Positions 1 through 64,000 of a DNA stretch of 64,000 nt are shown here, one piece after another (positions within the stretch are counted from its first letter, which is position 1; each line of letters opens with the position of its first letter). This DNA comes from Lachnospiraceae bacterium (lineage in GTDB: Bacteria; Bacillota; Clostridia; Lachnospirales; Lachnospiraceae). A program made the position numbers and the translations under genes. The notes below the pieces were generated by a model. That model searched no databases. It had not been told where the DNA came from and saw only the letters and a program-made list of their open reading frames with translations. The stretch spans positions 20,154-84,153 of the forward strand of contig JAGAOO010000030.1 in assembly GCA_017623675.1 (NCBI GenBank), in the 5' to 3' direction.

Positions 1-289
1 CATTATCGCTCTGAACAAATTTTGATAATGCTCTTGATAAACAACGGTACAGATGTACCAAACCATTACATATTTAGTCCGTTCACTATATTAATCTTAA
101 AAACCTTGATTGTCAAGTTTCTTATCAGTATCCATACCGGAAATAGATGGCACCAAAAATCATCACCAACTCCATTAAGAAGTCAGTGCTGATAATCTTG
201 CCAAAAAATTAATATCTTGTCACATCCCGTCTCAAAATAATGTACGTCATTTTTTGATGAAATTTCAATTAATAATCAAGAACAAGAAC
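1..289. other. AT-rich stretch with no recognised gene
   Basis: No convincing reading frame on either strand. A segment near 160-205 loosely resembles the terminator hairpin seen at 9791-9831, but pairing is poor. Nothing else can be supported. Confidence 0.4.
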
Positions 290-436
290 TCATATATAAC
301 TCATAGTACCATTACCATCTGAATCATACCAAAGACATGCGGTTCCGCCTTGTGTATAAAGATAGTCGCTCATTGCAGGACCATGTGTACCTGAAGCCAT
401 CCATGCACTACTTACATTAGATGTCCCTAATCCCAT
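290..436 (-). CDS. small ORF or 3' remnant of an unknown protein
   Basis: A 48-codon frame opens with ATG inside the last codons of the upstream ATPase gene. It reads MGLGTSNVSSAWM and ends DSDGNGTMSYI. The composition (Gly, Ser, Thr, aromatic residues, a DSDGNG stretch) looks like the tail of a secreted or surface protein rather than random frame. No ribosome binding site is obvious. It is either a translationally coupled small protein or the surviving 3' end of a deleted gene. Function unknown. Confidence 0.35.
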   Translation of the reverse strand: MGLGTSNVSSAWMASGTHGPAMSDYLYTQGGTACLWYDSDGNGTMSYI

Positions 437-1761
437 TCTTTCAAAAATGCTTTCATCATAAAAGCACAAAAATATGGAAATGTATATATGTCGTTTGAAC
501 GACCGATATTAAAATCCCCAAACTTTATTCCATGCCTAATATCACTATAGTTATCATTCTTTATTAAGGCAGTTAATGACTTTGAATTGTTATTATTTGA
601 TTTCACCTCAACCGGAATCAATTCATCTTTGCTCCTTACAAAGAAGTCTTCTTCCAGTGTTGAATTATCCTTTTTATAATAGAACAGACCTAACCCTTGC
701 TTAACAAAGGCTTCCGCAATGAAATTCTCATACAACGCCCCTTTATAAACACCAAGATTCTTATTTACCCGTAGATCTTCCTGGGCTTCTTCATCTAATG
801 AGGAAACTAATAATCCTGTGTCCGGATAATATAGTTTATATTTTTTTACGTCTGCATTTCCCTTAAGTGGTAACTCTGGATAGCATAGGCAATTACATTC
901 CGTTATTACTCCTGCATCTATTAACCATTCAATGCATCCGGTATATTCTCTTGAACGTGCATTTTTTTCTATTTTGTTAAATTGAAATTTCTTATTTTCT
1001 TTTGCCAGTTGTGCAGGTATGCTTCTATATACGCTGATTATTTTTGTCTGATCAAGACCTTCTGCATATTTTCTAACATCCTCTTCATAATCAAGTCGAA
1101 TTTGCTGTTGAATCGCTAATGAATTTGAAAATGTTCCGGTTTCTACATAGCCCTTAACAACATCCGGCATTCCACCCAAAATGCAATAATCCATAAATAA
1201 AGATTTATACACTTTCATTTCTATTTCACTAAACGGCTTCCCATCTACCATATGCTTTAAGATATCTGCTATCTGCTTCGCTTGATATCCTTTTGCCCAA
1301 AGAAATTCTTCAAAATCCATGGAAAACATTTCATAGTCAACTTTATATCCAACACTATTACTGTGTATTTTTTTGTAATTAATTCCAAGCATAGATCCAC
1401 TACAAATAACATCATATCTTCCATCCATACGAAAAGCTTTTAAAGTAGTCGCTACATCAGGATATTCTTGAATTTCGTCAAAAATTATGATGGTTTCTCC
1501 CGGTATAAATTGAATGGAAGGATTTACTAAAGTTATATTTTTCAACACCGTTTCAACATCATAGCCATCACTGACTATTGCACTGTATTTCTTTTCCAAT
1601 GCAAAATTAATATATATTATATTTTCATATTGTTCATTTGCAAAATGGAGTATTGACTCTGTTTTTCCAATTTGTCTGGCCCCCTTAACGATTAAGGGCT
1701 TGCGTGCAGGATCTTTCTTCCATTGAAGTAAAAAATCATCAACTTTTCTCTTAAAATACAT
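427..1761 (-). CDS. AAA+ ATPase with DUF4143 C-terminal domain
   Basis: About 444 residues. A Walker A motif (GARQIGKT) lies at residues 27-34 and a Walker B (IIIFDEIQ) near residue 95, as in the AAA_14 family. The C-terminal half matches DUF4143 and ends in an acidic/EVK cluster (EEDFF...IPVEVK) like the PD-(D/E)XK-type core of this family. Start chosen at the ATG preceded by GGAGG eight bases upstream; an upstream in-frame ATG overlaps that site. These ATPases are common, often solitary accessory genes in gut Firmicutes and Bacteroidetes. Their cellular role is not established, although links to mobile elements and defence have been proposed. Function beyond ATP binding is inference. Confidence 0.85.
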   Translation of the reverse strand: MYFKRKVDDFLLQWKKDPARKPLIVKGARQIGKTESILHFANEQYENIIYINFALEKKYSAIVSDGYDVETVLKNITLVNPSIQFIPGETIIIFDEIQEYPDVATTLKAFRMDGRYDVICSGSMLGINYKKIHSNSVGYKVDYEMFSMDFEEFLWAKGYQAKQIADILKHMVDGKPFSEIEMKVYKSLFMDYCILGGMPDVVKGYVETGTFSNSLAIQQQIRLDYEEDVRKYAEGLDQTKIISVYRSIPAQLAKENKKFQFNKIEKNARSREYTGCIEWLIDAGVITECNCLCYPELPLKGNADVKKYKLYYPDTGLLVSSLDEEAQEDLRVNKNLGVYKGALYENFIAEAFVKQGLGLFYYKKDNSTLEEDFFVRSKDELIPVEVKSNNNNSKSLTALIKNDNYSDIRHGIKFGDFNIGRSNDIYTFPYFCAFMMKAFLKEWD

Positions 1762-1897
1762 AGGATTCACCTCCATATAGAAAGTTTATCACAAAACAAT
1801 AGCCTGTTCAAACATTATTATCACATTTTATGAGCCAGTTTATGCAATTATTTCACCTTTTTGTAGCAGTCAAGAAAAGTAGACATCTAAATTTGCA

Positions 1898-2383
1898 CTA
1901 ATAATCTTCATATTCTTCGCCTTTAGAAGCAGCAATTTTCTCTGCACACTCCAACATACTACCATATAAATCCACTACCTTACCACATTTCACGCACTGT
2001 AATATCTCTTGTTCCGGATATTTGAAGTGGTACGGTTTGTTTATATATTCTTCCAGTCCCGGCACTCTCGAAGCCATATACGCATCCACGCCGTCCGGAT
2101 AAAAATCCTCGTCCAACCAGCCCACGTTCTTTGTATGGCAATATGGACAACGCATGTCTTTCACCTGCTTAAACTTACGGATAGGGAGTTTGGGTGAAAC
2201 CCGGTCAAGTGTCTGAACGGTCACCACAATACTGTCTAACTTATTCAAAATACGTGAAAACAGTTTGTCTTTTCCTTCCTGATTCACAGACGGTGTATTC
2301 TGTGTTTCCACCTGCTCCATATACTCTTGCTTGGATATTCCATTTTCGATCTTCTCTTTGTAATCTTGGATATTGATAACCAT
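1898..2383 (-). CDS. hypothetical protein with a split zinc ribbon
   Basis: 161 residues. The N-terminal half is polar and probably helical. The C-terminal half carries CPYCHTKN and, about 50 residues later, CVKCGK: a two-knuckle treble-clef/zinc-ribbon pattern that probably binds one zinc ion. The chosen ATG has GAGGTG five bases upstream; an ATG 12 bases further up has no ribosome binding site. There is no signal peptide or membrane segment. It is a single gene between the ATPase and a broken antitoxin gene, with no operon partner. Function not recognised. Confidence 0.7.
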   Translation of the reverse strand: MVINIQDYKEKIENGISKQEYMEQVETQNTPSVNQEGKDKLFSRILNKLDSIVVTVQTLDRVSPKLPIRKFKQVKDMRCPYCHTKNVGWLDEDFYPDGVDAYMASRVPGLEEYINKPYHFKYPEQEILQCVKCGKVVDLYGSMLECAEKIAASKGEEYEDY

Positions 2384-2568
2384 ATTGCACCTCATGTTTA
2401 TCTTGGTTCTTTCAACTTTGTTTCGTAATTATAAATCTTAATAGAAATTCATTTCTAATAAATATTTTGATAATCTTATTGTAACAGAAACTAAATTTTC
2501 TGATTTCCTTATACCTAGCGGAGAATAGTATCAAACAAATCCTCAAATATTCGTATTCAAGATTTGGT

Positions 2569-2843
2569 TCAACTGCATGTCCCTCCATATTCAAGCATCT
2601 TTTCAAGAGTTCTTACATCTTCCTCAACTTCTTGAGGTGTCAAATCGAAATATGGCAAACCTAAATCGTCATACCAACTTATTAAGTCATATTTACTAAT
2701 GCCTAATAATTCAGCAACTTTACCATGAGAAAGTGTTCCGTTTTTATTTGTGGATATAGCAACAACGCCAACCCTTTGGATGATGTTTCAACATACTTGG
2801 CAACTTCTTCTTGAACGTCATACACTATTTTAACAGTATTCAT
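2569..2843 (-). pseudogene. frameshifted UPF0175-family antitoxin-like gene
   Basis: The start reads MNTVKIVYDVQEEVAKYVE, the usual opening of UPF0175 proteins. That frame stops early. A second frame, open to a TGA at 2569-2571, continues KNGTLSHGKVAELLGISKYD and then DLGLPYFDLTPQEVEED, the helix-turn-helix and C-terminal part of the same family. The two halves are in different frames, and the shift must lie around 2755-2795. UPF0175 members are small DNA-binding-like proteins often paired with PIN toxins; no PIN toxin lies directly downstream. The start ATG is preceded by AGGAGG. A repeated leader cassette (2895-3176) lies upstream. Confidence 0.75.
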
Positions 2844-2894
2844 CAATTCTCCTCCTTCTGGCTTTCTTTTTTTCCAAACATAATACAAACATTC

Positions 2895-3176
2895 TCTTCT
2901 TTCCTCCTTTGTTCTCATTATTTTATATAAAGAGAGCAAAGTCCTTATTTCTGCTCTCTAAATACCTTCATTTAGAAAGCAGATATCTACCTTATTATAT
3001 TGTTCCTTTATTCACTCAAACCTCTCATGGAGGATTTTATTTAAGCCAGTGCTTCGTAGCACCAAATTATGGTCAACTACCCACGGCCTAAGGTCCACGT
3101 GCTTGTAACCACAATAGCATTCCCATCATTACTGTATTCTTTCTTAATATTCTAACATAAAGAGGATATCCTGCAA
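2895..3176 (-). promoter_or_regulatory. repeated promoter-leader cassette, copy 1
   Basis: On the minus strand this copy has a possible promoter, TTGCAG (3171-3176), 16 bases, TAGAAT (3149-3154). Hairpins follow: GTGCT/AGCAC (3049-3062) and CCTC/GAGG (3021-3033). A long hairpin has arm A 2970-2982, loop 2964-2969 and arm B 2951-2963. Arm C is TTTGCTCTC (2932-2940), and arm D GAGAACAAA (2908-2916) abuts GGAGG (2903-2907). In this copy C:D has one mismatch. Arm B (AGAGAGCA) can also pair with arm C (TGCTCTCT), so A:B plus C:D competes with B:C. Closely related copies lie at 7389-7629 and 10753-10989. Confidence 0.7.
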
Positions 3177-3262
3177 GGAAAACACAAAAAATAATTTGCA
3201 ACTGATATTGCGATTTTGCATCTTAATTTATTTGAAATCACACACAAATTGTTTTCCAAACT

Positions 3263-3324
3263 GGTGTAAACTCATACCATTTGTGTGTAAAACGGTGCAA
3301 ACATATACCATTTGTGTGCAATTT
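3263..3324. repeat. two tandem 31-bp direct repeats
   Basis: Units 3263-3293 and 3294-3324 are near-identical. Both begin GGTG(T/C)AAAC and share ATACCATTTGTGTG. An inverted partial copy, CACACAAATTG, lies just upstream at 3241-3251. The repeats sit between the adhesin terminator and leader cassette copy 1. They may be protein-binding operators or remnants of a mobile-element end. Confidence 0.55.
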
Positions 3325-3327
3325 TTT

Positions 3328-3375
3328 CTGGAAAAAATTCGGTCCGCGAGCTTCCTAACAAGGAACCTCGCGGAC
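3328..3375 (-). terminator. intrinsic terminator after the adhesin gene
   Basis: Minus-strand hairpin GTCCGCGAG...CTCGCGGAC with a further TTCC/GGAA extension, followed by CGAATTTTTT. It lies about 50 bases past the stop codon of the gene ending at 3428. Confidence 0.85.
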
Positions 3376-3427
3376 TCTGTCTAAGATTTTGTATCCGAAT
3401 ATTTATAATAAATGAAACTGAAAAACT

Positions 3428-5392
3428 TCACAACTCTTTCACCGGCTCGCTGCTGTTCGCCGTGTAGGTTACGTTGACCTCATGTTTGGTATCGTCTACC
3501 ACAAAACCTTCCGGTGCCGAAATTTCCTGTACATAATACTTTCCGGCTACTACCGCTTCTTCAATCACGCACACGCCCTTTGCATCGGTCTTGCCGATGG
3601 CTACCAGCGTGTCCTTTGCAATCGTTCCGTTGGCTGCCTGGATTTCCTCGCCTGTGTACAGTCCGTAGTATACGCCTTCAATCGGCTTCTTGCCGTAGGT
3701 GATGGTGCCGTCTTCTTCCACGTTCGGAAGTACCAGCTCCCCTTCCTTGTATACCGAAATTTTTACACCCGTCACGCCGTTATCCAGTGTAACAGGTGCC
3801 ACGTAGGTATTGTTGGTGTTGTCAAATGCAATCGTGATCGGAATCTGTGCATCCTCCATCACCGCTCCGGCAGGTGTTCCCACTTCCTTCATGTAGTAGG
3901 TTTCCCCCTGTCCGCATGGCAGTAAATCACTGGTTGCATATCCCGTCGCATCCGTGGTGATGGTTGCCACCAACGCATTCGTCCGGGCATTGTAGATATC
4001 AAAGGATACGTTTGCAAATGCCTCCGCACTGAAGTCCATGCGGTTTACCGTTACCTGTTTCCCGCCCGCATTTACCGGGTAGGCCGTGGTGCCGGTCAGC
4101 ATCGGTCCGGTCTTGTACACACGCACAACCCCGTGCAGTTCGTTATACATGGTTACCTGCTGTCCCACCGTTCCGGTGTAGACAAACTCCACGTCGTTTG
4201 CCACCGCATAATTTGCCGGTGCAATCGTCTCACTGAGCACGTATTCCCGTCCCGGTGTCATGGCTGCCACGTTGGCTACCTGGTGTGGTGCCGTAGAACT
4301 GGTCCAGCTCTCAATCACCGCTCCCGTCAGTTTGTCCTTTAACACAAGGCTTGCTCCCGGAAGCTCCGTGCCCGTGGTCACGTCCTGCTTGCTGATGGTC
4401 AGTGGTGAATCGTCGGAGTATACCGCAAAGTACACATAAACCGGGTCATGGTCACGGTCACCGATAGAAAGACAGTTCTGGTGTCCCGCCGTTCCGTTAT
4501 ACAGTGCCACGCAGTTGTTGGAAATCGGACAATACGCATCCTTCTTCGTCTGGTACGCAACCACAGGGCTTGTCACCGGCTGGGTCGATACAATCTGGAT
4601 ATAATCCCCGGTTGCACTTGGGTTTCCGCTCGCATCACACTGGGTAAAGGTGATGTTCGGATTGCTGCACACCATGGAATTCATCCGCTGTCCCCGGGTC
4701 ATGCCCGTGGTGTCATGGATAATCGTCCGGTACGTGCCCGTGTTCGCATCAAAGTTCAGCTTGTACGTATGGCTGGCATCTACCAAATCTGCCCGTGCAA
4801 CACCGAAACTTGGTCTACTGTCGTACTCATCCATCAGTCCCCGGATTCTCGTATAATCCCCCGGCGAACCGACATTGTACGTGGTTGAATTCTTGGTACG
4901 GGTCTGGGTTAAGACCGCCATCGCCTGTTCATCCGTCATGTATCCTGCATAGTGCCAGATCAGACACTGGTACGTCCAGTAGTAACTGTGGGTGGAGATA
5001 TCCGGTGTAACGTTGACATCCTGGTCAAAGAACCCGACCACTCGTCGGATATCGGTTCTCTGCTGAGGTGTCAGCTGCGAATACCCCGTCTGAAAGTCCA
5101 CCGCATTCAGGACATCCCCGGAGCTGATGGTCGTACCCGGCTGGATGCAGTAGATGTGTCCGCCCCACGCACCGCCGGCATAAGTAAAGTCCAGAAACTC
5201 CGCACTGGAGAATGCCCCGATATTGGTAGTTCCGGTAACCGGCTGTCCGTAAACCGGATCGTAAGCCCCGACGGTTCCCGACGCTCCGCTTCCAATCATG
5301 GCACCACTGGCACTGGTAATCAGCGTGCCAAAACTAAGCACGCCCGCAAGAACAAACGCTCCCGCTTTCCGTATGAAGTTTTTCAGTTTCAT
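3428..5392 (-). CDS. secreted thioester-domain adhesin with SpaA-type repeats
   Basis: 654 residues with an N-terminal signal peptide (RKAGAFVLAGVLSFGTLIT, cleavage near residue 30). Residues ~50-310 look like a thioester domain: a Cys in YCIQPG and a Gln in YQCLIWHYAG are placed to form an internal Cys-Gln thioester. Three SpaA/Cna-B-like beta domains follow, starting near LTISKQD, VRVYKTG and VKISVYKEG. Such proteins attach covalently to host or pilus surfaces. The C terminus is odd: it ends in SEPVKEL with no LPXTG motif, hydrophobic segment or charged tail, so anchoring is unexplained. The gene has its own promoter (5438-5466) and terminator. It appears GC-richer than its neighbours, suggesting transfer or a different codon regime. 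Confidence 0.85.
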   Translation of the reverse strand: MKLKNFIRKAGAFVLAGVLSFGTLITSASGAMIGSGASGTVGAYDPVYGQPVTGTTNIGAFSSAEFLDFTYAGGAWGGHIYCIQPGTTISSGDVLNAVDFQTGYSQLTPQQRTDIRRVVGFFDQDVNVTPDISTHSYYWTYQCLIWHYAGYMTDEQAMAVLTQTRTKNSTTYNVGSPGDYTRIRGLMDEYDSRPSFGVARADLVDASHTYKLNFDANTGTYRTIIHDTTGMTRGQRMNSMVCSNPNITFTQCDASGNPSATGDYIQIVSTQPVTSPVVAYQTKKDAYCPISNNCVALYNGTAGHQNCLSIGDRDHDPVYVYFAVYSDDSPLTISKQDVTTGTELPGASLVLKDKLTGAVIESWTSSTAPHQVANVAAMTPGREYVLSETIAPANYAVANDVEFVYTGTVGQQVTMYNELHGVVRVYKTGPMLTGTTAYPVNAGGKQVTVNRMDFSAEAFANVSFDIYNARTNALVATITTDATGYATSDLLPCGQGETYYMKEVGTPAGAVMEDAQIPITIAFDNTNNTYVAPVTLDNGVTGVKISVYKEGELVLPNVEEDGTITYGKKPIEGVYYGLYTGEEIQAANGTIAKDTLVAIGKTDAKGVCVIEEAVVAGKYYVQEISAPEGFVVDDTKHEVNVTYTANSSEPVKEL

Positions 5393-5437
5393 TAGATAAA
5401 TCTTCCTCCTTTTCCATGTTTTTCTGATACAGAACCT

Positions 5438-5466
5438 ATTGTAACCTCATTGTCAAAATTTGTCAA
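5438..5466 (-). promoter_or_regulatory. promoter of the adhesin gene
   Basis: TTGACA (5461-5466) and TACAAT (5438-5443) on the minus strand with 17-bp spacing, directly downstream of the preceding gene's terminator. This makes the adhesin an independent transcription unit. Confidence 0.8.
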
Positions 5467-5473
5467 AAAAAAT

Positions 5474-5510
5474 ACAAAAAAAAGAAAAGGCAGAGTGTGT
5501 TCTGCCTTTT
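5474..5510 (-). terminator. intrinsic terminator after the lipoprotein gene
   Basis: Minus-strand hairpin AAAAGGCAGA...TCTGCCTTTT followed by C and an eight-T run, immediately after the stop codon of the gene ending at 5512. Confidence 0.9.
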
Positions 5511-5511
5511 C

Positions 5512-6309
5512 CTATTTATAATAGATAAGTACGACTGTCCTTCGGTTTGGATGCCGTTCATAACCGGTTTCCGTAATACTCTGGATAAATACCCCGGTGG
5601 CTACCGGCACATCACTGCCAAGAGGAACGCCACCGTTTACCAGACTGTTGGCAATACACTCATACATACCCTGCGCATAGGCTTCGTCGTCGTAAGCCAG
5701 CGGAATGGATAACCCGTCGTAGTCCGTCAGCGTCTGATAACTAGGTGCCGGTTCAATGACCGCCCCCGGAAAGTTCTGTTGCAGAAGTTCATTGGTTCGC
5801 CGGCAGATGTAGTCCCAGTCCCGATAATATGCTACGGTAGCCTCGGTGGTAGCCTCGGTTGCCGGTGCTTCGGTTGCCGGAGCCTCGGTTGCCGGTGGGT
5901 TGGTGTTGCCACTATTGGTATTACTATTGGTATTACTGTTGGTATTACTGTTAGTGTTGGAAGTATTACCGCCTGTGGTGGTGCCGGCATTGGAAGTGCC
6001 TGTATTTCCTGTGGAAGTTCCGGTGCTACCCGTGTTGCTCTTACCTGTGGTGGAAGTGTTCCCATTCGTGGTATTGGAAGCGGTTTCCGTAGACGTCCCG
6101 GCGGAGGATTCCGTGGTCGACTCGGCATCCTCGGTGGTTGCCTTTGCACGTTCCTCGGTGGTTGCCTTGGCATCCTTGCGGTCAGTGGCTGGGGATTCCT
6201 CGGTTACTGCGGTGGAAGCCTCGGTGGAATTATTACAGCCTGTAACTCCAGAAAGAACAAGCCCGCCAACTGTCAAGAATACCAACATCTTTTTTATTGT
6301 TTTTATCAT
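5512..6309 (-). CDS. Thr/Asn-rich lipoprotein with a small C-terminal domain
   Basis: 265 residues. A type II signal peptide ends in the lipobox LSGVTGC near residue 25, so the mature protein is lipid-anchored at the outer face of the membrane. Residues ~28-165 are low-complexity: Thr/Ser/Glu/Ala-rich, then Gly/Thr/Asn-rich with (N-S-N-T) and (E-A-P-A-T) microrepeats, probably a wall-spanning linker. The final ~105 residues, starting YYRDWDYICRR, form a compact domain not recognised. The DNA repeats at about 5850-5960 could be slippage-prone. It has its own terminator and no operon partner. It appears GC-richer than the flanks, like the adhesin downstream. Confidence 0.8.
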   Translation of the reverse strand: MIKTIKKMLVFLTVGGLVLSGVTGCNNSTEASTAVTEESPATDRKDAKATTEERAKATTEDAESTTESSAGTSTETASNTTNGNTSTTGKSNTGSTGTSTGNTGTSNAGTTTGGNTSNTNSNTNSNTNSNTNSGNTNPPATEAPATEAPATEATTEATVAYYRDWDYICRRTNELLQQNFPGAVIEPAPSYQTLTDYDGLSIPLAYDDEAYAQGMYECIANSLVNGGVPLGSDVPVATGVFIQSITETGYERHPNRRTVVLIYYK

Positions 6310-6735
6310 CTGTTATCACTCCTCAGTAAATATAATCACATTGTACTTATTTATACTCTGTGACACTGTTTTCAACCTAGATATATTTCTAATTTTTTCC
6401 ATATTCTGTTGAATCTACGTACAAAAGAAATAATAATTTCCCCTTATACATTATATAACACACACCAATTGTGAAATGTCAACATTTTTCTCCACATAGA
6501 AATATATTGATTCTTTCATTATTAGTTCAAAAAGCAAAAGCCACCTCAACGGGTGGTTTCTGCTTCATAAATATTAGTTTCATATACTCATGCATTAATT
6601 CATAACAGGCAATGATGTTTTTTGTTCTACGATAGTAGAAATTTATTTTACTATATCATTCAATTCTATTGGCCCCAACAATTTTTATGAGCTCCGTTTC
6701 AGACTGTTTTTGTTTTTGCAAATGCACTTTTACAA
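6310..6735. other. gene-free AT-rich stretch
   Basis: Apart from the terminator hairpin at 6529-6566, no gene or recognised site was found in this ~425-bp stretch. Confidence 0.5.
6529..6566 (-). terminator. terminator-like hairpin
   Basis: Minus-strand hairpin AGCAGAAACCACC...GGTGGCTTTTGCT followed by TTTTTG. It lies about 170 bases past the small gene ending at 6736 and is the likely end of the 7374-6736 transcript. Confidence 0.7.
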
Positions 6736-7008
6736 TTATAATGTTACAAATTCTATCTCACCATTAGCTTTATAAACATTACATCCAGCACTATAAGGAA
6801 AACCTTTTACATTTGATAACACTAATTTCCCAGGATTTGGTTCATAATGAGCTTTGTCATCAATTCCAACAAAGCAAAAAACCTTATCTTCTTCATCACT
6901 ATAAGAAGTGCAAGCATTTTCCTGATTTTTTAAGCAGAATTCAAAACCGATTCGTTCCATGCATGCCCTGATTCCTTTTTTTCTAGCCTCTTCTAAAGAC
7001 AACATCAT
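6736..7008 (-). CDS. small hypothetical protein downstream of the JAB-like gene
   Basis: 90 residues, or 89 from the second Met. It begins MMLSLEEARKKGIRACMERI and ends NGEIEFVTL. The N-terminal helix is followed by a predicted beta-rich part with three cysteines and an NPGKLVLSNVKGFPYSAGCNV segment. There is a good AGGAGG-type site. It starts 15 bases after the JAB-like gene stops, so the two are probably one transcript and may act as a pair. Family not recognised. Confidence 0.65.
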   Translation of the reverse strand: MMLSLEEARKKGIRACMERIGFEFCLKNQENACTSYSDEEDKVFCFVGIDDKAHYEPNPGKLVLSNVKGFPYSAGCNVYKANGEIEFVTL

Positions 7009-7023
7009 AAAAACACCTCCTTC

Positions 7024-7374
7024 TTAAATATCGAATCGATTACTCGTAAAAGAAGCCACTCGACCCGTTTTCCAAGAAATGATAACACTACTTTCTTGAC
7101 GAATTGTTCTTAAAAAATCCCTATCATCATTTGATGGAATTATCTGATTTTCATCAGGGTGAGAATGTGCTATCAATCTTAGTTTTCCAGAAACAAGCAA
7201 ATCATACAACTCGTCATCAAAATTACACTTATAATGTGTTCCATGAAACAATATGTCATGTTTTTTTCCACGCATTAGAGCATATTCATGACCAGTGTAT
7301 GCAGACAAAAAAGCCAAGTCCTTTATTTCAATAGAGCTTGTAACGATACAGCCAACGAATGACTCGATGACAAA
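7024..7374 (-). CDS. JAB/MPN-like protein, N terminus uncertain (possible frameshift)
   Basis: The frame is open from a TAG at 7375-7377 to the stop at 7024. It contains LAHSHP and a later SNDDRDF, spaced like the H-x-H...D metal ligands of JAB/MPN metalloproteases, plus a conserved-looking segment LSAYTGHEYALMRGKK. There is no ATG near its N terminus: the only in-frame start codon is TTG at 7317. The well-placed ATG at 7388, right after the Shine-Dalgarno of leader copy 2, opens a different frame that stops after 21 codons. The simplest reading is a small frameshift just after the original start; use of the TTG start is the alternative. The substrate is unknown. Confidence 0.55.
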   Translation of the reverse strand, partial: FVIESFVGCIVTSSIEIKDLAFLSAYTGHEYALMRGKKHDILFHGTHYKCNFDDELYDLLVSGKLRLIAHSHPDENQIIPSNDDRDFLRTIRQESSVIISWKTGRVASFTSNRFDI

Positions 7375-7388
7375 CTAACATCCTTCAT
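7323..7388 (-). pseudogene. 21-codon ORF at the cassette start codon (original start of the JAB-like gene?)
   Basis: It starts with ATG eight bases after AAAGGAGG and reads MKDVSLSSSHSLAVSLQALLK. It overlaps the N-terminal part of the JAB-like frame. It is either a leader peptide or the beginning of the JAB-like gene before a frameshift. Confidence 0.4.
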
Positions 7389-7629
7389 TTTTCTTTCCTC
7401 CTTTGCTCTCGTCATATATATAAAGAGAGCAAAGTACATTCCTGCTCTCTAAATACCTTCATTTAGAAAGCAGTTCTTCTTGCCTTCTTGCTTAGTTTCC
7501 ATAACTCATTATATAACTCTTACTCCAAGTAGAAGTTTTTGTTTACTACAGTGTCTTATGACACACAATACAACGAAATGAAATAAATATTTATATATTT
7601 AGTATATACTATATCCTGTTCCTGTGCAA
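7389..7629 (-). promoter_or_regulatory. repeated promoter-leader cassette, copy 2
   Basis: Promoter TTGCAC (7624-7629), 17 bases, TATACT (7601-7606), identical to copy 3 at both boxes. The leader then has hairpin arm A (7461-7473), loop and arm B (7442-7454). Arm C TTTGCTCTC (7425-7433) and arm D GAGAGCAAA (7402-7410) pair perfectly here, and GGAGG follows directly. A GTGTC/GACAC hairpin takes the place of GTGCT/AGCAC of the other copies. The upstream part has diverged while arms A-D are kept, which argues that the arms matter. Confidence 0.75.
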
Positions 7630-7770
7630 TACGTTTATTGTTCTGTTTCAGACAGTATTTGACATACTGTTTTCGTTGCTAAAACTGGTACTCATTGAAA
7701 AATTGGAAGATAACCACCAAAATCTAATTTTTTCACTAAGGCACTTTAAGTTCCTCACGTTCTTTCAAAT

Positions 7771-8805
7771 TTACAGCAATTGTTCAACAAGCTCAATTAA
7801 TCGTTTACTTCTTTCATCTTGATCTGCCTGTACATATTGTTCATCCACAGATGTTAGTTCTGTCAACTCTTCCATAAATCGCCGAAACATTACAGATACT
7901 TCAAAATTTTCTTCTATTCGTTTTCTTCCTTCTTCATTGCTCCACTCTTCGTGAAAGACTTCCAGAATTCCTTGCATTTTTCCATATATAAACCATCTCG
8001 TTTTCCAACCATATAAATCTGTATCTTTATATATAGATTGACATATCAATTCCTGTACGGACGACGGAAAAATATAGAACAACTTTTGATATATTAATTG
8101 GCATCCTTCCAGAGCATCTATCACATTTCTTCTGGCTTTATTCTTAATTTCAGATAAACTACTACTTTCGCTATTGATATGTGCTATGCATTTTCCTAAC
8201 GAATAGTCTGTTATCTTTCCTTTACAATATTTATAGTACTCATAGAACTCTTTTGCTGCATCTTCCTGCAATTCTTTCAAGCCAAGTTTACATTTTAATT
8301 CACTAATACTCTTTACATCATCATACTTACCATTATAAACATATATAATATGGCATTCCGTCTCCGTTAAGAGACGCATCAGTTCTTCAAACAACTTGGC
8401 ACGATCAAATGTCTTCTCCATGCAACGTTCCTTCAATTTCTCTTGCAGATGAAATGCTTTGTAAAACTTTAAAGCATTATTCTTCAAACGGCTTTCTGCA
8501 ACCAGAATTTCATAATCCAACGAATCTAGTTTCGACTCTGCATTACTCAAATATTCCGTTGCTTCAAGAAATTGTATTGCAATCTGTCTGCAATATAGCA
8601 AAAATTCCTTTGCCGGTTTTAATGGTTCAATATCTTCCGGCATATTCGGTATTAATTTGTGATAATCCACCTCTGTTCCTTCCGGTAATTCCTGCCGTAA
8701 CAATTCCATAACCACATCTTCTTTTGAAGACTTCCACGATAAAATATCACCAACGGCATCCTCTATCACATTTTCCATATCAATACTTCCAAATTCATGT
8801 TTCAT
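7771..8805 (-). CDS. hypothetical helical protein, partner of the PIN/NYN-like gene
   Basis: 344 residues, mostly predicted alpha-helical, rich in Glu/Lys/Leu, with no signal peptide, membrane segment or recognised catalytic motif. It begins MKHEFGSIDMENVIED. The start is the ATG with AAGGAGA about seven bases upstream; the frame is open further upstream but overlaps the preceding gene. It lies 34 bases downstream of the PIN/NYN-like gene and shares its promoter. A nuclease followed by a large helical protein suggests a partner, antitoxin or sensor role, but this is inference. It ends without a clear terminator before leader copy 2. Confidence 0.7.
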   Translation of the reverse strand: MKHEFGSIDMENVIEDAVGDILSWKSSKEDVVMELLRQELPEGTEVDYHKLIPNMPEDIEPLKPAKEFLLYCRQIAIQFLEATEYLSNAESKLDSLDYEILVAESRLKNNALKFYKAFHLQEKLKERCMEKTFDRAKLFEELMRLLTETECHIIYVYNGKYDDVKSISELKCKLGLKELQEDAAKEFYEYYKYCKGKITDYSLGKCIAHINSESSSLSEIKNKARRNVIDALEGCQLIYQKLFYIFPSSVQELICQSIYKDTDLYGWKTRWFIYGKMQGILEVFHEEWSNEEGRKRIEENFEVSVMFRRFMEELTELTSVDEQYVQADQDERSKRLIELVEQLL

Positions 8806-8839
8806 AAACAATTCTCCTTGTATTACCGGCACACTTCTC

Positions 8840-9502
8840 TTAAAAACTAATAACATCCCGTAACAAACCATAGATGGCATTCCCATCATTTCTGCCAAAT
8901 ACATGCAGTGCTCCGGTATAAATACTTTTCTTAGATTTCCCCTCCATGTAATCCAAGAAATCAATTACTTTGTCTACTTTCTTTTCATACTTCGTATCTG
9001 TAAACACAGATTCTACTTGTTTCTTTCTCTCGTTTCTGTTTTGAATACGATTAAATTCCTGTTCCAAATTCACTTTTTTCATCCTATACTGCAAAGCTTT
9101 TCTTCTTTCTGTTTCTGAAGGACCACCAATCTTGCTTAATGCTATCTGAATCTTAGGAGAAATGACGATCTGCACAGTCTCAAATGCATCGGACACATAA
9201 TCCTTGATTGATTCAAATCCCTTATCATTGGTTATAATCGCAATCTGTGTTTCGCCTTTCTCACACAAACTGCCAACCTTCGCTGCAATATAGAAATCCA
9301 GTGCATTTTTTCGTATCTTCTTCAATTTAACAATTTCAAATTCGCACCCCGATTGCTCAATACAATCCAAATTTTCTTGGGAGATGTTTTTGCATGAATC
9401 ACTAAAAAAAATAATAAGCTTATCGTTTTTAGTTAAATCCGAAACACCATTCAATCCGTCCGAGCCATATACATTCTCATAATCCACCAATATTGTCAGC
9501 AT
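8840..9502 (-). CDS. PIN/NYN-like ribonuclease-fold protein
   Basis: 220 residues. The N-terminal ~120 residues have the PIN/NYN pattern: LVDYENV at the first strand (Asp with following Asn), an acidic residue in ALDFYIAAKVG, and the third strand with IITNDKGFESI. These supply three or four acidic metal ligands expected of a PIN-type nuclease. The C-terminal ~90 residues are a basic helical region (RMKKVNLEQEFNR, RNERKKQ) followed by DKVIDFLDYMEG. The start ATG has GGGAGGAG upstream. It is the first gene of a two-gene unit with a clear promoter (9667-9695) and a 165-base leader. A role in RNA cleavage, toxicity or defence is inference. Confidence 0.75.
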   Translation of the reverse strand: MLTILVDYENVYGSDGLNGVSDLTKNDKLIIFFSDSCKNISQENLDCIEQSGCEFEIVKLKKIRKNALDFYIAAKVGSLCEKGETQIAIITNDKGFESIKDYVSDAFETVQIVISPKIQIALSKIGGPSETERRKALQYRMKKVNLEQEFNRIQNRNERKKQVESVFTDTKYEKKVDKVIDFLDYMEGKSKKSIYTGALHVFGRNDGNAIYGLLRDVISF

Positions 9503-9524
9503 ATAATCTCCTCCCTATGTCGCA

Positions 9525-9640
9525 TGTACATTATTGTCATCTTTATATTCGCAGGATTCTACACAAATGGCTTGTACACCTTCACATTATTCAGTCCAAA
9601 CACCTTGCTCTCAGAACTAGTCCCCGGCTCCATTGTTTAT
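9525..9640 (-). other. transcribed leader of the PIN/NYN unit with a 24-codon ORF
   Basis: Between the promoter and the start codon at 9502 the minus strand has a short frame beginning ATGGAGCCGGGGACTAG. It encodes MEPGTSSESKVFGLNNVKVY and a few more residues before TAG. There is no strong ribosome binding site. It may be a leader peptide, a remnant of a lost gene's 3' end, or part of a structured RNA. Confidence 0.35.
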
Positions 9641-9666
9641 AATCTGTCAGTTTTCTTTATGTTTTC

Positions 9667-9695
9667 ATAATAGAACATATGTTTGTTTTTGTCAA
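9667..9695 (-). promoter_or_regulatory. promoter of the PIN/NYN-helical gene pair
   Basis: TTGACA (9690-9695), 17 bases, TATTAT (9667-9672) on the minus strand. The spacer contains a palindromic ACATATGT core, a possible operator half-overlapping the -10 box. Confidence 0.75.
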
Positions 9696-9735
9696 TAGAT
9701 CAAGCAACTTTCGTTTTGCCTGTTATTTTTTAAAG

Positions 9736-9768
9736 TAAATGCAAATTATCGAAGCATATTTGCATTTA
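9736..9768. repeat. 11-bp perfect inverted repeat
   Basis: TAAATGCAAAT and ATTTGCATTTA separated by 11 bases, about 40 bp upstream of the PIN/NYN promoter. It could be an operator or activator site. It has no T run on either side, so a terminator is unlikely. Confidence 0.55.
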
Positions 9769-9790
9769 GTCTGAGAAACCAACAGAAATT

Positions 9791-9831
9791 AAAAAAATCA
9801 GCATCAACTCCCGATTGGAAGTTGGTGCTGA
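9791..9831 (-). terminator. intrinsic terminator after the Rpn gene
   Basis: Minus-strand hairpin TCAGCACCAACT...AGTTGATGCTGA with one mismatch, followed by a seven-T run, 75 bases past the stop codon at 9907. Confidence 0.85.
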
Positions 9832-9906
9832 CCGTCCTCATAAACTTAATTGTTTATACAGCTTGGAATCTTTAATTGATCTGACAAAACTTCAATTATA
9901 ACGTCT

Positions 9907-10752
9907 TCAACTTGACACATGAGATGCAAGAATGTTCTGCACTTCCTCCACAGAAATGCCAACCTCGTTTGCTATCTGTTCTGCTGAAAAACCTGCTTTA
10001 TTAAAGGCAATAACCATACCTTTAATCTCTCCTCTAGCTTCTCCTCTAGCCTCTGCTCTGTCTAATACTTCGCACATGTTCGTGGCACCTCCTTTTCCTA
10101 AATAATTCTGGGACTCTTCAAATCTGGAATCATCCGTCAAAACAGAAAGAAGTTTTAAGACTTCATCTACATGTATAAATGTTTCTTTTGACGGCTGATA
10201 ATCATTGTTTGTTCTCATCTGAACAAAATAATCTGCAACAATTCTAAAATCACTTTTAAACTTTGCAACCTGTTCCGGCTCTAAAAATGCAATCTCAAAA
10301 AGATTAATTTTATAATTATTGACAAACGGTTTCCATTCATCGCTAATTTCAAGCGCATCAAACAATGATGTTGCCTTGTTCCATCTTTTTGTTCCAAAAT
10401 AAAGAACCAGAGTTACAACCGGATATCGTTCCCTTTGTCCATTCAGTAATTGACTTCTGTAAGATGCTCCGTCATATCCTAAAACACGAAACACTTCATC
10501 AGCATCTACATTCGTCTGATGTTCCAGTCCCAACATAGCAATGCGTATGTTATGCCTCTTAAATACCTTTGAAACATCACGTTCCTCCTCATGGATTTGT
10601 GAAGCAGCTTTATACTGGCTCTTATCCTTCACATTCTCAAGAGAATCCGCTCCAATTACCTGCTTGCCATCAAATAATAATACATTTACAATATCAGCAA
10701 ATACATCATTGTAGTCGGCAAGCATCTTTTCAGTAATATCCTTCTGCCCCAT
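9907..10752 (-). CDS. Rpn-family PD-(D/E)XK nuclease (recombination-promoting nuclease/putative transposase)
   Basis: 281 residues from the ATG that follows AAAGGAGG. It matches Lachnospiraceae Rpn/DUF4351-type proteins: an N-terminal helix, DVFADIVNVLLFDGK, a central PVVTLVLYFGTKRWN strand segment, and a C-terminal RAEARGEARGEIKG repeat followed by an FSAEQIANEVGISVEEVQ helix-turn-helix-like tail. Rpn proteins of E. coli cleave DNA and promote RecA-independent recombination. Here such activity is by family analogy. The gene is monocistronic, with cassette copy 3 as promoter-leader and a terminator at 9791-9831. Upstream in-frame codons within the leader hairpin are unlikely to be translated. 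Confidence 0.8.
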   Translation of the reverse strand: MGQKDITEKMLADYNDVFADIVNVLLFDGKQVIGADSLENVKDKSQYKAASQIHEEERDVSKVFKRHNIRIAMLGLEHQTNVDADEVFRVLGYDGASYRSQLLNGQRERYPVVTLVLYFGTKRWNKATSLFDALEISDEWKPFVNNYKINLFEIAFLEPEQVAKFKSDFRIVADYFVQMRTNNDYQPSKETFIHVDEVLKLLSVLTDDSRFEESQNYLGKGGATNMCEVLDRAEARGEARGEIKGMVIAFNKAGFSAEQIANEVGISVEEVQNILASHVSS

Positions 10753-10989
10753 TCTTTTACCTCCTTTACTCTCATTATATTTATATAAAGAGAGCAAAGT
10801 CCTTATCCCTGCTCTCTAAATACCTTCATTTAGAAAGCAGATACCTACCTTCTTATCCTATTGTTCCTTCGTTCACTCAAACCTCTCACGGAGGATTTTC
10901 TTTACAGCCAGTGCTTCGTAGCACCAAATTATGAAAAATGAAATATATATTTATATACTTAGTATATACCACTTTCTATATTGGTGCAA
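10753..10989 (-). promoter_or_regulatory. repeated promoter-leader cassette, copy 3
   Basis: Promoter TTGCAC (10984-10989), 17 bases, TATACT (10961-10966). The leader hairpins are GTGCT/AGCAC (10911-10924), CCTC/GAGG (10882-10894) and arm A (10828-10840) with arm B (10809-10821). Arm C TTTGCTCTC (10790-10798) pairs with arm D GAGAGTAAA (10765-10773) with one G-U pair, and GGAGG and the ATG at 10752 follow. It is nearly identical to copy 1 from 10770 to 10930. The CCTCC in the second hairpin could also pair with the Shine-Dalgarno. Confidence 0.8.
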
Positions 10990-11468
10990 TAAATTTATCC
11001 CATTAGATAAGGCAATATTTGACAAAACCCCAAAAACACAATACCATGAGATTACCATATATTTACAAGAGAAAAACAAAGAGAAAAAGAATGAAGAATT
11101 TATGAGTGAGACACAGACATGGATTAAGGCATATGGACAGACGGCATCATTCTGTTTTCATACACCATGTACTGTAAGAGAAAACGGATGAGGGCTTCGT
11201 GTCTGTTCTGCCGACAGAACCGAAACCCGCTATGCATGGCACAGAATGGTACCTAATCTGTCCCAGTGCGGTGTAAATAGAAAGCTGTCAGTATACGGAC
11301 AGTCAAGAAAAATAAGCATTTCGTTTTACCTGTTTTTTTACAAATTAAACGAACCACCCTTGTCCTATCTGCTAACCGTTCTATTTTCCTTATCATGCAA
11401 AAATAATGTCATGTGAACTCTCAGCTTCATAATGAAGTAATTGTATTTCATGTTTTACTGAATAATAT
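10990..11468. other. gene-poor stretch with possible remnants
   Basis: No gene can be supported with confidence. On the plus strand a short frame with MSETQTWIKAYGQTASF ends at 11191 and lacks a ribosome binding site. It is probably a decayed fragment. A segment at 11312-11345 resembles 9712-9745 (AAGCA...TTCGTTTT(A/G)CCTGTT). Confidence 0.4.
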
Positions 11469-11678
11469 TTATTTAAACATATGTAATATTTCTTCCTTTG
11501 TAAGAGGCTTATCCTCTTGCATATACTTTTCTTTTGTATAATCACCAGTTCCACCATTATCAAATTGTTCCAAAAATCTAAGGGTATCTATTACACCTAA
11601 ACTATCTTTTAATGCATTGATACCATTAACTAAGATTTGGTTGTCTGGGACTACATTCATTTTAATTTCCATTTCCAT
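11469..11678 (-). CDS. small hypothetical protein, antitoxin-like
   Basis: 69 residues: a short N-terminal strand, then VIDTLRFLEQFDNGGTGDYT and KEKYMQEDKPLTKEEILHMF. This resembles small proteins often found next to toxin genes, but no toxin gene follows within 300 bp, so it may be an orphan. The start is supported by GGAGG seven bases upstream. Function not known. Confidence 0.6.
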   Translation of the reverse strand: MEMEIKMNVVPDNQILVNGINALKDSLGVIDTLRFLEQFDNGGTGDYTKEKYMQEDKPLTKEEILHMFK

Positions 11679-11766
11679 ACAACACCTCCATTAACCATTC
11701 AGAATGTTGCTTTTCTACAGATTCATCTGATTGAGTTTTCCTATGCTACTTTCAAATAAATATATC

Positions 11767-11925
11767 CTTCTGGTCAGTATTTTAAAATCATTAGTGAATT
11801 TACTCGTTCCTATTCATATTTTGTAGATGCATTTTATAGCACTGACTTCTCTGATCAAAAGGAGATAAAACGGTTAATCAACTTTCTTGACAACCAAAAA
11901 GCTCTCGATATACCTATCCAAAATA
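11767..11925 (+). pseudogene. remnant of an unknown plus-strand gene
   Basis: After a TAA, the plus-strand frame reads GQYFKIISEFTRSYSYFVDA and YSTDFSDQKEIKRLINFLDN. This has plausible amphipathic coding character but no start codon, and it runs into the 3' end of the convergent HAD gene. Probably a truncated gene; identity not recognised. Confidence 0.3.
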
Positions 11926-12564
11926 CTCCAACAACCCCATCAGGCTATCCACCTTCCAGGTCAGCATCTTCTCCACTTCATCATCCGGCTGGGTCTGATC
12001 CGGTATCATAATGACCTTACAGCCTGCCCGATATGCCGACAGTACTCCATTGGGAGAATCCTCCACAGCATATGCATCCGGAGGTTCTACCCCTAATTCC
12101 CTGCAGGCATACAGATAAATGTCCGGTGCCGGTTTTCCTTGTTCTACCATGGTTGCACAAATCAAATGTTCAAAGTATTCCAGTAGACCGGTTTCCTGTA
12201 AATAAGCCTTTGTTCGTTCCAAATCAGTCGCCGTTGCAATTGCAAGACAATGCCCCCGTTGTTTCAATTCTTTTAAAACTTCCTTTGCACCGGCTTTCAC
12301 CGGAATTCCCTCTGCCTGTAGCCGCAGGTTCATTAGTTCTATCCGCCGATTTCGAATTCTTGTATAAGCCTCTGCATCTCCAAAATAACGTTCTATCTGT
12401 TGTGCCGCAAATGGGCGCCCCATACTCCGCATAGAAAGTGCCTGTTCATCCGTCATCGGATAGCCGCAGTCTTCTGCTGCCATTTTCCAATATTTGCGGT
12501 AATATTTCTCTGTATCTAAAATGGTTCCGTCCATATCAAAAATAATGGTCTGTTTCTTTTCCAT
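11914..12564 (-). CDS. HAD-superfamily phosphatase (beta-phosphoglucomutase-like)
   Basis: 216 residues. Motif I is IIFDMDGTILDTE, with nucleophile Asp and acid/base Asp near residues 9-11. A cap domain covers residues ~17-85, then the motif II Thr in AIATAT, Lys in GKPAPD and the acidic VEDSPNG of motif IV. This is the subfamily I HAD arrangement of phosphoglycolate and sugar-phosphate phosphatases; the substrate cannot be read from sequence. Start chosen at the ATG preceded by AAGGAGGAG. It lies four bases after the fliB stop codon, so the two are probably cotranscribed. Confidence 0.85.
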   Translation of the reverse strand: MEKKQTIIFDMDGTILDTEKYYRKYWKMAAEDCGYPMTDEQALSMRSMGRPFAAQQIERYFGDAEAYTRIRNRRIELMNLRLQAEGIPVKAGAKEVLKELKQRGHCLAIATATDLERTKAYLQETGLLEYFEHLICATMVEQGKPAPDIYLYACRELGVEPPDAYAVEDSPNGVLSAYRAGCKVIMIPDQTQPDDEVEKMLTWKVDSLMGLLEYFG

Positions 12565-12568
12565 ATGA

Positions 12569-13840
12569 TTACTCCTCCTTTCTGCCCTCACACATTCGAA
12601 GTACATTGGTCAGACTTTCCACCGACATACATTCCTCCTGCCAGCATAACTTTCCAAAGCATTCCATATTCTCTGTGCAATACTCGATTTCCTTTGAATA
12701 CTGTTTTGCATTCTGAATCCGGCTCCATAAGGTAAAGATAGCTTCTCTTTGATATGTATCCAAATCCATCATCAAAAGAACCAAGTAGCTTACCACCACG
12801 AACTTTACCTTACCCAGAATATCTCCATCAAACAATGCTTCCATAAAATAACGATATAATAAATATACTGTAAAATGCTCGTATTCATATCCTGCATTTG
12901 GATATTCCTGCTGAAAACGACTCTGGCTCTGTAACAGTTCTTCTATATTCTGTTCCAGCCCTTTCATTCGCTCCTGCCAACTACCATCCAAGGATTCCAT
13001 ATTCTCATATAGCTTTAATAATCTACTTATATTTTTAAGGGAACTAATATTGACATCTTTATTCCAATTCCTATCCTCCCAGGTATCTGCATCATCTTCA
13101 CTGATTACCTGTTCCCGCACCTGTTGACAGAATATCTGCTGCGTCTTGTTCCATGCAGAAGCCATTGCTTTCTGATTCTGATAGACACGCACCAGAAAAC
13201 GAACCGATTCAAAATCTTCTACATCCCATGCCTCCTGCAATTCTTCTCCATATTGAAGGAGAAGTATCAAGCGTTCTGCCAGCTTTATCTCCCTATTCTG
13301 AACAATTGTATACGCCGTTCCCCTGGCAGACAGCAACAAATCAATATACGCCTGTTCTTCCTCTTCTTCTGAAGGAATGGATTGTGAATCTGTCTTATCA
13401 CCTTCTGTTTCCCTGTCTTCTTCGGAAACCTCTAAACATATGAATTCCAGTTTTTCCGGCGACTGGAACAACAGACGTCCTGCCTCCTCGCAGCAAAGCC
13501 CTAAACCAACCTCTGTATACTCTCCAAACCATTGATAATGTCTTGGATGTTCTCTGCAAATATCACACAGAAATTCTTCCCCACACTCCTGTATCAAATC
13601 ACACAGATTCTCCTGATTCAAAAAAGGACACCGTTTTCCCTCTTGAAGATTAAAATAAATCTCTTCTTCCGTTTCCGTTATACTGTCTCTTAAACGTTTT
13701 CCAATTGCTCCGTCTACGGAATGATAACATTCTGCAGTTTCTTCATCGATTTCAATTTCCCAGCCGGCACAACAGGTATCCTGACAGGCAGAACCGATAC
13801 ACTTAAATTCATCATAGTACATGGGCTTTCTTATTTTCAT
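12569..13840 (-). CDS. fliB: flagellin lysine-N-methylase (FliB family)
   Basis: 423 residues. The N terminus has the FliB cysteine cluster: CIGSACQDTCCAGWEIEID, then KRCPFL, LCDLIQECGEEFLCDICREHPR and GLCCEEAG, a YkgJ-like metal/Fe-S-binding pattern. FliB methylates lysines on surface-exposed flagellin, using S-adenosylmethionine. The rest is a helical region with an acidic insertion (EEDRETEGDKTDSQ). The start has AAGGAG 11 bases upstream. No flagellar gene lies in this window; members of the family are often encoded away from flagellar loci, so the target is inferred only. Confidence 0.8.
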   Translation of the reverse strand: MKIRKPMYYDEFKCIGSACQDTCCAGWEIEIDEETAECYHSVDGAIGKRLRDSITETEEEIYFNLQEGKRCPFLNQENLCDLIQECGEEFLCDICREHPRHYQWFGEYTEVGLGLCCEEAGRLLFQSPEKLEFICLEVSEEDRETEGDKTDSQSIPSEEEEEQAYIDLLLSARGTAYTIVQNREIKLAERLILLLQYGEELQEAWDVEDFESVRFLVRVYQNQKAMASAWNKTQQIFCQQVREQVISEDDADTWEDRNWNKDVNISSLKNISRLLKLYENMESLDGSWQERMKGLEQNIEELLQSQSRFQQEYPNAGYEYEHFTVYLLYRYFMEALFDGDILGKVKFVVVSYLVLLMMDLDTYQREAIFTLWSRIQNAKQYSKEIEYCTENMECFGKLCWQEECMSVESLTNVLRMCEGRKEE

Positions 13841-13868
13841 GAATGACTACACTCCTTCAAATAAGTTT

Positions 13869-15065
13869 TTATGACTCTTTTTCATTGGAATGTGGGATTG
13901 CTGCATAGCTCCTATCCACCGTTATAACACACTGATAGCCCGGGTATTCCTCTGACACCAAGTTCTGAATCCGTTCCTTTACTTCCATATCTGTCAAATG
14001 AAATTCATATGGCACCACACAATCAAAAATCATATTGGTATGACTGATGCCGGGCACCATTCGCAAATCGTGAATCGTCAACTCTTCATCAATGGTCTTT
14101 ACCTGTCTGCTTAACCATTTCCGCAAATCTCCTACTGCTTCATCACTGGTAACAATAGGGTCATAGTGAATAATCATATTCAAATTATCATTTTCCAGAA
14201 AATCCTTCTCAATATTGTCAATAATATCATGGCATTTTAATACGTCCTCTTCTGCCGCCATTTCCACATGTACACTGGCAAACAAACGTCCCGGACCATA
14301 ATCATGAACCATCAAATCATGGGTGCCAAGCACCCCATCATAAGACATAATCTTTTTCTGAATCATATCCACAAGAGCCGGGTCCGGTGCCTTTCCAAGC
14401 AATGGGTCTAAGGTATCCTTTACCAAACCAAAGCCACTGTATAGGATGAACAATGCAACCAGAATTCCCATCCAGCCATCCAGATTAAGACTGGTATAAC
14501 GAGACACAATTGCAGCAATCAAAACAGCTCCGGTGCTAATCACATCATTCCGACTGTCTGCTGCTGTTGCTATCAGAGTTTCAGAAGAAATGGTTTTTCC
14601 AACCTTACGATTAAACACAGCCATCCATAATTTTACCAGTATAGACCCAACCAGAATTCCCACCATAAGCCAGCTGAATTGTACCGGTTCCGGATTCCGT
14701 ACCTTCTGAACACTGGTGCTTAACAATTCCACACCAATGACCATAATCAGCACAGCAACCAAAAGCCCTGCCAGATATTCATATCGGGCATGACCATAGG
14801 GATGATCCTTGTCTGCCGGTTTACTTCCCATCTTAAAACCTAACAGACTGATAATATTTGAAGATGCATCTGAAAGGTTATTAATTGCATCTGCCGAAAT
14901 GGATACACTACCGGAAATCATACCAATAAAAAACTTACTAAGAAACAGCAGTATATTACAGAAAATTCCTACCCAGCCTGCCATTTTTCCATAGCCACTG
15001 CGCACCTTCAAGTCTTGTACATTTTTATAATCCTTTACGAACCAACGTATTAATAATTTTGTCAT
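13869..15065 (-). CDS. cation diffusion facilitator (CDF) metal exporter
   Basis: 398 residues. A six-helix CDF membrane domain covers ~30-225, with the metal-site signature SADAINNLSDASSNI in helix II (Asp/Asn ligands) and SRNDVIST in helix V. HPYGHARYEYLA lies in the loop between helices II and III. The C-terminal cytoplasmic ferredoxin-like domain (~230-390) has HDLMVHDYGPGRLFASVHVE and extends further than in minimal CDF proteins. These are proton-coupled exporters of Zn, Fe, Mn or Co; the metal is not determinable here. It is upstream of fliB by 28 bases and probably cotranscribed. Confidence 0.9.
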   Translation of the reverse strand: MTKLLIRWFVKDYKNVQDLKVRSGYGKMAGWVGIFCNILLFLSKFFIGMISGSVSISADAINNLSDASSNIISLLGFKMGSKPADKDHPYGHARYEYLAGLLVAVLIMVIGVELLSTSVQKVRNPEPVQFSWLMVGILVGSILVKLWMAVFNRKVGKTISSETLIATAADSRNDVISTGAVLIAAIVSRYTSLNLDGWMGILVALFILYSGFGLVKDTLDPLLGKAPDPALVDMIQKKIMSYDGVLGTHDLMVHDYGPGRLFASVHVEMAAEEDVLKCHDIIDNIEKDFLENDNLNMIIHYDPIVTSDEAVGDLRKWLSRQVKTIDEELTIHDLRMVPGISHTNMIFDCVVPYEFHLTDMEVKERIQNLVSEEYPGYQCVITVDRSYAAIPHSNEKES

Positions 15066-15193
15066 TCCCCGAATACCCCTTACGAAAAAATTGTAGTCTT
15101 ATCATAATATACCAATTCCTATCGGGGTGCAACATTTTCCATTTCTAATTTTTGTTCGTCTATCCAAACTTCATTTCGACAAACTTCCACATA

Positions 15194-17749
15194 TTATACC
15201 AACACACTTCCGTACTTCACTTTTACACGTTCAATCCTTCGAAGCATAATTTTCGCTCCCAGTAGCAAGAATAAAACGGTGGCCCCTCCATGCGTCAAGT
15301 CAAAGGGAAAACCGGACAGATAATACGCTGCTACCACCTCGCGGCTTAAGGGCACACCGGCCAGAATTGCAGTTGACAAGTTCATGACTCCTCCATAGAG
15401 CAACACCGTCGCAAGGAAACCATAGATGCATAACTTGATTACAAACCCATTTTCTTTCTTTTTATCCTTCCACTGATACTTCTTTTTCTGATGGAACAAC
15501 AATCCTGCTAAAAAGCCAATCATGCCCATGGCAAACATCTGCCAGGGAGTCCACGGTCCCTGTCCGAACAGCATATTCGATACCAGCATAGTAATGGCTC
15601 CTACCAGAAAGCCTGTCTCACCTCCAAAGGCTACACCGGCAATAATCGTCAATGCTGTTACCGGTTTAAAGGAGGGTAGCATGGCAAATATTCCCCGTCC
15701 GGCTACTCCCAAGGCACAAAATACAGAAAGGAGCACCAAATCTCTCGCCGGAGGTCTCCGTCCTTCAAATACGAGAACAAAAGGCAGCATAGCTTCCACT
15801 AGTATTAACAAAGAAATAAACAGATACTTTTCATCATGTAAGAATTGATTACCCACATAAATCGTAACCGGAATTGTCAGCAAGGGAATCCCAATGGCAA
15901 GTTTTTTTTGAATTGAATTGTGTGTCTCACTAATTTCTGTTGCACTAATTTCCATTGACTGCGAATCTTTTACATCAGGTTTTCTTTTTTTAGATTCATT
16001 TTTATCCGAATTCTGATTCCTATTTTCTCTATCTATTATATGCTGTTCCGTTTTTCCTCCACACGCTTTTATTACCTGTGAGACAGTCACAGCCGTTGGC
16101 AGAATCTGACGCACCATTCGATTAGTATTCGTAGTATAAAAATAATTTCCGGAAAAGAAACGTGTCGGCGTATCCTCTGCTACCATCTGTCCATCAAACA
16201 TTAACATACAACGGTCAGCATATTCTGCACAAAAGTCCACATCATGGCTAACCATGAGTATTGTGACTCCCTGTGACGTCAATTGTTTCAATATACCTGC
16301 AAAGATTTCTTTATATCCCACATCAAAGCCCTTGGTCGGCTCGTCCAACAGTAAGATATCCGGTTGGGTCAACAGTATTTTTGCCAATGCAAGGCGCTGT
16401 TGCTCCCCACCGGACAGATCATAAGGATGTCGTTCCAAAAGTCCTTCTAATTGACACAGCCGAATGACTTCTTCTATTTCCTTTCGAAATTCTTCTGTGG
16501 ATTTCTTATCATCTGCCTGACAGTCCCACATATCCTCCAATTCCTCTTTGACACATTCCTCTGTAAACAGTAACTGGGGATTCTGTGGCAGACTAATCAC
16601 CCGTTGCTTTCTTTCCTGTGGGAAACGAACACTACCTCTCTGTGGTTTATAACCACCATGAATCATAGAAAGCAAAGTTGTTTTTCCACAACCATTTCCT
16701 CCTAATATGGCTAATAATTCTCCTTCATGCCCTTCCAGAGAAGCTCCCTTTAAAATATCAGTCCCCTTTTTATCATAACGGAACCAAATATCCTTTACTA
16801 CAAGAGTGCAAGTACGTTTCTGCCGGGATAACCGATTCTTTTCTATCTCTTCTTTTCCAGAACCCTCTGCTTTCATTTCCAGCCCGTCCTTATGTTGCGA
16901 AACTTTATCTGCATGAGTATCAGCCCAATTCTGAAACCAGGTTCTTCCCTCCTGCACCGTCATAGGGCATTCCTGCTTTTCTGTTTCTATTCCATTCCAG
17001 ATACGCATAGGTGCCGGCATTGCAGAAAACAATGATAACTCTCCCTCCCGCATAACTTCTGCCACTTCTTCCGCTTTGCCATCAATGGTGATTGTTCCTT
17101 CCTCCATGACTAAAAGACGGGTACAGATTGGGATAACATCATCCAGTCGATGCTCTGTCATCAAAATGGTAGTACCCAGTTCCCGATGAATTCGTCCCAA
17201 GGTGGCAATGAAATCCGATGCTGCAATTGGATCTAACTGGCTGGTTGGTTCGTCTAACAGAAGAATTTCCGGTTGCATCACCATAACCGCAGCCAGATTC
17301 AAAAGCTGCTTCTGTCCACCGGATAGTTGTGCTGTATCCTGATGAAACCATTCCTGAATTCCAAAAAAATGACTCATTTCTGCCACTCGTTTCTGAATTA
17401 TGGAATTCTCCATTCCCATACTTTCCAGTCCAAATGCCAACTCATGCCAGACCTTATCTGTGACAATCTGCTCCTCCGGATTCTGACTGACGAAACCAAT
17501 GCCACTGGTCTGAGTTTTCAAATCTATCTCCTGTAAAGGAGTTCCATGAAAGTAGATTCTTCCTTCCAATCGTCCCTGTGCTGCAATTGCCGGTTTTAGC
17601 TGTCGAAGCAGGGTTGTTTTTCCACAGCCGGAGGCACCACAAAGCACCAGAAACTCTCCGCTTTGAATCTGTAAGGCCACATCATGTAACACTCTTTGAT
17701 TGCTATCGGCATACTGAAAGCCGAACTCTTCCAAACGAACTAATTCCAT
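15194..17749 (-). CDS. ECF transporter fusion: EcfA-EcfA' ATPases joined to an S component
   Basis: 851 residues. ABC domain 1 (Walker A GASGCGKTT at 38-46, LSGGQKQ, Walker B LLLLDEPTSQLDP) and ABC domain 2 (LGGNGCGKTT, DLSGGEQQRLA, LLLLDEPTKGFD) are the two energizing ATPases. A charged linker (ENRNQNSDKNESKKRKPDVK) leads to residues ~613-851, a six-helix substrate-binding S component with FGGETGFLVGAITMLVSNML and GQGPWTPWQMFAMG. These parts are normally separate subunits. The start ATG overlaps the ecfT stop by ten bases. The fourth gene under a cobalamin riboswitch, it most likely imports cobalamin or a corrinoid. Confidence 0.88.
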   Translation of the reverse strand: MELVRLEEFGFQYADSNQRVLHDVALQIQSGEFLVLCGASGCGKTTLLRQLKPAIAAQGRLEGRIYFHGTPLQEIDLKTQTSGIGFVSQNPEEQIVTDKVWHELAFGLESMGMENSIIQKRVAEMSHFFGIQEWFHQDTAQLSGGQKQLLNLAAVMVMQPEILLLDEPTSQLDPIAASDFIATLGRIHRELGTTILMTEHRLDDVIPICTRLLVMEEGTITIDGKAEEVAEVMREGELSLFSAMPAPMRIWNGIETEKQECPMTVQEGRTWFQNWADTHADKVSQHKDGLEMKAEGSGKEEIEKNRLSRQKRTCTLVVKDIWFRYDKKGTDILKGASLEGHEGELLAILGGNGCGKTTLLSMIHGGYKPQRGSVRFPQERKQRVISLPQNPQLLFTEECVKEELEDMWDCQADDKKSTEEFRKEIEEVIRLCQLEGLLERHPYDLSGGEQQRLALAKILLTQPDILLLDEPTKGFDVGYKEIFAGILKQLTSQGVTILMVSHDVDFCAEYADRCMLMFDGQMVAEDTPTRFFSGNYFYTTNTNRMVRQILPTAVTVSQVIKACGGKTEQHIIDRENRNQNSDKNESKKRKPDVKDSQSMEISATEISETHNSIQKKLAIGIPLLTIPVTIYVGNQFLHDEKYLFISLLILVEAMLPFVLVFEGRRPPARDLVLLSVFCALGVAGRGIFAMLPSFKPVTALTIIAGVAFGGETGFLVGAITMLVSNMLFGQGPWTPWQMFAMGMIGFLAGLLFHQKKKYQWKDKKKENGFVIKLCIYGFLATVLLYGGVMNLSTAILAGVPLSREVVAAYYLSGFPFDLTHGGATVLFLLLGAKIMLRRIERVKVKYGSVLV

Positions 17750-18606
17750 TTTACTGCCTCCTTTCCCAGCACTATCATAGGCAATGCCATCAATGCACCG
17801 TATGCCAGATAAATTCCAATGGTCCAACCGTCCATATCTGCATATATTATCATAGGAAAACATACCCAATATAATTTCCCCAGCAACACTCCTGCTAATA
17901 CAATTCCATCTAAAGTCAAAATCACAACAAGCAATATTGTGTCTCTCGGGCTCCAACGAAAGAGAGAAAATGCGGTTCTGCCCGACAATCCATATCCTCG
18001 TCCTTTCATAGAATTTGCAGTATCTATCCCATGCTCCATGGTCCATGTCAGCATGATGGATAGAACCCGGATTCCCGTTCGAAATCTGGAGCCTAAGTTT
18101 CCCTTCTTCATGCTTTTTCCTAACTGCCTTTGTGCTTCTGTCACAGCACGAAATTGCTTTCCATATTGAGGCACGAATCGCAAAATCATCGAAAGCACCA
18201 GACTAAGTACCGGTATCATTCTTCCAAACAAATAAAGCCATTTTTCTGTATTAATTACTTTATGAAAACAAGAAAACCATAAGATAACCGCAGTTAATAT
18301 TCCTGCCGCCACCATTCCATAGATAATCGATTCTAATGTAAAAGGGTTCCCACTGGGAAAATAACCAAGAATTGTCACTCCCTGATGATTCACAAGAGGA
18401 TTGATAAAAATAATCAAAAGTGCCATAGGCAACAGAAATAAGAATTGTCTGTATTTCCTGTCGTACAGCCAAAAGCTGTATGCCCCGGCAAAAATTATGG
18501 CAATAGCCAAGCAGACCGGTTGCCGTAAGAACATGGCAAATCCGGTCACACTTAGAAAAAATAACATATTTATAATTGGATGGTAATCTGAAAAGGTATC
18601 TCTCAT
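17740..18606 (-). CDS. ecfT: ECF transporter T component (EcfT)
   Basis: 288 residues, with five or six membrane segments (for example INMLFFLSVTGFAM, LLPMALLIIFINPL, GMVAAGILTAVILWF and the C-terminal pair). The cytoplasmic coupling helices carry the EcfT signature MKGRGYG near residue 200 and an earlier RFVPQYGKQFRAVTEAQR. EcfT transmits ATPase motion to the S component. Its neighbours are the DUF4430 protein upstream and the EcfA-EcfA'-S fusion downstream, overlapping by ten bases. The start has GAGGAAG just upstream. Confidence 0.9.
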   Translation of the reverse strand: MRDTFSDYHPIINMLFFLSVTGFAMFLRQPVCLAIAIIFAGAYSFWLYDRKYRQFLFLLPMALLIIFINPLVNHQGVTILGYFPSGNPFTLESIIYGMVAAGILTAVILWFSCFHKVINTEKWLYLFGRMIPVLSLVLSMILRFVPQYGKQFRAVTEAQRQLGKSMKKGNLGSRFRTGIRVLSIMLTWTMEHGIDTANSMKGRGYGLSGRTAFSLFRWSPRDTILLVVILTLDGIVLAGVLLGKLYWVCFPMIIYADMDGWTIGIYLAYGALMALPMIVLGKEAVKWN

Positions 18607-18644
18607 TCTGCTTCCTCATTCCATCCTGCAGCGTTCTTTCTTCC

Positions 18645-19394
18645 CTACTCGCTGCAAGAATAATTCCACTGAATACTATCGCCTTCTTTTAATACATAAG
18701 ACGCAGCACCATAATTCGGATAAACTCCATTCACACAGTACATCCAGCCGGAATAGGTTCCGCAGTCGCGTTCATAAAGATTCTGAATTCCCCGTACATA
18801 TCCTGATGAGGCATCTAAGGGAATTCCTGCATTGGTACAAGTTCTCCGTAACACATCATAAACCGTTTCTCCTTCTGTTACTGTTACGGTAGTACTTAGT
18901 ATCGTTCCATCGGATGGTACTAAACCAGCCTTTTCCGGTTTCAATGAATCCATATGACTTAAGATTTCTGCACAAGAAATAGTCAATGTGCATTGAAAGG
19001 TTACAGCTTGTGTATTCACCGCTTCCGCTGTGCTTTCTGTTGCGGTTGTGGTTTCCGTTGCAGATGCACTTTCTGCTGTAGTTGTAGTTTCTGTTACAGG
19101 TGTATCATCAGAAACCGTTGTCTCCTTCTTCGTTGCTGTGGTTGTAGCTGAACCGGTTTCTATCTGATTCCTGCTCTCTGCATCATTTCCTTCCGGTCTT
19201 CCCTCTTCCGAAGTTTTACTCGCATCGGAATTCGAAATTGTTGTCTTATTTTCCTGTGTTGCTTCCGTTGCAGCCGTTTCATTATCGGTAGAACCGGAAG
19301 GCTTCGTTCCTCCCAGAAAGAAGGCCGCCACTAATACAATGACAGTAATACTTCCGGCAATGATTATGTTCTTATGTGCTTTTATCCATTGCAT
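18645..19394 (-). CDS. membrane-anchored DUF4430 protein (intrinsic-factor beta-domain-like)
   Basis: 249 residues. An N-terminal membrane anchor (NIIIAGSITVIVLVAAFFLG, residues 9-28) is followed by a ~95-residue Thr/Ser/Glu/Ala-rich stalk. The globular part (~128-249) has VTEGETVYDVLRRTC, DCGTYSGWMYCVNGVYPN and SYVLKEGDSIQW. This is the DUF4430 fold, which also forms the beta domain of human intrinsic factor and transcobalamin. It would display a cobalamin-binding domain outside the membrane. Cotranscribed with the alpha-domain-like protein upstream and ECF genes downstream, under a cobalamin riboswitch. Binding of corrinoid is inferred. Confidence 0.85.
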   Translation of the reverse strand: MQWIKAHKNIIIAGSITVIVLVAAFFLGGTKPSGSTDNETAATEATQENKTTISNSDASKTSEEGRPEGNDAESRNQIETGSATTTATKKETTVSDDTPVTETTTTAESASATETTTATESTAEAVNTQAVTFQCTLTISCAEILSHMDSLKPEKAGLVPSDGTILSTTVTVTEGETVYDVLRRTCTNAGIPLDASSGYVRGIQNLYERDCGTYSGWMYCVNGVYPNYGAASYVLKEGDSIQWNYSCSE

Positions 19395-19447
19395 TGATGT
19401 GGTTCTCCTTCCTCAAGCATTATCTCTTCCATTCACTTTCACATTTC

Positions 19448-20626
19448 TTACTGCATATTCTTCTTACGACTCAGATATACAGCACCACTGGCTGCGAACA
19501 GTGCCATACCTGCCAATAATACAACCGGCATAGTATCTCCGGTCTTTGGCGTATCATCCTTCTTTGCTGCAGTGGTTGCTTCCGTAGAAGCTTCTGTTGC
19601 ACTTGTGCTTTGCTCTGATGAAGGGTCATTGATTGGTGTTGCATCTGACATATTATAAAATGCGGTCTTTCCTGCAACCAACCGTTGATATGCATTCAAA
19701 CCATATGTTCCTTGTGCAGTTGATAAAGCATTTACAATTTCACCAGTTGCACTAACACGAAAACCGCTTCCTTCATTATAGAATCCATGTAACGCATCCA
19801 AAATAGTTTTGTCACCTTTAATAAATCTTGCATCTGTCTGAGCATCAATTCCTAACGTTGATAATGCAATCAGAACTTGTATGGTAGTTCCTGTGTTACT
19901 GACATTATAATAACTATCATTAAAGCTACCATCAGCATTCTGTGCTAATGACAAAGCAATCAAAGCATTGTCAACTGCTGTTTTTACATTGGCATTCGAA
20001 TTATAATATGGTGCCAGAGCCTGAATTGCCATCGCAGTTTCATCTGCATCCATAGTTGTTCCATCCCAACTCCAACCACCGGTTGCCACAACATCCGTTG
20101 TCAAAATATTTTGAATTAAAGCTTCTCTCGTTGTTTTATTTGCTACCGATACATCTGGAATTGTATAATTCTTAGTATCTAATGCTACTAAAGCATTCAT
20201 TGAGCCATACATTGTATTATAGCCATTTGCAGTTACATAATCTAAGTCTCCTAATGGTTCTAGTAAGTTATATCCAGCTACACTGGTTGGATCTTTCCCA
20301 ATTGCAACAACTGCCAATATCTCACGTGTAGACATATACGTTGGATCAAATTTACTACTACCATTTTCTCTTACCTTAGCTTCCAGACTTGCATAATACT
20401 GCTCCGCCTTCTCATAGCTTAATTTTCCTGCTCTTGCAAGTGTAATAACCTGCCATTCATTACCATACCCGCATTCAGAATTCAATGCTGTATCAATCAG
20501 AGTTAATCCACCTTGATACATATTGTCCAATGCCGCAGTATCTAATGCAAATACCTCTGTTTGCATAATACCAGCCACCATAAATGCTGCTAACAGCACC
20601 GCCAACATCCTTTTCCATTTTTTCAT
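19448..20626 (-). CDS. sortase-anchored alpha/alpha-barrel protein (intrinsic-factor alpha-domain-like)
   Basis: 392 residues with a signal peptide (MLAVLLAAFMVAGIMQTEVFA). Residues ~30-310 contain repeated helical pairs with QALAPY, SLAQNADGSFND and DALHGFYNEGSGF, typical of the prenyltransferase/terpenoid-cyclase-like alpha/alpha barrel. The alpha domain of intrinsic factor has this same fold. A short Ser/Thr linker precedes a sorting signal: TPKTGD (LPXTG variant with Thr first), a hydrophobic segment and SRKKNMQ. It is the first gene after the cobalamin riboswitch. A role in capturing B12 at the wall together with the DUF4430 protein is inference from fold and operon. The start has AAGGAG upstream. 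Confidence 0.85.
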   Translation of the reverse strand: MKKWKRMLAVLLAAFMVAGIMQTEVFALDTAALDNMYQGGLTLIDTALNSECGYGNEWQVITLARAGKLSYEKAEQYYASLEAKVRENGSSKFDPTYMSTREILAVVAIGKDPTSVAGYNLLEPLGDLDYVTANGYNTMYGSMNALVALDTKNYTIPDVSVANKTTREALIQNILTTDVVATGGWSWDGTTMDADETAMAIQALAPYYNSNANVKTAVDNALIALSLAQNADGSFNDSYYNVSNTGTTIQVLIALSTLGIDAQTDARFIKGDKTILDALHGFYNEGSGFRVSATGEIVNALSTAQGTYGLNAYQRLVAGKTAFYNMSDATPINDPSSEQSTSATEASTEATTAAKKDDTPKTGDTMPVVLLAGMALFAASGAVYLSRKKNMQ

Positions 20627-20769
20627 TTCTTACACGCTCCTTTTCATCACTTGAAATCTTATTGATAAATGTCTTATTCCGGGCTGAAATGAAAATAGAT
20701 ACCATTATGTTCATCAGCCATGTTATGGCAACAAAAATAAACATCTTCTTGCCTAAAGATATTTACAAG

Positions 20770-20955
20770 TATTCCCTCTTTACGTATTGTGTTCCGACTC
20801 TGGTTCCTCCTACTTGAATCGCCTTCCCAAAGCGCAGGCTTCAGTGACATAATGATTCGTTCGTCCCCATTACGGCTGGGATAACAGTCCGGCCTTTCAC
20901 CGAGTTCCTTTAAACGGACCAAGCTATCGCTCTGTCCGACCGTAAAGTTCACAGA
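20770..20955 (-). ncRNA. cobalamin riboswitch
   Basis: The minus-strand RNA carries the conserved cobalamin-aptamer blocks in order: TTTAAAGGAACTCGGTGAAA, GGCCGGACTGT, AGCCGTAATGGGGACGAACG, GTCACTG, TTTGGGAAGGCG, then AAGTAGGAGGAACCAGAGTC. A promoter lies just upstream (20979-21007). The leader continues to the start codon at 20626 and includes a GGCTGATGAA/TTTCATTTCAGCC hairpin (about 20680-20720) without a T run, so the output mechanism is unclear. It controls the alpha-protein, DUF4430, ecfT, ecfAA'S operon. Confidence 0.85.
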
Positions 20956-20978
20956 ATTATGACGTTTTCAACGGTTCT

Positions 20979-21007
20979 ATTGTATGCGTTTCAAATAAGA
21001 ATGTCAA
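20979..21007 (-). promoter_or_regulatory. promoter of the cobalamin uptake operon
   Basis: TTGACA (21002-21007), 17 bases, TACAAT (20979-20984) on the minus strand, about 25 bases upstream of the riboswitch aptamer. Confidence 0.85.
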
Positions 21008-21096
21008 TGCCTCGCACACAAACGCATTTTTTAACTGGAAAAACAAAAGCAATTCCAAAGCTTGTCAGATGTTCAGCCTTAATTTTATCAACGGCT

Positions 21097-24000
21097 CTAC
21101 AACCGCTTCAAAATCATCCGTGCAGTTTCATAATCCAAATGATCTAATGCTTCTATTGCCTGTACTAAATTTCTTCTGTTTTCCTCAGAAATCTCTTCTT
21201 TCAATAAATTACCAAGCATTGCACATGCAGGATCTGCTTCAAAATCCTCCACAAAGGAAATACTGTTTTCTATTACCATCCGCTGCTCTGCGGTCAAATC
21301 TGACGGGTTTTCTTCCACAGCAACCGCCACTTCATTTAATTCCATTGTATCTTCGCCAATATAGTTTAGAATTCCATTTACTACACAACTCCATTCTAAA
21401 CACAATTCCTCCCAGTGGCTCTGCACATAACTCCAGTTTCCGGCTCTGGATTGCTGTTCATGTTCCCATGCCAATTGATTTAACTGCTTTGCACCAATCC
21501 CTTTTGCATTTGACTTTAATGCATGCACCTCTATGGTGTACATCTCTACATTCTTTTCCTCATAGAATTGCGATAATTTCCGATACTTTTCTCCAAAGCT
21601 TTGGGCAAACAACATAATCATCCAATGAAATTGTCCCATAGAATTGCCTGCAAAATGATAGCCTTCTTCCACTTGAATATGAGCCTGTTTCAGCAAATCA
21701 GCCAATTCATGCATACAGTCATCCGCTGTAACGTTTTTTTCCTCTTTTCTCTTACCACCGGATTCATCCTGTTCTAATCGGTCAATAACTGTCTGTACAT
21801 CCTCTTCTGCCGGTATAATGTACTCTTTTGGTAATAACTGCAGTAAAACCTGCTCCAGCTTTTCTCCTTCAATCGGCTTTGTCAAATATTCATGAAAACC
21901 CTCTTGTAAATAGAATTCCTTTGAACCCTTAATAGCATTTGCAGTCAGGGCTATCACAATTGTATACTGATTCTGATTTCCTTCCTCCCTCCGCAAACGG
22001 CGTAAGGTTTCTACTCCATCCATCTCCGGCATCAAATGATCCATAAAAATCAAATCATACTTATTCTGGCGTGTTAAATCCAGACAACCGACTCCACTGT
22101 CTGCAGTATCAATCTGAATCTTTGTCTTCTTTAACAATCCTTTTGCTACTGACAAATTCATAATGTTATCATCTACAAATAATATCCGCGCCTGGGGTGC
22201 TGTAAATAATTCCCGATAAGGTGCCTGACTCCGCAAATCCTTCCGATAATCATTCTGGTAATTACCAATTGGGGTTTCATCCCGAATTTCCTGAGGAATC
22301 AGAATACGGAAATCAGAACCCTTGCCATATGTACTGTAAATCTGTAGTTTACCACCCATACGCTTTATCAAACCGGCAACAATACTCATGCCCAGACCGG
22401 TACCCTCAATGCTTCGATTCCGTTGTAAATCAAACCGTTGAAAAGACTCCGTAATCTTACTGATATTTTCCGGTTCAATTCCCATTCCGGTATCTGCAAC
22501 AGAAATCCGCAAGCGTCCTTTGTTGCCACCTAATTTATCATAATTGACACTTAAGGTTACACTTCCACTTTCCGTATATTTCACTGCATTATTCAGCACA
22601 TTTGTCAAAATCTGCTTTACCCGAAGTTCATCTCCATACAGCTTCCGTGGAATATCTTTTCCGATAAAAATATCAAAAGATAAACCCTTTTCCTGTGCTT
22701 TCACATTGGTCATATTAATAACATCCGTCAACATACTGCTGGTTTTATATTCTTCTTCAATGATTTCCATTTTTCCGGATTCCACCTTGGAAAAATCCAA
22801 AATATCATTAATCAGCGATAACAGATTGGCTCCTGCCTTTTTAATATTGGTTGCATAATCAATAATTCGTTCATCCGTTTCTTCCCGCAAAATCATTTCA
22901 TCAAATCCTAGCATGGCATTAATCGGAGTTCGGATTTCATGGGACATATTTGCAAGGAAATCCGATTTTGTCTCATTGGCTTTAATGGCAAGCTCCTGTT
23001 CCTGCTTTTGCTTCAACATACTGGTAATAGCAGAAATTCCCATAATTATCATGAACAAAATCAATCCTAAACTAATAAAATTCCTACTAATCAGAATTGT
23101 AGTAGAATTAGCAAAACTCCACATCTGCAAAAAGATACACACCATAATTAACAGAATTCCAACCAACAACCGCCACTGATGAATTCCATGCAACCAATCA
23201 CAGATGATAGTGTAAATAATCAATAGACCGCTGCCAACAATAATAATCCATCCTATTTTATACATGTCAAAAAAGTCATAGACATTGACAAATTCAAGTA
23301 TTACCATAACCAGATTCATGGTTAGTCCTAAAGCTACCCCAGTGACATAAATTTTGGTATATCTACGATCTTGTAACCGATTCACATAAAATAACAACGG
23401 AATAGGAGATAAGAACAATGCCTCCCAGAAAATAATTTCCCCTGTTCCCAAATCCCCATAGTAAAACTGCTTTAATCCGCTTTCTCCCAACATCCAGATT
23501 GCCGTGCAGACAGCAGTTATACCAAGATAAATAATATTCATATTTGGATTTTCCTGACTTCCAAATCGTAATACTAAACCAAATAATGCAATTACCAAGC
23601 CGGTATATAACAGTAAAATTGCAAAAATCACATCACTTCCATAGGTTTGAATTAACCAAAAGAGCAAGCCCATTTCCGTGCCAATTCGAATCTCACTAAT
23701 CTGCCCGGCTACTTCCGGCTCCGGTGCTGAATATGTAATTTCAATCGTCTTTCCTTTATCTTCCGAATTCAGAGGAACCATAACATATCCCGATGGTGTA
23801 TGTAAGCCAAATCGTCTGGTTTCTGAATTATCTAATTCCCCCACCACATTTCCATCAATCCGCACAACAATACTCTGATGCAATCCACTAATCATAATTG
23901 TAGTCCGGTCATCAATACCTTCCGGAATTGTATTCTGTATTCTTACTTCTGTCTCTTCTCCTCCTATCTTTCCCGGAACAGTGACAGGTGTGTTTGTATC

Positions 24001-24180
24001 TTCGCTCAGTACCCAGCCCTGATGAAAGCTCTGACTATTCTGATTAAAAAAGCTATAATCCTCTTTCGAATCAATTAACAGCCAAATACTGATTCCGGTC
24101 CAAATACTCACAAAAACCCAAAAGATAATCTTTATACATAGCAGGGATTTTCTTACCGAGCTTTTCTCCTTCTGTTCCAT
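21097..24180 (-). CDS. hybrid sensor histidine kinase with receiver and Hpt domains
   Basis: 1027 residues. An N-terminal membrane segment is followed by an extracytoplasmic beta-rich domain (~40-175). Seven predicted helices (~185-390) resemble the 7TMR-DISM arrangement. HisKA has FLANMSHEIRTPINAM (phospho-His near 415). HATPase has NNAVKYTESG, DTGMGI and GTGLGMSIV. The receiver (~655-780) has LFVDDN, phospho-acceptor Asp in FMDHLMPEMDG, and LTKPIEG. A C-terminal Hpt-like domain has HALKSNAKGIGA. All phosphorelay residues look intact. No response regulator with an output domain is adjacent, so the target is unknown. The start ATG has GGGGAGG upstream; an in-frame TTG six codons earlier overlaps that site. 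Confidence 0.9.
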   Translation of the reverse strand: MEQKEKSSVRKSLLCIKIIFWVFVSIWTGISIWLLIDSKEDYSFFNQNSQSFHQGWVLSEDTNTPVTVPGKIGGEETEVRIQNTIPEGIDDRTTIMISGLHQSIVVRIDGNVVGELDNSETRRFGLHTPSGYVMVPLNSEDKGKTIEITYSAPEPEVAGQISEIRIGTEMGLLFWLIQTYGSDVIFAILLLYTGLVIALFGLVLRFGSQENPNMNIIYLGITAVCTAIWMLGESGLKQFYYGDLGTGEIIFWEALFLSPIPLLFYVNRLQDRRYTKIYVTGVALGLTMNLVMVILEFVNVYDFFDMYKIGWIIIVGSGLLIIYTIICDWLHGIHQWRLLVGILLIMVCIFLQMWSFANSTTILISRNFISLGLILFMIIMGISAITSMLKQKQEQELAIKANETKSDFLANMSHEIRTPINAMLGFDEMILREETDERIIDYATNIKKAGANLLSLINDILDFSKVESGKMEIIEEEYKTSSMLTDVINMTNVKAQEKGLSFDIFIGKDIPRKLYGDELRVKQILTNVLNNAVKYTESGSVTLSVNYDKLGGNKGRLRISVADTGMGIEPENISKITESFQRFDLQRNRSIEGTGLGMSIVAGLIKRMGGKLQIYSTYGKGSDFRILIPQEIRDETPIGNYQNDYRKDLRSQAPYRELFTAPQARILFVDDNIMNLSVAKGLLKKTKIQIDTADSGVGCLDLTRQNKYDLIFMDHLMPEMDGVETLRRLRREEGNQNQYTIVIALTANAIKGSKEFYLQEGFHEYLTKPIEGEKLEQVLLQLLPKEYIIPAEEDVQTVIDRLEQDESGGKRKEEKNVTADDCMHELADLLKQAHIQVEEGYHFAGNSMGQFHWMIMLFAQSFGEKYRKLSQFYEEKNVEMYTIEVHALKSNAKGIGAKQLNQLAWEHEQQSRAGNWSYVQSHWEELCLEWSCVVNGILNYIGEDTMELNEVAVAVEENPSDLTAEQRMVIENSISFVEDFEADPACAMLGNLLKEEISEENRRNLVQAIEALDHLDYETARMILKRL

Positions 24181-24371
24181 ATCTGTTTTCCTCCCCAAGT
24201 TTCTATACTATTATCAATTTCATTAATACACATGTACCCTCAAAATCTTTATCAATACGTAATATTTTCTAATATTATATCATAGCTCCGGACTATCATG
24301 CAAAATAGTTTGACAAACAGGATAAGTTGCATGATAATATACACAAAGTATTCTAAGAGGAGGAGTTACAA

Positions 24372-25100
24372 ATGGAATTTAAATTAGGTGACGAGGAAAA
24401 TAGCACATCTACTCAGCAAAAACAAACCACATATCCAATAGACGAAGTGGGAAATGATGGCAAATACTATTATCATGCACCACAGCCAACACCAGTAGTT
24501 GCACCACCCCAGAAAAAAAATGTTGGGATACCAAAAATTGTATTTTTTATTCCAGTAATTGTTATAATCGCTGTCGTACTTAGTATTATTCCTTGGAATC
24601 GAAAGACCAGTCTGGATGCCATTGCTGAAGCACCACAGGACCAGATAGAATCCACTCTCGGAATTTCCCTTACGGAAAATCCGGAATACCTAACCAAATT
24701 AAGTATTGCCAATGGCGATTCATCCGGTTTCCGGGTATGCACAACCCCACAGGCAGACTTTGGAGTCATTTATTATAATCAGATACAGTATGGCATTTGC
24801 TTTAACAATCCAAAATATTCACTGTTTGGTTTTAAAATTGGTGATCCGGAGTATAAGATTTTCAACGAAGAGAATACCGATTCTCATTACTTGACCGTTG
24901 AAGAAGGAAAGGGTTATGCTTATTCACGATATATCAATATGATTGATGACATGAGTGGTGGCCAAAGTACCGCACAATATATGATAGGCGAAGACGGAAG
25001 TCTTCTGGTTCTGGTAATCAATAATAATACCAAACGAGTAGTAAATGTGATTTATTATTATGATTACGAACGCGTCTTTGAGGGAGTTGATGTTTTCTAA
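24372..25100 (+). CDS. hypothetical single-pass membrane protein
   Basis: 242 residues. A polar, Pro/Gln-rich N terminus (~1-52, PTPVVAPPQKK) is probably cytoplasmic. One membrane helix follows (IVFFIPVIVIIAVVLSII, ~56-73). The extracytoplasmic domain (~75-242) begins near LDAIAEAPQDQIESTLGISL and contains GFKIGDPEYKIF and YYYDYERVFEGV. The start has AGAGGAGGAG upstream. It is divergent from the hybrid kinase gene, and the ~190-bp gap must hold both promoters. Family not recognised. Confidence 0.75.
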   Translation: MEFKLGDEENSTSTQQKQTTYPIDEVGNDGKYYYHAPQPTPVVAPPQKKNVGIPKIVFFIPVIVIIAVVLSIIPWNRKTSLDAIAEAPQDQIESTLGISLTENPEYLTKLSIANGDSSGFRVCTTPQADFGVIYYNQIQYGICFNNPKYSLFGFKIGDPEYKIFNEENTDSHYLTVEEGKGYAYSRYINMIDDMSGGQSTAQYMIGEDGSLLVLVINNNTKRVVNVIYYYDYERVFEGVDVF

Positions 25101-25111
25101 CTCTCTTTTTC

Positions 25112-25176
25112 AAAAAAAGTACCGATTTCTGATATGTGCCCGGGATTCTGGGTACATATCAAAATCGGTACTTTTT
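25112..25176. terminator. bidirectional intrinsic terminator
   Basis: A long hairpin, AAAAAGTACCGATTT...AAATCGGTACTTTTT, with an inner GATATGT(A)CCC stem, lies between the convergent hypothetical gene (plus) and metY (minus). T runs lie on both sides, so it can serve both strands. Confidence 0.9.
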
Positions 25177-25198
25177 ATATACTATAATTGATATTTCA

Positions 25199-26476
25199 CT
25201 ATATCTGGCTCAGTGCCTGTTCCAAATCAGCAATGATATCTTCTACATTTTCAATACCAACCGATAAACGAATCAAGTCCGGTGCCACACCGGCTTCCAA
25301 CAATTGCTCCTCCGTCATCTGGCGATGGGTATGACTTGCCGGATGTAATAAACATGTCTTACTATCTGCAACATGGGTTACAATAGATGCCAACTGCAAT
25401 TTGTCCATGAAGGAAATGGATGTTTCCCGACCACCCTTTAAGCCGAATGCCAGCACACCACAGGAACCATTTGGCATATATTTTTCTGCCAAAGCATGAT
25501 ATTGGTTGCTCTCCAAATCCGGATAATTTACCCAAGCCACCTTATCATTGCTCTCTAAATATTTGGCAACTGCCAATGCATTACTGCAATGCTGTTTCAT
25601 ACGCAAAGGCAAAGTTTCCAAGCCCAGATTCAGATAAAATGCATTCTGTGGCGATTGAATGGAACCTAAATCCCGCATTAACTGAGAGGTTGCCTTGGTG
25701 ATATAAGCTGCTTTTCCAAACCGTTCTGCATATACAATTCCATGATAAGATTCATCCGGTGTGGTTAAGCCCGGATATTTTTCTTTCTGCGCCATCCAGT
25801 CAAAATTACCACTGTCTACGATACAGCCACCGACTGCAACTGCATGTCCATCCATATATTTGGTTGTAGAATGTGTAACAATATCAGCTCCCCACTCAAA
25901 TGGACGACAGTTTACAGGTGTTGCAAATGTATTATCTACAATCAATGGCACGCCATGCTTATGTGCCAGTCTTGCAAATTTCTCAATATCCAATACAGAA
26001 ACCGTTGGATTGGTAATTGTCTCTCCAAAGACCGCCTTAGTATTCGGTTTAAAGTATTGCTCCAACTCTTCTTCCGGCAAATCCTGGTCAACAAAGGTAC
26101 ATTCAATTCCCATTTTCTTCATGGTTGTACCAAACAGATTATATGTACCACCGTATATGGAGCTGGATGCAATAAAATGATCCCCTGCTTCACAGATATT
26201 AAACATGGCATAAAAATTGGCTGCCTGTCCGGATGCGGTCAACATTGCTGCCACACCGCCCTCTAAAGAACAGATTCTGGCTGCCACTGCATCATTGGTT
26301 GGGTTCTGTAAACGGGTATAGAAATAACCATCTGCTTCCAAATCAAACAGCTTTCCCATTTCATCACTGGTATCGTACTTGAAGGTAGTACTCTGAATAA
26401 TCGGCATCTGTCTTGGTTCACCTTTGGTTGGTTTGTAGCCCTCCTGAATACATTTTGTCTCAATTCTTGTTTCCAT
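25199..26476 (-). CDS. metY: O-acetylhomoserine sulfhydrylase (MetY)
   Basis: 425 residues of the Cys/Met-metabolism PLP family. The PLP lysine lies in THSTTKYMDGHAV (near residue 205). Other motifs are YTRLQNPTND, ASGQAANF, SSSIYGGTYNLF and the Asp in LIVDNTFATP. Length and motif spacing match MetY (O-acetylhomoserine plus sulfide to homocysteine) better than the shorter cystathionine gamma-synthases. Monocistronic with its own promoter (26519-26548) and terminator. No SAM riboswitch is present; the leader is only about 35 bases. Confidence 0.88.
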   Translation of the reverse strand: METRIETKCIQEGYKPTKGEPRQMPIIQSTTFKYDTSDEMGKLFDLEADGYFYTRLQNPTNDAVAARICSLEGGVAAMLTASGQAANFYAMFNICEAGDHFIASSSIYGGTYNLFGTTMKKMGIECTFVDQDLPEEELEQYFKPNTKAVFGETITNPTVSVLDIEKFARLAHKHGVPLIVDNTFATPVNCRPFEWGADIVTHSTTKYMDGHAVAVGGCIVDSGNFDWMAQKEKYPGLTTPDESYHGIVYAERFGKAAYITKATSQLMRDLGSIQSPQNAFYLNLGLETLPLRMKQHCSNALAVAKYLESNDKVAWVNYPDLESNQYHALAEKYMPNGSCGVLAFGLKGGRETSISFMDKLQLASIVTHVADSKTCLLHPASHTHRQMTEEQLLEAGVAPDLIRLSVGIENVEDIIADLEQALSQI

Positions 26477-26518
26477 CGTAGTTCATTTCTCCTTTATCTG
26501 TCAGATAATACTGTGCTT

Positions 26519-26548
26519 ATTATACACCAAGAGCGATGGAATTGTCAC
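26519..26548 (-). promoter_or_regulatory. promoter of metY
   Basis: GTGACA (26543-26548), 18 bases, TATAAT (26519-26524) on the minus strand, just after the stop of the racemase gene. Confidence 0.65.
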
Positions 26549-26563
26549 CCTGTATTTGACCAC

Positions 26564-28702
26564 CTACAAATATAATCGTTCCAAACGATCTCCCAACCGG
26601 CTCAATAATTCATTGGTAATGGTATCCGATTCCATCGCTACCGATTCCGCATGGATACGTTTATGCATATCCTCACCAATTATGGTGACAACATCTCCTA
26701 CCTTTACTTTGTTTACATCTGTTATGTCTATCATCAGCTGATCCATACAAATTCTTCCTACAATTTCAACCTCTGTTCCATGTACCAGCACTGTACCCCT
26801 TCCACAGGACAATTCTCTTGGTATTCCGTCTGCATAGCCAATGGTTACAACAGCTATCCGCTTATCCTCTTCTGCCAGATAGGCACGCCCATAGCCCACA
26901 GTTTCTCCTGCTTTCACACATTTGATAGCTGCAATCTTTGACTTTACCGTTAATACCGGTCTTAAATCAACCGACATCTTTACGTCATCTAATTTACTCA
27001 GTACCCCATACATGGCAATTCCGATTCTGGCATAATCACAGGTCAGCTCCGGATAATTCAACACACCATAGCTACTTTGGATATGTGTCTTTCCCGGCTC
27101 AATACCCTTACGCTTCAAATAATCAATGGCATCATAGTAATGGCGAATCTGCTGACGGGTAAACGCCACATCCTCCGGCTCCATGCTGTCAGCCACACAT
27201 AAATGAGTATAAATTCCCTCTACCTGAAGATATTTTAGGCGATACAATTTGACTAAATGCTCCAAATCATCGTAGCTTTCTCCCAGCCGATGCATGCCGG
27301 TATCTAATTTAATATGAACATGAATCCGGCGTTTGTATGCCTCCAGTTTCATTCCGTACTCATAATCCGTGACGGTCTGAGTCAGTCGATACCGTTCAAT
27401 TTCCCGAATCCGTTCCGGCTCTGTGTAACCTAAAATAAGAATCATACCCCGGATTCCGTTTTTCCGAAGATGAATGCCTTCCTCTAAGGTTGCAACTGCA
27501 AAAGCATCTATCCCCATTTTATTCAAATGACCTGCAATACGAATATCACCGCTGCCATATCCATTGGCTTTTACTACTGCCATGAACTTCGTCTGAGGTG
27601 AAAGCACCCCTTGAATCTCTCTGACATTATGCCGGAGATTATCAATGGATATCTCCGTCCATGCCCGTTTATGCATTTCCTGTTTTTCTTTTTTATTCCA
27701 GCGAAACATTGTTAAAATATATGCGGCAATTAAAGAGCCAATGGTTACCAGTATAAAATGTACCAGACTTTGCTCTACAACTATATGCGTCAGTCCCGTC
27801 AACTTTCCTGCCAGACGTACTGCTACAATCATAGCCGGATGTATAATATACACAATCATTGCCATGCGGCTGAGCCGCCTGCCGCTTCCTCCTTTCCAAT
27901 GTAATACCCATGAAAATAAGAACACCATCACGATTGGGAGTGTCAGATACATACTGTCATGCCTCTGCCAGTCATGCGTATGAAGAATCAGTCCTTCTCC
28001 CAACATCAAACTGATACTGCAAAGGCAGCCGATAACTGCCAACCGTTTTGACATCTGCCTGCCACGTTCCATCTCCTTTCCCAACGCATACCCCAGAATA
28101 AGAAAAACAGGGGCAAAAAACAATCCATTCCTGGTATATTCCGAAATCATAAATATACCGTCATAACACTTTTTTAACCAGTCTATCTTCTCTGTGAGTC
28201 CATAATAGCTGTCACCCAAAAGACCAATGAAATACAATAGTATACTTAATATGACTGCCACCCGTTCCTTCCCATAACGAAGAAGTATCCCAACCAGAAA
28301 TACCCCTGTAATAGCTGCCGGAAGATACCAAAGGTGATAAAAGGTTCCGTTTATCAGAATATCCTTTAAGAATCCAATAATGGTAAAGTCCTCTCCAAAG
28401 TATCCACTGTAAATCATAATAGGCACATATAGAAGAAATGACACACCATACAGAATTCCCAATTTACCTAACTGCCGGTGCCACTTTTTTCTGCCATCCC
28501 CATTCCATTGCAAATCCTGTAATACAAAGAACCCGGTTACCATGAAGAAGAAAGGAACTGCAACTCTGGCAAGGATACGGGTCAGAATAAAATCCGGCAG
28601 TTCCCCAAAACAAAGCAGGGGAGAGGTATGAATGGTAATCACTAAAATTGCACCAATCATCCGAAACCAATTCAGTCCGCCATAACATTTATTCTTATCC
28701 AT
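26564..28702 (-). CDS. vanT: membrane-bound serine/alanine racemase (VanT-like)
   Basis: 712 residues in two parts. Residues ~1-335 are an acyltransferase-3-type membrane domain with about ten helices (GGLNWFRMIGAILVITIHTSPL, YHLWYLPAAITGVFLVGILL). Residues ~345-712 are a fold-III alanine racemase: PLP lysine in AVVKANGYGSGD, HIKLDTGMHRLGE, IQSSYGVLNYPE and the catalytic Tyr in TVGYGRAYL. This architecture is that of VanT, which makes D-serine for D-Ala-D-Ser peptidoglycan precursors. It follows the vanG-like ligase by 13 bases. No vanXY gene follows, unlike in acquired vanG operons. Confidence 0.88.
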   Translation of the reverse strand: MDKNKCYGGLNWFRMIGAILVITIHTSPLLCFGELPDFILTRILARVAVPFFFMVTGFFVLQDLQWNGDGRKKWHRQLGKLGILYGVSFLLYVPIMIYSGYFGEDFTIIGFLKDILINGTFYHLWYLPAAITGVFLVGILLRYGKERVAVILSILLYFIGLLGDSYYGLTEKIDWLKKCYDGIFMISEYTRNGLFFAPVFLILGYALGKEMERGRQMSKRLAVIGCLCSISLMLGEGLILHTHDWQRHDSMYLTLPIVMVFLFSWVLHWKGGSGRRLSRMAMIVYIIHPAMIVAVRLAGKLTGLTHIVVEQSLVHFILVTIGSLIAAYILTMFRWNKKEKQEMHKRAWTEISIDNLRHNVREIQGVLSPQTKFMAVVKANGYGSGDIRIAGHLNKMGIDAFAVATLEEGIHLRKNGIRGMILILGYTEPERIREIERYRLTQTVTDYEYGMKLEAYKRRIHVHIKLDTGMHRLGESYDDLEHLVKLYRLKYLQVEGIYTHLCVADSMEPEDVAFTRQQIRHYYDAIDYLKRKGIEPGKTHIQSSYGVLNYPELTCDYARIGIAMYGVLSKLDDVKMSVDLRPVLTVKSKIAAIKCVKAGETVGYGRAYLAEEDKRIAVVTIGYADGIPRELSCGRGTVLVHGTEVEIVGRICMDQLMIDITDVNKVKVGDVVTIIGEDMHKRIHAESVAMESDTITNELLSRLGDRLERLYL

Positions 28703-28715
28703 CGTAGTTCCTCCC

Positions 28716-29756
28716 CTATGCCTCTTCTATCAACCGCTCCAAAACCTCTTGAAACTGAATTCCATGTGCCTTCATCATATTCGGATACCGGCTGTGAGAG
28801 GTAAATCCCGGAATCGTATTGATTTCGTTGAATACAATCTCATTTTCCGGCGTCAGGAACATATCCACTCTTGCCATGCCCTGACACTCTAAAGCACGAT
28901 ACAAGACCTTTGCGGTGTCTTTTATACGCTCTGCTGTTTCTTTATCAATACGTGCCGGTACATGAATGCTAGATGTTTCCAAGGTATACTTTTCATGGAA
29001 ATCAAACACACCGGTATGTAATTCAATTTCATCCACTTCTCCAACGGTTAATTCCTGATTGCCAAGGACGGCACAGCCTACCTCGAACCCGGGAATCATC
29101 GCTTCAATTACCACCTTGGTGTCATGACGAAAGGCTTCCTCAATGGCTGCTGCCAAATCCTCCGGTTGTTCTACCCTTGTAATTCCATAAGAGGACCCTG
29201 CTCTTGCCGGTTTCACGAACACAGGATATTGCAGATTTTTACATTTTTCTGCCTGTTCCTCTTGTGTCATATAAGACTGCAATACTATGAACTCCGGTAC
29301 TGCAACCCCTGCTGCCTTTGCTACTACATGGGCGATATCCTTGTCCATGCAGAGAGCGGAACTTAAGGTCCCACAGCCTACATATGGAATTCCTGCCAAA
29401 TCACACAATCCCTGTACCGTTCCGTCTTCTCCATTTTTTCCATGAAGCACCGGAAAAACTACATCTACATATTGCGTTTCAAAGCTTCCATCCTCCCTCA
29501 TTATAACGATGCCGTGAATATCCTTGCTTGGTACAATCCATGCCGGACAACAGGCCCCTTCCTGCCAGGTATCCTCCGGTATCCGGCTTAAGTCTCCTTC
29601 ATAACGAAGCCATTTTCCTTCCTTGGTAATACCCATCGGTATCACCTGATATTTCTCCTGATTCAATCCCTCCATAACAGCATATGCGGATTGCAGAGAT
29701 ACACTATATTCCGATGAACAGCCACCGAATAATACTACTACCTTTCGTTGTTCCAT
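28716..29756 (-). CDS. vanG: D-alanine-D-serine ligase (VanG-like)
   Basis: 346 residues of the D-Ala-D-X ligase ATP-grasp family. The N terminus has VVVLFGGCSSEYSVSLQSA, and the middle VFPVLHGKNGEDGTVQGLCD and ALCMDKD. The omega-loop region GVFDFHEKYTLET matches VanG-type ligases rather than standard Ddl (YDYxAKY). The C terminus FNEINTIPGFTSHSRYPNMM is the metal/phosphate site. With the VanT-like racemase downstream it should form D-Ala-D-Ser for target modification against vancomycin. Start chosen at the ATG after GGAGGAG; the frame extends upstream without support. No vanRS or vanXY genes are in the window. Confidence 0.85.
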   Translation of the reverse strand: MEQRKVVVLFGGCSSEYSVSLQSAYAVMEGLNQEKYQVIPMGITKEGKWLRYEGDLSRIPEDTWQEGACCPAWIVPSKDIHGIVIMREDGSFETQYVDVVFPVLHGKNGEDGTVQGLCDLAGIPYVGCGTLSSALCMDKDIAHVVAKAAGVAVPEFIVLQSYMTQEEQAEKCKNLQYPVFVKPARAGSSYGITRVEQPEDLAAAIEEAFRHDTKVVIEAMIPGFEVGCAVLGNQELTVGEVDEIELHTGVFDFHEKYTLETSSIHVPARIDKETAERIKDTAKVLYRALECQGMARVDMFLTPENEIVFNEINTIPGFTSHSRYPNMMKAHGIQFQEVLERLIEEA

Positions 29757-29798
29757 TCTTTCTCCTCCATAGTCAAACAGACTTTTGCAAACGAAATA

Positions 29799-29829
29799 AG
29801 ACCAGATTCTCATTTTTGAATCTGGTCTC
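29799..29829 (-). terminator. hairpin between the ribosome-protection gene and vanG
   Basis: AGACCAGATTC...GAATCTGGTCT, an 11-bp perfect stem with a short loop. It is followed by TTATTT rather than a pure T run, so termination of the upstream gene is likely but not certain. A TATAAT just upstream raises the alternative of a 5' stem on a vanG transcript. Confidence 0.55.
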
Positions 29830-29912
29830 ATTATAGAGGAAAGAAATGACATTCCCGTTGCTTTCTTCTGAATGTTCTCTGATATAATTCTTACGAAATT
29901 CCTACGTCTTCG

Positions 29913-32666
29913 TCATTTTTTCTTCAAAAATTGTATTCTGTCTTCGGAAAGTAAATCCTGAAAAGCATGATACTGTTCCTCCGGCTTCTTCTGGTTGTTC
30001 AAGTACCGCTCCCGCATTTCCTGTTGTGCCTGCTCAATTTCTTCTCTCAACCCTCTGGCAGATAACCGTCTGGCTCCGGCTCCCCATATAATCAACTGCT
30101 CCAATCCGTCAGAGGTGGCAACGGTAACATCATAGCCTTTATCCATCCGGTGAACTAATTTTTCAATATATTGGTCTGCGGTTTCTGCTTTCTTGGTATA
30201 TACAACATGAATATTATGATATTCTATCATTTCTCCAACGTTTCCCGGCACCTTATATGCATCAAATACCAAAATCAAATGCATGTTCCGATATCCCTGA
30301 TAGTTACACAAGATATCCATAAGCTTCTCTCTTGCTGCCTGCAGATTGGTCTTGGAAAGCTCGTTCAAATCCTCCCAAGCAAAAATAATGTTATAACCAT
30401 CCACAATCAGGTATTGCTCTCTCGTTTTGTTAGCAGTTGGCTTTTTTTGATACTTCGTATCTCCTCCGGTCCTTTCTCCGGTTCCATCAGCCGTTTCGCC
30501 ACCATCTGCCCCCAACTGATTTTGATACCCATAGTTTTCCCAACTTTCTTTGTTATAACGGTTCTCATACGGTCTTCGCAGACTGCTTCCATAGGTTCTT
30601 TGGAAAATGGCTTCCAGCTCGTCTTCATCTGCCACCGTTCCGGATACAATAGTGGTTCTTCCTGAATAGCCGGTTTCCGGTTGTCTGCATTCTTCCCCAA
30701 GCCGGCAACCGGATTCCACATGCATATAATCTTCTACTTCACTCCAAGGCACAAGAAAACCTGCTCCATGACTACAGAACACAGAACCGGTTGGATTCTC
30801 CGTATCCTCCTCTGGATTGTACGGGCAATTATCCAGAATTTCTTCCGTATTATGGCATGGCATATAGCCCTTTAAGGAGCAGAATAATTTTCCCAGTCCG
30901 TGCGTATACGCATTCAACTCTGTCTGATACCCGGACATGGTCGCTACCGGAGCTGTTCCGGTAATCACCGATATATCTCCCTCTGACTCAGGCAGTTCAA
31001 AGGTTCCGTTCATTTTCTGGATATCCGCCAATGCCCGACCGGAGTTCTCCATTGGCACTTCCAGTCGGAATTCATAATAAGGCTCCAGCAGAATGGATTT
31101 CGCTTTCCGAAGTCCCTGCCGGACTGCCCGATAGGTTGCCTGCCGAAAATCACCACCCTCGGTATGCTTGATGTGTGCTTTCCCTGCTATCAGGGTGATT
31201 TTCATATCCGTAATCTCGGAACCGGTCAGGACACCCGGATGTTTCCGCTCTTTTAAATGGGATAAAATCAATCTCTGCCAGTTCCGGCTTAACATATCTT
31301 CGCTACAATTGGCTTCAAACTGCAAGCCACTGCCCGGCTCCCCCGGTTCCAGTAACAAATGTACCTCTGCATAGTGCCGCAAAGGTTCAAAATGCCCGAC
31401 TCCTTCCACCGGTGCTTCTATGGTTTCTTTGTAAACCAGACTGCCTTCTCCAAACGCAACCTCCAAATCAAATCGTTCTGAAATCATAGTTTTCAAGATA
31501 TCCAATTCCACTTCGCCCATGACCTGTACATGAATTTCGCCACTCTGCTCCTGCCATCTCATTTGCAGCAATGGGTTCTCCTCCTCCAATTGTTGCAAAT
31601 CCTTCCATGCCTGATGCACATCGCAGTCCTTCGGTAATAGCAATTGATAACTTAAAACCGGCTCTAATACCGGCATTTTAGCATCCTTCTCGATTCCAAA
31701 GCCTTCTCCGCAATAACTCTCTTCTAAACCGGTCACTGCACAAATCATGCCTGCTTTTGCTTCCGGGACTACTTGAAAACGGTCTCCGGAATAGATGCGG
31801 ATTTGATTCACCTTCTCTTCCGGGCTTCCCTGCCGGTCAGAGTGTTCTTTATGCTGTAAGAGCGACTTTACCTTCAAGGTTCCACCGGTAATTTTCAAAT
31901 GTGTCAAACGATTCCCCTGCTGGTCACGGGCAATCTTATAAACTCTGGCTCCGAATTCTTCTCCATACTGAGGTACTGTTGCATAGGTGGCAATCCCCTG
32001 TGTCAGTTCTTCCACGCCCTCCATCTTCAGCGCGGAACCAAAAAAACAAGGAAATACCTTTCGATGCCGGATGGCTTTCTGAATCAATGAATCCGGAATA
32101 CTACCTGTTTCTAAGTATGCTTCCATCATTGCTTCATCGCACATAGCCAGTGCATCAAAAAATAGTTCCTTTTCTAAATCCTGTTTCATATAATTGGAAA
32201 AATCCAGACAGCTATCGGATAACACTGTCTGCAATTCCGCTAACAATTCATCGTGGTTTGTACCGGTCTGATCCATCTTATTCACAAACAGGAATACCGG
32301 TAACTCATACTGCTTTAATAATTTCCATAACGTTCTGGTATGCCCCTGTACACCATCCGCACCATTAATCACTAAAATGACATAATCCAGCACTTGCAAG
32401 GTCCGCTCCATTTCTGCGGAAAAATCCACGTGTCCCGGAGTATCCAGAAGCGTGACCGGAAAGCCCCCAATCGTAAGCTCTGCCTGCTTGGAAAAAATGG
32501 TTATCCCTCTTGCCCGTTCCATGGCATAGGTATCCAGGAATGCATCCTTGTGATCCACTCTACCTAAGGTACGAATGCTGCCTGTCTGATACAGCAAGCC
32601 TTCCGATAAGGTTGTTTTTCCGGCATCTACATGGGCTAGAATGCCTATTACTAAATGTTGATTCAT
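29913..32666 (-). CDS. TetM-like ribosome-protection GTPase fused to a Rae1/YacP-type NYN domain
   Basis: 917 residues. The first ~640 form an EF-G-like translational GTPase of the TetM/TetO group: G1 AHVDAGKT (11-18), G3 DTPGHVDFSAE, G4 NKMDQ, then the domains that reach the ribosomal A site. A low-complexity linker (~690-748, GADGGETADGTGERTGGD) leads to a YacP-like NYN domain (~750-890). That domain's acidic residues look intact: LIVDGYNIIFAW, LILVFDAY, VTVATSDGLEQ. Bacillus Rae1 (YacP) is an A-site mRNA endonuclease. One protein thus joins A-site access and A-site cleavage. Whether it confers tetracycline resistance is unknown. The start has AAGGAAG upstream. Confidence 0.88.
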   Translation of the reverse strand: MNQHLVIGILAHVDAGKTTLSEGLLYQTGSIRTLGRVDHKDAFLDTYAMERARGITIFSKQAELTIGGFPVTLLDTPGHVDFSAEMERTLQVLDYVILVINGADGVQGHTRTLWKLLKQYELPVFLFVNKMDQTGTNHDELLAELQTVLSDSCLDFSNYMKQDLEKELFFDALAMCDEAMMEAYLETGSIPDSLIQKAIRHRKVFPCFFGSALKMEGVEELTQGIATYATVPQYGEEFGARVYKIARDQQGNRLTHLKITGGTLKVKSLLQHKEHSDRQGSPEEKVNQIRIYSGDRFQVVPEAKAGMICAVTGLEESYCGEGFGIEKDAKMPVLEPVLSYQLLLPKDCDVHQAWKDLQQLEEENPLLQMRWQEQSGEIHVQVMGEVELDILKTMISERFDLEVAFGEGSLVYKETIEAPVEGVGHFEPLRHYAEVHLLLEPGEPGSGLQFEANCSEDMLSRNWQRLILSHLKERKHPGVLTGSEITDMKITLIAGKAHIKHTEGGDFRQATYRAVRQGLRKAKSILLEPYYEFRLEVPMENSGRALADIQKMNGTFELPESEGDISVITGTAPVATMSGYQTELNAYTHGLGKLFCSLKGYMPCHNTEEILDNCPYNPEEDTENPTGSVFCSHGAGFLVPWSEVEDYMHVESGCRLGEECRQPETGYSGRTTIVSGTVADEDELEAIFQRTYGSSLRRPYENRYNKESWENYGYQNQLGADGGETADGTGERTGGDTKYQKKPTANKTREQYLIVDGYNIIFAWEDLNELSKTNLQAAREKLMDILCNYQGYRNMHLILVFDAYKVPGNVGEMIEYHNIHVVYTKKAETADQYIEKLVHRMDKGYDVTVATSDGLEQLIIWGAGARRLSARGLREEIEQAQQEMRERYLNNQKKPEEQYHAFQDLLSEDRIQFLKKK

Positions 32667-32795
32667 GATTTCTTCCTTGTGTGCGACTTATTACAGTCTT
32701 GGTTATGTGCGTGGAAAGCATGATTCCAAGACGAAGAAATAACCGCCCATCGTCCTGAGAAGACATAAGCGGTTAGTCGTGCAACAGTCCAAACT

Positions 32796-33611
32796 TTAAA
32801 TCAGTTTCAAATGTTTTAATCCATTCCGGATGCCATCTTCGTTAATATCTGTCGTGACAAAATCTGCCTTTTCTTTCAAAGCATCCAGTCCATTTCCCAT
32901 AACAATTCCCTGATTGGCAAATGTTATCATCTCAAAATCGTTGGAACCGTCTCCAAATGCTACGGAATCCTTCCTTGTCATGCCCATGGCTTCCAACAAA
33001 CGTTGCATACCGGTGGCCTTATTCACACCTTTTTTGGTGATTTCACCGGAATAGGTAACATCCTGTCCAAAGCTGCAGCCGGTCAATCGAAAATAACCAT
33101 CGGTTGCTTCATCCACCTCTGCCTGCAACTCCTCAACCGTCAAATCCGCCTGAAAGTACACACCGCATTCCAAATTCGCTACTTGTTCCGGTGCCTCGCA
33201 AATCGTCATTCCTTTACGAAGTTCATCCGCACTTTTTCCACCGGACAGTACCTGATACATTTTCTCTTCATTTTTCTGATTCAGAAACCGCCCCGGATAC
33301 CCCTGTAGAAAATAAGCTGCACCATGCTGTTGCAGTATCTCTGCTAATTTAGTCAGCGGTTCCTCTTCCAATACACTGTGATATATTACTTCGTTTCCAC
33401 AAGTGATATAGGCACCGGCAGAAGCTACTACTCCATCAAAATTCATATCCAATAAAAAGGGATAAATGTTGGTATACGGTCTGCCCGTGCAAATGGCAAT
33501 CTTATGTCCATTTGCACGAACCAGATTTAAGGCTTCTATGGTACTTTCCGGTATATGCATGGAATAATCCACTAAGGTTCCATCAATATCAAAAAAGATT
33601 AGTTTACTCAT
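32796..33611 (-). CDS. Cof-type HAD-IIB phosphatase
   Basis: 271 residues. Motif I is FFDIDGTLVDY near the N terminus, motif II Thr in AICTGRPYT, a C2B cap lies in the middle (~85-190), Lys in TKKGVNKATGMQ, and motif IV is AFGDGSNDFEMI. This is the Cof/YidA group of sugar-phosphate and cofactor phosphatases; the substrate is not predictable. It sits two bases after the ptsI stop, suggesting cotranscription with the PTS genes. Confidence 0.88.
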   Translation of the reverse strand: MSKLIFFDIDGTLVDYSMHIPESTIEALNLVRANGHKIAICTGRPYTNIYPFLLDMNFDGVVASAGAYITCGNEVIYHSVLEEEPLTKLAEILQQHGAAYFLQGYPGRFLNQKNEEKMYQVLSGGKSADELRKGMTICEAPEQVANLECGVYFQADLTVEELQAEVDEATDGYFRLTGCSFGQDVTYSGEITKKGVNKATGMQRLLEAMGMTRKDSVAFGDGSNDFEMITFANQGIVMGNGLDALKEKADFVTTDINEDGIRNGLKHLKLI

Positions 33612-33613
33612 TC

Positions 33614-35227
33614 TTATTTCACATCCCGAATAATTTTACGGATTGGAAGAACACAACCCGGAGAAACAGACAATTCATCTATTCCCATTTCCAGGAAGGT
33701 TTCCGTCAATTCCATATCTGCTCCTAACTCTCCGCAGATACCTGCCCAGATGCCAGCCTCATGTGCATTTTTCGCCACCATACGAATCAATCGCAGAATT
33801 GCTTCATGGTGTGCATTATAAAATGGGTCTAACCGTGGATTCTGACGGTCAATTGCCAATGTATACTGGGTCAGGTCGTTGGTTCCAATACTAAAGAAAT
33901 CAACTTCCTTTGCAAGCAAATCACTGATGATTGCTGCTGCCGGTGTTTCAATCATAATTCCTTCTTCTACTTCACCAATCGGAATCCCCGCTTCCTGCAA
34001 TTCTGCCTTGATTGCAGAAGAAATTTCCTTTATCTGACGCACCTCTTCCACAGAAGTAATCATTGGATACATAATGGCGATATTACCAAAGGCACTTGCC
34101 CGGAACAATGCCCGAAGCTGAGTCTTGAATACCTCCGGTCTGGACAGGCAAATCCGAATGGCACGAAAACCAAGGGCAGGATTGTCCTCTTTCTCTAAAT
34201 CAAAATAGTCAACCTGTTTATCTGCACCAATATCCAGAGTACGAATAATAACTTTCTTGCCTGCCATGGTTTCTGCAACCCGCTTATATACCTGGAACTG
34301 TTCCTCCTCTGTTGGATAATCCTGAGATTCCAGATATAAGAACTCACTTCGGAACAAACCGATTCCTTCCGCATCGTTCATGAGAACGGTTGCAAGGTCA
34401 GCAACATTACCGATATTGGCATACAAATGTACTTTTTGACCGGACTGGGTAATGGTTTCTTTTCCCTTTAAGGTCTGGTATAACTCATTTCGTTCTTCTT
34501 CCTCTTTTTTCCGCTTCCGGTATTCCATAATTGTGGTTTCGTCCGGGTCGACATAAAGGATTCCTTCTTTTCCGTCTACTATCGCCAGCTTGCCGTCCCA
34601 CTCTTTCTGAATCTCAATACCAATTAATGCCGGTATTCCCATGGTTCTTGCTAAAATAGCAGTATGGGAATTGGTGGAACCAAGCTGTGTGACGAATGCC
34701 AACAGCTTCGACTTATCCATTTTGACGGTTTCACTTGGTGCCAAATCCTCTGCAACGATAATTACCGGTTCCTCGCCTAAGTCACCGTTGTTCCCTTTTC
34801 CTGTTAAAATGGATACCACCCGATCGGAAATATCCTTAATGTCTGCAGAACGTGCTTGGAAATACTCATCATCCATATTTGCAAACATTTCTGCAAAATG
34901 GTCACCGGTCATGGCTACTGCATATTCAGCATTGATTTCCTGCGTAGTAATCATGTTGGTTATTGAATCATTATAATCATCATCTTCCAATAACATGCTG
35001 TGAACTTCAAATATCTGTGCATTCACCTCTCCCACTTCCTGTACTGCTTTTTCATACAGTTCGCCAAGCTGCTCCACTGCCTTTGCCTTTGCTGCTTCGT
35101 AGCGGGAAAGTTCTGCATCTACATCATCCACGTGCCGCCGAACAACCTGTCCCTGTTCTTTGGAATAGAATAATATCGGCCCGATTGCAACCCCATTAAA
35201 TACTTTCTTTCCTGTATACTTCTCCAT
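33614..35227 (-). CDS. ptsI: PTS enzyme I (phosphoenolpyruvate-protein phosphotransferase)
   Basis: 537 residues, somewhat shorter than the usual ~570. The N-terminal HPr-binding and swivelling domain carries the phospho-His in GSTNSHTAILARTMG (near residue 187). The PEP-binding TIM barrel has EGIGLFRSEFLY, VIIRTLDIGADK, SIGTNDLTQYTLA and the catalytic Cys in GICGELGAD. It transfers phosphate from PEP to HPr, supplying the beta-glucoside PTS encoded at 55-57 kb. It follows ptsH by 79 bases and is likely in the same transcript, with a Cof phosphatase gene after it. Confidence 0.93.
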   Translation of the reverse strand: MEKYTGKKVFNGVAIGPILFYSKEQGQVVRRHVDDVDAELSRYEAAKAKAVEQLGELYEKAVQEVGEVNAQIFEVHSMLLEDDDYNDSITNMITTQEINAEYAVAMTGDHFAEMFANMDDEYFQARSADIKDISDRVVSILTGKGNNGDLGEEPVIIVAEDLAPSETVKMDKSKLLAFVTQLGSTNSHTAILARTMGIPALIGIEIQKEWDGKLAIVDGKEGILYVDPDETTIMEYRKRKKEEEERNELYQTLKGKETITQSGQKVHLYANIGNVADLATVLMNDAEGIGLFRSEFLYLESQDYPTEEEQFQVYKRVAETMAGKKVIIRTLDIGADKQVDYFDLEKEDNPALGFRAIRICLSRPEVFKTQLRALFRASAFGNIAIMYPMITSVEEVRQIKEISSAIKAELQEAGIPIGEVEEGIMIETPAAAIISDLLAKEVDFFSIGTNDLTQYTLAIDRQNPRLDPFYNAHHEAILRLIRMVAKNAHEAGIWAGICGELGADMELTETFLEMGIDELSVSPGCVLPIRKIIRDVK

Positions 35228-35306
35228 AAGCTCCTTCTTTCCTCATGCCTGTTTACACTATAACTTCCATTGCATCACATCAGCGAATCTTCCATCCGCT
35301 ATTGCA

Positions 35307-35564
35307 TTACAGATTAGCGCTAAAGAACTCTTGAAGGATTTTCGCTGTTTCTTCCTCGTTCTCACCACTAACTTCTACAGTTACTTCATCACCCTGCTTA
35401 ACGCCTAAAGCCATAATTGCCAAAAGCTTTCTGGCATCTGCGCTTCCCTTTGCCGTCTTAAGAGTGATTGTTTCCGGATGCTTCTTAGCCTCCTGTACCA
35501 GCATACCTGCCGGACGTGCGTGAATTCCTACCTCATCTGTGATTGTGTAATTAAATGCTACCAT
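35307..35564 (-). CDS. ptsH: PTS phosphocarrier protein HPr
   Basis: 85 residues from the ATG after AAAGGAG. The active His lies in GIHARPAGMLVQEA. The regulatory site region reads ADARKLLAIMALGV: the residue aligned with Ser-46 of classical Gram-positive HPr is Lys, so HPr kinase could not phosphorylate it and CcpA corepression through this protein is not expected. First gene of the ptsH-ptsI unit, with its own promoter and a leader containing an intrinsic-terminator-like hairpin. Confidence 0.9.
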   Translation of the reverse strand: MVAFNYTITDEVGIHARPAGMLVQEAKKHPETITLKTAKGSADARKLLAIMALGVKQGDEVTVEVSGENEEETAKILQEFFSANL

Positions 35565-35640
35565 ACTGTTTTCTCCTTTCACATCTTTTAAATAGTTTGT
35601 ATATTTTTTATGATTGAATACATGATTGAGAAATATTAAT

Positions 35641-35691
35641 AAAAAAACCCGAACAAAATAAGAAATTCCCTGTTTCTTATCACGTCCGGGT
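35641..35691 (-). terminator. attenuator-like terminator in the ptsH leader
   Basis: A minus-strand hairpin, CCCGGAC...AAGAAA/TTTCTT...GTTCGGG, is followed by seven T residues. It lies between the ptsH promoter (35751-35779) and the ptsH start (35564). No gene ends upstream on this strand, so the terminator must act inside the ptsH leader. Confidence 0.7.
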
Positions 35692-35750
35692 AATGCCAAC
35701 TCAATGTTACACCCCAAATAGAGTATGTAGTTCAATCAATATTTGATTTT

Positions 35751-35779
35751 ATTTTAATATGGTGGTCTGAATTTGTCAA
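35751..35779 (-). promoter_or_regulatory. promoter of ptsH-ptsI
   Basis: TTGACA (35774-35779), 17 bases, TAAAAT (35751-35756) on the minus strand, giving a leader of roughly 180 bases. Confidence 0.8.
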
Positions 35780-35840
35780 GTATTTCCTGCCCGGTCTTTT
35801 CTACGACTTTTTTTGGCAAACAGATATTTTGAAAATTCTC

Positions 35841-35869
35841 TTGCATTTCCTTCTATATACTAGTACAAT
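35841..35869 (+). promoter_or_regulatory. promoter of the riboflavin operon
   Basis: TTGCAT (35841-35846), 17 bases, TACAAT (35864-35869), about 25 bases before the FMN aptamer and divergent from the ptsH promoter. Confidence 0.8.
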
Positions 35870-35891
35870 ATGCCCTAGTAAGTAAATATTC

Positions 35892-36000
35892 TTCAGGGCA
35901 GGGTGCAATTCCCTACCGGCGGTACAGCCCGCGAGCCGCAAGGCATGATTCGGTGTAATTCCGAAGCCGACAGTATAGTCTGGATGAGAGAAGAAGGTAG
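35892..36000 (+). ncRNA. FMN riboswitch (RFN element)
   Basis: The canonical RFN blocks occur in order: TTCAGGGCAGGGTGCAATTC, CCTACCGGCGGTA, AGCCCGCGAGCC, GATTCGGTGTAATTCCGAAG, CCGACAGTATAGTCTGGATG and GAGAAGAAG. It controls the five-gene riboflavin operon downstream through the terminator at 36009-36033. Confidence 0.97.
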
Positions 36001-36008
36001 AATGAATG

Positions 36009-36033
36009 CTCTGGAATCCCTGTATTCCAGTTT
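36009..36033 (+). terminator. riboswitch-controlled terminator
   Basis: CTGGAAT...ATTCCAG followed by six T residues, just after the FMN aptamer. A second hairpin, GCCCTGATT...AATCAGGGC with TTTTAT (36054-36080), lies closer to the first gene, giving two possible stops in tandem. Confidence 0.8.
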
Positions 36034-36103
36034 TTTGTTTTCCATGCAGCTTTGCCCTGATTTTCAATCAGGGCTTTTATATATTCAGAAGGGAGCATGT
36101 CAC

Positions 36104-36673
36104 ATGAAATTAGCTGTTATTTTTCCGGGAATCGGTTACCATACTGATAAACCCCTTTTATATTACGGAAAAAAACTAGCAAAGGAATATGGTTTTGAAA
36201 TCGTGGAAGTAACCTACGGTCCCTTTGATAATAATGTCAAGGGTTCGCCGGAGAAAATGAAGGAAGCCTTCCAAAAAGCCCTGTCCCAGACGGAGGACTG
36301 CTTGAAAGATATTGATTTTACCCAATACAATAATATTCTTTTCCTTTGCAAAAGCGTAGGGACTGCTGTTGCTTCTGCTTTTGCAAAAAATCATCAACTA
36401 ATGACTTACAATGTATATTACACCCCCGTGGCCGGTTCCTTTGATTTCATGGGAACCGAAGGCATAGTTTTTACCGGAACCAATGACCCATGGGTTGAAA
36501 CTGACGCAATCAAACAGGGCTGTACGGAGCATGGTCTTCCTCTTTATATTACAGAGGACGGAAATCACTCCTTAGAAACCGGCGATGTCTTAAAGGATGT
36601 AGCTAATTTATCCGTCATTATGACACACACAAGAGATTATATAGAATCTATTGCCCGGGAGGTGCAGTCATGA
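36104..36673 (+). CDS. alpha/beta-hydrolase-like protein, first gene of the riboflavin operon
   Basis: 189 residues. A first strand AVIFPGIGYHTDKPLLYY precedes a nucleophile elbow with Ser in FLCKSVGTAVA (first Gly replaced by Cys). An Asp in VFTGTNDPWV and a His in EDGNHSLE complete a plausible catalytic triad, as in KANL3/Tex30-like small hydrolases. The start is the ATG after AAGGGAG. It lies between the FMN riboswitch and ribD, overlapping ribD by four bases (ATGA), so it is coregulated with riboflavin synthesis. The role is unknown; a phosphatase/esterase step or flavin salvage is speculation. Confidence 0.8.
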   Translation: MKLAVIFPGIGYHTDKPLLYYGKKLAKEYGFEIVEVTYGPFDNNVKGSPEKMKEAFQKALSQTEDCLKDIDFTQYNNILFLCKSVGTAVASAFAKNHQLMTYNVYYTPVAGSFDFMGTEGIVFTGTNDPWVETDAIKQGCTEHGLPLYITEDGNHSLETGDVLKDVANLSVIMTHTRDYIESIAREVQS

Positions 36674-37758
36674 ACGATGAAGCATACATGAGACGTGCCA
36701 TAGAGCTTGCAGTGCTGGCTGTGGGCAAGACCAATCCCAATCCTATGGTTGGGGCTGTCGTTGTAAAAAATGGAACTATTATCGGAGAAGGCTATCACCA
36801 ATATATCGGCGGTCTTCATGCAGAGCGCAATGCACTGGCAAATTGCAAAGAATCCGCTGAAGGTGCCACTATCTATGTAACCTTAGAGCCATGCTGTCAT
36901 TATGGGAAAACCCCTCCATGCACGGAGGCAATTATCGAACACAAACTGGCAAAGGTAGTTATCGGTTCCCGAGACCCCAATCCAAAGGTAGCGGGAAAAG
37001 GTGTTTCTATCTTACGTGAAGCAGGAATCGAAGTTGTAGAAGACTTTCTGCGTGATGAATGTGATGCATTGAACCCGGTCTTTTTCCATTATATTCGGAA
37101 GAAGGAGCCCTATGTGGCACTGAAATACGCCATGACCGCAGACGGCAAGATAGCAGTCAATTCCGGTGAGTCCCAATGGATTACAGGAGAAACTGCAAGG
37201 AATCATGTCCATGAACTTCGGAATTATTACAAAGGAATTCTGGTTGGAATCGGAACGGTATTACAGGACAATCCCCTGTTAACCTGCCGTATTCCGAATG
37301 GGAGAAATCCGATTCGAATCGTATGCGACACTCATTTACGAATACCTCTGGACTGCCAATTATGCAACACCACCAATCAAGCACCTGTCATTGTTGCCTG
37401 TGTGGATGACCCACAGAATAAGCAGTCTGCTCTGGAATCCAAAGGAGTACAGGTACTATTTGTAAAAGAAAAAAATGGAACCATTGATGTTATAGATTTA
37501 TTGCAGAAATTAGGTCAGATGGATATTGACGGCATCCTGGTAGAAGGCGGTGGTACCATCAATGCTGCTTTTATAGCAGCCAAACAGGTACACCATGTAT
37601 ACGCCTATGTGGGTGCACAGATTTTCGGCGGTATCAATCGTTTTACTCCCGTCAGTGGTGTTGGTATCCAAAGGGTTGCAGACAGTTTCCGGCTCACCCA
37701 TCCGAAGGTTCAGACCTTTGGAAAGGATGTTTTGGTGGAATACGACTGTGGGTGCTAG
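36670..37758 (+). CDS. ribD: bifunctional riboflavin deaminase/reductase RibD
   Basis: 362 residues. The N-terminal zinc deaminase domain has HAERNAL and PCCHYGKTPPC, the metal ligands and catalytic Glu. The C-terminal reductase (~145-362) has ALKYAMTADGKIA, VGIGTVLQDNP and ILVEGGGTINAAFI. It converts the GTP-derived diaminopyrimidine to the ribitylamino-uracil phosphate. Second gene of the operon, translationally coupled to the hydrolase gene by an ATGA overlap. Confidence 0.95.
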   Translation: MNDEAYMRRAIELAVLAVGKTNPNPMVGAVVVKNGTIIGEGYHQYIGGLHAERNALANCKESAEGATIYVTLEPCCHYGKTPPCTEAIIEHKLAKVVIGSRDPNPKVAGKGVSILREAGIEVVEDFLRDECDALNPVFFHYIRKKEPYVALKYAMTADGKIAVNSGESQWITGETARNHVHELRNYYKGILVGIGTVLQDNPLLTCRIPNGRNPIRIVCDTHLRIPLDCQLCNTTNQAPVIVACVDDPQNKQSALESKGVQVLFVKEKNGTIDVIDLLQKLGQMDIDGILVEGGGTINAAFIAAKQVHHVYAYVGAQIFGGINRFTPVSGVGIQRVADSFRLTHPKVQTFGKDVLVEYDCGC

Positions 37759-37820
37759 TCCTTCAAGCCCTTTGTGCCAGAAACAGATTTTTATTTTTGA
37801 AGAAAGGAGACTGTTCCATT

Positions 37821-38528
37821 ATGTTTACAGGTATTATAGAAGAAACGGGAACTGTAAAGAAAATCATTGGTCATCAGACCTCCGGCTTTATTGAAATCAA
37901 AGCAAAAAAGGTACTGGAGGGTACAAATATCGGCGACAGTATTGCGGTAAACGGGGTCTGCCTTACGGTAACAAAGCTACAAAGTGACAGCTTTGTGGCA
38001 GATGTCATGGCAGAAACCCTGCGCAAAACGAATCTGGGCAGTCTTCCCATTGGTGCCAATGTGAATCTGGAACGTGCCATGGCAGCAGGAGGACGCTTTG
38101 GCGGACATATTGTAAGCGGACACATTGACGGTACGGGAACCATTCAGTGCTTGAAACCGGAGGGAAATGCGGTGTGGGTAACCATTCAGGCACCGGCTTC
38201 TATCCTGCGACTGATTGTAAATAAAGGCTCCATTGCCATAGATGGCATCAGCCTTACCGTTGCCTATGTAGACGACTCCGTATTCAAGGTGTCAATCATT
38301 CCCCATACCGGAGAAGAAACTACCCTTTTGAAACGAAAACCCGGAGATATCGTCAATCTGGAAAATGATGTGATTGGTAAGTATGTAGAAAAACTGCTGC
38401 TCCCTTATACCGGAGCATCTGCTTTGGCCGAGAATCCTACTATCCCACAGGCTACCGATTCTTACACCACAGCTTCGCAGACTTCCGGTGGTATTACCAT
38501 GGATTTTCTACGGGAGCATGGATTTTAA
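37821..38528 (+). CDS. ribE: riboflavin synthase alpha chain
   Basis: 235 residues, with two lumazine-binding repeats: MFTGIIEETG...NGVCLTV...HIVSGHIDGTG and the second with DGISLTVAYVD and HTGEETTLLKRK. It dismutates two 6,7-dimethyl-8-ribityllumazines to riboflavin. The start ATG follows AAAGGAG by 11 bases. A 40-residue C-terminal tail (SALAENPTIPQATDSYTTA) exceeds the usual length. Confidence 0.95.
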   Translation: MFTGIIEETGTVKKIIGHQTSGFIEIKAKKVLEGTNIGDSIAVNGVCLTVTKLQSDSFVADVMAETLRKTNLGSLPIGANVNLERAMAAGGRFGGHIVSGHIDGTGTIQCLKPEGNAVWVTIQAPASILRLIVNKGSIAIDGISLTVAYVDDSVFKVSIIPHTGEETTLLKRKPGDIVNLENDVIGKYVEKLLLPYTGASALAENPTIPQATDSYTTASQTSGGITMDFLREHGF

Positions 38529-38574
38529 CTCATTTTATTTTATATAATCTATTCTTAATTAGGAGGAACTTGCT

Positions 38575-39786
38575 ATGGAATTCGAATTTTCAACCATAGA
38601 ACACGCACTTGATGAACTGCGTGCCGGAAAGATTATTCTCTGTACCGATGACCCGGACCGAGAAAATGAAGGCGACTTTATCTGTGCAGCAGAATTTGCC
38701 ACCGGCGAAAACATCAACTTTATGGCAGTTCATGGGAAAGGCTTAATCTGTATGCCAATGTCAAAGGAACTGGCAGACAAACTGAATGTACCACAGATGG
38801 TTTCTGAAAATACGGACAATCACTGTACCGCATTTACCGTCAGCATCGATCATGTAGATACTACAACCGGTATCTCTGCTTATGAGCGCTCCATTACTGC
38901 AATGAAAGCAGTTGCCGATGATGCCAAGCCAAATGATTTCCGCCGTCCGGGACATATGTTCCCTCTGGTAGCCAGAACCGGAGGCGTTCTGGTTCGTAAC
39001 GGTCACACGGAAGCAACGGTAGATTTAATGCGTCTGGCTGGCCTTAAACCTTGTGGTCTTTGCTGTGAAATCATGGCAGAGGACGGACACATGATGCGGA
39101 CACCGGAATTAATTGAAATTGCAAAAGAATATAATATTGCATTTATTACCATTAAAGACTTACAGGATTACTGCCGTCTTCATGAAAAGCATGTCAGCCG
39201 GGAAGCCGAGGTTAACCTGCCAACCGAATATGGAACCTTCAAGGCATATGGCTATGTCAGTGACATTACCGGCGAGCATCACATTGCTTTGGTCAAAGGT
39301 GACATCGGAGATGGCATGGATGTGCTCTGTCGTGTTCATTCCGAATGTTTAACCGGAGATGTCTTTGGTTCCCTTCGCTGTGACTGTGGGCAGCAGCTGG
39401 CAAATGCCCTGTGTCAGATTGAAAAAGAGGGTCGGGGTGTTCTTCTGTATATGCGGCAGGAGGGCCGGGGCATTGGATTAATCAATAAATTAAAAGCCTA
39501 TGAACTTCAGGAAAGAGGTCGGGATACCGTAGAAGCCAACTTAGACTTAGGCTTTGCTCCGGACCTGCGGGAATACTGGGTAGGTGCCCAGATTCTTCGG
39601 GACTTGGGAATCAAGGAACTGCGTCTGCTAACCAACAATCCAAGTAAGATATATGGACTGGACGGTTATGGCTTAAAGATTAAAGAGCGTGTGCCGATTG
39701 AAGTACCGGTGCAGAAATATGATGCATTTTATATGAAGACGAAGGAAGAAAAAATGGGACACATCTTTACACACTTAAATAAATAA
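38575..39786 (+). CDS. ribBA: bifunctional DHBP synthase/GTP cyclohydrolase II
   Basis: 403 residues. The N-terminal RibB domain (~1-200) has [25 protein letters not shown] and [12 protein letters not shown]. The C-terminal RibA domain (~205-400) has [20 protein letters not shown] (zinc cysteines), RQEGRGIGL and LLTNNPSKI. It supplies both branches of riboflavin synthesis. The start has AGGAGG upstream. Confidence 0.96.
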
Positions 39787-39799
39787 GGAGGATTAAATT

Positions 39800-40261
39800 A
39801 TGAACACATTAGAAGGAAAATTAGTTGCACAGGACATGAAGGTAGGAATCGTTGCATCTCGTTTCAACGAATTCATTACCAGCAAGTTATTAGGCGGTGC
39901 CATTGACGGTTTGGTTCGTCATGGTGTAAAGGAAGAAGACATTACCACTGCCTGGGTTCCGGGTGCCTTTGAGATTCCATTAATTGCAGGAAAGATGGCA
40001 AAGTCCGGCAAGTATGATGCTGTCATCTGCGTAGGTGCTGTGATTCGTGGAGCTACCAGTCATTATGATTATGTATGTAACGAGGTATCTAAGGGAATTG
40101 CACAGGTTTCTCTGCAATCAGAAGTTCCGGTATTGTTCGGTGTTGTAACCACAGATAGCATCGAACAGGCAATTGAGCGTGCCGGTACCAAAGCCGGAAA
40201 TAAGGGTTATGACTGTGCTTTGTCTGCTATTGAAATGGTGAACTTAATTAAACAGATTTAA
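39800..40261 (+). CDS. ribH: 6,7-dimethyl-8-ribityllumazine synthase
   Basis: 153 residues, full length. Motifs include [39 protein letters not shown] (catalytic His) and [24 protein letters not shown]. It condenses the products of the RibA/D and RibB branches. Last gene of the operon, preceded by AAGGAGG and followed by the hairpin at 40269-40294. Confidence 0.97.
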
Positions 40262-40268
40262 AAATCGA

Positions 40269-40294
40269 GGTGCCACTCTAACCAGAGTGGCACC
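40269..40294 (+). terminator. hairpin after ribH
   Basis: GGTGCCACTCT...AGAGTGGCACC, an 11-bp perfect stem, eight bases after the ribH stop. The following tract is CTTCAAAA, so the T run is weak. It probably marks the operon end. Confidence 0.65.
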
Positions 40295-40431
40295 CTTCAA
40301 AATGTAGACAAAACTATATATTAAATTTATATCAATATTATGGTTTATCGACATCTCAATAAATAGGAATTTACCAAATCGACAAATTACCATTTGTCAA
40401 ACTCAAAATGACAATTCTATCTGTAACATTC

Positions 40432-40851
40432 TTATTTCTCCAACTCAGAAGTACAATGTGGACATCTGGTTGCATCAATAGCAATCTCGCTCTTGCAGTA
40501 TGGACATTTCTTTGTGGTTGGTTTCTCTTCTTTTTTCTTCTTGAACTTATCACCAACACCGTTAATCACCTTAATCATACAGAAAATTACGAATGCCGTA
40601 ATCAGAAAGTTAATAACTGCTGTAATGAAATTACCATATGTCAGTACAGGTGCCAAATCTCCTGTACCAAGCTTTACAGTCAGATTCGAAAAATCTATTC
40701 CTCCAAAAATTGCAAGAATCGGTGTAATAATATCTGCATTTAAAGAATTTACAATCGAAGTAAATGCACCACCGATGATAACACCCACTGCCAAATCTAA
40801 GGCATTGCCTTTCATAATAAACTTCTTAAATTCTTCCAAAAACTTTTTCAT
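40432..40851 (-). CDS. mscL: large-conductance mechanosensitive channel MscL with C-terminal zinc ribbon
   Basis: 139 residues. The first ~105 residues are MscL: FKKFIMKGNALDLAVGVIIG (TM1 pore helix) and NFITAVINFLITAFVIFCMI (TM2). Instead of the usual charged helix alone, the C terminus ends in a double-CxxC zinc ribbon, CPYCKSEIAIDATRCPHC. The channel releases solutes during osmotic downshock; a ribbon on the cytoplasmic bundle could modulate gating or assembly. Start chosen at the ATG with AAGGAAGG upstream. Monocistronic. Confidence 0.9.
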   Translation of the reverse strand: MKKFLEEFKKFIMKGNALDLAVGVIIGGAFTSIVNSLNADIITPILAIFGGIDFSNLTVKLGTGDLAPVLTYGNFITAVINFLITAFVIFCMIKVINGVGDKFKKKKEEKPTTKKCPYCKSEIAIDATRCPHCTSELEK

Positions 40852-40972
40852 TGGTGAATCCTTCCTTTCTCTTTCTAATGTTTCATTTTCATGTTTCTTT
40901 TTCATGTTTCATTTATATATTCCATTTATAAAAATTTATCATAGAATACCATACATGATAGCACTCCTTTTT

Positions 40973-41839
40973 TCAAGCACAAAGTAACAATAATGTTCCG
41001 GCTACGATTCCGACTAAGCCGATACCGGATTTTAAGTTCAGTTTTTCTTTAAACACCAGCCATGAGAAAAGTATGGTAATCAATATGCTTAATTTATCAA
41101 TAGGCACAACTACACTGGCAGGACCTGTTTGCAATGCACGATAATAGCAAAGCCACGAAGCACCGGTTGCCAAACCTGACAACAGTAGAAATATCCAGTT
41201 TCTTTTATCCAAATCCCGAATGGTACTCTGTGTTTTTGTGACAAATACTACCACCCATGCCATAACCAATACCACAATTGTGCGAATGGCAGTTCCCAGA
41301 GTGGAATCTATATTTTCCATGCCAACTTTTCCAAGAATAGAAGTCAGACTGGCAAATACAGCAGAAGCAATGGCATAGAAAAACCAACTTTTTGAAGTTA
41401 TTCCTTCTTTTACAATCGTTTCTTTCTTCTCTATCATCAGATAGGTTCCAATACCAATGAACAGCATGGAAATAATCTTTATTATGGTTATCTCTTCATG
41501 TAAAAACAACATTGCCAGCAACATGGTAAGAATCGTACTGGATTTATCAATGGGGGTTACTTTATTCACATCCCCCAGTTGCAATGCCCGAAAGTAACAC
41601 AGCCATGAAGCACCGGTTGCCAGACCGGAAAGTATCAAGAACAGGAATGTCCGCCCGTCAATAGTTCCGATTGTACTTTGCGTACCTTTTATAAATACCA
41701 GCAGCCAGGAAAACAATAGCACTACAATGGTTCGAAGTGCAGTTGCTACATTTGAATTCACATTCTTCATCCCACACTTTGCCAGAATGGATGTTATACC
41801 TGCAAAAAGTGCGGAACCAAATGCACATATGATCCACAT
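40973..41839 (-). CDS. EamA/DMT-superfamily transporter
   Basis: 288 residues, ten membrane helices made of two EamA repeats. The halves are strikingly alike: LFLILSGLATGASWLCYFRALQLG in the first is matched by FLLLSGLATGASWLCYYRALQTG in the second. Related proteins export or import small metabolites; the substrate is unknown. The start ATG has GAAGGGG upstream. Monocistronic, divergent from the XrtG locus. Confidence 0.88.
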   Translation of the reverse strand: MWIICAFGSALFAGITSILAKCGMKNVNSNVATALRTIVVLLFSWLLVFIKGTQSTIGTIDGRTFLFLILSGLATGASWLCYFRALQLGDVNKVTPIDKSSTILTMLLAMLFLHEEITIIKIISMLFIGIGTYLMIEKKETIVKEGITSKSWFFYAIASAVFASLTSILGKVGMENIDSTLGTAIRTIVVLVMAWVVVFVTKTQSTIRDLDKRNWIFLLLSGLATGASWLCYYRALQTGPASVVVPIDKLSILITILFSWLVFKEKLNLKSGIGLVGIVAGTLLLLCA

Positions 41840-42033
41840 ATGAACCCCTTCTTTCAAATTTCACCAATTTTTCATATAAATCCCTTAAAAAACATCCTCT
41901 ATATGTCGATATTAGTAAAACCAATAGTAAAATACAACATTATATTATAATTTTTGTTAAAGATTTACAATGAAAAATGAGATAAAAAGTATTATATTAT
42001 AGAAAGCAAAAGTTTTAGGTCGAGGTTGGAAGT

Positions 42034-42420
42034 ATGCAGAAGTATTATAAATATCAATATCGGTTTAATGCTTCACACAGCTTTGATTATATAAAGGAGC
42101 ATGAGCATCAGCATACATTTACTATTACTCTCTATGTGAGCAAAGTAAACCAATCAGAACAGATTATGTTCTTTGACTTTGATAAGGTGGTAAATGAATA
42201 CCTGAAACAATATGAGTATTCTGTATTAAATGAAGTACCGGTATTTGCTCATTTAGTACCCAACATTGAGAATATGGGAAATGTCTTTTATGACGACCTG
42301 AAATTCCTTCTTAAAAAGCTGGATATTAACCTTTACCAGTTGGATATTTCAGAGAACCCGTTAAGCACTTATCAGATATCCAGTCGCATTCATTTGCCGA
42401 CTGCATATCACGATTCATAA
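42034..42420 (+). CDS. stand-alone 6-pyruvoyl-tetrahydropterin-synthase-like protein of the XrtG locus
   Basis: 128 residues. The frame FNASHSFDY...HEHQHTFTITLYV and LNEVPVFAHLVPNIENMG follows the PTPS/QueD fold, with two or three His residues in zinc-ligand positions. The catalytic Cys region of true QueD is not evident, so enzymatic activity is doubtful. It starts the exosortase-G locus; a second PTPS-like domain sits at the C terminus of the membrane protein at 45190. Probably a structural or ligand-binding use of the fold. Confidence 0.75.
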   Translation: MQKYYKYQYRFNASHSFDYIKEHEHQHTFTITLYVSKVNQSEQIMFFDFDKVVNEYLKQYEYSVLNEVPVFAHLVPNIENMGNVFYDDLKFLLKKLDINLYQLDISENPLSTYQISSRIHLPTAYHDS

Positions 42421-42485
42421 ACACAAAGAAACCAACCGTTTTGATGTGTATTTTGTAACCATGTGAAAACAAAGGAGTGATTGTT

Positions 42486-43262
42486 ATGAAGCATCAAAAA
42501 AGAAATACCTTAATTTCATATTTTCTTGGTTTTGTATCAATGATAAGCATCTTGTCCCCATCCATACCTGTATCAGCGGCAGAGCGGACTTCCCCGGTCA
42601 ATGGTGAAGCCTCCATGCTGGAGCTTTCCTCTGATATCCAAATAGATGGATACTATGATGACTGGAATTCCTACCCTGTTACGAATCTTACATATACCTC
42701 CAATAATGCGGAGAGTATTCATAAAGGACAGATTTATACGGACGGAGAAATGATTTATGTACACTTTGCTATGAATGATTTGTATACCAATCAAATCCAG
42801 ATGCAACAGATGTCAATTACCATTAATGGGGAATCCCATGCCATTGGTCTGTATCCTGTTTTTGCAGATGGAAGCATAGATTGGAACTTCTTCAATAATG
42901 AAATGCATTCTCTTTCCGAGGGAAGCCACTTTAATTTCGGTATTATTGTTGACTACACAAAATACTGCTCCAGTCAGGGCGTAATTACCATTTATGACTC
43001 CACTCACCAAAGCACTACAAAGGGTGATGAGGTAGAATTCGCATTTAGTGTAGCGGATTTTGCCCGGGTAACCGGTATGAATCTTTCTCAGGTAAGCTCC
43101 GTCACCATTGTGAATCCTAATATTGGACCTCAAGGCTTATCCTGGATGGGTACTTCCACCGGACCTTGGCTTGGTGTCTTTGCTGCATTTTTATTGTGTG
43201 GTGCCGGTCTTTATTCCTATAAGAAAAAGAAGGGTAAGACAGTATGTTTAACTGGATTATAA
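42486..43262 (+). CDS. secreted Firmicu-CTERM sorting-domain protein
   Basis: 258 residues. Signal peptide with cleavage after IPVSA (near residue 33). The exported domain has a beta-rich start (LSSDIQIDGYYDDW). The C terminus has GPQGLSWMGTSTGPWLG, a hydrophobic helix (VFAAFLLCGAGLYSY) and KKKKGK, the Firmicu-CTERM signal recognised by exosortase G. It is the likely substrate of the XrtG gene that begins within its last codons (overlap 19 bases). The start ATG has AAGGAG upstream. Confidence 0.85.
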   Translation: MKHQKRNTLISYFLGFVSMISILSPSIPVSAAERTSPVNGEASMLELSSDIQIDGYYDDWNSYPVTNLTYTSNNAESIHKGQIYTDGEMIYVHFAMNDLYTNQIQMQQMSITINGESHAIGLYPVFADGSIDWNFFNNEMHSLSEGSHFNFGIIVDYTKYCSSQGVITIYDSTHQSTTKGDEVEFAFSVADFARVTGMNLSQVSSVTIVNPNIGPQGLSWMGTSTGPWLGVFAAFLLCGAGLYSYKKKKGKTVCLTGL

Positions 43263-43840
43263 TTGTGGCAATTGCCATTTGGGTGTATGCCATTACAGTA
43301 TTAAAACGGGCTAAATTGGATTTCTGGTACTTCACTCTTGGAAGTGCCGGATTATTTACGGCTGCAATTATTACATTGCAGCCGATTCTTCTTATGCCTA
43401 TGCAGAATGCTATAGCCGCCGTGTCCGGTCTTTTGGGAGAATTAACCGGAACGTATTCTTCTTATTTTGAAAAAGGACTATTATTCATCTCTCATGGAGC
43501 TACCAACTTGTCCTTATATATTGATTTCGAATGTTCCGGCATCATCGAAACCTTTGCTTTTCTTGCCTTATTATGGTTTTTCCCTGCCTATCAGTATTAT
43601 GAAAAAATTGCAGTCAGCATTATTGGCATAATCAGCATATTTATGGCAAATGTTCTCCGCATATTCATTATTTGTCAAATGATATACTGGGGTGGCGAGA
43701 ATATGTATTTTCTTGCTCATTCCATTGTTGGCAGACTGGTATTCTATGCTTGTACCATAGCCTTGTATTTCTATGTATTCACCAAGGCACAGGTTGTCCG
43801 ACAGAAAGTAGGTGCATTCCGCTATGACAGTCATTCGTGA
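43244..43840 (+). CDS. xrtG: exosortase family protein XrtG
   Basis: 198 residues, about six membrane helices. The exosortase triad is present: Cys in YIDFECSGIIE, Arg in FMANVLRIFII and His in LAHSIVGRLVFY. Exosortases are integral-membrane transpeptidase-like enzymes that process C-terminal sorting signals. In Firmicutes the XrtG type co-occurs with a Firmicu-CTERM substrate and a fixed set of neighbours, as here. It overlaps both the substrate gene and the glycosyltransferase gene, implying coupled translation. Confidence 0.88.
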   Translation: MFNWIIIVAIAIWVYAITVLKRAKLDFWYFTLGSAGLFTAAIITLQPILLMPMQNAIAAVSGLLGELTGTYSSYFEKGLLFISHGATNLSLYIDFECSGIIETFAFLALLWFFPAYQYYEKIAVSIIGIISIFMANVLRIFIICQMIYWGGENMYFLAHSIVGRLVFYACTIALYFYVFTKAQVVRQKVGAFRYDSHS

Positions 43841-45197
43841 TTTACTCCACAGCTCCATCCTATTCTGGATGGCATGGGTCATTATTCCAATTGTTATGGA
43901 AATTATACCTACCATTTTTGACTTTTTTATTCTGTTAAAACGGAAAATCAGCAATAAGAAGCCGACTGAGTTAAAATACTGCCCTGAAATCACATTGATT
44001 ATTCCGGTTTATAACTCTGCCCAGACGCTTTATCAATGCATTCAATCCATTCATAATTCTACCTATGACAATGAACTGATTTACATTATGCTGGTAAATA
44101 ACGAGAGTACAGATAACAGCTTTGAGATATTCTGTCAATGCCAGAAGGACTTTCCTGATTTGACCATTAACTGGATGAATTCGGAGCAGGGAAAGTCAAA
44201 GGCACTAAACCTTGCATTGTTCAACAGTTATGGAAAATATATTATCCATATTGACAGTGACGGAGTTTTACATCCGGATGCAATTTATAACATGGTGCGC
44301 CGGTTCGAGCAAAACGAAACCATTGACTGTCTTACCGGCACCATTATGACAAACCCCGTTATGATTGATGAAACCAAGGGATTTCCAAAACGGATGCTTC
44401 GTAAGCTGGAATTCTTTGAATACTGTCAGGCATTTTTAGCCGGACGTAATTTCCAGTCCGAATTTAACAGTATTTTTACTCTTTCCGGGGCATTTTCGGC
44501 ATTTCGAAAATCTTCCATATTAAAGACTCAATTGTACAATACAGATACCATCTGTGAAGATACCCATGTTACCTTCCAGATTCGGGATATGTTGAAGGAA
44601 CAGGTTGCATTATGTGATGATGCTTATTTCTTCGTTGACCCAATTGAAGATATTAACCGACTCTACATTCAACGACAGCGCTGGCAGCGTGGCGAAATTG
44701 AAGTGATGCACATGTTCAAAACAAAGGGTATGCGATTTGGCAAAGGGTTTGTATCAGACTTTGTTATCCGTCTGCTTATGTATGACCACACCTTTGCTTT
44801 TCCCCGTATGATTTGGTATTTTGCATTGATTTGTCTTGCATTTATTAATTATCCGGTTAAATTAATTCTCCAATCAGTGCTTATTATGTATGCCCTGTAC
44901 GTGGTTGCAACCTTTTTATTATACCTGTGTATAATACTATTCTTATCCAAAGAAAAAACATTATTAAAATACTATGCACGAAAATGGTATTTGATTTTTC
45001 TTCTGCCCCTGTATAATTTTGTGGTATTCTGGTTCCGTTTTGCCGGCATCATTAATGCCATCAAGGGAGCACAGAGCTGGAAAATGAAGAACTTTACAGA
45101 GGAATGGAATGCCTGTAAAACAATCATAAAACAAGACTTCCAATCCATAAACCGTATCCTTGAAAAATGGAAATCCGAGGTGAATATCGATGAATAA
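43824..45197 (+). CDS. XrtG-associated processive family-2 glycosyltransferase
   Basis: 457 residues. One N-terminal membrane helix precedes a GT2 catalytic domain: LIIPVYNSAQTL, VNNESTDNS, the DxD in HIDSDGVL, TICEDTHVT and QRQRWQRGE (the QxxRW of processive polymerases). C-terminal membrane helices follow. This resembles hyaluronan/cellulose-synthase-like enzymes that make and export a polymer. Start uncertain: ATG at 43824 or GTG at 43812, both within xrtG. It suggests that the Firmicu-CTERM protein is linked to, or cooperates with, a surface glycan. Confidence 0.88.
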   Translation: MTVIRDLLHSSILFWMAWVIIPIVMEIIPTIFDFFILLKRKISNKKPTELKYCPEITLIIPVYNSAQTLYQCIQSIHNSTYDNELIYIMLVNNESTDNSFEIFCQCQKDFPDLTINWMNSEQGKSKALNLALFNSYGKYIIHIDSDGVLHPDAIYNMVRRFEQNETIDCLTGTIMTNPVMIDETKGFPKRMLRKLEFFEYCQAFLAGRNFQSEFNSIFTLSGAFSAFRKSSILKTQLYNTDTICEDTHVTFQIRDMLKEQVALCDDAYFFVDPIEDINRLYIQRQRWQRGEIEVMHMFKTKGMRFGKGFVSDFVIRLLMYDHTFAFPRMIWYFALICLAFINYPVKLILQSVLIMYALYVVATFLLYLCIILFLSKEKTLLKYYARKWYLIFLLPLYNFVVFWFRFAGIINAIKGAQSWKMKNFTEEWNACKTIIKQDFQSINRILEKWKSEVNIDE

Positions 45198-46272
45198 AAA
45201 GAGAAAACATCCATTTCAAAATTCTGCAGGACGATTAACAACTATATTGCTTTCCATTGCCATCGTGACAATTATTACAATTATTTTGCTTGTTATTCTG
45301 CTAAATGGAATGGCAAACGCCTATGTTACAAACGGCACCCAAAAGCAACAGGAATACTGTAACCAGTTAGCCGATACCCTTTCTGCCATGAAAGCCAATG
45401 GTGTTACTGATGAAGAACTCGTGGAATATATGGTCACCCATGTAACCGCTTCCGGTGGAAGCTGGGCATTTGTAATTGAAGATGAAACGGTTTTGTTTGC
45501 CAAAAACAAAACAACAACGGATTCCTTAACCACTCTGAAAGAGCGAGATGCTTTTCTTGAAAATCTGGAAGAACAAAACGGCATCCTGACCAGTGCAGCA
45601 TTTGATTACAAAACGCACTCCTATACCGTGGGTATGATTACGGAACGGTCTCAATTCCTGAATCAATCCAAGCTGACCACCTATCAGGTCTACCTAATCC
45701 TGCTGTTTGCTGTTCTTCTTCTGATTTCTATTGGTGCCATTACCGCCCTTTCCGGGGCATGGACCAAAAGTGAAGGAAAACTGACAGACATCAAGGAAGA
45801 ACTATTGGAACGGAATCAGGAATTCGAAAAGTTAGAGGAGCTGCAGTCACCTACGGATGCTTCTGCCCCAATTACCATACACCACAGTGGAAAAAGCACC
45901 CAATATAAGCAATATAAATTCAAATTCTATTTAAATGCACGACATGCCATTTACATTGATGGAGTGTTGGGCGCTATGCACCCTCATACCTGGGAAATCA
46001 CCCTGCATGTTATTAAAATGCAACAGGATTTCGTCCAGTTTACCAAGCTGGAAAAGGAAATCGAGGCTTTTATTGACCAATTTCAGGATAAGGAATTAAA
46101 TGAGGTTCCACCATTTGATATGATTAACCCTACACTGGAAAACTGCTGCAACTACTTTAAGGAACAGCTAAGCATCATTCTGAATAACGAAGGATGGTTA
46201 TTCTTAATGATGGAAATGAGTGAAACCCCATCCCGTTCCTATGTCATCAGCATGATTGATGAAGAAAATTAA
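45190..46272 (+). CDS. membrane protein with sensor-like domain and C-terminal PTPS-like domain (XrtG-associated)
   Basis: 360 residues. Two membrane helices (~18-38 and ~165-190) flank a ~125-residue extracytoplasmic domain with VTASGGSWAFVIEDETVLFAKNK, PAS/cache-like in character. After a cytoplasmic coiled-coil segment (LTDIKEELLERNQEFEKLEEL), residues ~238-360 are PTPS-like: YKFKFYLNARHAI, HPHTWEITLHV, LNEVPPFDMINPTLENC and MSETPSRSY. It begins eight bases before the glycosyltransferase stop. Probably a sensor or scaffold that controls the glycosyltransferase; no kinase domain is present. Confidence 0.8.
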   Translation: MNKKRKHPFQNSAGRLTTILLSIAIVTIITIILLVILLNGMANAYVTNGTQKQQEYCNQLADTLSAMKANGVTDEELVEYMVTHVTASGGSWAFVIEDETVLFAKNKTTTDSLTTLKERDAFLENLEEQNGILTSAAFDYKTHSYTVGMITERSQFLNQSKLTTYQVYLILLFAVLLLISIGAITALSGAWTKSEGKLTDIKEELLERNQEFEKLEELQSPTDASAPITIHHSGKSTQYKQYKFKFYLNARHAIYIDGVLGAMHPHTWEITLHVIKMQQDFVQFTKLEKEIEAFIDQFQDKELNEVPPFDMINPTLENCCNYFKEQLSIILNNEGWLFLMMEMSETPSRSYVISMIDEEN

Positions 46273-46303
46273 TCCTTTGAAACTACCTTTGGAGGTATAA
46301 CAA

Positions 46304-48757
46304 ATGACGGAACAAAAATCCAAAGCAACCAAATATGAAACCCGGAGTCTTCCAATAAATATAGTGCTTTTACTGATTGTCTCAGCACTAATTACACTAT
46401 TCCTTTGGCTAAATCACTGGGAGCCTTCCGGCAATGATGTATGGAGTCACCTTTACAAATCAAAGGTACTGTTTGAAAGCATTCAAGAAGGAAATTGGTA
46501 TCCTCTCTACTCCGAGAAATGGTATAACGGTATTCAGCTATATCGGTATTGGGCACCACTTTCCTACTACTGTATGTCATTTTTACAGATATTCACCGAT
46601 GGTAATATCCTACATGCCTATTACCTATTTGCCGGTTTTGTATGCTTCGTTGGAGGTTTTCCTTTTCTGCTTCTTGGAAAGGGAACGAAGAAACCATGGA
46701 TGGGGCTTTCTTGTGCTCTTCTCTGGTTCTTCTTGCCGGACAACCTGCGTGTATTCTTTTGTGAAGGCAATATGCCTCGAATCATAACCACCGTGTTGAT
46801 TCCATATGTTGCATATTTTCTTTGGCAATATGTTCGCAACAACAGGCGTTATTCTGCCATTGGCTTAATGGTGTCTATGGCACTTATGACCATTGGACAT
46901 CTGATGCTGACTGCTCTTGTTGGAATTGGTTGCTTCTTGTTCCTATGCTTTGACGTCATCAAAAACAAGAATGTTCGGAAGGATATGGAAGCTCTTATTT
47001 CCATGGTGATTGGAATTCTGATTGCCGGCATCTGGTTCATTCCTGCCCTTTCCGGTGGAATGATGTCGATGGGCGATTCCAGTTCCGGTGCACAGAGTTT
47101 TTGGACATTTCCACTGTCAACATCACTGAACCCAATGAACCGAATTACAGGAGTTGCTGACACCTATTACTTTGGTATCTCTGTCCTGTTGGTGGCTATC
47201 TTCGGTATTCTTGTTGCCAAGAGCAATAAGAAAGCGGGCTTTTGCCTTGCAATCCTGGTCTTACTGGGCACCACTCCGGCAACCCTTCAAATCACAAAGC
47301 ATATTCCATTTGGTGAATATCTGTGGATGTCCCGGTTTACCGCTTTGGCTTACGCATTTTTCTTCCTGTCTTTATTAGAATGGACCACTTTAAAAAGAAA
47401 ATACGCCATCATTGTAATGACAGTATTGTTCATTGATTGTGGCATCACTGCTATATGTCTGCCCCGGTACTACACGCCGGCATCGGATATCGCAAAAACG
47501 GACAGCGATATACTAAAAGAAGTAACCACCCAGCGTGCGAATCTAATGGATTTAAGCAACTACGGTTCTTATCCGTCTTGGAATCTCTCTGTTGGTGACG
47601 ATGCCATCGATTATACCTTCGGCTGGGCATGGCAGGGTGCAGCAACCGCACAGAATATCATGCTGTTAAATGAGGCATTGGAACAGGAAGAATACCCGTA
47701 TATTTTTGATCGCAGCATAGAACTGGGGGACGATACGGTTCTGTTTCGGAAGGATTATATCTTTCAGACAGACGCTTTATCAGACGCCGCAGACCTTTGC
47801 GGATATACACTCATTGAAGAAACAGATACCGCTTATGTATTCAAGAAATCTACACCGGAGCAATTTGGCGTTATTACAGAGTATTCCGGATTAGCCATTG
47901 GGGACTATGCCCAGACCCTGACTATCTTTTACCCGGAATTTACCATCGGCAGTTCCGGTTATATAGATGATTATTCTCTGGAAGAATTAACGGAATACGA
48001 AACCCTATTCTTAAGTGGATTCGAATATCATAACCAGAAACAAGCAGAGGAATTGTTAGAAGCTGTTGCAAACGCAGGTACCAGAGTGGTGATTGATGCT
48101 GCCCACCTTCCGGAAAATGGATTAATGCAGAAGGAATTTCTTGGAGTTACTCAGGAACAAATCACACTGGACAACAGCTTTCCAAATCTGTACTACGAAG
48201 ACGAAACCTATGTAGCAGGAGCCTTTCCTGCAGGAACCGATTCCTGGCTGACAGGATATACCAACGACCCGGATCAGGTCTTAGGCTTCATCCGGGAAGC
48301 CGGAGAAATCATTCCATTTTTAAGCTATGATTCCTCTAATGAAAACATCTATTATCTGGGATTGAATCTGGCTTATTTTGCCATGAATACGGATAACGAT
48401 AATCTATGGAGCATATTGAATGACTGCCTTCAGTCTGAATACCAGAGACTGCCGGAACGGGAAATCGTTCCTATCACCGTCACCATTGAGGATAATACTA
48501 TTACCATTGAGAGCAAAAAAGCAAATGTCAATACGACACTTGCTTTTCAAGATAATTTCCAGTCGGAACAGAATTTCCATAATGAGGGCAATCTGCTCGT
48601 CATCGATGAACCTTCTGTTACACTGAAAATCGTTTATCCACTTCTTGTGCCGGGTGCCCTGGTTTCCCTCCTGGGAATTCTGCTGTCTATCGGATGGATT
48701 ATTTTCCTACGATATTCTGCAGCCAAACGCCCTTCTTCACAAGAACAAAGCCAATGA
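46304..48757 (+). CDS. large polytopic membrane protein of the PTPS-related family (XrtG-associated)
   Basis: 817 residues. About ten membrane helices fill the first ~400 residues, with HWEPSGNDVWSHLYK in the first external loop, a GT-C-like Asp-bearing loop. An extracytoplasmic domain (~400-770) follows, then a final helix (VPGALVSLLGILLSIGWIIFL). It matches the family named 6-pyruvoyl-tetrahydropterin synthase-related membrane protein, typical of XrtG loci, and probably acts as a lipid-linked sugar transferase. The start has GGAGG eight bases upstream. Its 3' end overlaps the convergent MATE gene by 59 bases. Confidence 0.82.
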   Translation: MTEQKSKATKYETRSLPINIVLLLIVSALITLFLWLNHWEPSGNDVWSHLYKSKVLFESIQEGNWYPLYSEKWYNGIQLYRYWAPLSYYCMSFLQIFTDGNILHAYYLFAGFVCFVGGFPFLLLGKGTKKPWMGLSCALLWFFLPDNLRVFFCEGNMPRIITTVLIPYVAYFLWQYVRNNRRYSAIGLMVSMALMTIGHLMLTALVGIGCFLFLCFDVIKNKNVRKDMEALISMVIGILIAGIWFIPALSGGMMSMGDSSSGAQSFWTFPLSTSLNPMNRITGVADTYYFGISVLLVAIFGILVAKSNKKAGFCLAILVLLGTTPATLQITKHIPFGEYLWMSRFTALAYAFFFLSLLEWTTLKRKYAIIVMTVLFIDCGITAICLPRYYTPASDIAKTDSDILKEVTTQRANLMDLSNYGSYPSWNLSVGDDAIDYTFGWAWQGAATAQNIMLLNEALEQEEYPYIFDRSIELGDDTVLFRKDYIFQTDALSDAADLCGYTLIEETDTAYVFKKSTPEQFGVITEYSGLAIGDYAQTLTIFYPEFTIGSSGYIDDYSLEELTEYETLFLSGFEYHNQKQAEELLEAVANAGTRVVIDAAHLPENGLMQKEFLGVTQEQITLDNSFPNLYYEDETYVAGAFPAGTDSWLTGYTNDPDQVLGFIREAGEIIPFLSYDSSNENIYYLGLNLAYFAMNTDNDNLWSILNDCLQSEYQRLPEREIVPITVTIEDNTITIESKKANVNTTLAFQDNFQSEQNFHNEGNLLVIDEPSVTLKIVYPLLVPGALVSLLGILLSIGWIIFLRYSAAKRPSSQEQSQ

Positions 48758-50108
48758 TACATTTGATCCAGTCACCCACCTGTACCAGGACAAATACCCA
48801 GAGCACATACAGTGGAGTAAAATGACTGAGGCAGTAAGCAATTGGTACGCTGACGCACCAGACAAATACGCTGTCAAAGAAAAAGGTAACCAGTGTCTTT
48901 CCACCGGAACGCAACGTGAAATAGGCGGCATGCATAAATGCTGCCTGTGGCATAAAGATTGCCTGAGCCATAATAAATCTTGTTGCCAATTCCTTTGCTT
49001 CCGGTGTTGTGTTATACAATTCCGGAAACAGTGGTGCAATCACCAACATTACCGCAGCAATAATAATGCAGCAGAATACAGAGAACGCTATCATCTTATT
49101 ATCAGAATCTCTGGCTTCCTTCATCCTGCCTGCTCCAAGTAACTGCCCAATGATAATCGCAATGGCATCTCCCATTGCTATAAATACCACATTGAATACG
49201 TTGTTGATGGTATTGGCAATATTCAGGCCGGCTACAACATTCAAACCATGTACGGAATAGCACTGAGTCAGCATTGCCATTCCCGATGCCCACAAAGCTT
49301 CATTGATTAATAACGGCACACCCTTCAAGAAGAACTTCTTCACTAACTGAAAAGGTACCCATAAGGTACGATAGATTCCTATAATATATGCATTCTTCTC
49401 TTTATGCGTATGGGTCCACAGAATTACAATCACTGCTTCTACATATCTGGATACCACCGTTGCAGTCGCTGCACCGGCAACTCCCAGCTCCGGCAAACCA
49501 AATTTTCCATAAATCAACAAATAGTTTAATATCAAGTTCACCAATACTGCCGTAATACCTGCCTTCATTGGCACCATGGTTTCTCCACATTCCCTTAGGG
49601 TACTGGTATATACCTGTAGGAACATAAATGGCGGTAACCCAATCAGCATAATCCATAGATATTTCTGTCCATAGTGTAAGGCAAGGGCTAAATCACCTCC
49701 GTCATTGCTTCCATTCAGATACATTTGAATGAGTGACGTACCCAGTACAAGAAAGACTGTGGTAGCGATAACCGTTAAAATCAGCGCCATCCAAAGCTTA
49801 TAACGGAAGGTATGTCGAATTCCTTCCTGGTCCTTCTGTCCAAAATACTGGGCAGTGAAAATCCCGGCTCCGGCAAGCCCACCAAAGATGCACAGGTAAT
49901 ATACAAAAATCAACTGATTGACAATTGCAACTCCCGACATCTGTTCCGTGCCGATTTGCCCCACCATAATATTATCTAAAAGACTTACAAAGTTGGTGAT
50001 TCCGTTTTGAATCATGATTGGTACTGCAACCGTCAACACCATCCTGTAGAATTGTCTATCTCCAATAAATGTCTGTTTTAGCAATTGAATTCCATTTTTC
50101 TGCTTCAT
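48699..50108 (-). CDS. MATE-family efflux transporter
   Basis: 469 residues, twelve membrane helices in two six-helix halves (VPIMIQNGITNFVSLLDNIMVGQIG; GVPLLINEALWASGMAMLTQCYS). MATE proteins export cationic drugs or metabolites using Na+ or H+ gradients; the substrate is unknown. Start at the ATG with AAGGAAGG upstream. Its last 59 bases overlap the end of the convergent membrane protein gene. Confidence 0.9.
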   Translation of the reverse strand: MKQKNGIQLLKQTFIGDRQFYRMVLTVAVPIMIQNGITNFVSLLDNIMVGQIGTEQMSGVAIVNQLIFVYYLCIFGGLAGAGIFTAQYFGQKDQEGIRHTFRYKLWMALILTVIATTVFLVLGTSLIQMYLNGSNDGGDLALALHYGQKYLWIMLIGLPPFMFLQVYTSTLRECGETMVPMKAGITAVLVNLILNYLLIYGKFGLPELGVAGAATATVVSRYVEAVIVILWTHTHKEKNAYIIGIYRTLWVPFQLVKKFFLKGVPLLINEALWASGMAMLTQCYSVHGLNVVAGLNIANTINNVFNVVFIAMGDAIAIIIGQLLGAGRMKEARDSDNKMIAFSVFCCIIIAAVMLVIAPLFPELYNTTPEAKELATRFIMAQAIFMPQAAFMHAAYFTLRSGGKTLVTFFFDSVFVWCVSVPIAYCLSHFTPLYVLWVFVLVQVGDWIKCIIGFVLVKKGVWLQNIVGK

Positions 50109-50220
50109 AATAACCTTCCTTCCATGCTGTACCATGATAACAGAATTGCCGGATTTGTCAATGCCATTTATTTCAACTTCATCATATACTAATAGATAAG
50201 AGCATTTCTAAGGAGCAACC

Positions 50221-51360
50221 ATGACCATTCATATTGTAGCTTCCGGTGATACCGTCAATTCCATAGCGGCTGCTTATCAGATTCCGGCAGACACTATCAT
50301 TTATAACAATCAACTGATTTATCCATACATCTTAGTTGTGGGGCAGGCATTACTGCTGTCTACCCCTTCTGAACTGCAGCCTTACCGCTTCGTCGTTACA
50401 AATGGATATGCCTATCCATTTATCAACAACTGGGTCCTGACTCAAACCCTGCCCTATCTATCCCGATTATCTGTTTTCTCTTATGGTTTTTCTACGGAGG
50501 GGGAGATCATTCCCCCTACATTGGATGATAGTTTCATGATTCAGGCAACCTTAGAATATAGCTCTGCTCCTTTCTTAACACTGACACCCTTTGATGCCAG
50601 CGGACGGTTTAACAACAATTTAATTTCCGCAGTTATTAATAACCCATCTGTAAAGAATACGCTAATCGACAATCTTGTAATTACCGTATCCGAAAAGGGC
50701 TTCCAAGGTGTGGATATTGATTTTGAATACATTCTGGCTGAAGACCGGATTGCTTTTGCCGACTTTGTCCGGGATGTGCGTATTGCAATCAATCAACTCG
50801 GATATCCGGTGACAGTAGCACTGGCTCCCAAGACCAGTGATAACCAGCCCGGATTATTATATGAAGGAAAGGATTATGCCTTATTAGGCGAAGCCGCTGA
50901 CGAAGTGTTACTAATGACTTACGAATGGGGTTACACTTACAGTGAACCAATGGCAGTCGCACCGATTAATAATGTCCGGCGGGTAGTTGAATATGCTCTT
51001 ACCCGTATTCCTCACGAAAAAATTAATCTGGGAATTCCCAATTACGGGTATGACTGGCCACTGCCATATGAAAAAGGTGTTACCCGGGCTACCACCATAG
51101 GGAATATCGAGGCAATTACGATTGCCGCTAACAATGGAGCCGAGATACAATTCGATGAAACTGCCATGTCTCCATTCTTTACTTATACCAATAATGAGAT
51201 TGCTCATGAGGTATGGTTTGAAGATGTCCGAAGTATGCAGACAAAATTCAATCTGGTAGAGGAATACGACTTGCACGGTATGGGCTATTGGCAGATTATG
51301 CGACTCTTCCGGGCCAACTGGCTGTTACTGGCTGACCGTTTTCTCATTGACAAACCTTAA
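50221..51360 (+). CDS. LysM-GH18 peptidoglycan hydrolase (YaaH/SleL-like)
   Basis: 379 residues. One LysM repeat (IVASGDTVNSIAAAYQIPAD, ~4-48) binds peptidoglycan. A family-18 glycoside hydrolase domain (~60-365) has the catalytic motif GVDIDFEYI (DxDxE pattern; final Glu as acid/base) and EVLLMTYEWGYTYSEP. Homologues cleave muramic-lactam cortex or other peptidoglycan glycan during spore germination. No signal peptide is seen, as in YaaH-type spore proteins loaded without secretion. The start has AAGGAG upstream. Confidence 0.88.
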   Translation: MTIHIVASGDTVNSIAAAYQIPADTIIYNNQLIYPYILVVGQALLLSTPSELQPYRFVVTNGYAYPFINNWVLTQTLPYLSRLSVFSYGFSTEGEIIPPTLDDSFMIQATLEYSSAPFLTLTPFDASGRFNNNLISAVINNPSVKNTLIDNLVITVSEKGFQGVDIDFEYILAEDRIAFADFVRDVRIAINQLGYPVTVALAPKTSDNQPGLLYEGKDYALLGEAADEVLLMTYEWGYTYSEPMAVAPINNVRRVVEYALTRIPHEKINLGIPNYGYDWPLPYEKGVTRATTIGNIEAITIAANNGAEIQFDETAMSPFFTYTNNEIAHEVWFEDVRSMQTKFNLVEEYDLHGMGYWQIMRLFRANWLLLADRFLIDKP

Positions 51361-51444
51361 TACCATTGATAGAATAAACGAAATCTTTTCACATTTAAGA
51401 AATATTTTTCAAGGGATAAAATGATTTAAGAAACAGAGGGTTAT

Positions 51445-52128
51445 ATGATAAAAGTTATTCTATGGGATATGGACGGAACAATTTTAGATTTCAAAACAGC
51501 GGAATGCAATGCCATACGGAAATGCTTTGCGAAGTTTCAGTTGGGAGAATGTACCGATGAAATGATTCAGGAATATTCTGCTTTGAATGATAGTTACTGG
51601 AAGCGTTTGGAGCTTGGTGAGATTACCAAGTCCCGTCTTTTAGTTAAGCGCTTTGAGGAGTTCTTATCCTCCTATCATCTGGACGCCTCTATTGCCGCAG
51701 ATTTTAACAAGGAATATCAGCTACGTTTAGGGGACACCATCTGCTTTCTGGATCATGCCTATGAATTAATTCAATCGCTTCAGGGATGTGTTAAGCAGTA
51801 TATCGTAACCAACGGTGCCCTAACCGCACAAAAGCGGAAGCTGGAACGTTCGAACCTGCTTCCGCTGATAGATGGCGTATTCATTTCCGATGAAATTGGC
51901 TATGAAAAACCTGCCAAGGAATTCTTTGATTATGTGTTCCGGCACATTGGGAATTATGCCAAGGAGGAAATCTTGATTGTAGGGGATTCCCTTACCAGCG
52001 ATATGCTGGGTGGTATCCATGCCGGAATACAGTGTTGCTGGTATAACCCGGAAGGAAAAGAAAACATCGATAACCTTCCTATCCACTATACAATTCAGAA
52101 CTTAAACCGGATAAGGGAATTGTTATAA
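51445..52128 (+). CDS. HAD nucleotidase (YjjG-like)
   Basis: 227 residues. Motif I is ILWDMDGTILDFK, a helical cap covers ~18-95, motif II Thr lies in YIVTNGALTAQ, Lys in EIGYEKPAKEFF, and IVGDSLTSDMLGG supplies the motif IV Asp. The layout matches YjjG-type noncanonical pyrimidine nucleotidases that clean non-standard nucleotides. AGAGGG lies upstream of the start. Monocistronic, convergent with the SdpI-like gene four bases away. Confidence 0.85.
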   Translation: MIKVILWDMDGTILDFKTAECNAIRKCFAKFQLGECTDEMIQEYSALNDSYWKRLELGEITKSRLLVKRFEEFLSSYHLDASIAADFNKEYQLRLGDTICFLDHAYELIQSLQGCVKQYIVTNGALTAQKRKLERSNLLPLIDGVFISDEIGYEKPAKEFFDYVFRHIGNYAKEEILIVGDSLTSDMLGGIHAGIQCCWYNPEGKENIDNLPIHYTIQNLNRIRELL

Positions 52129-52133
52129 CAGAT

Positions 52134-52517
52134 TTATGATTTTCGATTCCCTTTTTCATCAAAATTCTGCTTTAATGCCCGTTCTACCGGATAAATGGAT
52201 ACCAGTAGGATTACAATCTGAAGACCTTCAATCACACATGTCAAGATTCCTTGTCCATCATCACTCTTCATCCAGAACATAGGAAGGCTGGCAAGTATGG
52301 ATAATGGAAGCATGATGATTCCGATTTTCTTCCATAACCGTCCACAATAAGAATGTGCAAAATTCCATGTATCTTGATTCAGCATAGACCTTCTGGTTCG
52401 ATATCCATAGAATTGATTGATTTTTCCCGGCGATGTCTTTTCAAACATCAGACCAATCCCCAACATAATGATAGGAATTAACAGATTACATATTGATAAA
52501 AAAATTGCAAATCCCAT
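52134..52517 (-). CDS. SdpI-like small membrane protein
   Basis: 127 residues, three membrane helices. The motif FYGYRTRRSMLNQDTWNFAH is the SdpI family signature. SdpI in Bacillus gives immunity to the SDP cannibalism toxin and signals through SdpR. No SdpC-like toxin gene is adjacent, so immunity to an exogenous peptide or another role is possible. Start chosen at the ATG with GAGGTGA upstream; a GTG three codons earlier overlaps that site. Confidence 0.8.
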   Translation of the reverse strand: MGFAIFLSICNLLIPIIMLGIGLMFEKTSPGKINQFYGYRTRRSMLNQDTWNFAHSYCGRLWKKIGIIMLPLSILASLPMFWMKSDDGQGILTCVIEGLQIVILLVSIYPVERALKQNFDEKGNRKS

Positions 52518-52557
52518 TAATTTCACCTCATCTCTCCATCTGTTTTCTCTTACAAAT

Positions 52558-53511
52558 TCAGTGTTTCGGTTCCCAAGTCCCTTTAATTACTACACCGGAT
52601 TCCTCTGCCAATTGCTCCAACCGGCTTAATTCCTCTTCCGTTAAATGTACATTCAAAACTGTTTTCAACTGCTCTGCATGCTGCGGCTTTGTCAGTCCAA
52701 CAATCGGCACTGTATGCCTTGCAATTGCCCAGGCAATCGGTATCTGAGATGTATCCACCTGATATTTTCTTCCCAATTCTTTTTCATAATCTAATAATCT
52801 CTGAATCTTTCGGAACTTCTTCTTGCCGAACTGCAATCCCCGTAAGGAGAATGTTTTAAAATGATGTTTTTCATCGTACCGTCCGGTCAAAGCGCCCTGT
52901 TCTAAAACCATGTACGAAAAATATACTACTTCATGCTTTTGACACCAATCAATAATTGCCTGCTGTTCTGCTCCTCCGGACAACAGACTGAAATGATTTT
53001 GCACTGCTGCCAGACGAAATCCTTCCTTTTGCAACATGGCATCTGCCTGCTCTATCTGTTGTAAGGAATAGTTGGATACACCCAGTGCTTTTATTTTCCC
53101 TTCCTTTAACAATCGAATGGCAGCGGTCACATTTTCCTCTACCTGATTCGGCAAATGAATCCAGTACAAATCCGGTGCATCAATCCCCAATCGCTCACAG
53201 CTCCCTTTCAAAGAATTTTCCATTGCTCCTGCTTTAAACTTTTTTCCCGGCATATGCTTAGTGGAAATAATCGTCGGAGTTTTCTGAATAAATGTACCTA
53301 ACAGCTTTTCAGCATTTCCCATGCCATAAACTTCTGCTGTATCCCACATGTTAAATCCTGCATCATAGGCACATTGAAAGGTGCTTTTCAATTGTTCTTC
53401 CTCATAGGATTGTCCGAATACCATCTTCGAGCCATTCATGCCACCACCCCATGCCCAGGTGCCAATCATACATGGAGGAATTTGGATACCCTGCATATTG
53501 ATATATTCCAT
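52558..53511 (-). CDS. aldo/keto reductase
   Basis: 317 residues, TIM barrel. Asp in FNMWDTAEVYGMGNAEKLLG with the catalytic Tyr, Lys in TIISTKHMPGKKF, and His in LYWIHLPNQVEE form the tetrad. IAWAIARHTVPIVGLTKPQHAEQL is the NADPH phosphate-binding segment. The substrate is unknown. It lies about 40 bases upstream of the SdpI-like gene on the same strand and may be cotranscribed with it. Confidence 0.9.
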   Translation of the reverse strand: MEYINMQGIQIPPCMIGTWAWGGGMNGSKMVFGQSYEEEQLKSTFQCAYDAGFNMWDTAEVYGMGNAEKLLGTFIQKTPTIISTKHMPGKKFKAGAMENSLKGSCERLGIDAPDLYWIHLPNQVEENVTAAIRLLKEGKIKALGVSNYSLQQIEQADAMLQKEGFRLAAVQNHFSLLSGGAEQQAIIDWCQKHEVVYFSYMVLEQGALTGRYDEKHHFKTFSLRGLQFGKKKFRKIQRLLDYEKELGRKYQVDTSQIPIAWAIARHTVPIVGLTKPQHAEQLKTVLNVHLTEEELSRLEQLAEESGVVIKGTWEPKH

Positions 53512-53606
53512 AAAATTTTCCTTCTTTCCACACTTCTAATTGTTTCATTATAACACGCCAAGATAGAATCTTTCATGAATTTTTCATGAATTTCAAAAGA
53601 AACCAA

Positions 53607-53651
53607 TCAAAAAAATCCCCCTGCCGGATAACCTATCCGGCAGAAGGGGGA
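53607..53651 (-). terminator. intrinsic terminator of the beta-glucoside operon
   Basis: Minus-strand hairpin CCCCCTTCTGCCGGATA...TATCCGGCAGGGGG followed by seven T residues. Two more hairpins precede it: CCAAAA(A)TTCCTG...CAGGATTTTGG (53671-53699) and GCCC...GGGC (about 53655-53669). A three-stem 3' end therefore follows the bgl mRNA. Confidence 0.9.
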
Positions 53652-53710
53652 ACGCGCCCAGTACGGGCACCCAAAATCCTGTTACGCAGGAATTTTTGGC
53701 ATTTATAAAT

Positions 53711-55159
<1,449 letters not shown>

Positions 55160-55211
55160 TCAAAATACTCTAATCCTTTCACCTGCTTTTTCAAGCAGTT
55201 TTCCTATAACC

Positions 55212-57137
<1,926 letters not shown>

Positions 57138-57162
57138 TTATTTATTACTTATTTTTTATAAA

Positions 57163-57241
57163 GAAAAACCCATCGAAACAACTACAGTATTCCTCATATA
57201 CTATAGTCATTCCGATGGGTATAGCCTTTCGTAACAATCCC
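57163..57241 (-). promoter_or_regulatory. RAT antiterminator site and overlapping terminator before bglP
   Basis: The RAT element (57216-57241, minus strand) reads GGGATTGTTACGAAAGGC followed by TATACCC. Its 3' end overlaps the terminator CCCATCGGAA...TTTCGATGGG plus TTTTT (57163-57219). Binding of the BglG-type protein to the RAT would block the terminator and let bglP-bglA be transcribed. Confidence 0.88.
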
Positions 57242-57289
57242 AATGCGGATATATTCAGTTTTCTACATTTGTGTAATACGTATATTCTA

Positions 57290-58126
57290 TTAGATTGTAT
57301 CAGACGTTACCCGTCTGATATGCACCGTCAGGTAAATCAATTCATCCTCTGTCAAAGTCCGATTCGTTTCCTTCTTTACATATTCCTCAATCTTCTTCGC
57401 ACACCGGAATTCATTCCGGTATTTGTTGCAAATCATATCATAGAATTCCTGATCCATATCATTTAGACGGGCTCCGCTATACAAGCGTTGCATAAAGTAT
57501 TTCAAATGAGTCAGAAACCGTTCATAATCAAGGGAGCTTTCATCCAATTCCACCCGGAAATAGTATTTCACAATGTTCATAATGTTTTGAATCATTTTCG
57601 TCATTTCCATGGTCTGCTGCATGCCGGAATTGTCCAACTGTGCATTTACAATATGAAGTGCTATAAATCCTGCTTCATCCTCCGACAGACGAATCTCCAG
57701 CCGGCGTTCAATGATATCCAATGCTTCCTTGCCAATTAAGTATTCATGATTGTAGAACCGTTTTATCTCCCAAAGCAATGCATTCCGAATCTGAATTCCC
57801 TGCTTCTGGCGTTCAATGGCAAAGCTGATATGGTCAACCAAGGTCAGATATATGTTGTCACTTAACTTCTTTCCCAATGCATTCCGGGCATAATTGACAA
57901 TCTCATTTGTCACTCGCAAGTATGCGTATGGTATGTCCTTTAATAATGACTCTAAATGACTCCGGTCTTCCTTTTCCTCGATAGTATAGACACGCTCTAT
58001 CAAGCTTTCGTCAATTGCATCGCCCTTCTGTCGCTTAAAGCCAAGACCCTTTCCCATAACCAAGACTTCTTTTCCGTCTTTGTAGGAGCGGACTAAATTG
58101 TTGTTGATTACCTTATCAACTGTCAT
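57290..58126 (-). CDS. licT: BglG/LicT-family transcription antiterminator
   Basis: 278 residues. An N-terminal co-antiterminator RNA-binding domain (1-~57: VINNNLVRSYKDGKEVLVMGKGLGF) is followed by PRD1 (~65-170, with LVDHISFAIER) and PRD2 (~172-278, with HILVNAQ-like IALHIVNAQLD and YLTVHIRR). PRD histidines are phosphorylated by the PTS to switch activity. It should bind the RAT sites at 57216-57241 and 58300-58329, the latter in its own leader (autoregulation). Confidence 0.94.
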   Translation of the reverse strand: MTVDKVINNNLVRSYKDGKEVLVMGKGLGFKRQKGDAIDESLIERVYTIEEKEDRSHLESLLKDIPYAYLRVTNEIVNYARNALGKKLSDNIYLTLVDHISFAIERQKQGIQIRNALLWEIKRFYNHEYLIGKEALDIIERRLEIRLSEDEAGFIALHIVNAQLDNSGMQQTMEMTKMIQNIMNIVKYYFRVELDESSLDYERFLTHLKYFMQRLYSGARLNDMDQEFYDMICNKYRNEFRCAKKIEEYVKKETNRTLTEDELIYLTVHIRRVTSDTI

Positions 58127-58245
58127 ATTGTTCCTCTTTTCTGAACCTGATTTCTAGCTTCTTCGTCCACTTCCTCTGTGCTGTCAATCACAAATGTGCT
58201 TACTTATGCAAATTTGTCTGGTCATGAACCATTACAAAATGGTAT

Positions 58246-58329
58246 AAAAAAAGCCATATCATTTGTAATTGCTCATTATTAATGAATCACTTACAAATCG
58301 GTATAGCCTGCTTAATCAGTAACAATCCA
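58246..58329 (-). promoter_or_regulatory. RAT antiterminator site and terminator in the licT leader
   Basis: The RAT at 58300-58329 reads TGGATTGTTACTGATTAAGC then AGGCTATACC, close to the family consensus. It overlaps a terminator, GCTATACCGATTTGTAA...TTACAAATGATATGGC, followed by TTTTTTT (58246-58308). Confidence 0.92.
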
Positions 58330-58344
58330 ATTTATTATGTACAT

Positions 58345-58373
58345 AATGTATCATATATTGCTATATGTGTCAA
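58345..58373 (-). promoter_or_regulatory. promoter of the licT-bglP-bglA operon
   Basis: TTGACA (58368-58373), 17 bases, TACATT (58345-58350) on the minus strand, placing the RAT within about ten bases of the predicted start. Confidence 0.8.
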
Positions 58374-58441
58374 TTCTTTTGTGCATTTTTTTAATTAATT
58401 TTGAAATAAGTTCACTTTCTGTTTTTTCTTACATTTCCCAT

Positions 58442-58470
58442 TTGACAAACCCATACAATAGTGCTACAAT
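58442..58470 (+). promoter_or_regulatory. promoter of the aldolase-family gene
   Basis: TTGACA (58442-58447), 17 bases, TACAAT (58465-58470). Confidence 0.85.
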
Positions 58471-58480
58471 GCAATCATCG

Positions 58481-58512
58481 CTTTGTTGCTTTATCGCATT
58501 AAAGCAACAAAG
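58481..58512 (+). promoter_or_regulatory. perfect 12-bp inverted repeat at the transcription start
   Basis: CTTTGTTGCTTT, 8-base loop, AAAGCAACAAAG. It begins 10 bases after the -10 box, so it would be a repressor operator at the start site or a stable 5' stem of the mRNA. No T run follows. Confidence 0.7.
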
Positions 58513-58550
58513 TTTCACATTTTATATATTGTTTAACAGGAGATTAGAAA

Positions 58551-59528
58551 ATGGAAACAAGAAAAGGTAATTTAATGAGCGTCCGGGATGACATAAAGGT
58601 ACTGGATGCCACCATACGTGACGGTGGATTATGTAACAACTTCGAATTTACAGATGAATTTGTCCGTGAGCTTTATAAAACCAATATTAAAAGCGGCGTT
58701 GACTATATGGAGTTTGGTTATAAGGCAAGCAAGACTTTATTTAACGAAGCAGATTTTGGAAAGTGGAAATTCTGTAATGAAGAAGATATTCGTTCCATCG
58801 TAGGCGACAACATTTCCGATATGAAAATTGCTGTTATGGCAGATGTAGGCAGATGTGATTTCAAAACCGATTTCCTGCCAAAGAGCGAAAGTGTTATCGA
58901 TATGGTACGGGTTGCATGTTACATTCACCAGATTCCGGCAGCGATTGAAATGATTGAATATTTCCATGATTTAGGTTATGAAACCACCTGTAATATCATG
59001 GCAATTTCCCAGGCAAATACCAATCAGGTAGAGGAAGCGTTAGAGATGCTTTGCAATACCAATGTAGATGTCATTTATCTGGTAGACAGTTACGGTTCTC
59101 TTTATCCGGAAAATGCGGCAGAGCTTGCCAGAACCTACTTATCTTATGCAGAAAAAACCGGAAAAAAGGTTGGTTTCCATGCACACAACAACCAGAATCT
59201 TGCATTTGCCAATACCATTGAAACTCTTTCTTATGGTGTTTCTTATCTGGATGCAACAGCACAGGGCATGGGCAGAGGTGCCGGAAACTGTGCTATGGAG
59301 CTGCTTCTCGGCTTCCTGAAGAATCCAAGATACAGCTTATACAGCTTATTGAACTTTATCGAAAAATATATGATTCCACTGAAAGAATCCGGTGTAGTTT
59401 GGGGATATGACCTACAATACATGTTTACCGGTCAATTGAACCGCCACCCAAGAGAAGCAATGTCCTTTACTGCAGACAATCGCAAAGATTATTGTGAATT
59501 CTATAAATCCTTGCTGGAAAACTACTAA
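58551..59528 (+). CDS. HMGL-like aldolase-family protein
   Basis: 325 residues. The DmpG/HMG-CoA-lyase-like TIM barrel has LDATIRDGGLCNN (metal-binding Asp, catalytic Arg), YMEFGYK, YLVDSYGSLYP, VGFHAHNNQNLAFAN (metal His pair) and LDATAQGMGRGAGN. The same motifs occur in 4-hydroxy-2-oxovalerate aldolase. No acylating aldehyde dehydrogenase partner is present, so the reaction is unknown; homologues also occur in surface-sugar loci. The start ATG has AGGAG upstream. Monocistronic. Confidence 0.85.
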   Translation: METRKGNLMSVRDDIKVLDATIRDGGLCNNFEFTDEFVRELYKTNIKSGVDYMEFGYKASKTLFNEADFGKWKFCNEEDIRSIVGDNISDMKIAVMADVGRCDFKTDFLPKSESVIDMVRVACYIHQIPAAIEMIEYFHDLGYETTCNIMAISQANTNQVEEALEMLCNTNVDVIYLVDSYGSLYPENAAELARTYLSYAEKTGKKVGFHAHNNQNLAFANTIETLSYGVSYLDATAQGMGRGAGNCAMELLLGFLKNPRYSLYSLLNFIEKYMIPLKESGVVWGYDLQYMFTGQLNRHPREAMSFTADNRKDYCEFYKSLLENY

Positions 59529-59549
59529 ATAAATATCTGAGAAAAGTTA

Positions 59550-59586
59550 GGGGAACAACTTTGGTGGTTGTTCCCCTGCTTCTTTT
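59550..59586 (+). terminator. intrinsic terminator
   Basis: GGGGAACAAC...GTTGTTCCCC followed by TGCTTCTTTT, after the aldolase-family stop codon. The rubrerythrin gene is convergent on the other side. Confidence 0.8.
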
Positions 59587-59610
59587 CGCTATCCCATTGT
59601 CTCTGTATAA

Positions 59611-60219
59611 TTATCCCTTACAATCTCCGGCAAAAGGCGACAATTCCAACCGAATAAAGTATCCTTTGTCATGGTCACAGATCGGACATTTCTCCGGTGC
59701 TGCTTCACCCTCATAAATATATCCGCAATTCAGACAAATCCACCCTGTACTTACCGATGATACATGAAGCTTATTATTTTCCAGCCATTCTGCAAACCGT
59801 CCAAACCGGTCACCATGTTGCTTTTCAATCTCCGCTATCATATGAAAAGAGGCTGCCACCTTCAAGAATCCCTCCTCCTTAGCTTTATCTCCAAATCGTT
59901 TATATACATCGTCATGCTCCTCATATTCATTATGCTGTGCCATGCGAAGCAATTCTGCTAAATCATCGGTAATATCCACCGGATAACCACCATCCACATG
60001 AATGGTCTCACCGCCCAACTCTTTCAGATGCTTATAGAAAATCTCCGCATGCTCTTTTTCCTGATTTGCTGTATAGATAAATACTTGTGCGATTGCCTGC
60101 TGTTTCTCCTTCATTGCCTGTGAGGCACCAAAGGTATAACGATTCCGTGCCTGACTCTCTCCGGCAAATGCCCGCATTAAGTTATCCTTTGTTTCACTGT
60201 TCTTAAAATCAATTGCCAT
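59611..60219 (-). CDS. rbr: rubrerythrin
   Basis: 202 residues. The N-terminal four-helix ferritin-like diiron domain has ESQARNRYTFGA, QEKEHAEIFYKHL and AEIEKQHGDRF as ligand motifs. The C-terminal rubredoxin domain has CLNCGYIYEGEAAPEKCPIC. It reduces hydrogen peroxide in anaerobes. The start has AGGAG upstream. It precedes the convergent aldolase gene and follows the oxidoreductase genes on the same strand. Confidence 0.95.
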   Translation of the reverse strand: MAIDFKNSETKDNLMRAFAGESQARNRYTFGASQAMKEKQQAIAQVFIYTANQEKEHAEIFYKHLKELGGETIHVDGGYPVDITDDLAELLRMAQHNEYEEHDDVYKRFGDKAKEEGFLKVAASFHMIAEIEKQHGDRFGRFAEWLENNKLHVSSVSTGWICLNCGYIYEGEAAPEKCPICDHDKGYFIRLELSPFAGDCKG

Positions 60220-60263
60220 ATAAATACTCCTATCCTTTCTCTAATATATTTTCTTCTTATCCT

Positions 60264-62501
60264 TTATAACAACGGATGTTCCGCACGTTCCTTTAACCGC
60301 CTGTATCGGCAGTCTACTTCTGTCTGTATTTCTTCCACAATTTCCGCATATTCTTCCTTTGCTAAATGCTTTGTCCGGCCCATCATAGACAGCCATTCCA
60401 AGACCGGTCGTTTCTTTCCTGTCTTCTCAGGATCATAGCTTAATTTTGTCTTTCCCTGTTCAACCTCATACAATGGGAAATAGCAACAATCCACTGCCGC
60501 TTCAATTACGCTCCGTTCTGTTGACGGTTTATCATTCCAGTTCAACGGACACGCAGACAAGGCTTTCACATAAGCAACTCCTTTCTGCTTTGCATATGCT
60601 GCTGCTTTTGCCGCTTTCTTCATAAAATCCGTGGGATTGGATTCTGCTACCGTAGCTACATAAGGAATATTGGTTGCTGCCATAAGCTGGGGCATATCTT
60701 TATGAAAGAAGGTTTTTCCATATTGTTCCTTCCCAACATGCGAGGTGGAACTTCTGGCGCCCTTTGGTGTGGAATAGGATAACTGATAGCCTGTGTTCAT
60801 ATAGCCTCCATTATCGTATTCAAAAAGTAACAAATGATGCCCTCGCAAGGCAGTACCCAATGCTGCACCCATGCCGATATCCATTCCTCCATCTCCACTG
60901 ACCATGATAAATAATATCTCTCCCGGTGGCAGCTCTCCCCTTTCCTGCTTTCGATAACAGATTTCTGCCAAGCCACTTAAGGTTGCCGCCCCGTTTTGAA
61001 ATAAATTGTGGACATATGGCACCTTGAAACTGGTCTTGGGGTATGGTGTGGTTACAATCATGCCACATCCGGTTTGAAATAGCAGCACAACCGGATCTTC
61101 AATTGCCCGCAACAGCAGATTCAAATTCACCGGTATTCCACAGCCCGGGCAGGCACCATGCCCCGGTGCAATTCGTTTTGGCATAGCAGTCGTTGCATTT
61201 AGGGTTCCACCTTTTACCGTAAATCCATCCTCTGTCTCAACTGCCTGTGTCAATCCCAGTTTCGTTTTCTCTGGTGTCAATGGTGGAAAAAATGGAAGTT
61301 CCTCCTCGCTTTGGCTGGACATTTCCTTGCCTTTACCTGCCGTCACCCCATAATAACAGAAGTCCTCTTTTCCTTCCTTTGCCCAGTGAAGCATTTTTCC
61401 TGCGTCCTCCACAAAAAAGTCTTTTCCACCCAAGCCGTAAACCAGATTCTTAATCTTAGCCTGTCCACCGTATTGTTGCATTGCCGCCCGTACCTCAATG
61501 GAAAGGTTTCCGCCTTTTGCTCCATAGCTGTCCTGCCGGTCTGCCACTACAAGATAGGTTGCATTCTTACAGACTTCACACAACTCCTTCGCCGGAAAAG
61601 GACGCAACAAATGAAGGGTCAGTACACCGACAGCTTCCCCCTGCTTTCTCATTTGTTCTACTGCTTCTAAGGAGGTATCATAGGAGGAACCTAACAAAAT
61701 CAATATAGTTTCTGCATCTTCACACTGATATGCTTCTATATGTGCATACTCCCTACCTGATAACTTCCGATACTCTTGAAACAAGGCAGGCAAGGCATCT
61801 CGAGCCTCCTCCATAGCCAAATGCAATTGATATCGATTGTTAATCAAATCCGGCTCATTCATATAGGAACCAACAGTAACCGGATGTTCAAAATCAAAAA
61901 ACGGATAGGGGTCTTTCTTTTCACCAAGGAATTCCCGAATCACCTTCTCTTTCGCGAAACGATAACACCGCCGCTTTTGATGACTGCTAAAGAACCCATC
62001 AAATGCCACTACTGCCGGAAGTCGTACCTGCTCTGCTAATTTCAGTGCCAGAATATTGAAGTCATATACCTCCTGAACCGTATGGGCAAAGAAAATAATC
62101 CAGCCCGCATTCAGCATATACATGATATCACTGTGGTCTCCTTTAATAGACAGAGGACCGGATACAGTTCGACATGCCACATTCATGACCATAGGGTAAC
62201 GAGTACCCGATTGTACCGGCAACTGCTCTATGGCATATAACAAGCCATTGGCACTGGTTGCATTAAACACTCGTCCACCACCCACAGATGCACCATAGCA
62301 GATACCGGCAGCGCTGTGTTCCCCTTCTGCCGCAATCATAATTAAATCTGTCTCTCCGGCAGCCCGCATAGCGTCTAGATTTTCAGCAATTTGCGTTGAG
62401 GGAGTAATAGGATAATATCCCATCAAATCATAACCAATCTGTTGCACTGCTATCGCTGCCATTTCATTTCCACTGGCATATTCCATGATTTGCTCGTTCA
62501 T
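60264..62501 (-). CDS. 2-oxoacid:ferredoxin oxidoreductase, alpha-beta fusion
   Basis: 745 residues. The N-terminal ~385 residues are the alpha (pyrimidine-binding plus transketolase-C) subunit: MAAIAVQQIGYDLMGYYPITPST and AAEGEHSAAGICYGAS. The C-terminal part is the beta, TPP-binding subunit: GHGACPGCGIP and GDGGMDIGMG...NGGYMNTG. Subunits are usually separate in four-subunit POR/VOR/IOR enzymes. It oxidatively decarboxylates a 2-oxoacid to an acyl-CoA and reduces ferredoxin; pyruvate or branched-chain oxoacids are possible. Two bases separate it from the gamma-delta gene. Confidence 0.88.
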   Translation of the reverse strand: MNEQIMEYASGNEMAAIAVQQIGYDLMGYYPITPSTQIAENLDAMRAAGETDLIMIAAEGEHSAAGICYGASVGGGRVFNATSANGLLYAIEQLPVQSGTRYPMVMNVACRTVSGPLSIKGDHSDIMYMLNAGWIIFFAHTVQEVYDFNILALKLAEQVRLPAVVAFDGFFSSHQKRRCYRFAKEKVIREFLGEKKDPYPFFDFEHPVTVGSYMNEPDLINNRYQLHLAMEEARDALPALFQEYRKLSGREYAHIEAYQCEDAETILILLGSSYDTSLEAVEQMRKQGEAVGVLTLHLLRPFPAKELCEVCKNATYLVVADRQDSYGAKGGNLSIEVRAAMQQYGGQAKIKNLVYGLGGKDFFVEDAGKMLHWAKEGKEDFCYYGVTAGKGKEMSSQSEEELPFFPPLTPEKTKLGLTQAVETEDGFTVKGGTLNATTAMPKRIAPGHGACPGCGIPVNLNLLLRAIEDPVVLLFQTGCGMIVTTPYPKTSFKVPYVHNLFQNGAATLSGLAEICYRKQERGELPPGEILFIMVSGDGGMDIGMGAALGTALRGHHLLLFEYDNGGYMNTGYQLSYSTPKGARSSTSHVGKEQYGKTFFHKDMPQLMAATNIPYVATVAESNPTDFMKKAAKAAAYAKQKGVAYVKALSACPLNWNDKPSTERSVIEAAVDCCYFPLYEVEQGKTKLSYDPEKTGKKRPVLEWLSMMGRTKHLAKEEYAEIVEEIQTEVDCRYRRLKERAEHPLL

Positions 62502-62503
62502 TT

Positions 62504-63598
62504 CTATACTTCACCGCCTTCCATCCGTTTTTCCGTCAGATAAGATTCAGAAGTGATGTAGCCATCTGCTCCCGTCTTCTCATAGTTCTCCGGCCTTCTT
62601 AGCATTTCTTGATTTGGCAGGAACCATGGTTTCTCCGGATATTCCGCTTCTACACCATGAACCAATGCCTGTACCGGACACACCTCCACACAACGAAGGC
62701 AGCCTTTACAATGATAGTAGTCCAAGCCCTTGTTTATCATCATTTCCCTGCCCTTATATTCTCCCTTTTGAAACTGAAAAACCATATCCGGGCATGTAGA
62801 ATCACACAGCCCACAGTTAATGCATCTCTCTGGAATAAAGACCGGAATAAATCCTTGACGGGAAGGTGAAACATCGGATGCTACACTATTACCATATAGC
62901 GGGTTGATTCCTCCTATGGGTGCAGTTTCATAACCCCATTGGGGAACTTCTGTTCCAATTCTTCGAATATGAATCTCATCCTTATCATCCCTTTGAGGAT
63001 ATTTGGCAACCTCCTCATAACCCCTTCGGATACCCTCCAAATTACCAGCCAGTGCATCCGGATATTTTTTGCCTAACGCTTTCTTGCATATTTCATTTAT
63101 GGCATCTAAAGGCACAAAGCCCATAACCCTTGCCATTGCGCCAAGCATAACCACGTTAATTCGGGAATGGGTTTTCATAGCAATCTGCTGTGCCGGCACC
63201 GTATAAATTTCCCCCACAGATATTCCGTATTTTTTAATCAGAACCTCCCCTGACTCCTCACTATTAATTACAATTTGGGTCTTCTGCTGACAGCCCTCTA
63301 ACACAGACGGATTACCTAACAATGCTTCATGAAAAATACCAAGCAAATGGGGTCTTACCACAGGCGAATGAATGCGGATTTCTTTTTTCCAATCACAAAA
63401 TCGGATAAATGCCTTTACCGGTGTCCCGGTTTTCTCTGAACCATAGCTGGAAAAACTGGCACTGTTCAGTCCTAAATATTCCAGTCCCAGTTCTCCCATC
63501 ATTTTCCCACATAGATTTGCTCCAAGTCCACCGATGCTCTCCAGTCGAACCTCATAGTAACCACTTTCATTGGTAATGGGTAAATGTTTCTCTTTCAT
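62504..63598 (-). CDS. 2-oxoacid:ferredoxin oxidoreductase, gamma-delta fusion
   Basis: 364 residues. The N-terminal ~190 residues are the gamma subunit (VRLESIGGLGANLCGKMMGE, FSSYGSEKTGTPVKAFIR). The C-terminal part is a two-[4Fe-4S] ferredoxin delta subunit: CINCGLCDSTCPD and CKGCLRCVEVCP. With the alpha-beta polypeptide it completes an enzyme of two genes instead of four. Start uncertain: the ATG at 63598 is seven bases after GGAG; an in-frame ATG two codons upstream is too close to it. Confidence 0.85.
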   Translation of the reverse strand: MKEKHLPITNESGYYEVRLESIGGLGANLCGKMMGELGLEYLGLNSASFSSYGSEKTGTPVKAFIRFCDWKKEIRIHSPVVRPHLLGIFHEALLGNPSVLEGCQQKTQIVINSEESGEVLIKKYGISVGEIYTVPAQQIAMKTHSRINVVMLGAMARVMGFVPLDAINEICKKALGKKYPDALAGNLEGIRRGYEEVAKYPQRDDKDEIHIRRIGTEVPQWGYETAPIGGINPLYGNSVASDVSPSRQGFIPVFIPERCINCGLCDSTCPDMVFQFQKGEYKGREMMINKGLDYYHCKGCLRCVEVCPVQALVHGVEAEYPEKPWFLPNQEMLRRPENYEKTGADGYITSESYLTEKRMEGGEV

Positions 63599-63681
63599 AC
63601 TCATGCTCCATTTAATTGAAATCAATTGTTCGCTGAACTTTTCTTGTTTCTAAAAGTATGAGCAGTTATTCCGAATTTATA

Positions 63682-63715
63682 CAAAAAGTCGTACACACCT
63701 TTTCCTGTGTACGAC
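63682..63715 (-). terminator. intrinsic terminator downstream of the TnpB element
   Basis: GTCGTACACA, eight-base loop, TGTGTACGAC, then TTTTT on the minus strand. It lies between the transposon right end and the oxidoreductase operon and would isolate the operon from tnpB transcription. Confidence 0.85.
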
Positions 63716-63722
63716 TCTATAA

Positions 63723-63829
63723 GTGAACTACCCATTGTCTAAAGCCAATGGGCTTCCTGCTTCATCAACCTCGTAATCTACTATCTCCACAGGCGTTAAT
63801 TCGGGCAGTCCCTGCCCTATATATTATTC
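63723..63829 (-). ncRNA. IS605-type right end / putative omegaRNA 3' region
   Basis: Directly after the tnpB stop codon the minus strand has GGGCAGGGACTGCCC, then a structured region ending in the hairpin CCCATTGG...CAATGGG and TAGTTCAC. In IS200/IS605 elements the TnpB guide (omega/reRNA) scaffold comes from this 3' region and right end, and the guide is the sequence just beyond. The exact boundary near 63723-63728 is inferred. Confidence 0.6.
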
Positions 63830-64000
63830 TTATGCTATATGTCTTAATCCCTCTACCAATATATTCTTCGCTGCATTGATATCCCTATCATGCTTCGTTC
63901 CACACTCTGGACATATCCATTCTCGTACTGACAAATCTTTTGTATCTGGATTCTGATACCCACAAACGGAACATAATTGACTGCTGGCATAAAATGTATC
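63830..64000 (-). mobile_element. tnpB: IS605-family TnpB, 3' end (partial at window edge)
   Basis: The last 56 codons are visible: [27 protein letters not shown] and INAAKNIL, i.e. the zinc ribbon (CxxC...CxxC) and the RuvC-III Asp of TnpB. The gene continues beyond the window. TnpB is an RNA-guided nuclease that helps retain the transposon. No tnpA can be seen here. Confidence 0.9.

Follow-up and report, generated by a model that had tools for sequence, protein, structure and literature searches.

We analyzed a window of 64,000 nucleotides from contig JAGAOO010000030.1 of a Lachnospiraceae bacterium and focused on four co-directed genes that lie under a cobalamin riboswitch and encode, in order, a toroid protein, a DUF4430 protein, EcfT, and a fused EcfA-A'-S protein. 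The features of the locus are as follows.

20979..21007, minus strand: promoter-like site TTGACA-17-TACAAT, directly upstream of the riboswitch (consensus scan, 11 of 12 matches; by itself no evidence of function)
20766..20960, minus strand: cobalamin riboswitch aptamer at the head of the operon (RF00174, 56.4 bits; cut-off 31.5)
19448..20626, minus strand: gene 1 (P0001, 392 aa), an intact open reading frame (ORF) with signal peptide, toroid, and sortase-type tail
18645..19394, minus strand: gene 2 (P0002, 249 aa), an intact ORF with membrane anchor, linker, and DUF4430 domain (PF14478)
17740..18606, minus strand: EcfT (288 aa), named by its kinship to the EcfT of a relative's locus, L180
15194..17749, minus strand: fused EcfA-EcfA'-S component, with two ABC_tran stretches and an ECF_trnsprt match of 43.1 bits (Pfam)
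13869-15065: cation-efflux gene (Pfam), located after the EcfA-A'-S gene

The riboswitch matches the RF00174 model over its full length (positions 1-189 of 189) and is the only cobalamin riboswitch that an Rfam search detected in the draft genome. An earlier, sequence-only reading of this DNA had placed such a switch above a two-gene span at 18645..20626; the switch is indeed there, and the span is filled by the two intact ORFs. The intergenic gaps are 53 and 38 bases, and the start inferred for EcfA-A'-S, which we placed at a Met overlapping the ecfT stop (the mechanical ORF extends to 18046), leaves no gap at all, an arrangement that indicates a single operon. Riboswitches of this class typically act as OFF switches, as described in part of PMC11477304, and by analogy with the class plentiful cobalamin would turn the operon off. 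Elsewhere in the window are an FMN riboswitch (35885-35999, plus strand) upstream of a hydrolase-like ORF and then a ribD-like ORF (functions judged by eye) and, a few kilobases from the B12 operon, an ORF (25199-26476, minus strand) that by eye resembles O-acetylhomoserine sulfhydrylase of the methionine pathway.

The product of gene 1 begins with a signal peptide (read by eye), continues with an alpha/alpha toroid at about residues 30-330, and ends in a sortase-type tail composed of PKTGD, a hydrophobic stretch, and RKK. The AF2 model of the toroid has a pLDDT of 95.6, and its top match in the Protein Data Bank (PDB), as judged by Foldseek, is transcobalamin; the fold is also supported by VIA. 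Thus, the proposed alpha/alpha-barrel is what the model predicts, and the outcome named beforehand as counting against the idea, models without intrinsic-factor folds, is not what was seen for P0001, in which the toroid fold is present. The proposal that gene 1 encodes a sortase-anchored protein fared less evenly, in that the LPXTG-anchor model TIGR01167 recognizes P0001 (22.4 bits; cut-off 15.9), whereas Pfam Gram_pos_anchor scores below its cut-off (17.8 versus 20). The genome contains four sortase-like places, three of them above cut-off.

The kinship to the animal carriers is one of fold. P0001 alone had no match among PDB sequences, nor did profiles of the toroid or of DUF4430 (A3, A7) find any animal intrinsic factor or transcobalamin chain there, and no animal family of this kind was listed at E <= 1 for the window proteins in searches with Pfam and profile models. 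A scan of viral contigs with P0001 found no relative. The PDB sequences that the toroid profile did match were squalene-hopene-cyclase-like enzymes. Class II terpene cyclases carry a DxDD motif whose fourth residue is acidic. In 82 of 84 aligned toroids, however, the fourth position is hydrophobic (D-x-D-hydrophobic), with the window reading DADE and so having Glu there. Moreover, P0001 carries export and anchor signals, and a DUF4430 protein accompanies the toroid in 63 of 63 toroid-bearing genomes. We therefore regard it as scarcely credible that the toroid is a terpene cyclase- or prenyltransferase-type enzyme that neighbors a B12 importer by accident.

P0001 retains 79 of the 93 strongly conserved toroid columns, including D195, T197, and Q250, each of which is present in 84 of 84 aligned toroids. 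At residues 134, 246, and 291, however, it reads N-G-V, a combination found in the window alone, where 74 of the 84 read Q-E-H; its nearest relatives, L122 and L123, read Q-C-Y and hence differ at two of the three positions. The loss of three near-invariant residues means that affinity or specificity may differ, and the altered triads may reflect either drift or a changed specificity in this lineage; that these residues take part in ligand binding at all is a guess. L122 and L123 also differ from the window in architecture: each has a DUF4430 domain fused N-terminal to the toroid in addition to a separate DUF4430 gene, and the window, which has no such fused domain, thus appears to be a reduced, fully split form.

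These features bear on an alternative in which corrinoid handling falls to the DUF4430 protein alone, the toroid of this lineage having lost its binding residues to become a spacer, a relic, or a binder of some other surface target. The triad changes in the window and its two relatives and the absence from the window of the fused DUF4430 domain that L122 and L123 retain would fit such a scheme, as would the crystallization of the isolated human transcobalamin beta domain with cyanocobalamin and with cobinamide, reported in a portion of PMC5599065. But the toroid of P0001 is intact, confidently folded, and conserved at most of its columns, its gene is the first under the riboswitch, and the ligand-binding role of the changed residues is itself conjectural. 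On balance, we consider this alternative unlikely and favor a toroid that takes part in capture.

The product of gene 2 was proposed to be a membrane-tethered DUF4430 protein, and this description stands. PF14478 matches residues 175-246 (66.1 bits; cut-off 23.8), a hydrophobic segment read by eye at the N-terminus is a putative membrane anchor, and between them, at about residues 30-131, lies a low-complexity linker, about 100 residues long, with abundant Thr, Ala, Glu, and Ser. Six residues present in the other 35 aligned DUF4430 rows are missing from P0002. The gap falls near the place of a ligand-contacting hairpin of the transcobalamin-like clade, as that hairpin is described in part of PMC1796856, and we infer that it sits inside the hairpin. 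P0002 alone had no match among PDB sequences, and the DUF4430 profile had only weak, unrelated ones.

A structural comparison of both domains was obtained with a relative, L167, in which toroid and DUF4430 are fused. The model of this fusion was built from an alignment (A5) of 12 natural toroid-DUF4430 spans; an alignment that mixed single-domain with fused rows (A4) was dropped, as toroid C-termini had slid into DUF4430 columns. The first 15 Foldseek matches of the model were transcobalamin, haptocorrin, and intrinsic factor, matched over both domains, with transcobalamin again ranked first. The suggestion that the two halves resemble intrinsic factor and transcobalamin was therefore upheld for the toroid on P0001 itself and for DUF4430 on the protein of a relative, not on P0002.

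How general is this arrangement? Among 299 genomes of the family, the toroid was found in 63 (E <= 1e-6) and DUF4430 in 152, the latter being present in all of the former but in only 89 of the 236 genomes without a toroid. A cobalamin riboswitch was detected on the same strand and no more than 15 kb upstream at 33 of the 63 best toroid places, as compared with about 0.3 expected by chance on the assumption that genomes average 2.8 Mb; this count takes one place per genome, includes a switch in G188 that scored below cut-off (27.9 bits), and may miss sites beyond contig ends. Both associations, of toroid with DUF4430 and of toroid with riboswitch, exceed chance. Of the 30 loci with no detected riboswitch, 14 belong to genomes in which none was detected at all, and 16 to genomes with one at another site. 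L111, L114, and L118 (and also L101 and L110) are toroid-DUF4430-ECF operons in which no riboswitch was detected and whose genomes have switches elsewhere; they are candidates for another ligand or another mode of control.

In the draft genome of the window, a single toroid (E <= 1e-6) and a single DUF4430 protein were found, both in the operon, and the split therefore looks complete in this organism. We classified 61 loci (the window's own and 60 others from the 63 toroid genomes, G219 and G297 being left out) by their best-scoring toroid ORF: 28 have a toroid-only protein and a separate DUF4430 protein, 19 have a fused protein plus a separate one, 10 have the fused protein alone, and four have the toroid alone. 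Four of the 28 split loci (L080, L083, L088, and L094) also carry a fused protein in the same stretch. The T, A, and S components lie within 8 kb in at least 40 of the 61 loci, a lower bound that excludes the window, as the rule for picking ORFs dropped overlapping ones, the window's EcfT among them. That toroid and DUF4430 undergo fusion and fission in otherwise like operons argues that the two domains act together.

A search of named genomes yielded at least 565 relatives, from which 78 loci were kept, among them loci of Lachnospiraceae, Ruminococcus bromii, Paenibacillus, Terrisporobacter, and Lutispora; EcfT, A, and S lie within 8 kb on the same strand in 56 of the 78. Rfam searches of 14 of these loci revealed a riboswitch upstream of the capture genes in 10 (3/7 and 7/7). 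Sortase tails were recognized by a crude pattern in only 10/67 and 7/73 complete toroid ORFs, and lipoboxes, by a similarly crude one, in 7/33 and 3/52 short DUF4430-only ORFs; with so few matches, sortase anchoring of the kind proposed for the window may not extend to the relatives in general. Four loci (L064, L069, L073, and L074) contain very large ORFs of 2,605-3,382 aa with the same toroid and DUF4430 domains; their toroids have riboswitches upstream, that of the L069 genome being below cut-off.

The next genes of the operon constitute the adjacent ECF importer that the sequence-only reading had recognized, with A-A' and S identified by Pfam and EcfT by kinship. The window's EcfT ORF did not itself reach Pfam CbiQ, but it is 44% identical to the EcfT of L180, which does (35.9 bits); when the EcfT proteins of five relatives were scanned, three scored above the CbiQ cut-off and two did not. 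The S component had a single significant match among PDB sequences, CbrT (6fnp_A; E 1.3e-7), and a profile of 43 S components again picked out 6fnp (2.1e-21), followed by RibU (7.1e-6). A tree built from 41 S components places the window's in a group of 16, 13 of them with a riboswitch (branch support middling, at 92/96), and a well-supported divergent set comprises 15 rows, 11 of them without a riboswitch. The riboswitch label is thus clustered on the tree, though not cleanly. A profile of 10 rows from the divergent set also had CbrT as its best PDB match, so that transport of another substrate by that set is possible at most.

Could the ligand be not a corrinoid but heme or a different tetrapyrrole? 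An instance might be the ECF locus for heme in Lactobacillus sakei, which we take to be lsa1836-1840 and whose surface proteins may resemble the toroid/DUF4430 pair. The ECF-like heme uptake system of this species is mentioned in part of a review, and a section of PMC3146418 lists lsa1839 as a substrate-binding lipoprotein. In the same direction point the 16 of 63 toroid genomes that have riboswitches elsewhere and none at the best toroid locus, some of whose S components fall in the divergent set. Against this, the window's own locus has a cobalamin riboswitch, its S component groups with the set that is mostly riboswitch-linked, and CbrT is the best PDB match both for the profile of the full set of S components and for that of the divergent rows. 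We judge a heme-type ligand to be very improbable and a corrinoid very likely.

The metabolism of the host is in keeping with a need for imported corrinoid. CbiC (PF02570), the one B12-synthesis marker used, was not found in the draft genome of the window (93.8% complete) or in that of its genus-mate. The draft genome does encode a MetH-like methionine synthase, an ORF of 814 aa, 622 of which were compared with the metH model (E 3.1e-127; 425.8 bits versus a cut-off of 1010.85), and it has eight places in all, the MetH-like protein included, that match B12-binding domains, five of them above cut-off. The host thus appears to be a B12 auxotroph. Across the 299 family genomes, CbiC is found in 18 of 63 with a toroid, as compared with 152 of 236 without one (p 6.5e-7).

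Taken together, the riboswitch, the CbrT-like S component, the absence of CbiC alongside a MetH-like protein, and the predicted folds make B12 capture by the surface pair, as originally suggested, a well-supported proposal. We think it probable that the locus as a whole is a corrinoid-scavenging operon of an apparent Gram-positive B12 auxotroph, in which a capture pair serves a CbrT-like ECF importer. In the mechanism we envision, the gene 1 product would leave the cell and be linked to the wall by sortase, so that the toroid is held outside the membrane, and the gene 2 product would present a transcobalamin-type beta domain tethered to the membrane by its flexible linker of about 100 residues. 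Beta domain and toroid would close on one corrinoid, the ligand joining the two chains as cobalamin joins the domains of transcobalamin. From the beta domain the corrinoid would then be carried or released to the CbrT-like S component, with EcfT-A-A' driving uptake, chiefly for methionine synthase. The best precedent for closure is human transcobalamin, whose separately expressed alpha and beta domains assemble in vitro in a cobalamin-dependent manner, as reported in part of PMC5599065; we put the chance that the two chains close on the ligand at about even. A more speculative picture, which we offer tentatively, is that of a naturally split transcobalamin with the vitamin as glue: wall toroid and leashed beta domain would close on a corrinoid, opening at the membrane would pass the ligand on to the CbrT-like S component, and in this lineage the altered triad and shorter loop would adapt the pair to another cobamide or to cobinamide.

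The closest known counterpart is a prediction. Burroughs, Balaji, Iyer, and Aravind (2007; PMC1796856, as far as consulted) described a bacterial transcobalamin-like SLBB clade, with domains of the DUF4430 type, that occurs with an alpha/alpha toroid on surface proteins of Gram-positive bacteria, in operons that also encode homologues of CbiO and CbiQ and a further SLBB protein at the surface, the proteins having signal peptides and Gram-positive anchors. The hosts usually lack key enzymes of B12 synthesis, and the authors proposed both B12 scavenging and the formation of surface complexes. The window shares with these loci a tethered DUF4430 protein, a surface toroid, CbiO- and CbiQ-like genes, and a host without CbiC. 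It differs in that toroid and DUF4430 are in two chains, with no fused copy found in the genome, and it adds two lines of evidence, the cobalamin riboswitch and the kinship of its S component to CbrT; neither riboswitches nor a toroid-only protein are mentioned in the consulted parts of that paper. The split operon therefore belongs to a widespread system predicted in 2007 and is not new as a kind. Given that prediction and the frequency of the split form among relatives (28 of 61 loci), the original idea was right in outline but overrated in novelty. Our search of the open-access literature, a scope outside which most subscription papers fall, found no experimental test of the prediction, which appears to underlie the present account of how Gram-positive bacteria capture B12 extracellularly. 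With a single toroid and a single beta domain on separate chains, a locus as small as this one lends itself to such a test.

Animal intrinsic factor, transcobalamin, and haptocorrin share the alpha6/alpha6 toroid fold with P0001 and both folds with the L167 fusion, although their family is unrecognizable by sequence (Pfam and profiles) in the window proteins. Each animal carrier is one secreted chain that carries B12 to a receptor, whereas the window has two anchored chains whose likely role is import at the cell's own surface. According to a portion of PMC1796856, animals may have acquired such proteins from low-GC Gram-positive bacteria; confirmation of the pair's role would tie this proposed bacterial origin of the human B12 carriers to living bacterial systems.

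CbrT of Lactobacillus delbrueckii is a demonstrated B12 S component, and ECF-CbrT takes up cobalamin (PMC5997447, in part). The window shares the ECF module and a homologous S component but has A, A', and S in one polypeptide with an EcfT of its own; surface capture proteins for CbrT are not mentioned in the portion of PMC5997447 consulted. Another relative may already be in the PDB. The entry 3u7z (RUMGNA_00854 of Ruminococcus gnavus, about 97 residues), known here by its title alone (putative metal binding protein), aligns with the L167 fusion model at a TM score by target of 0.64-0.66 (Foldseek), presumably over the DUF4430 part; it could be a beta domain that binds B12. Finally, BtuG and BtuH of Bacteroides are outer-membrane lipoproteins of a Gram-negative bacterium that feed BtuB and have a fold not known to be related to that of the window pair. 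What the two systems would share is the capture of B12 at the surface ahead of the importer (PMC6143338, in part).
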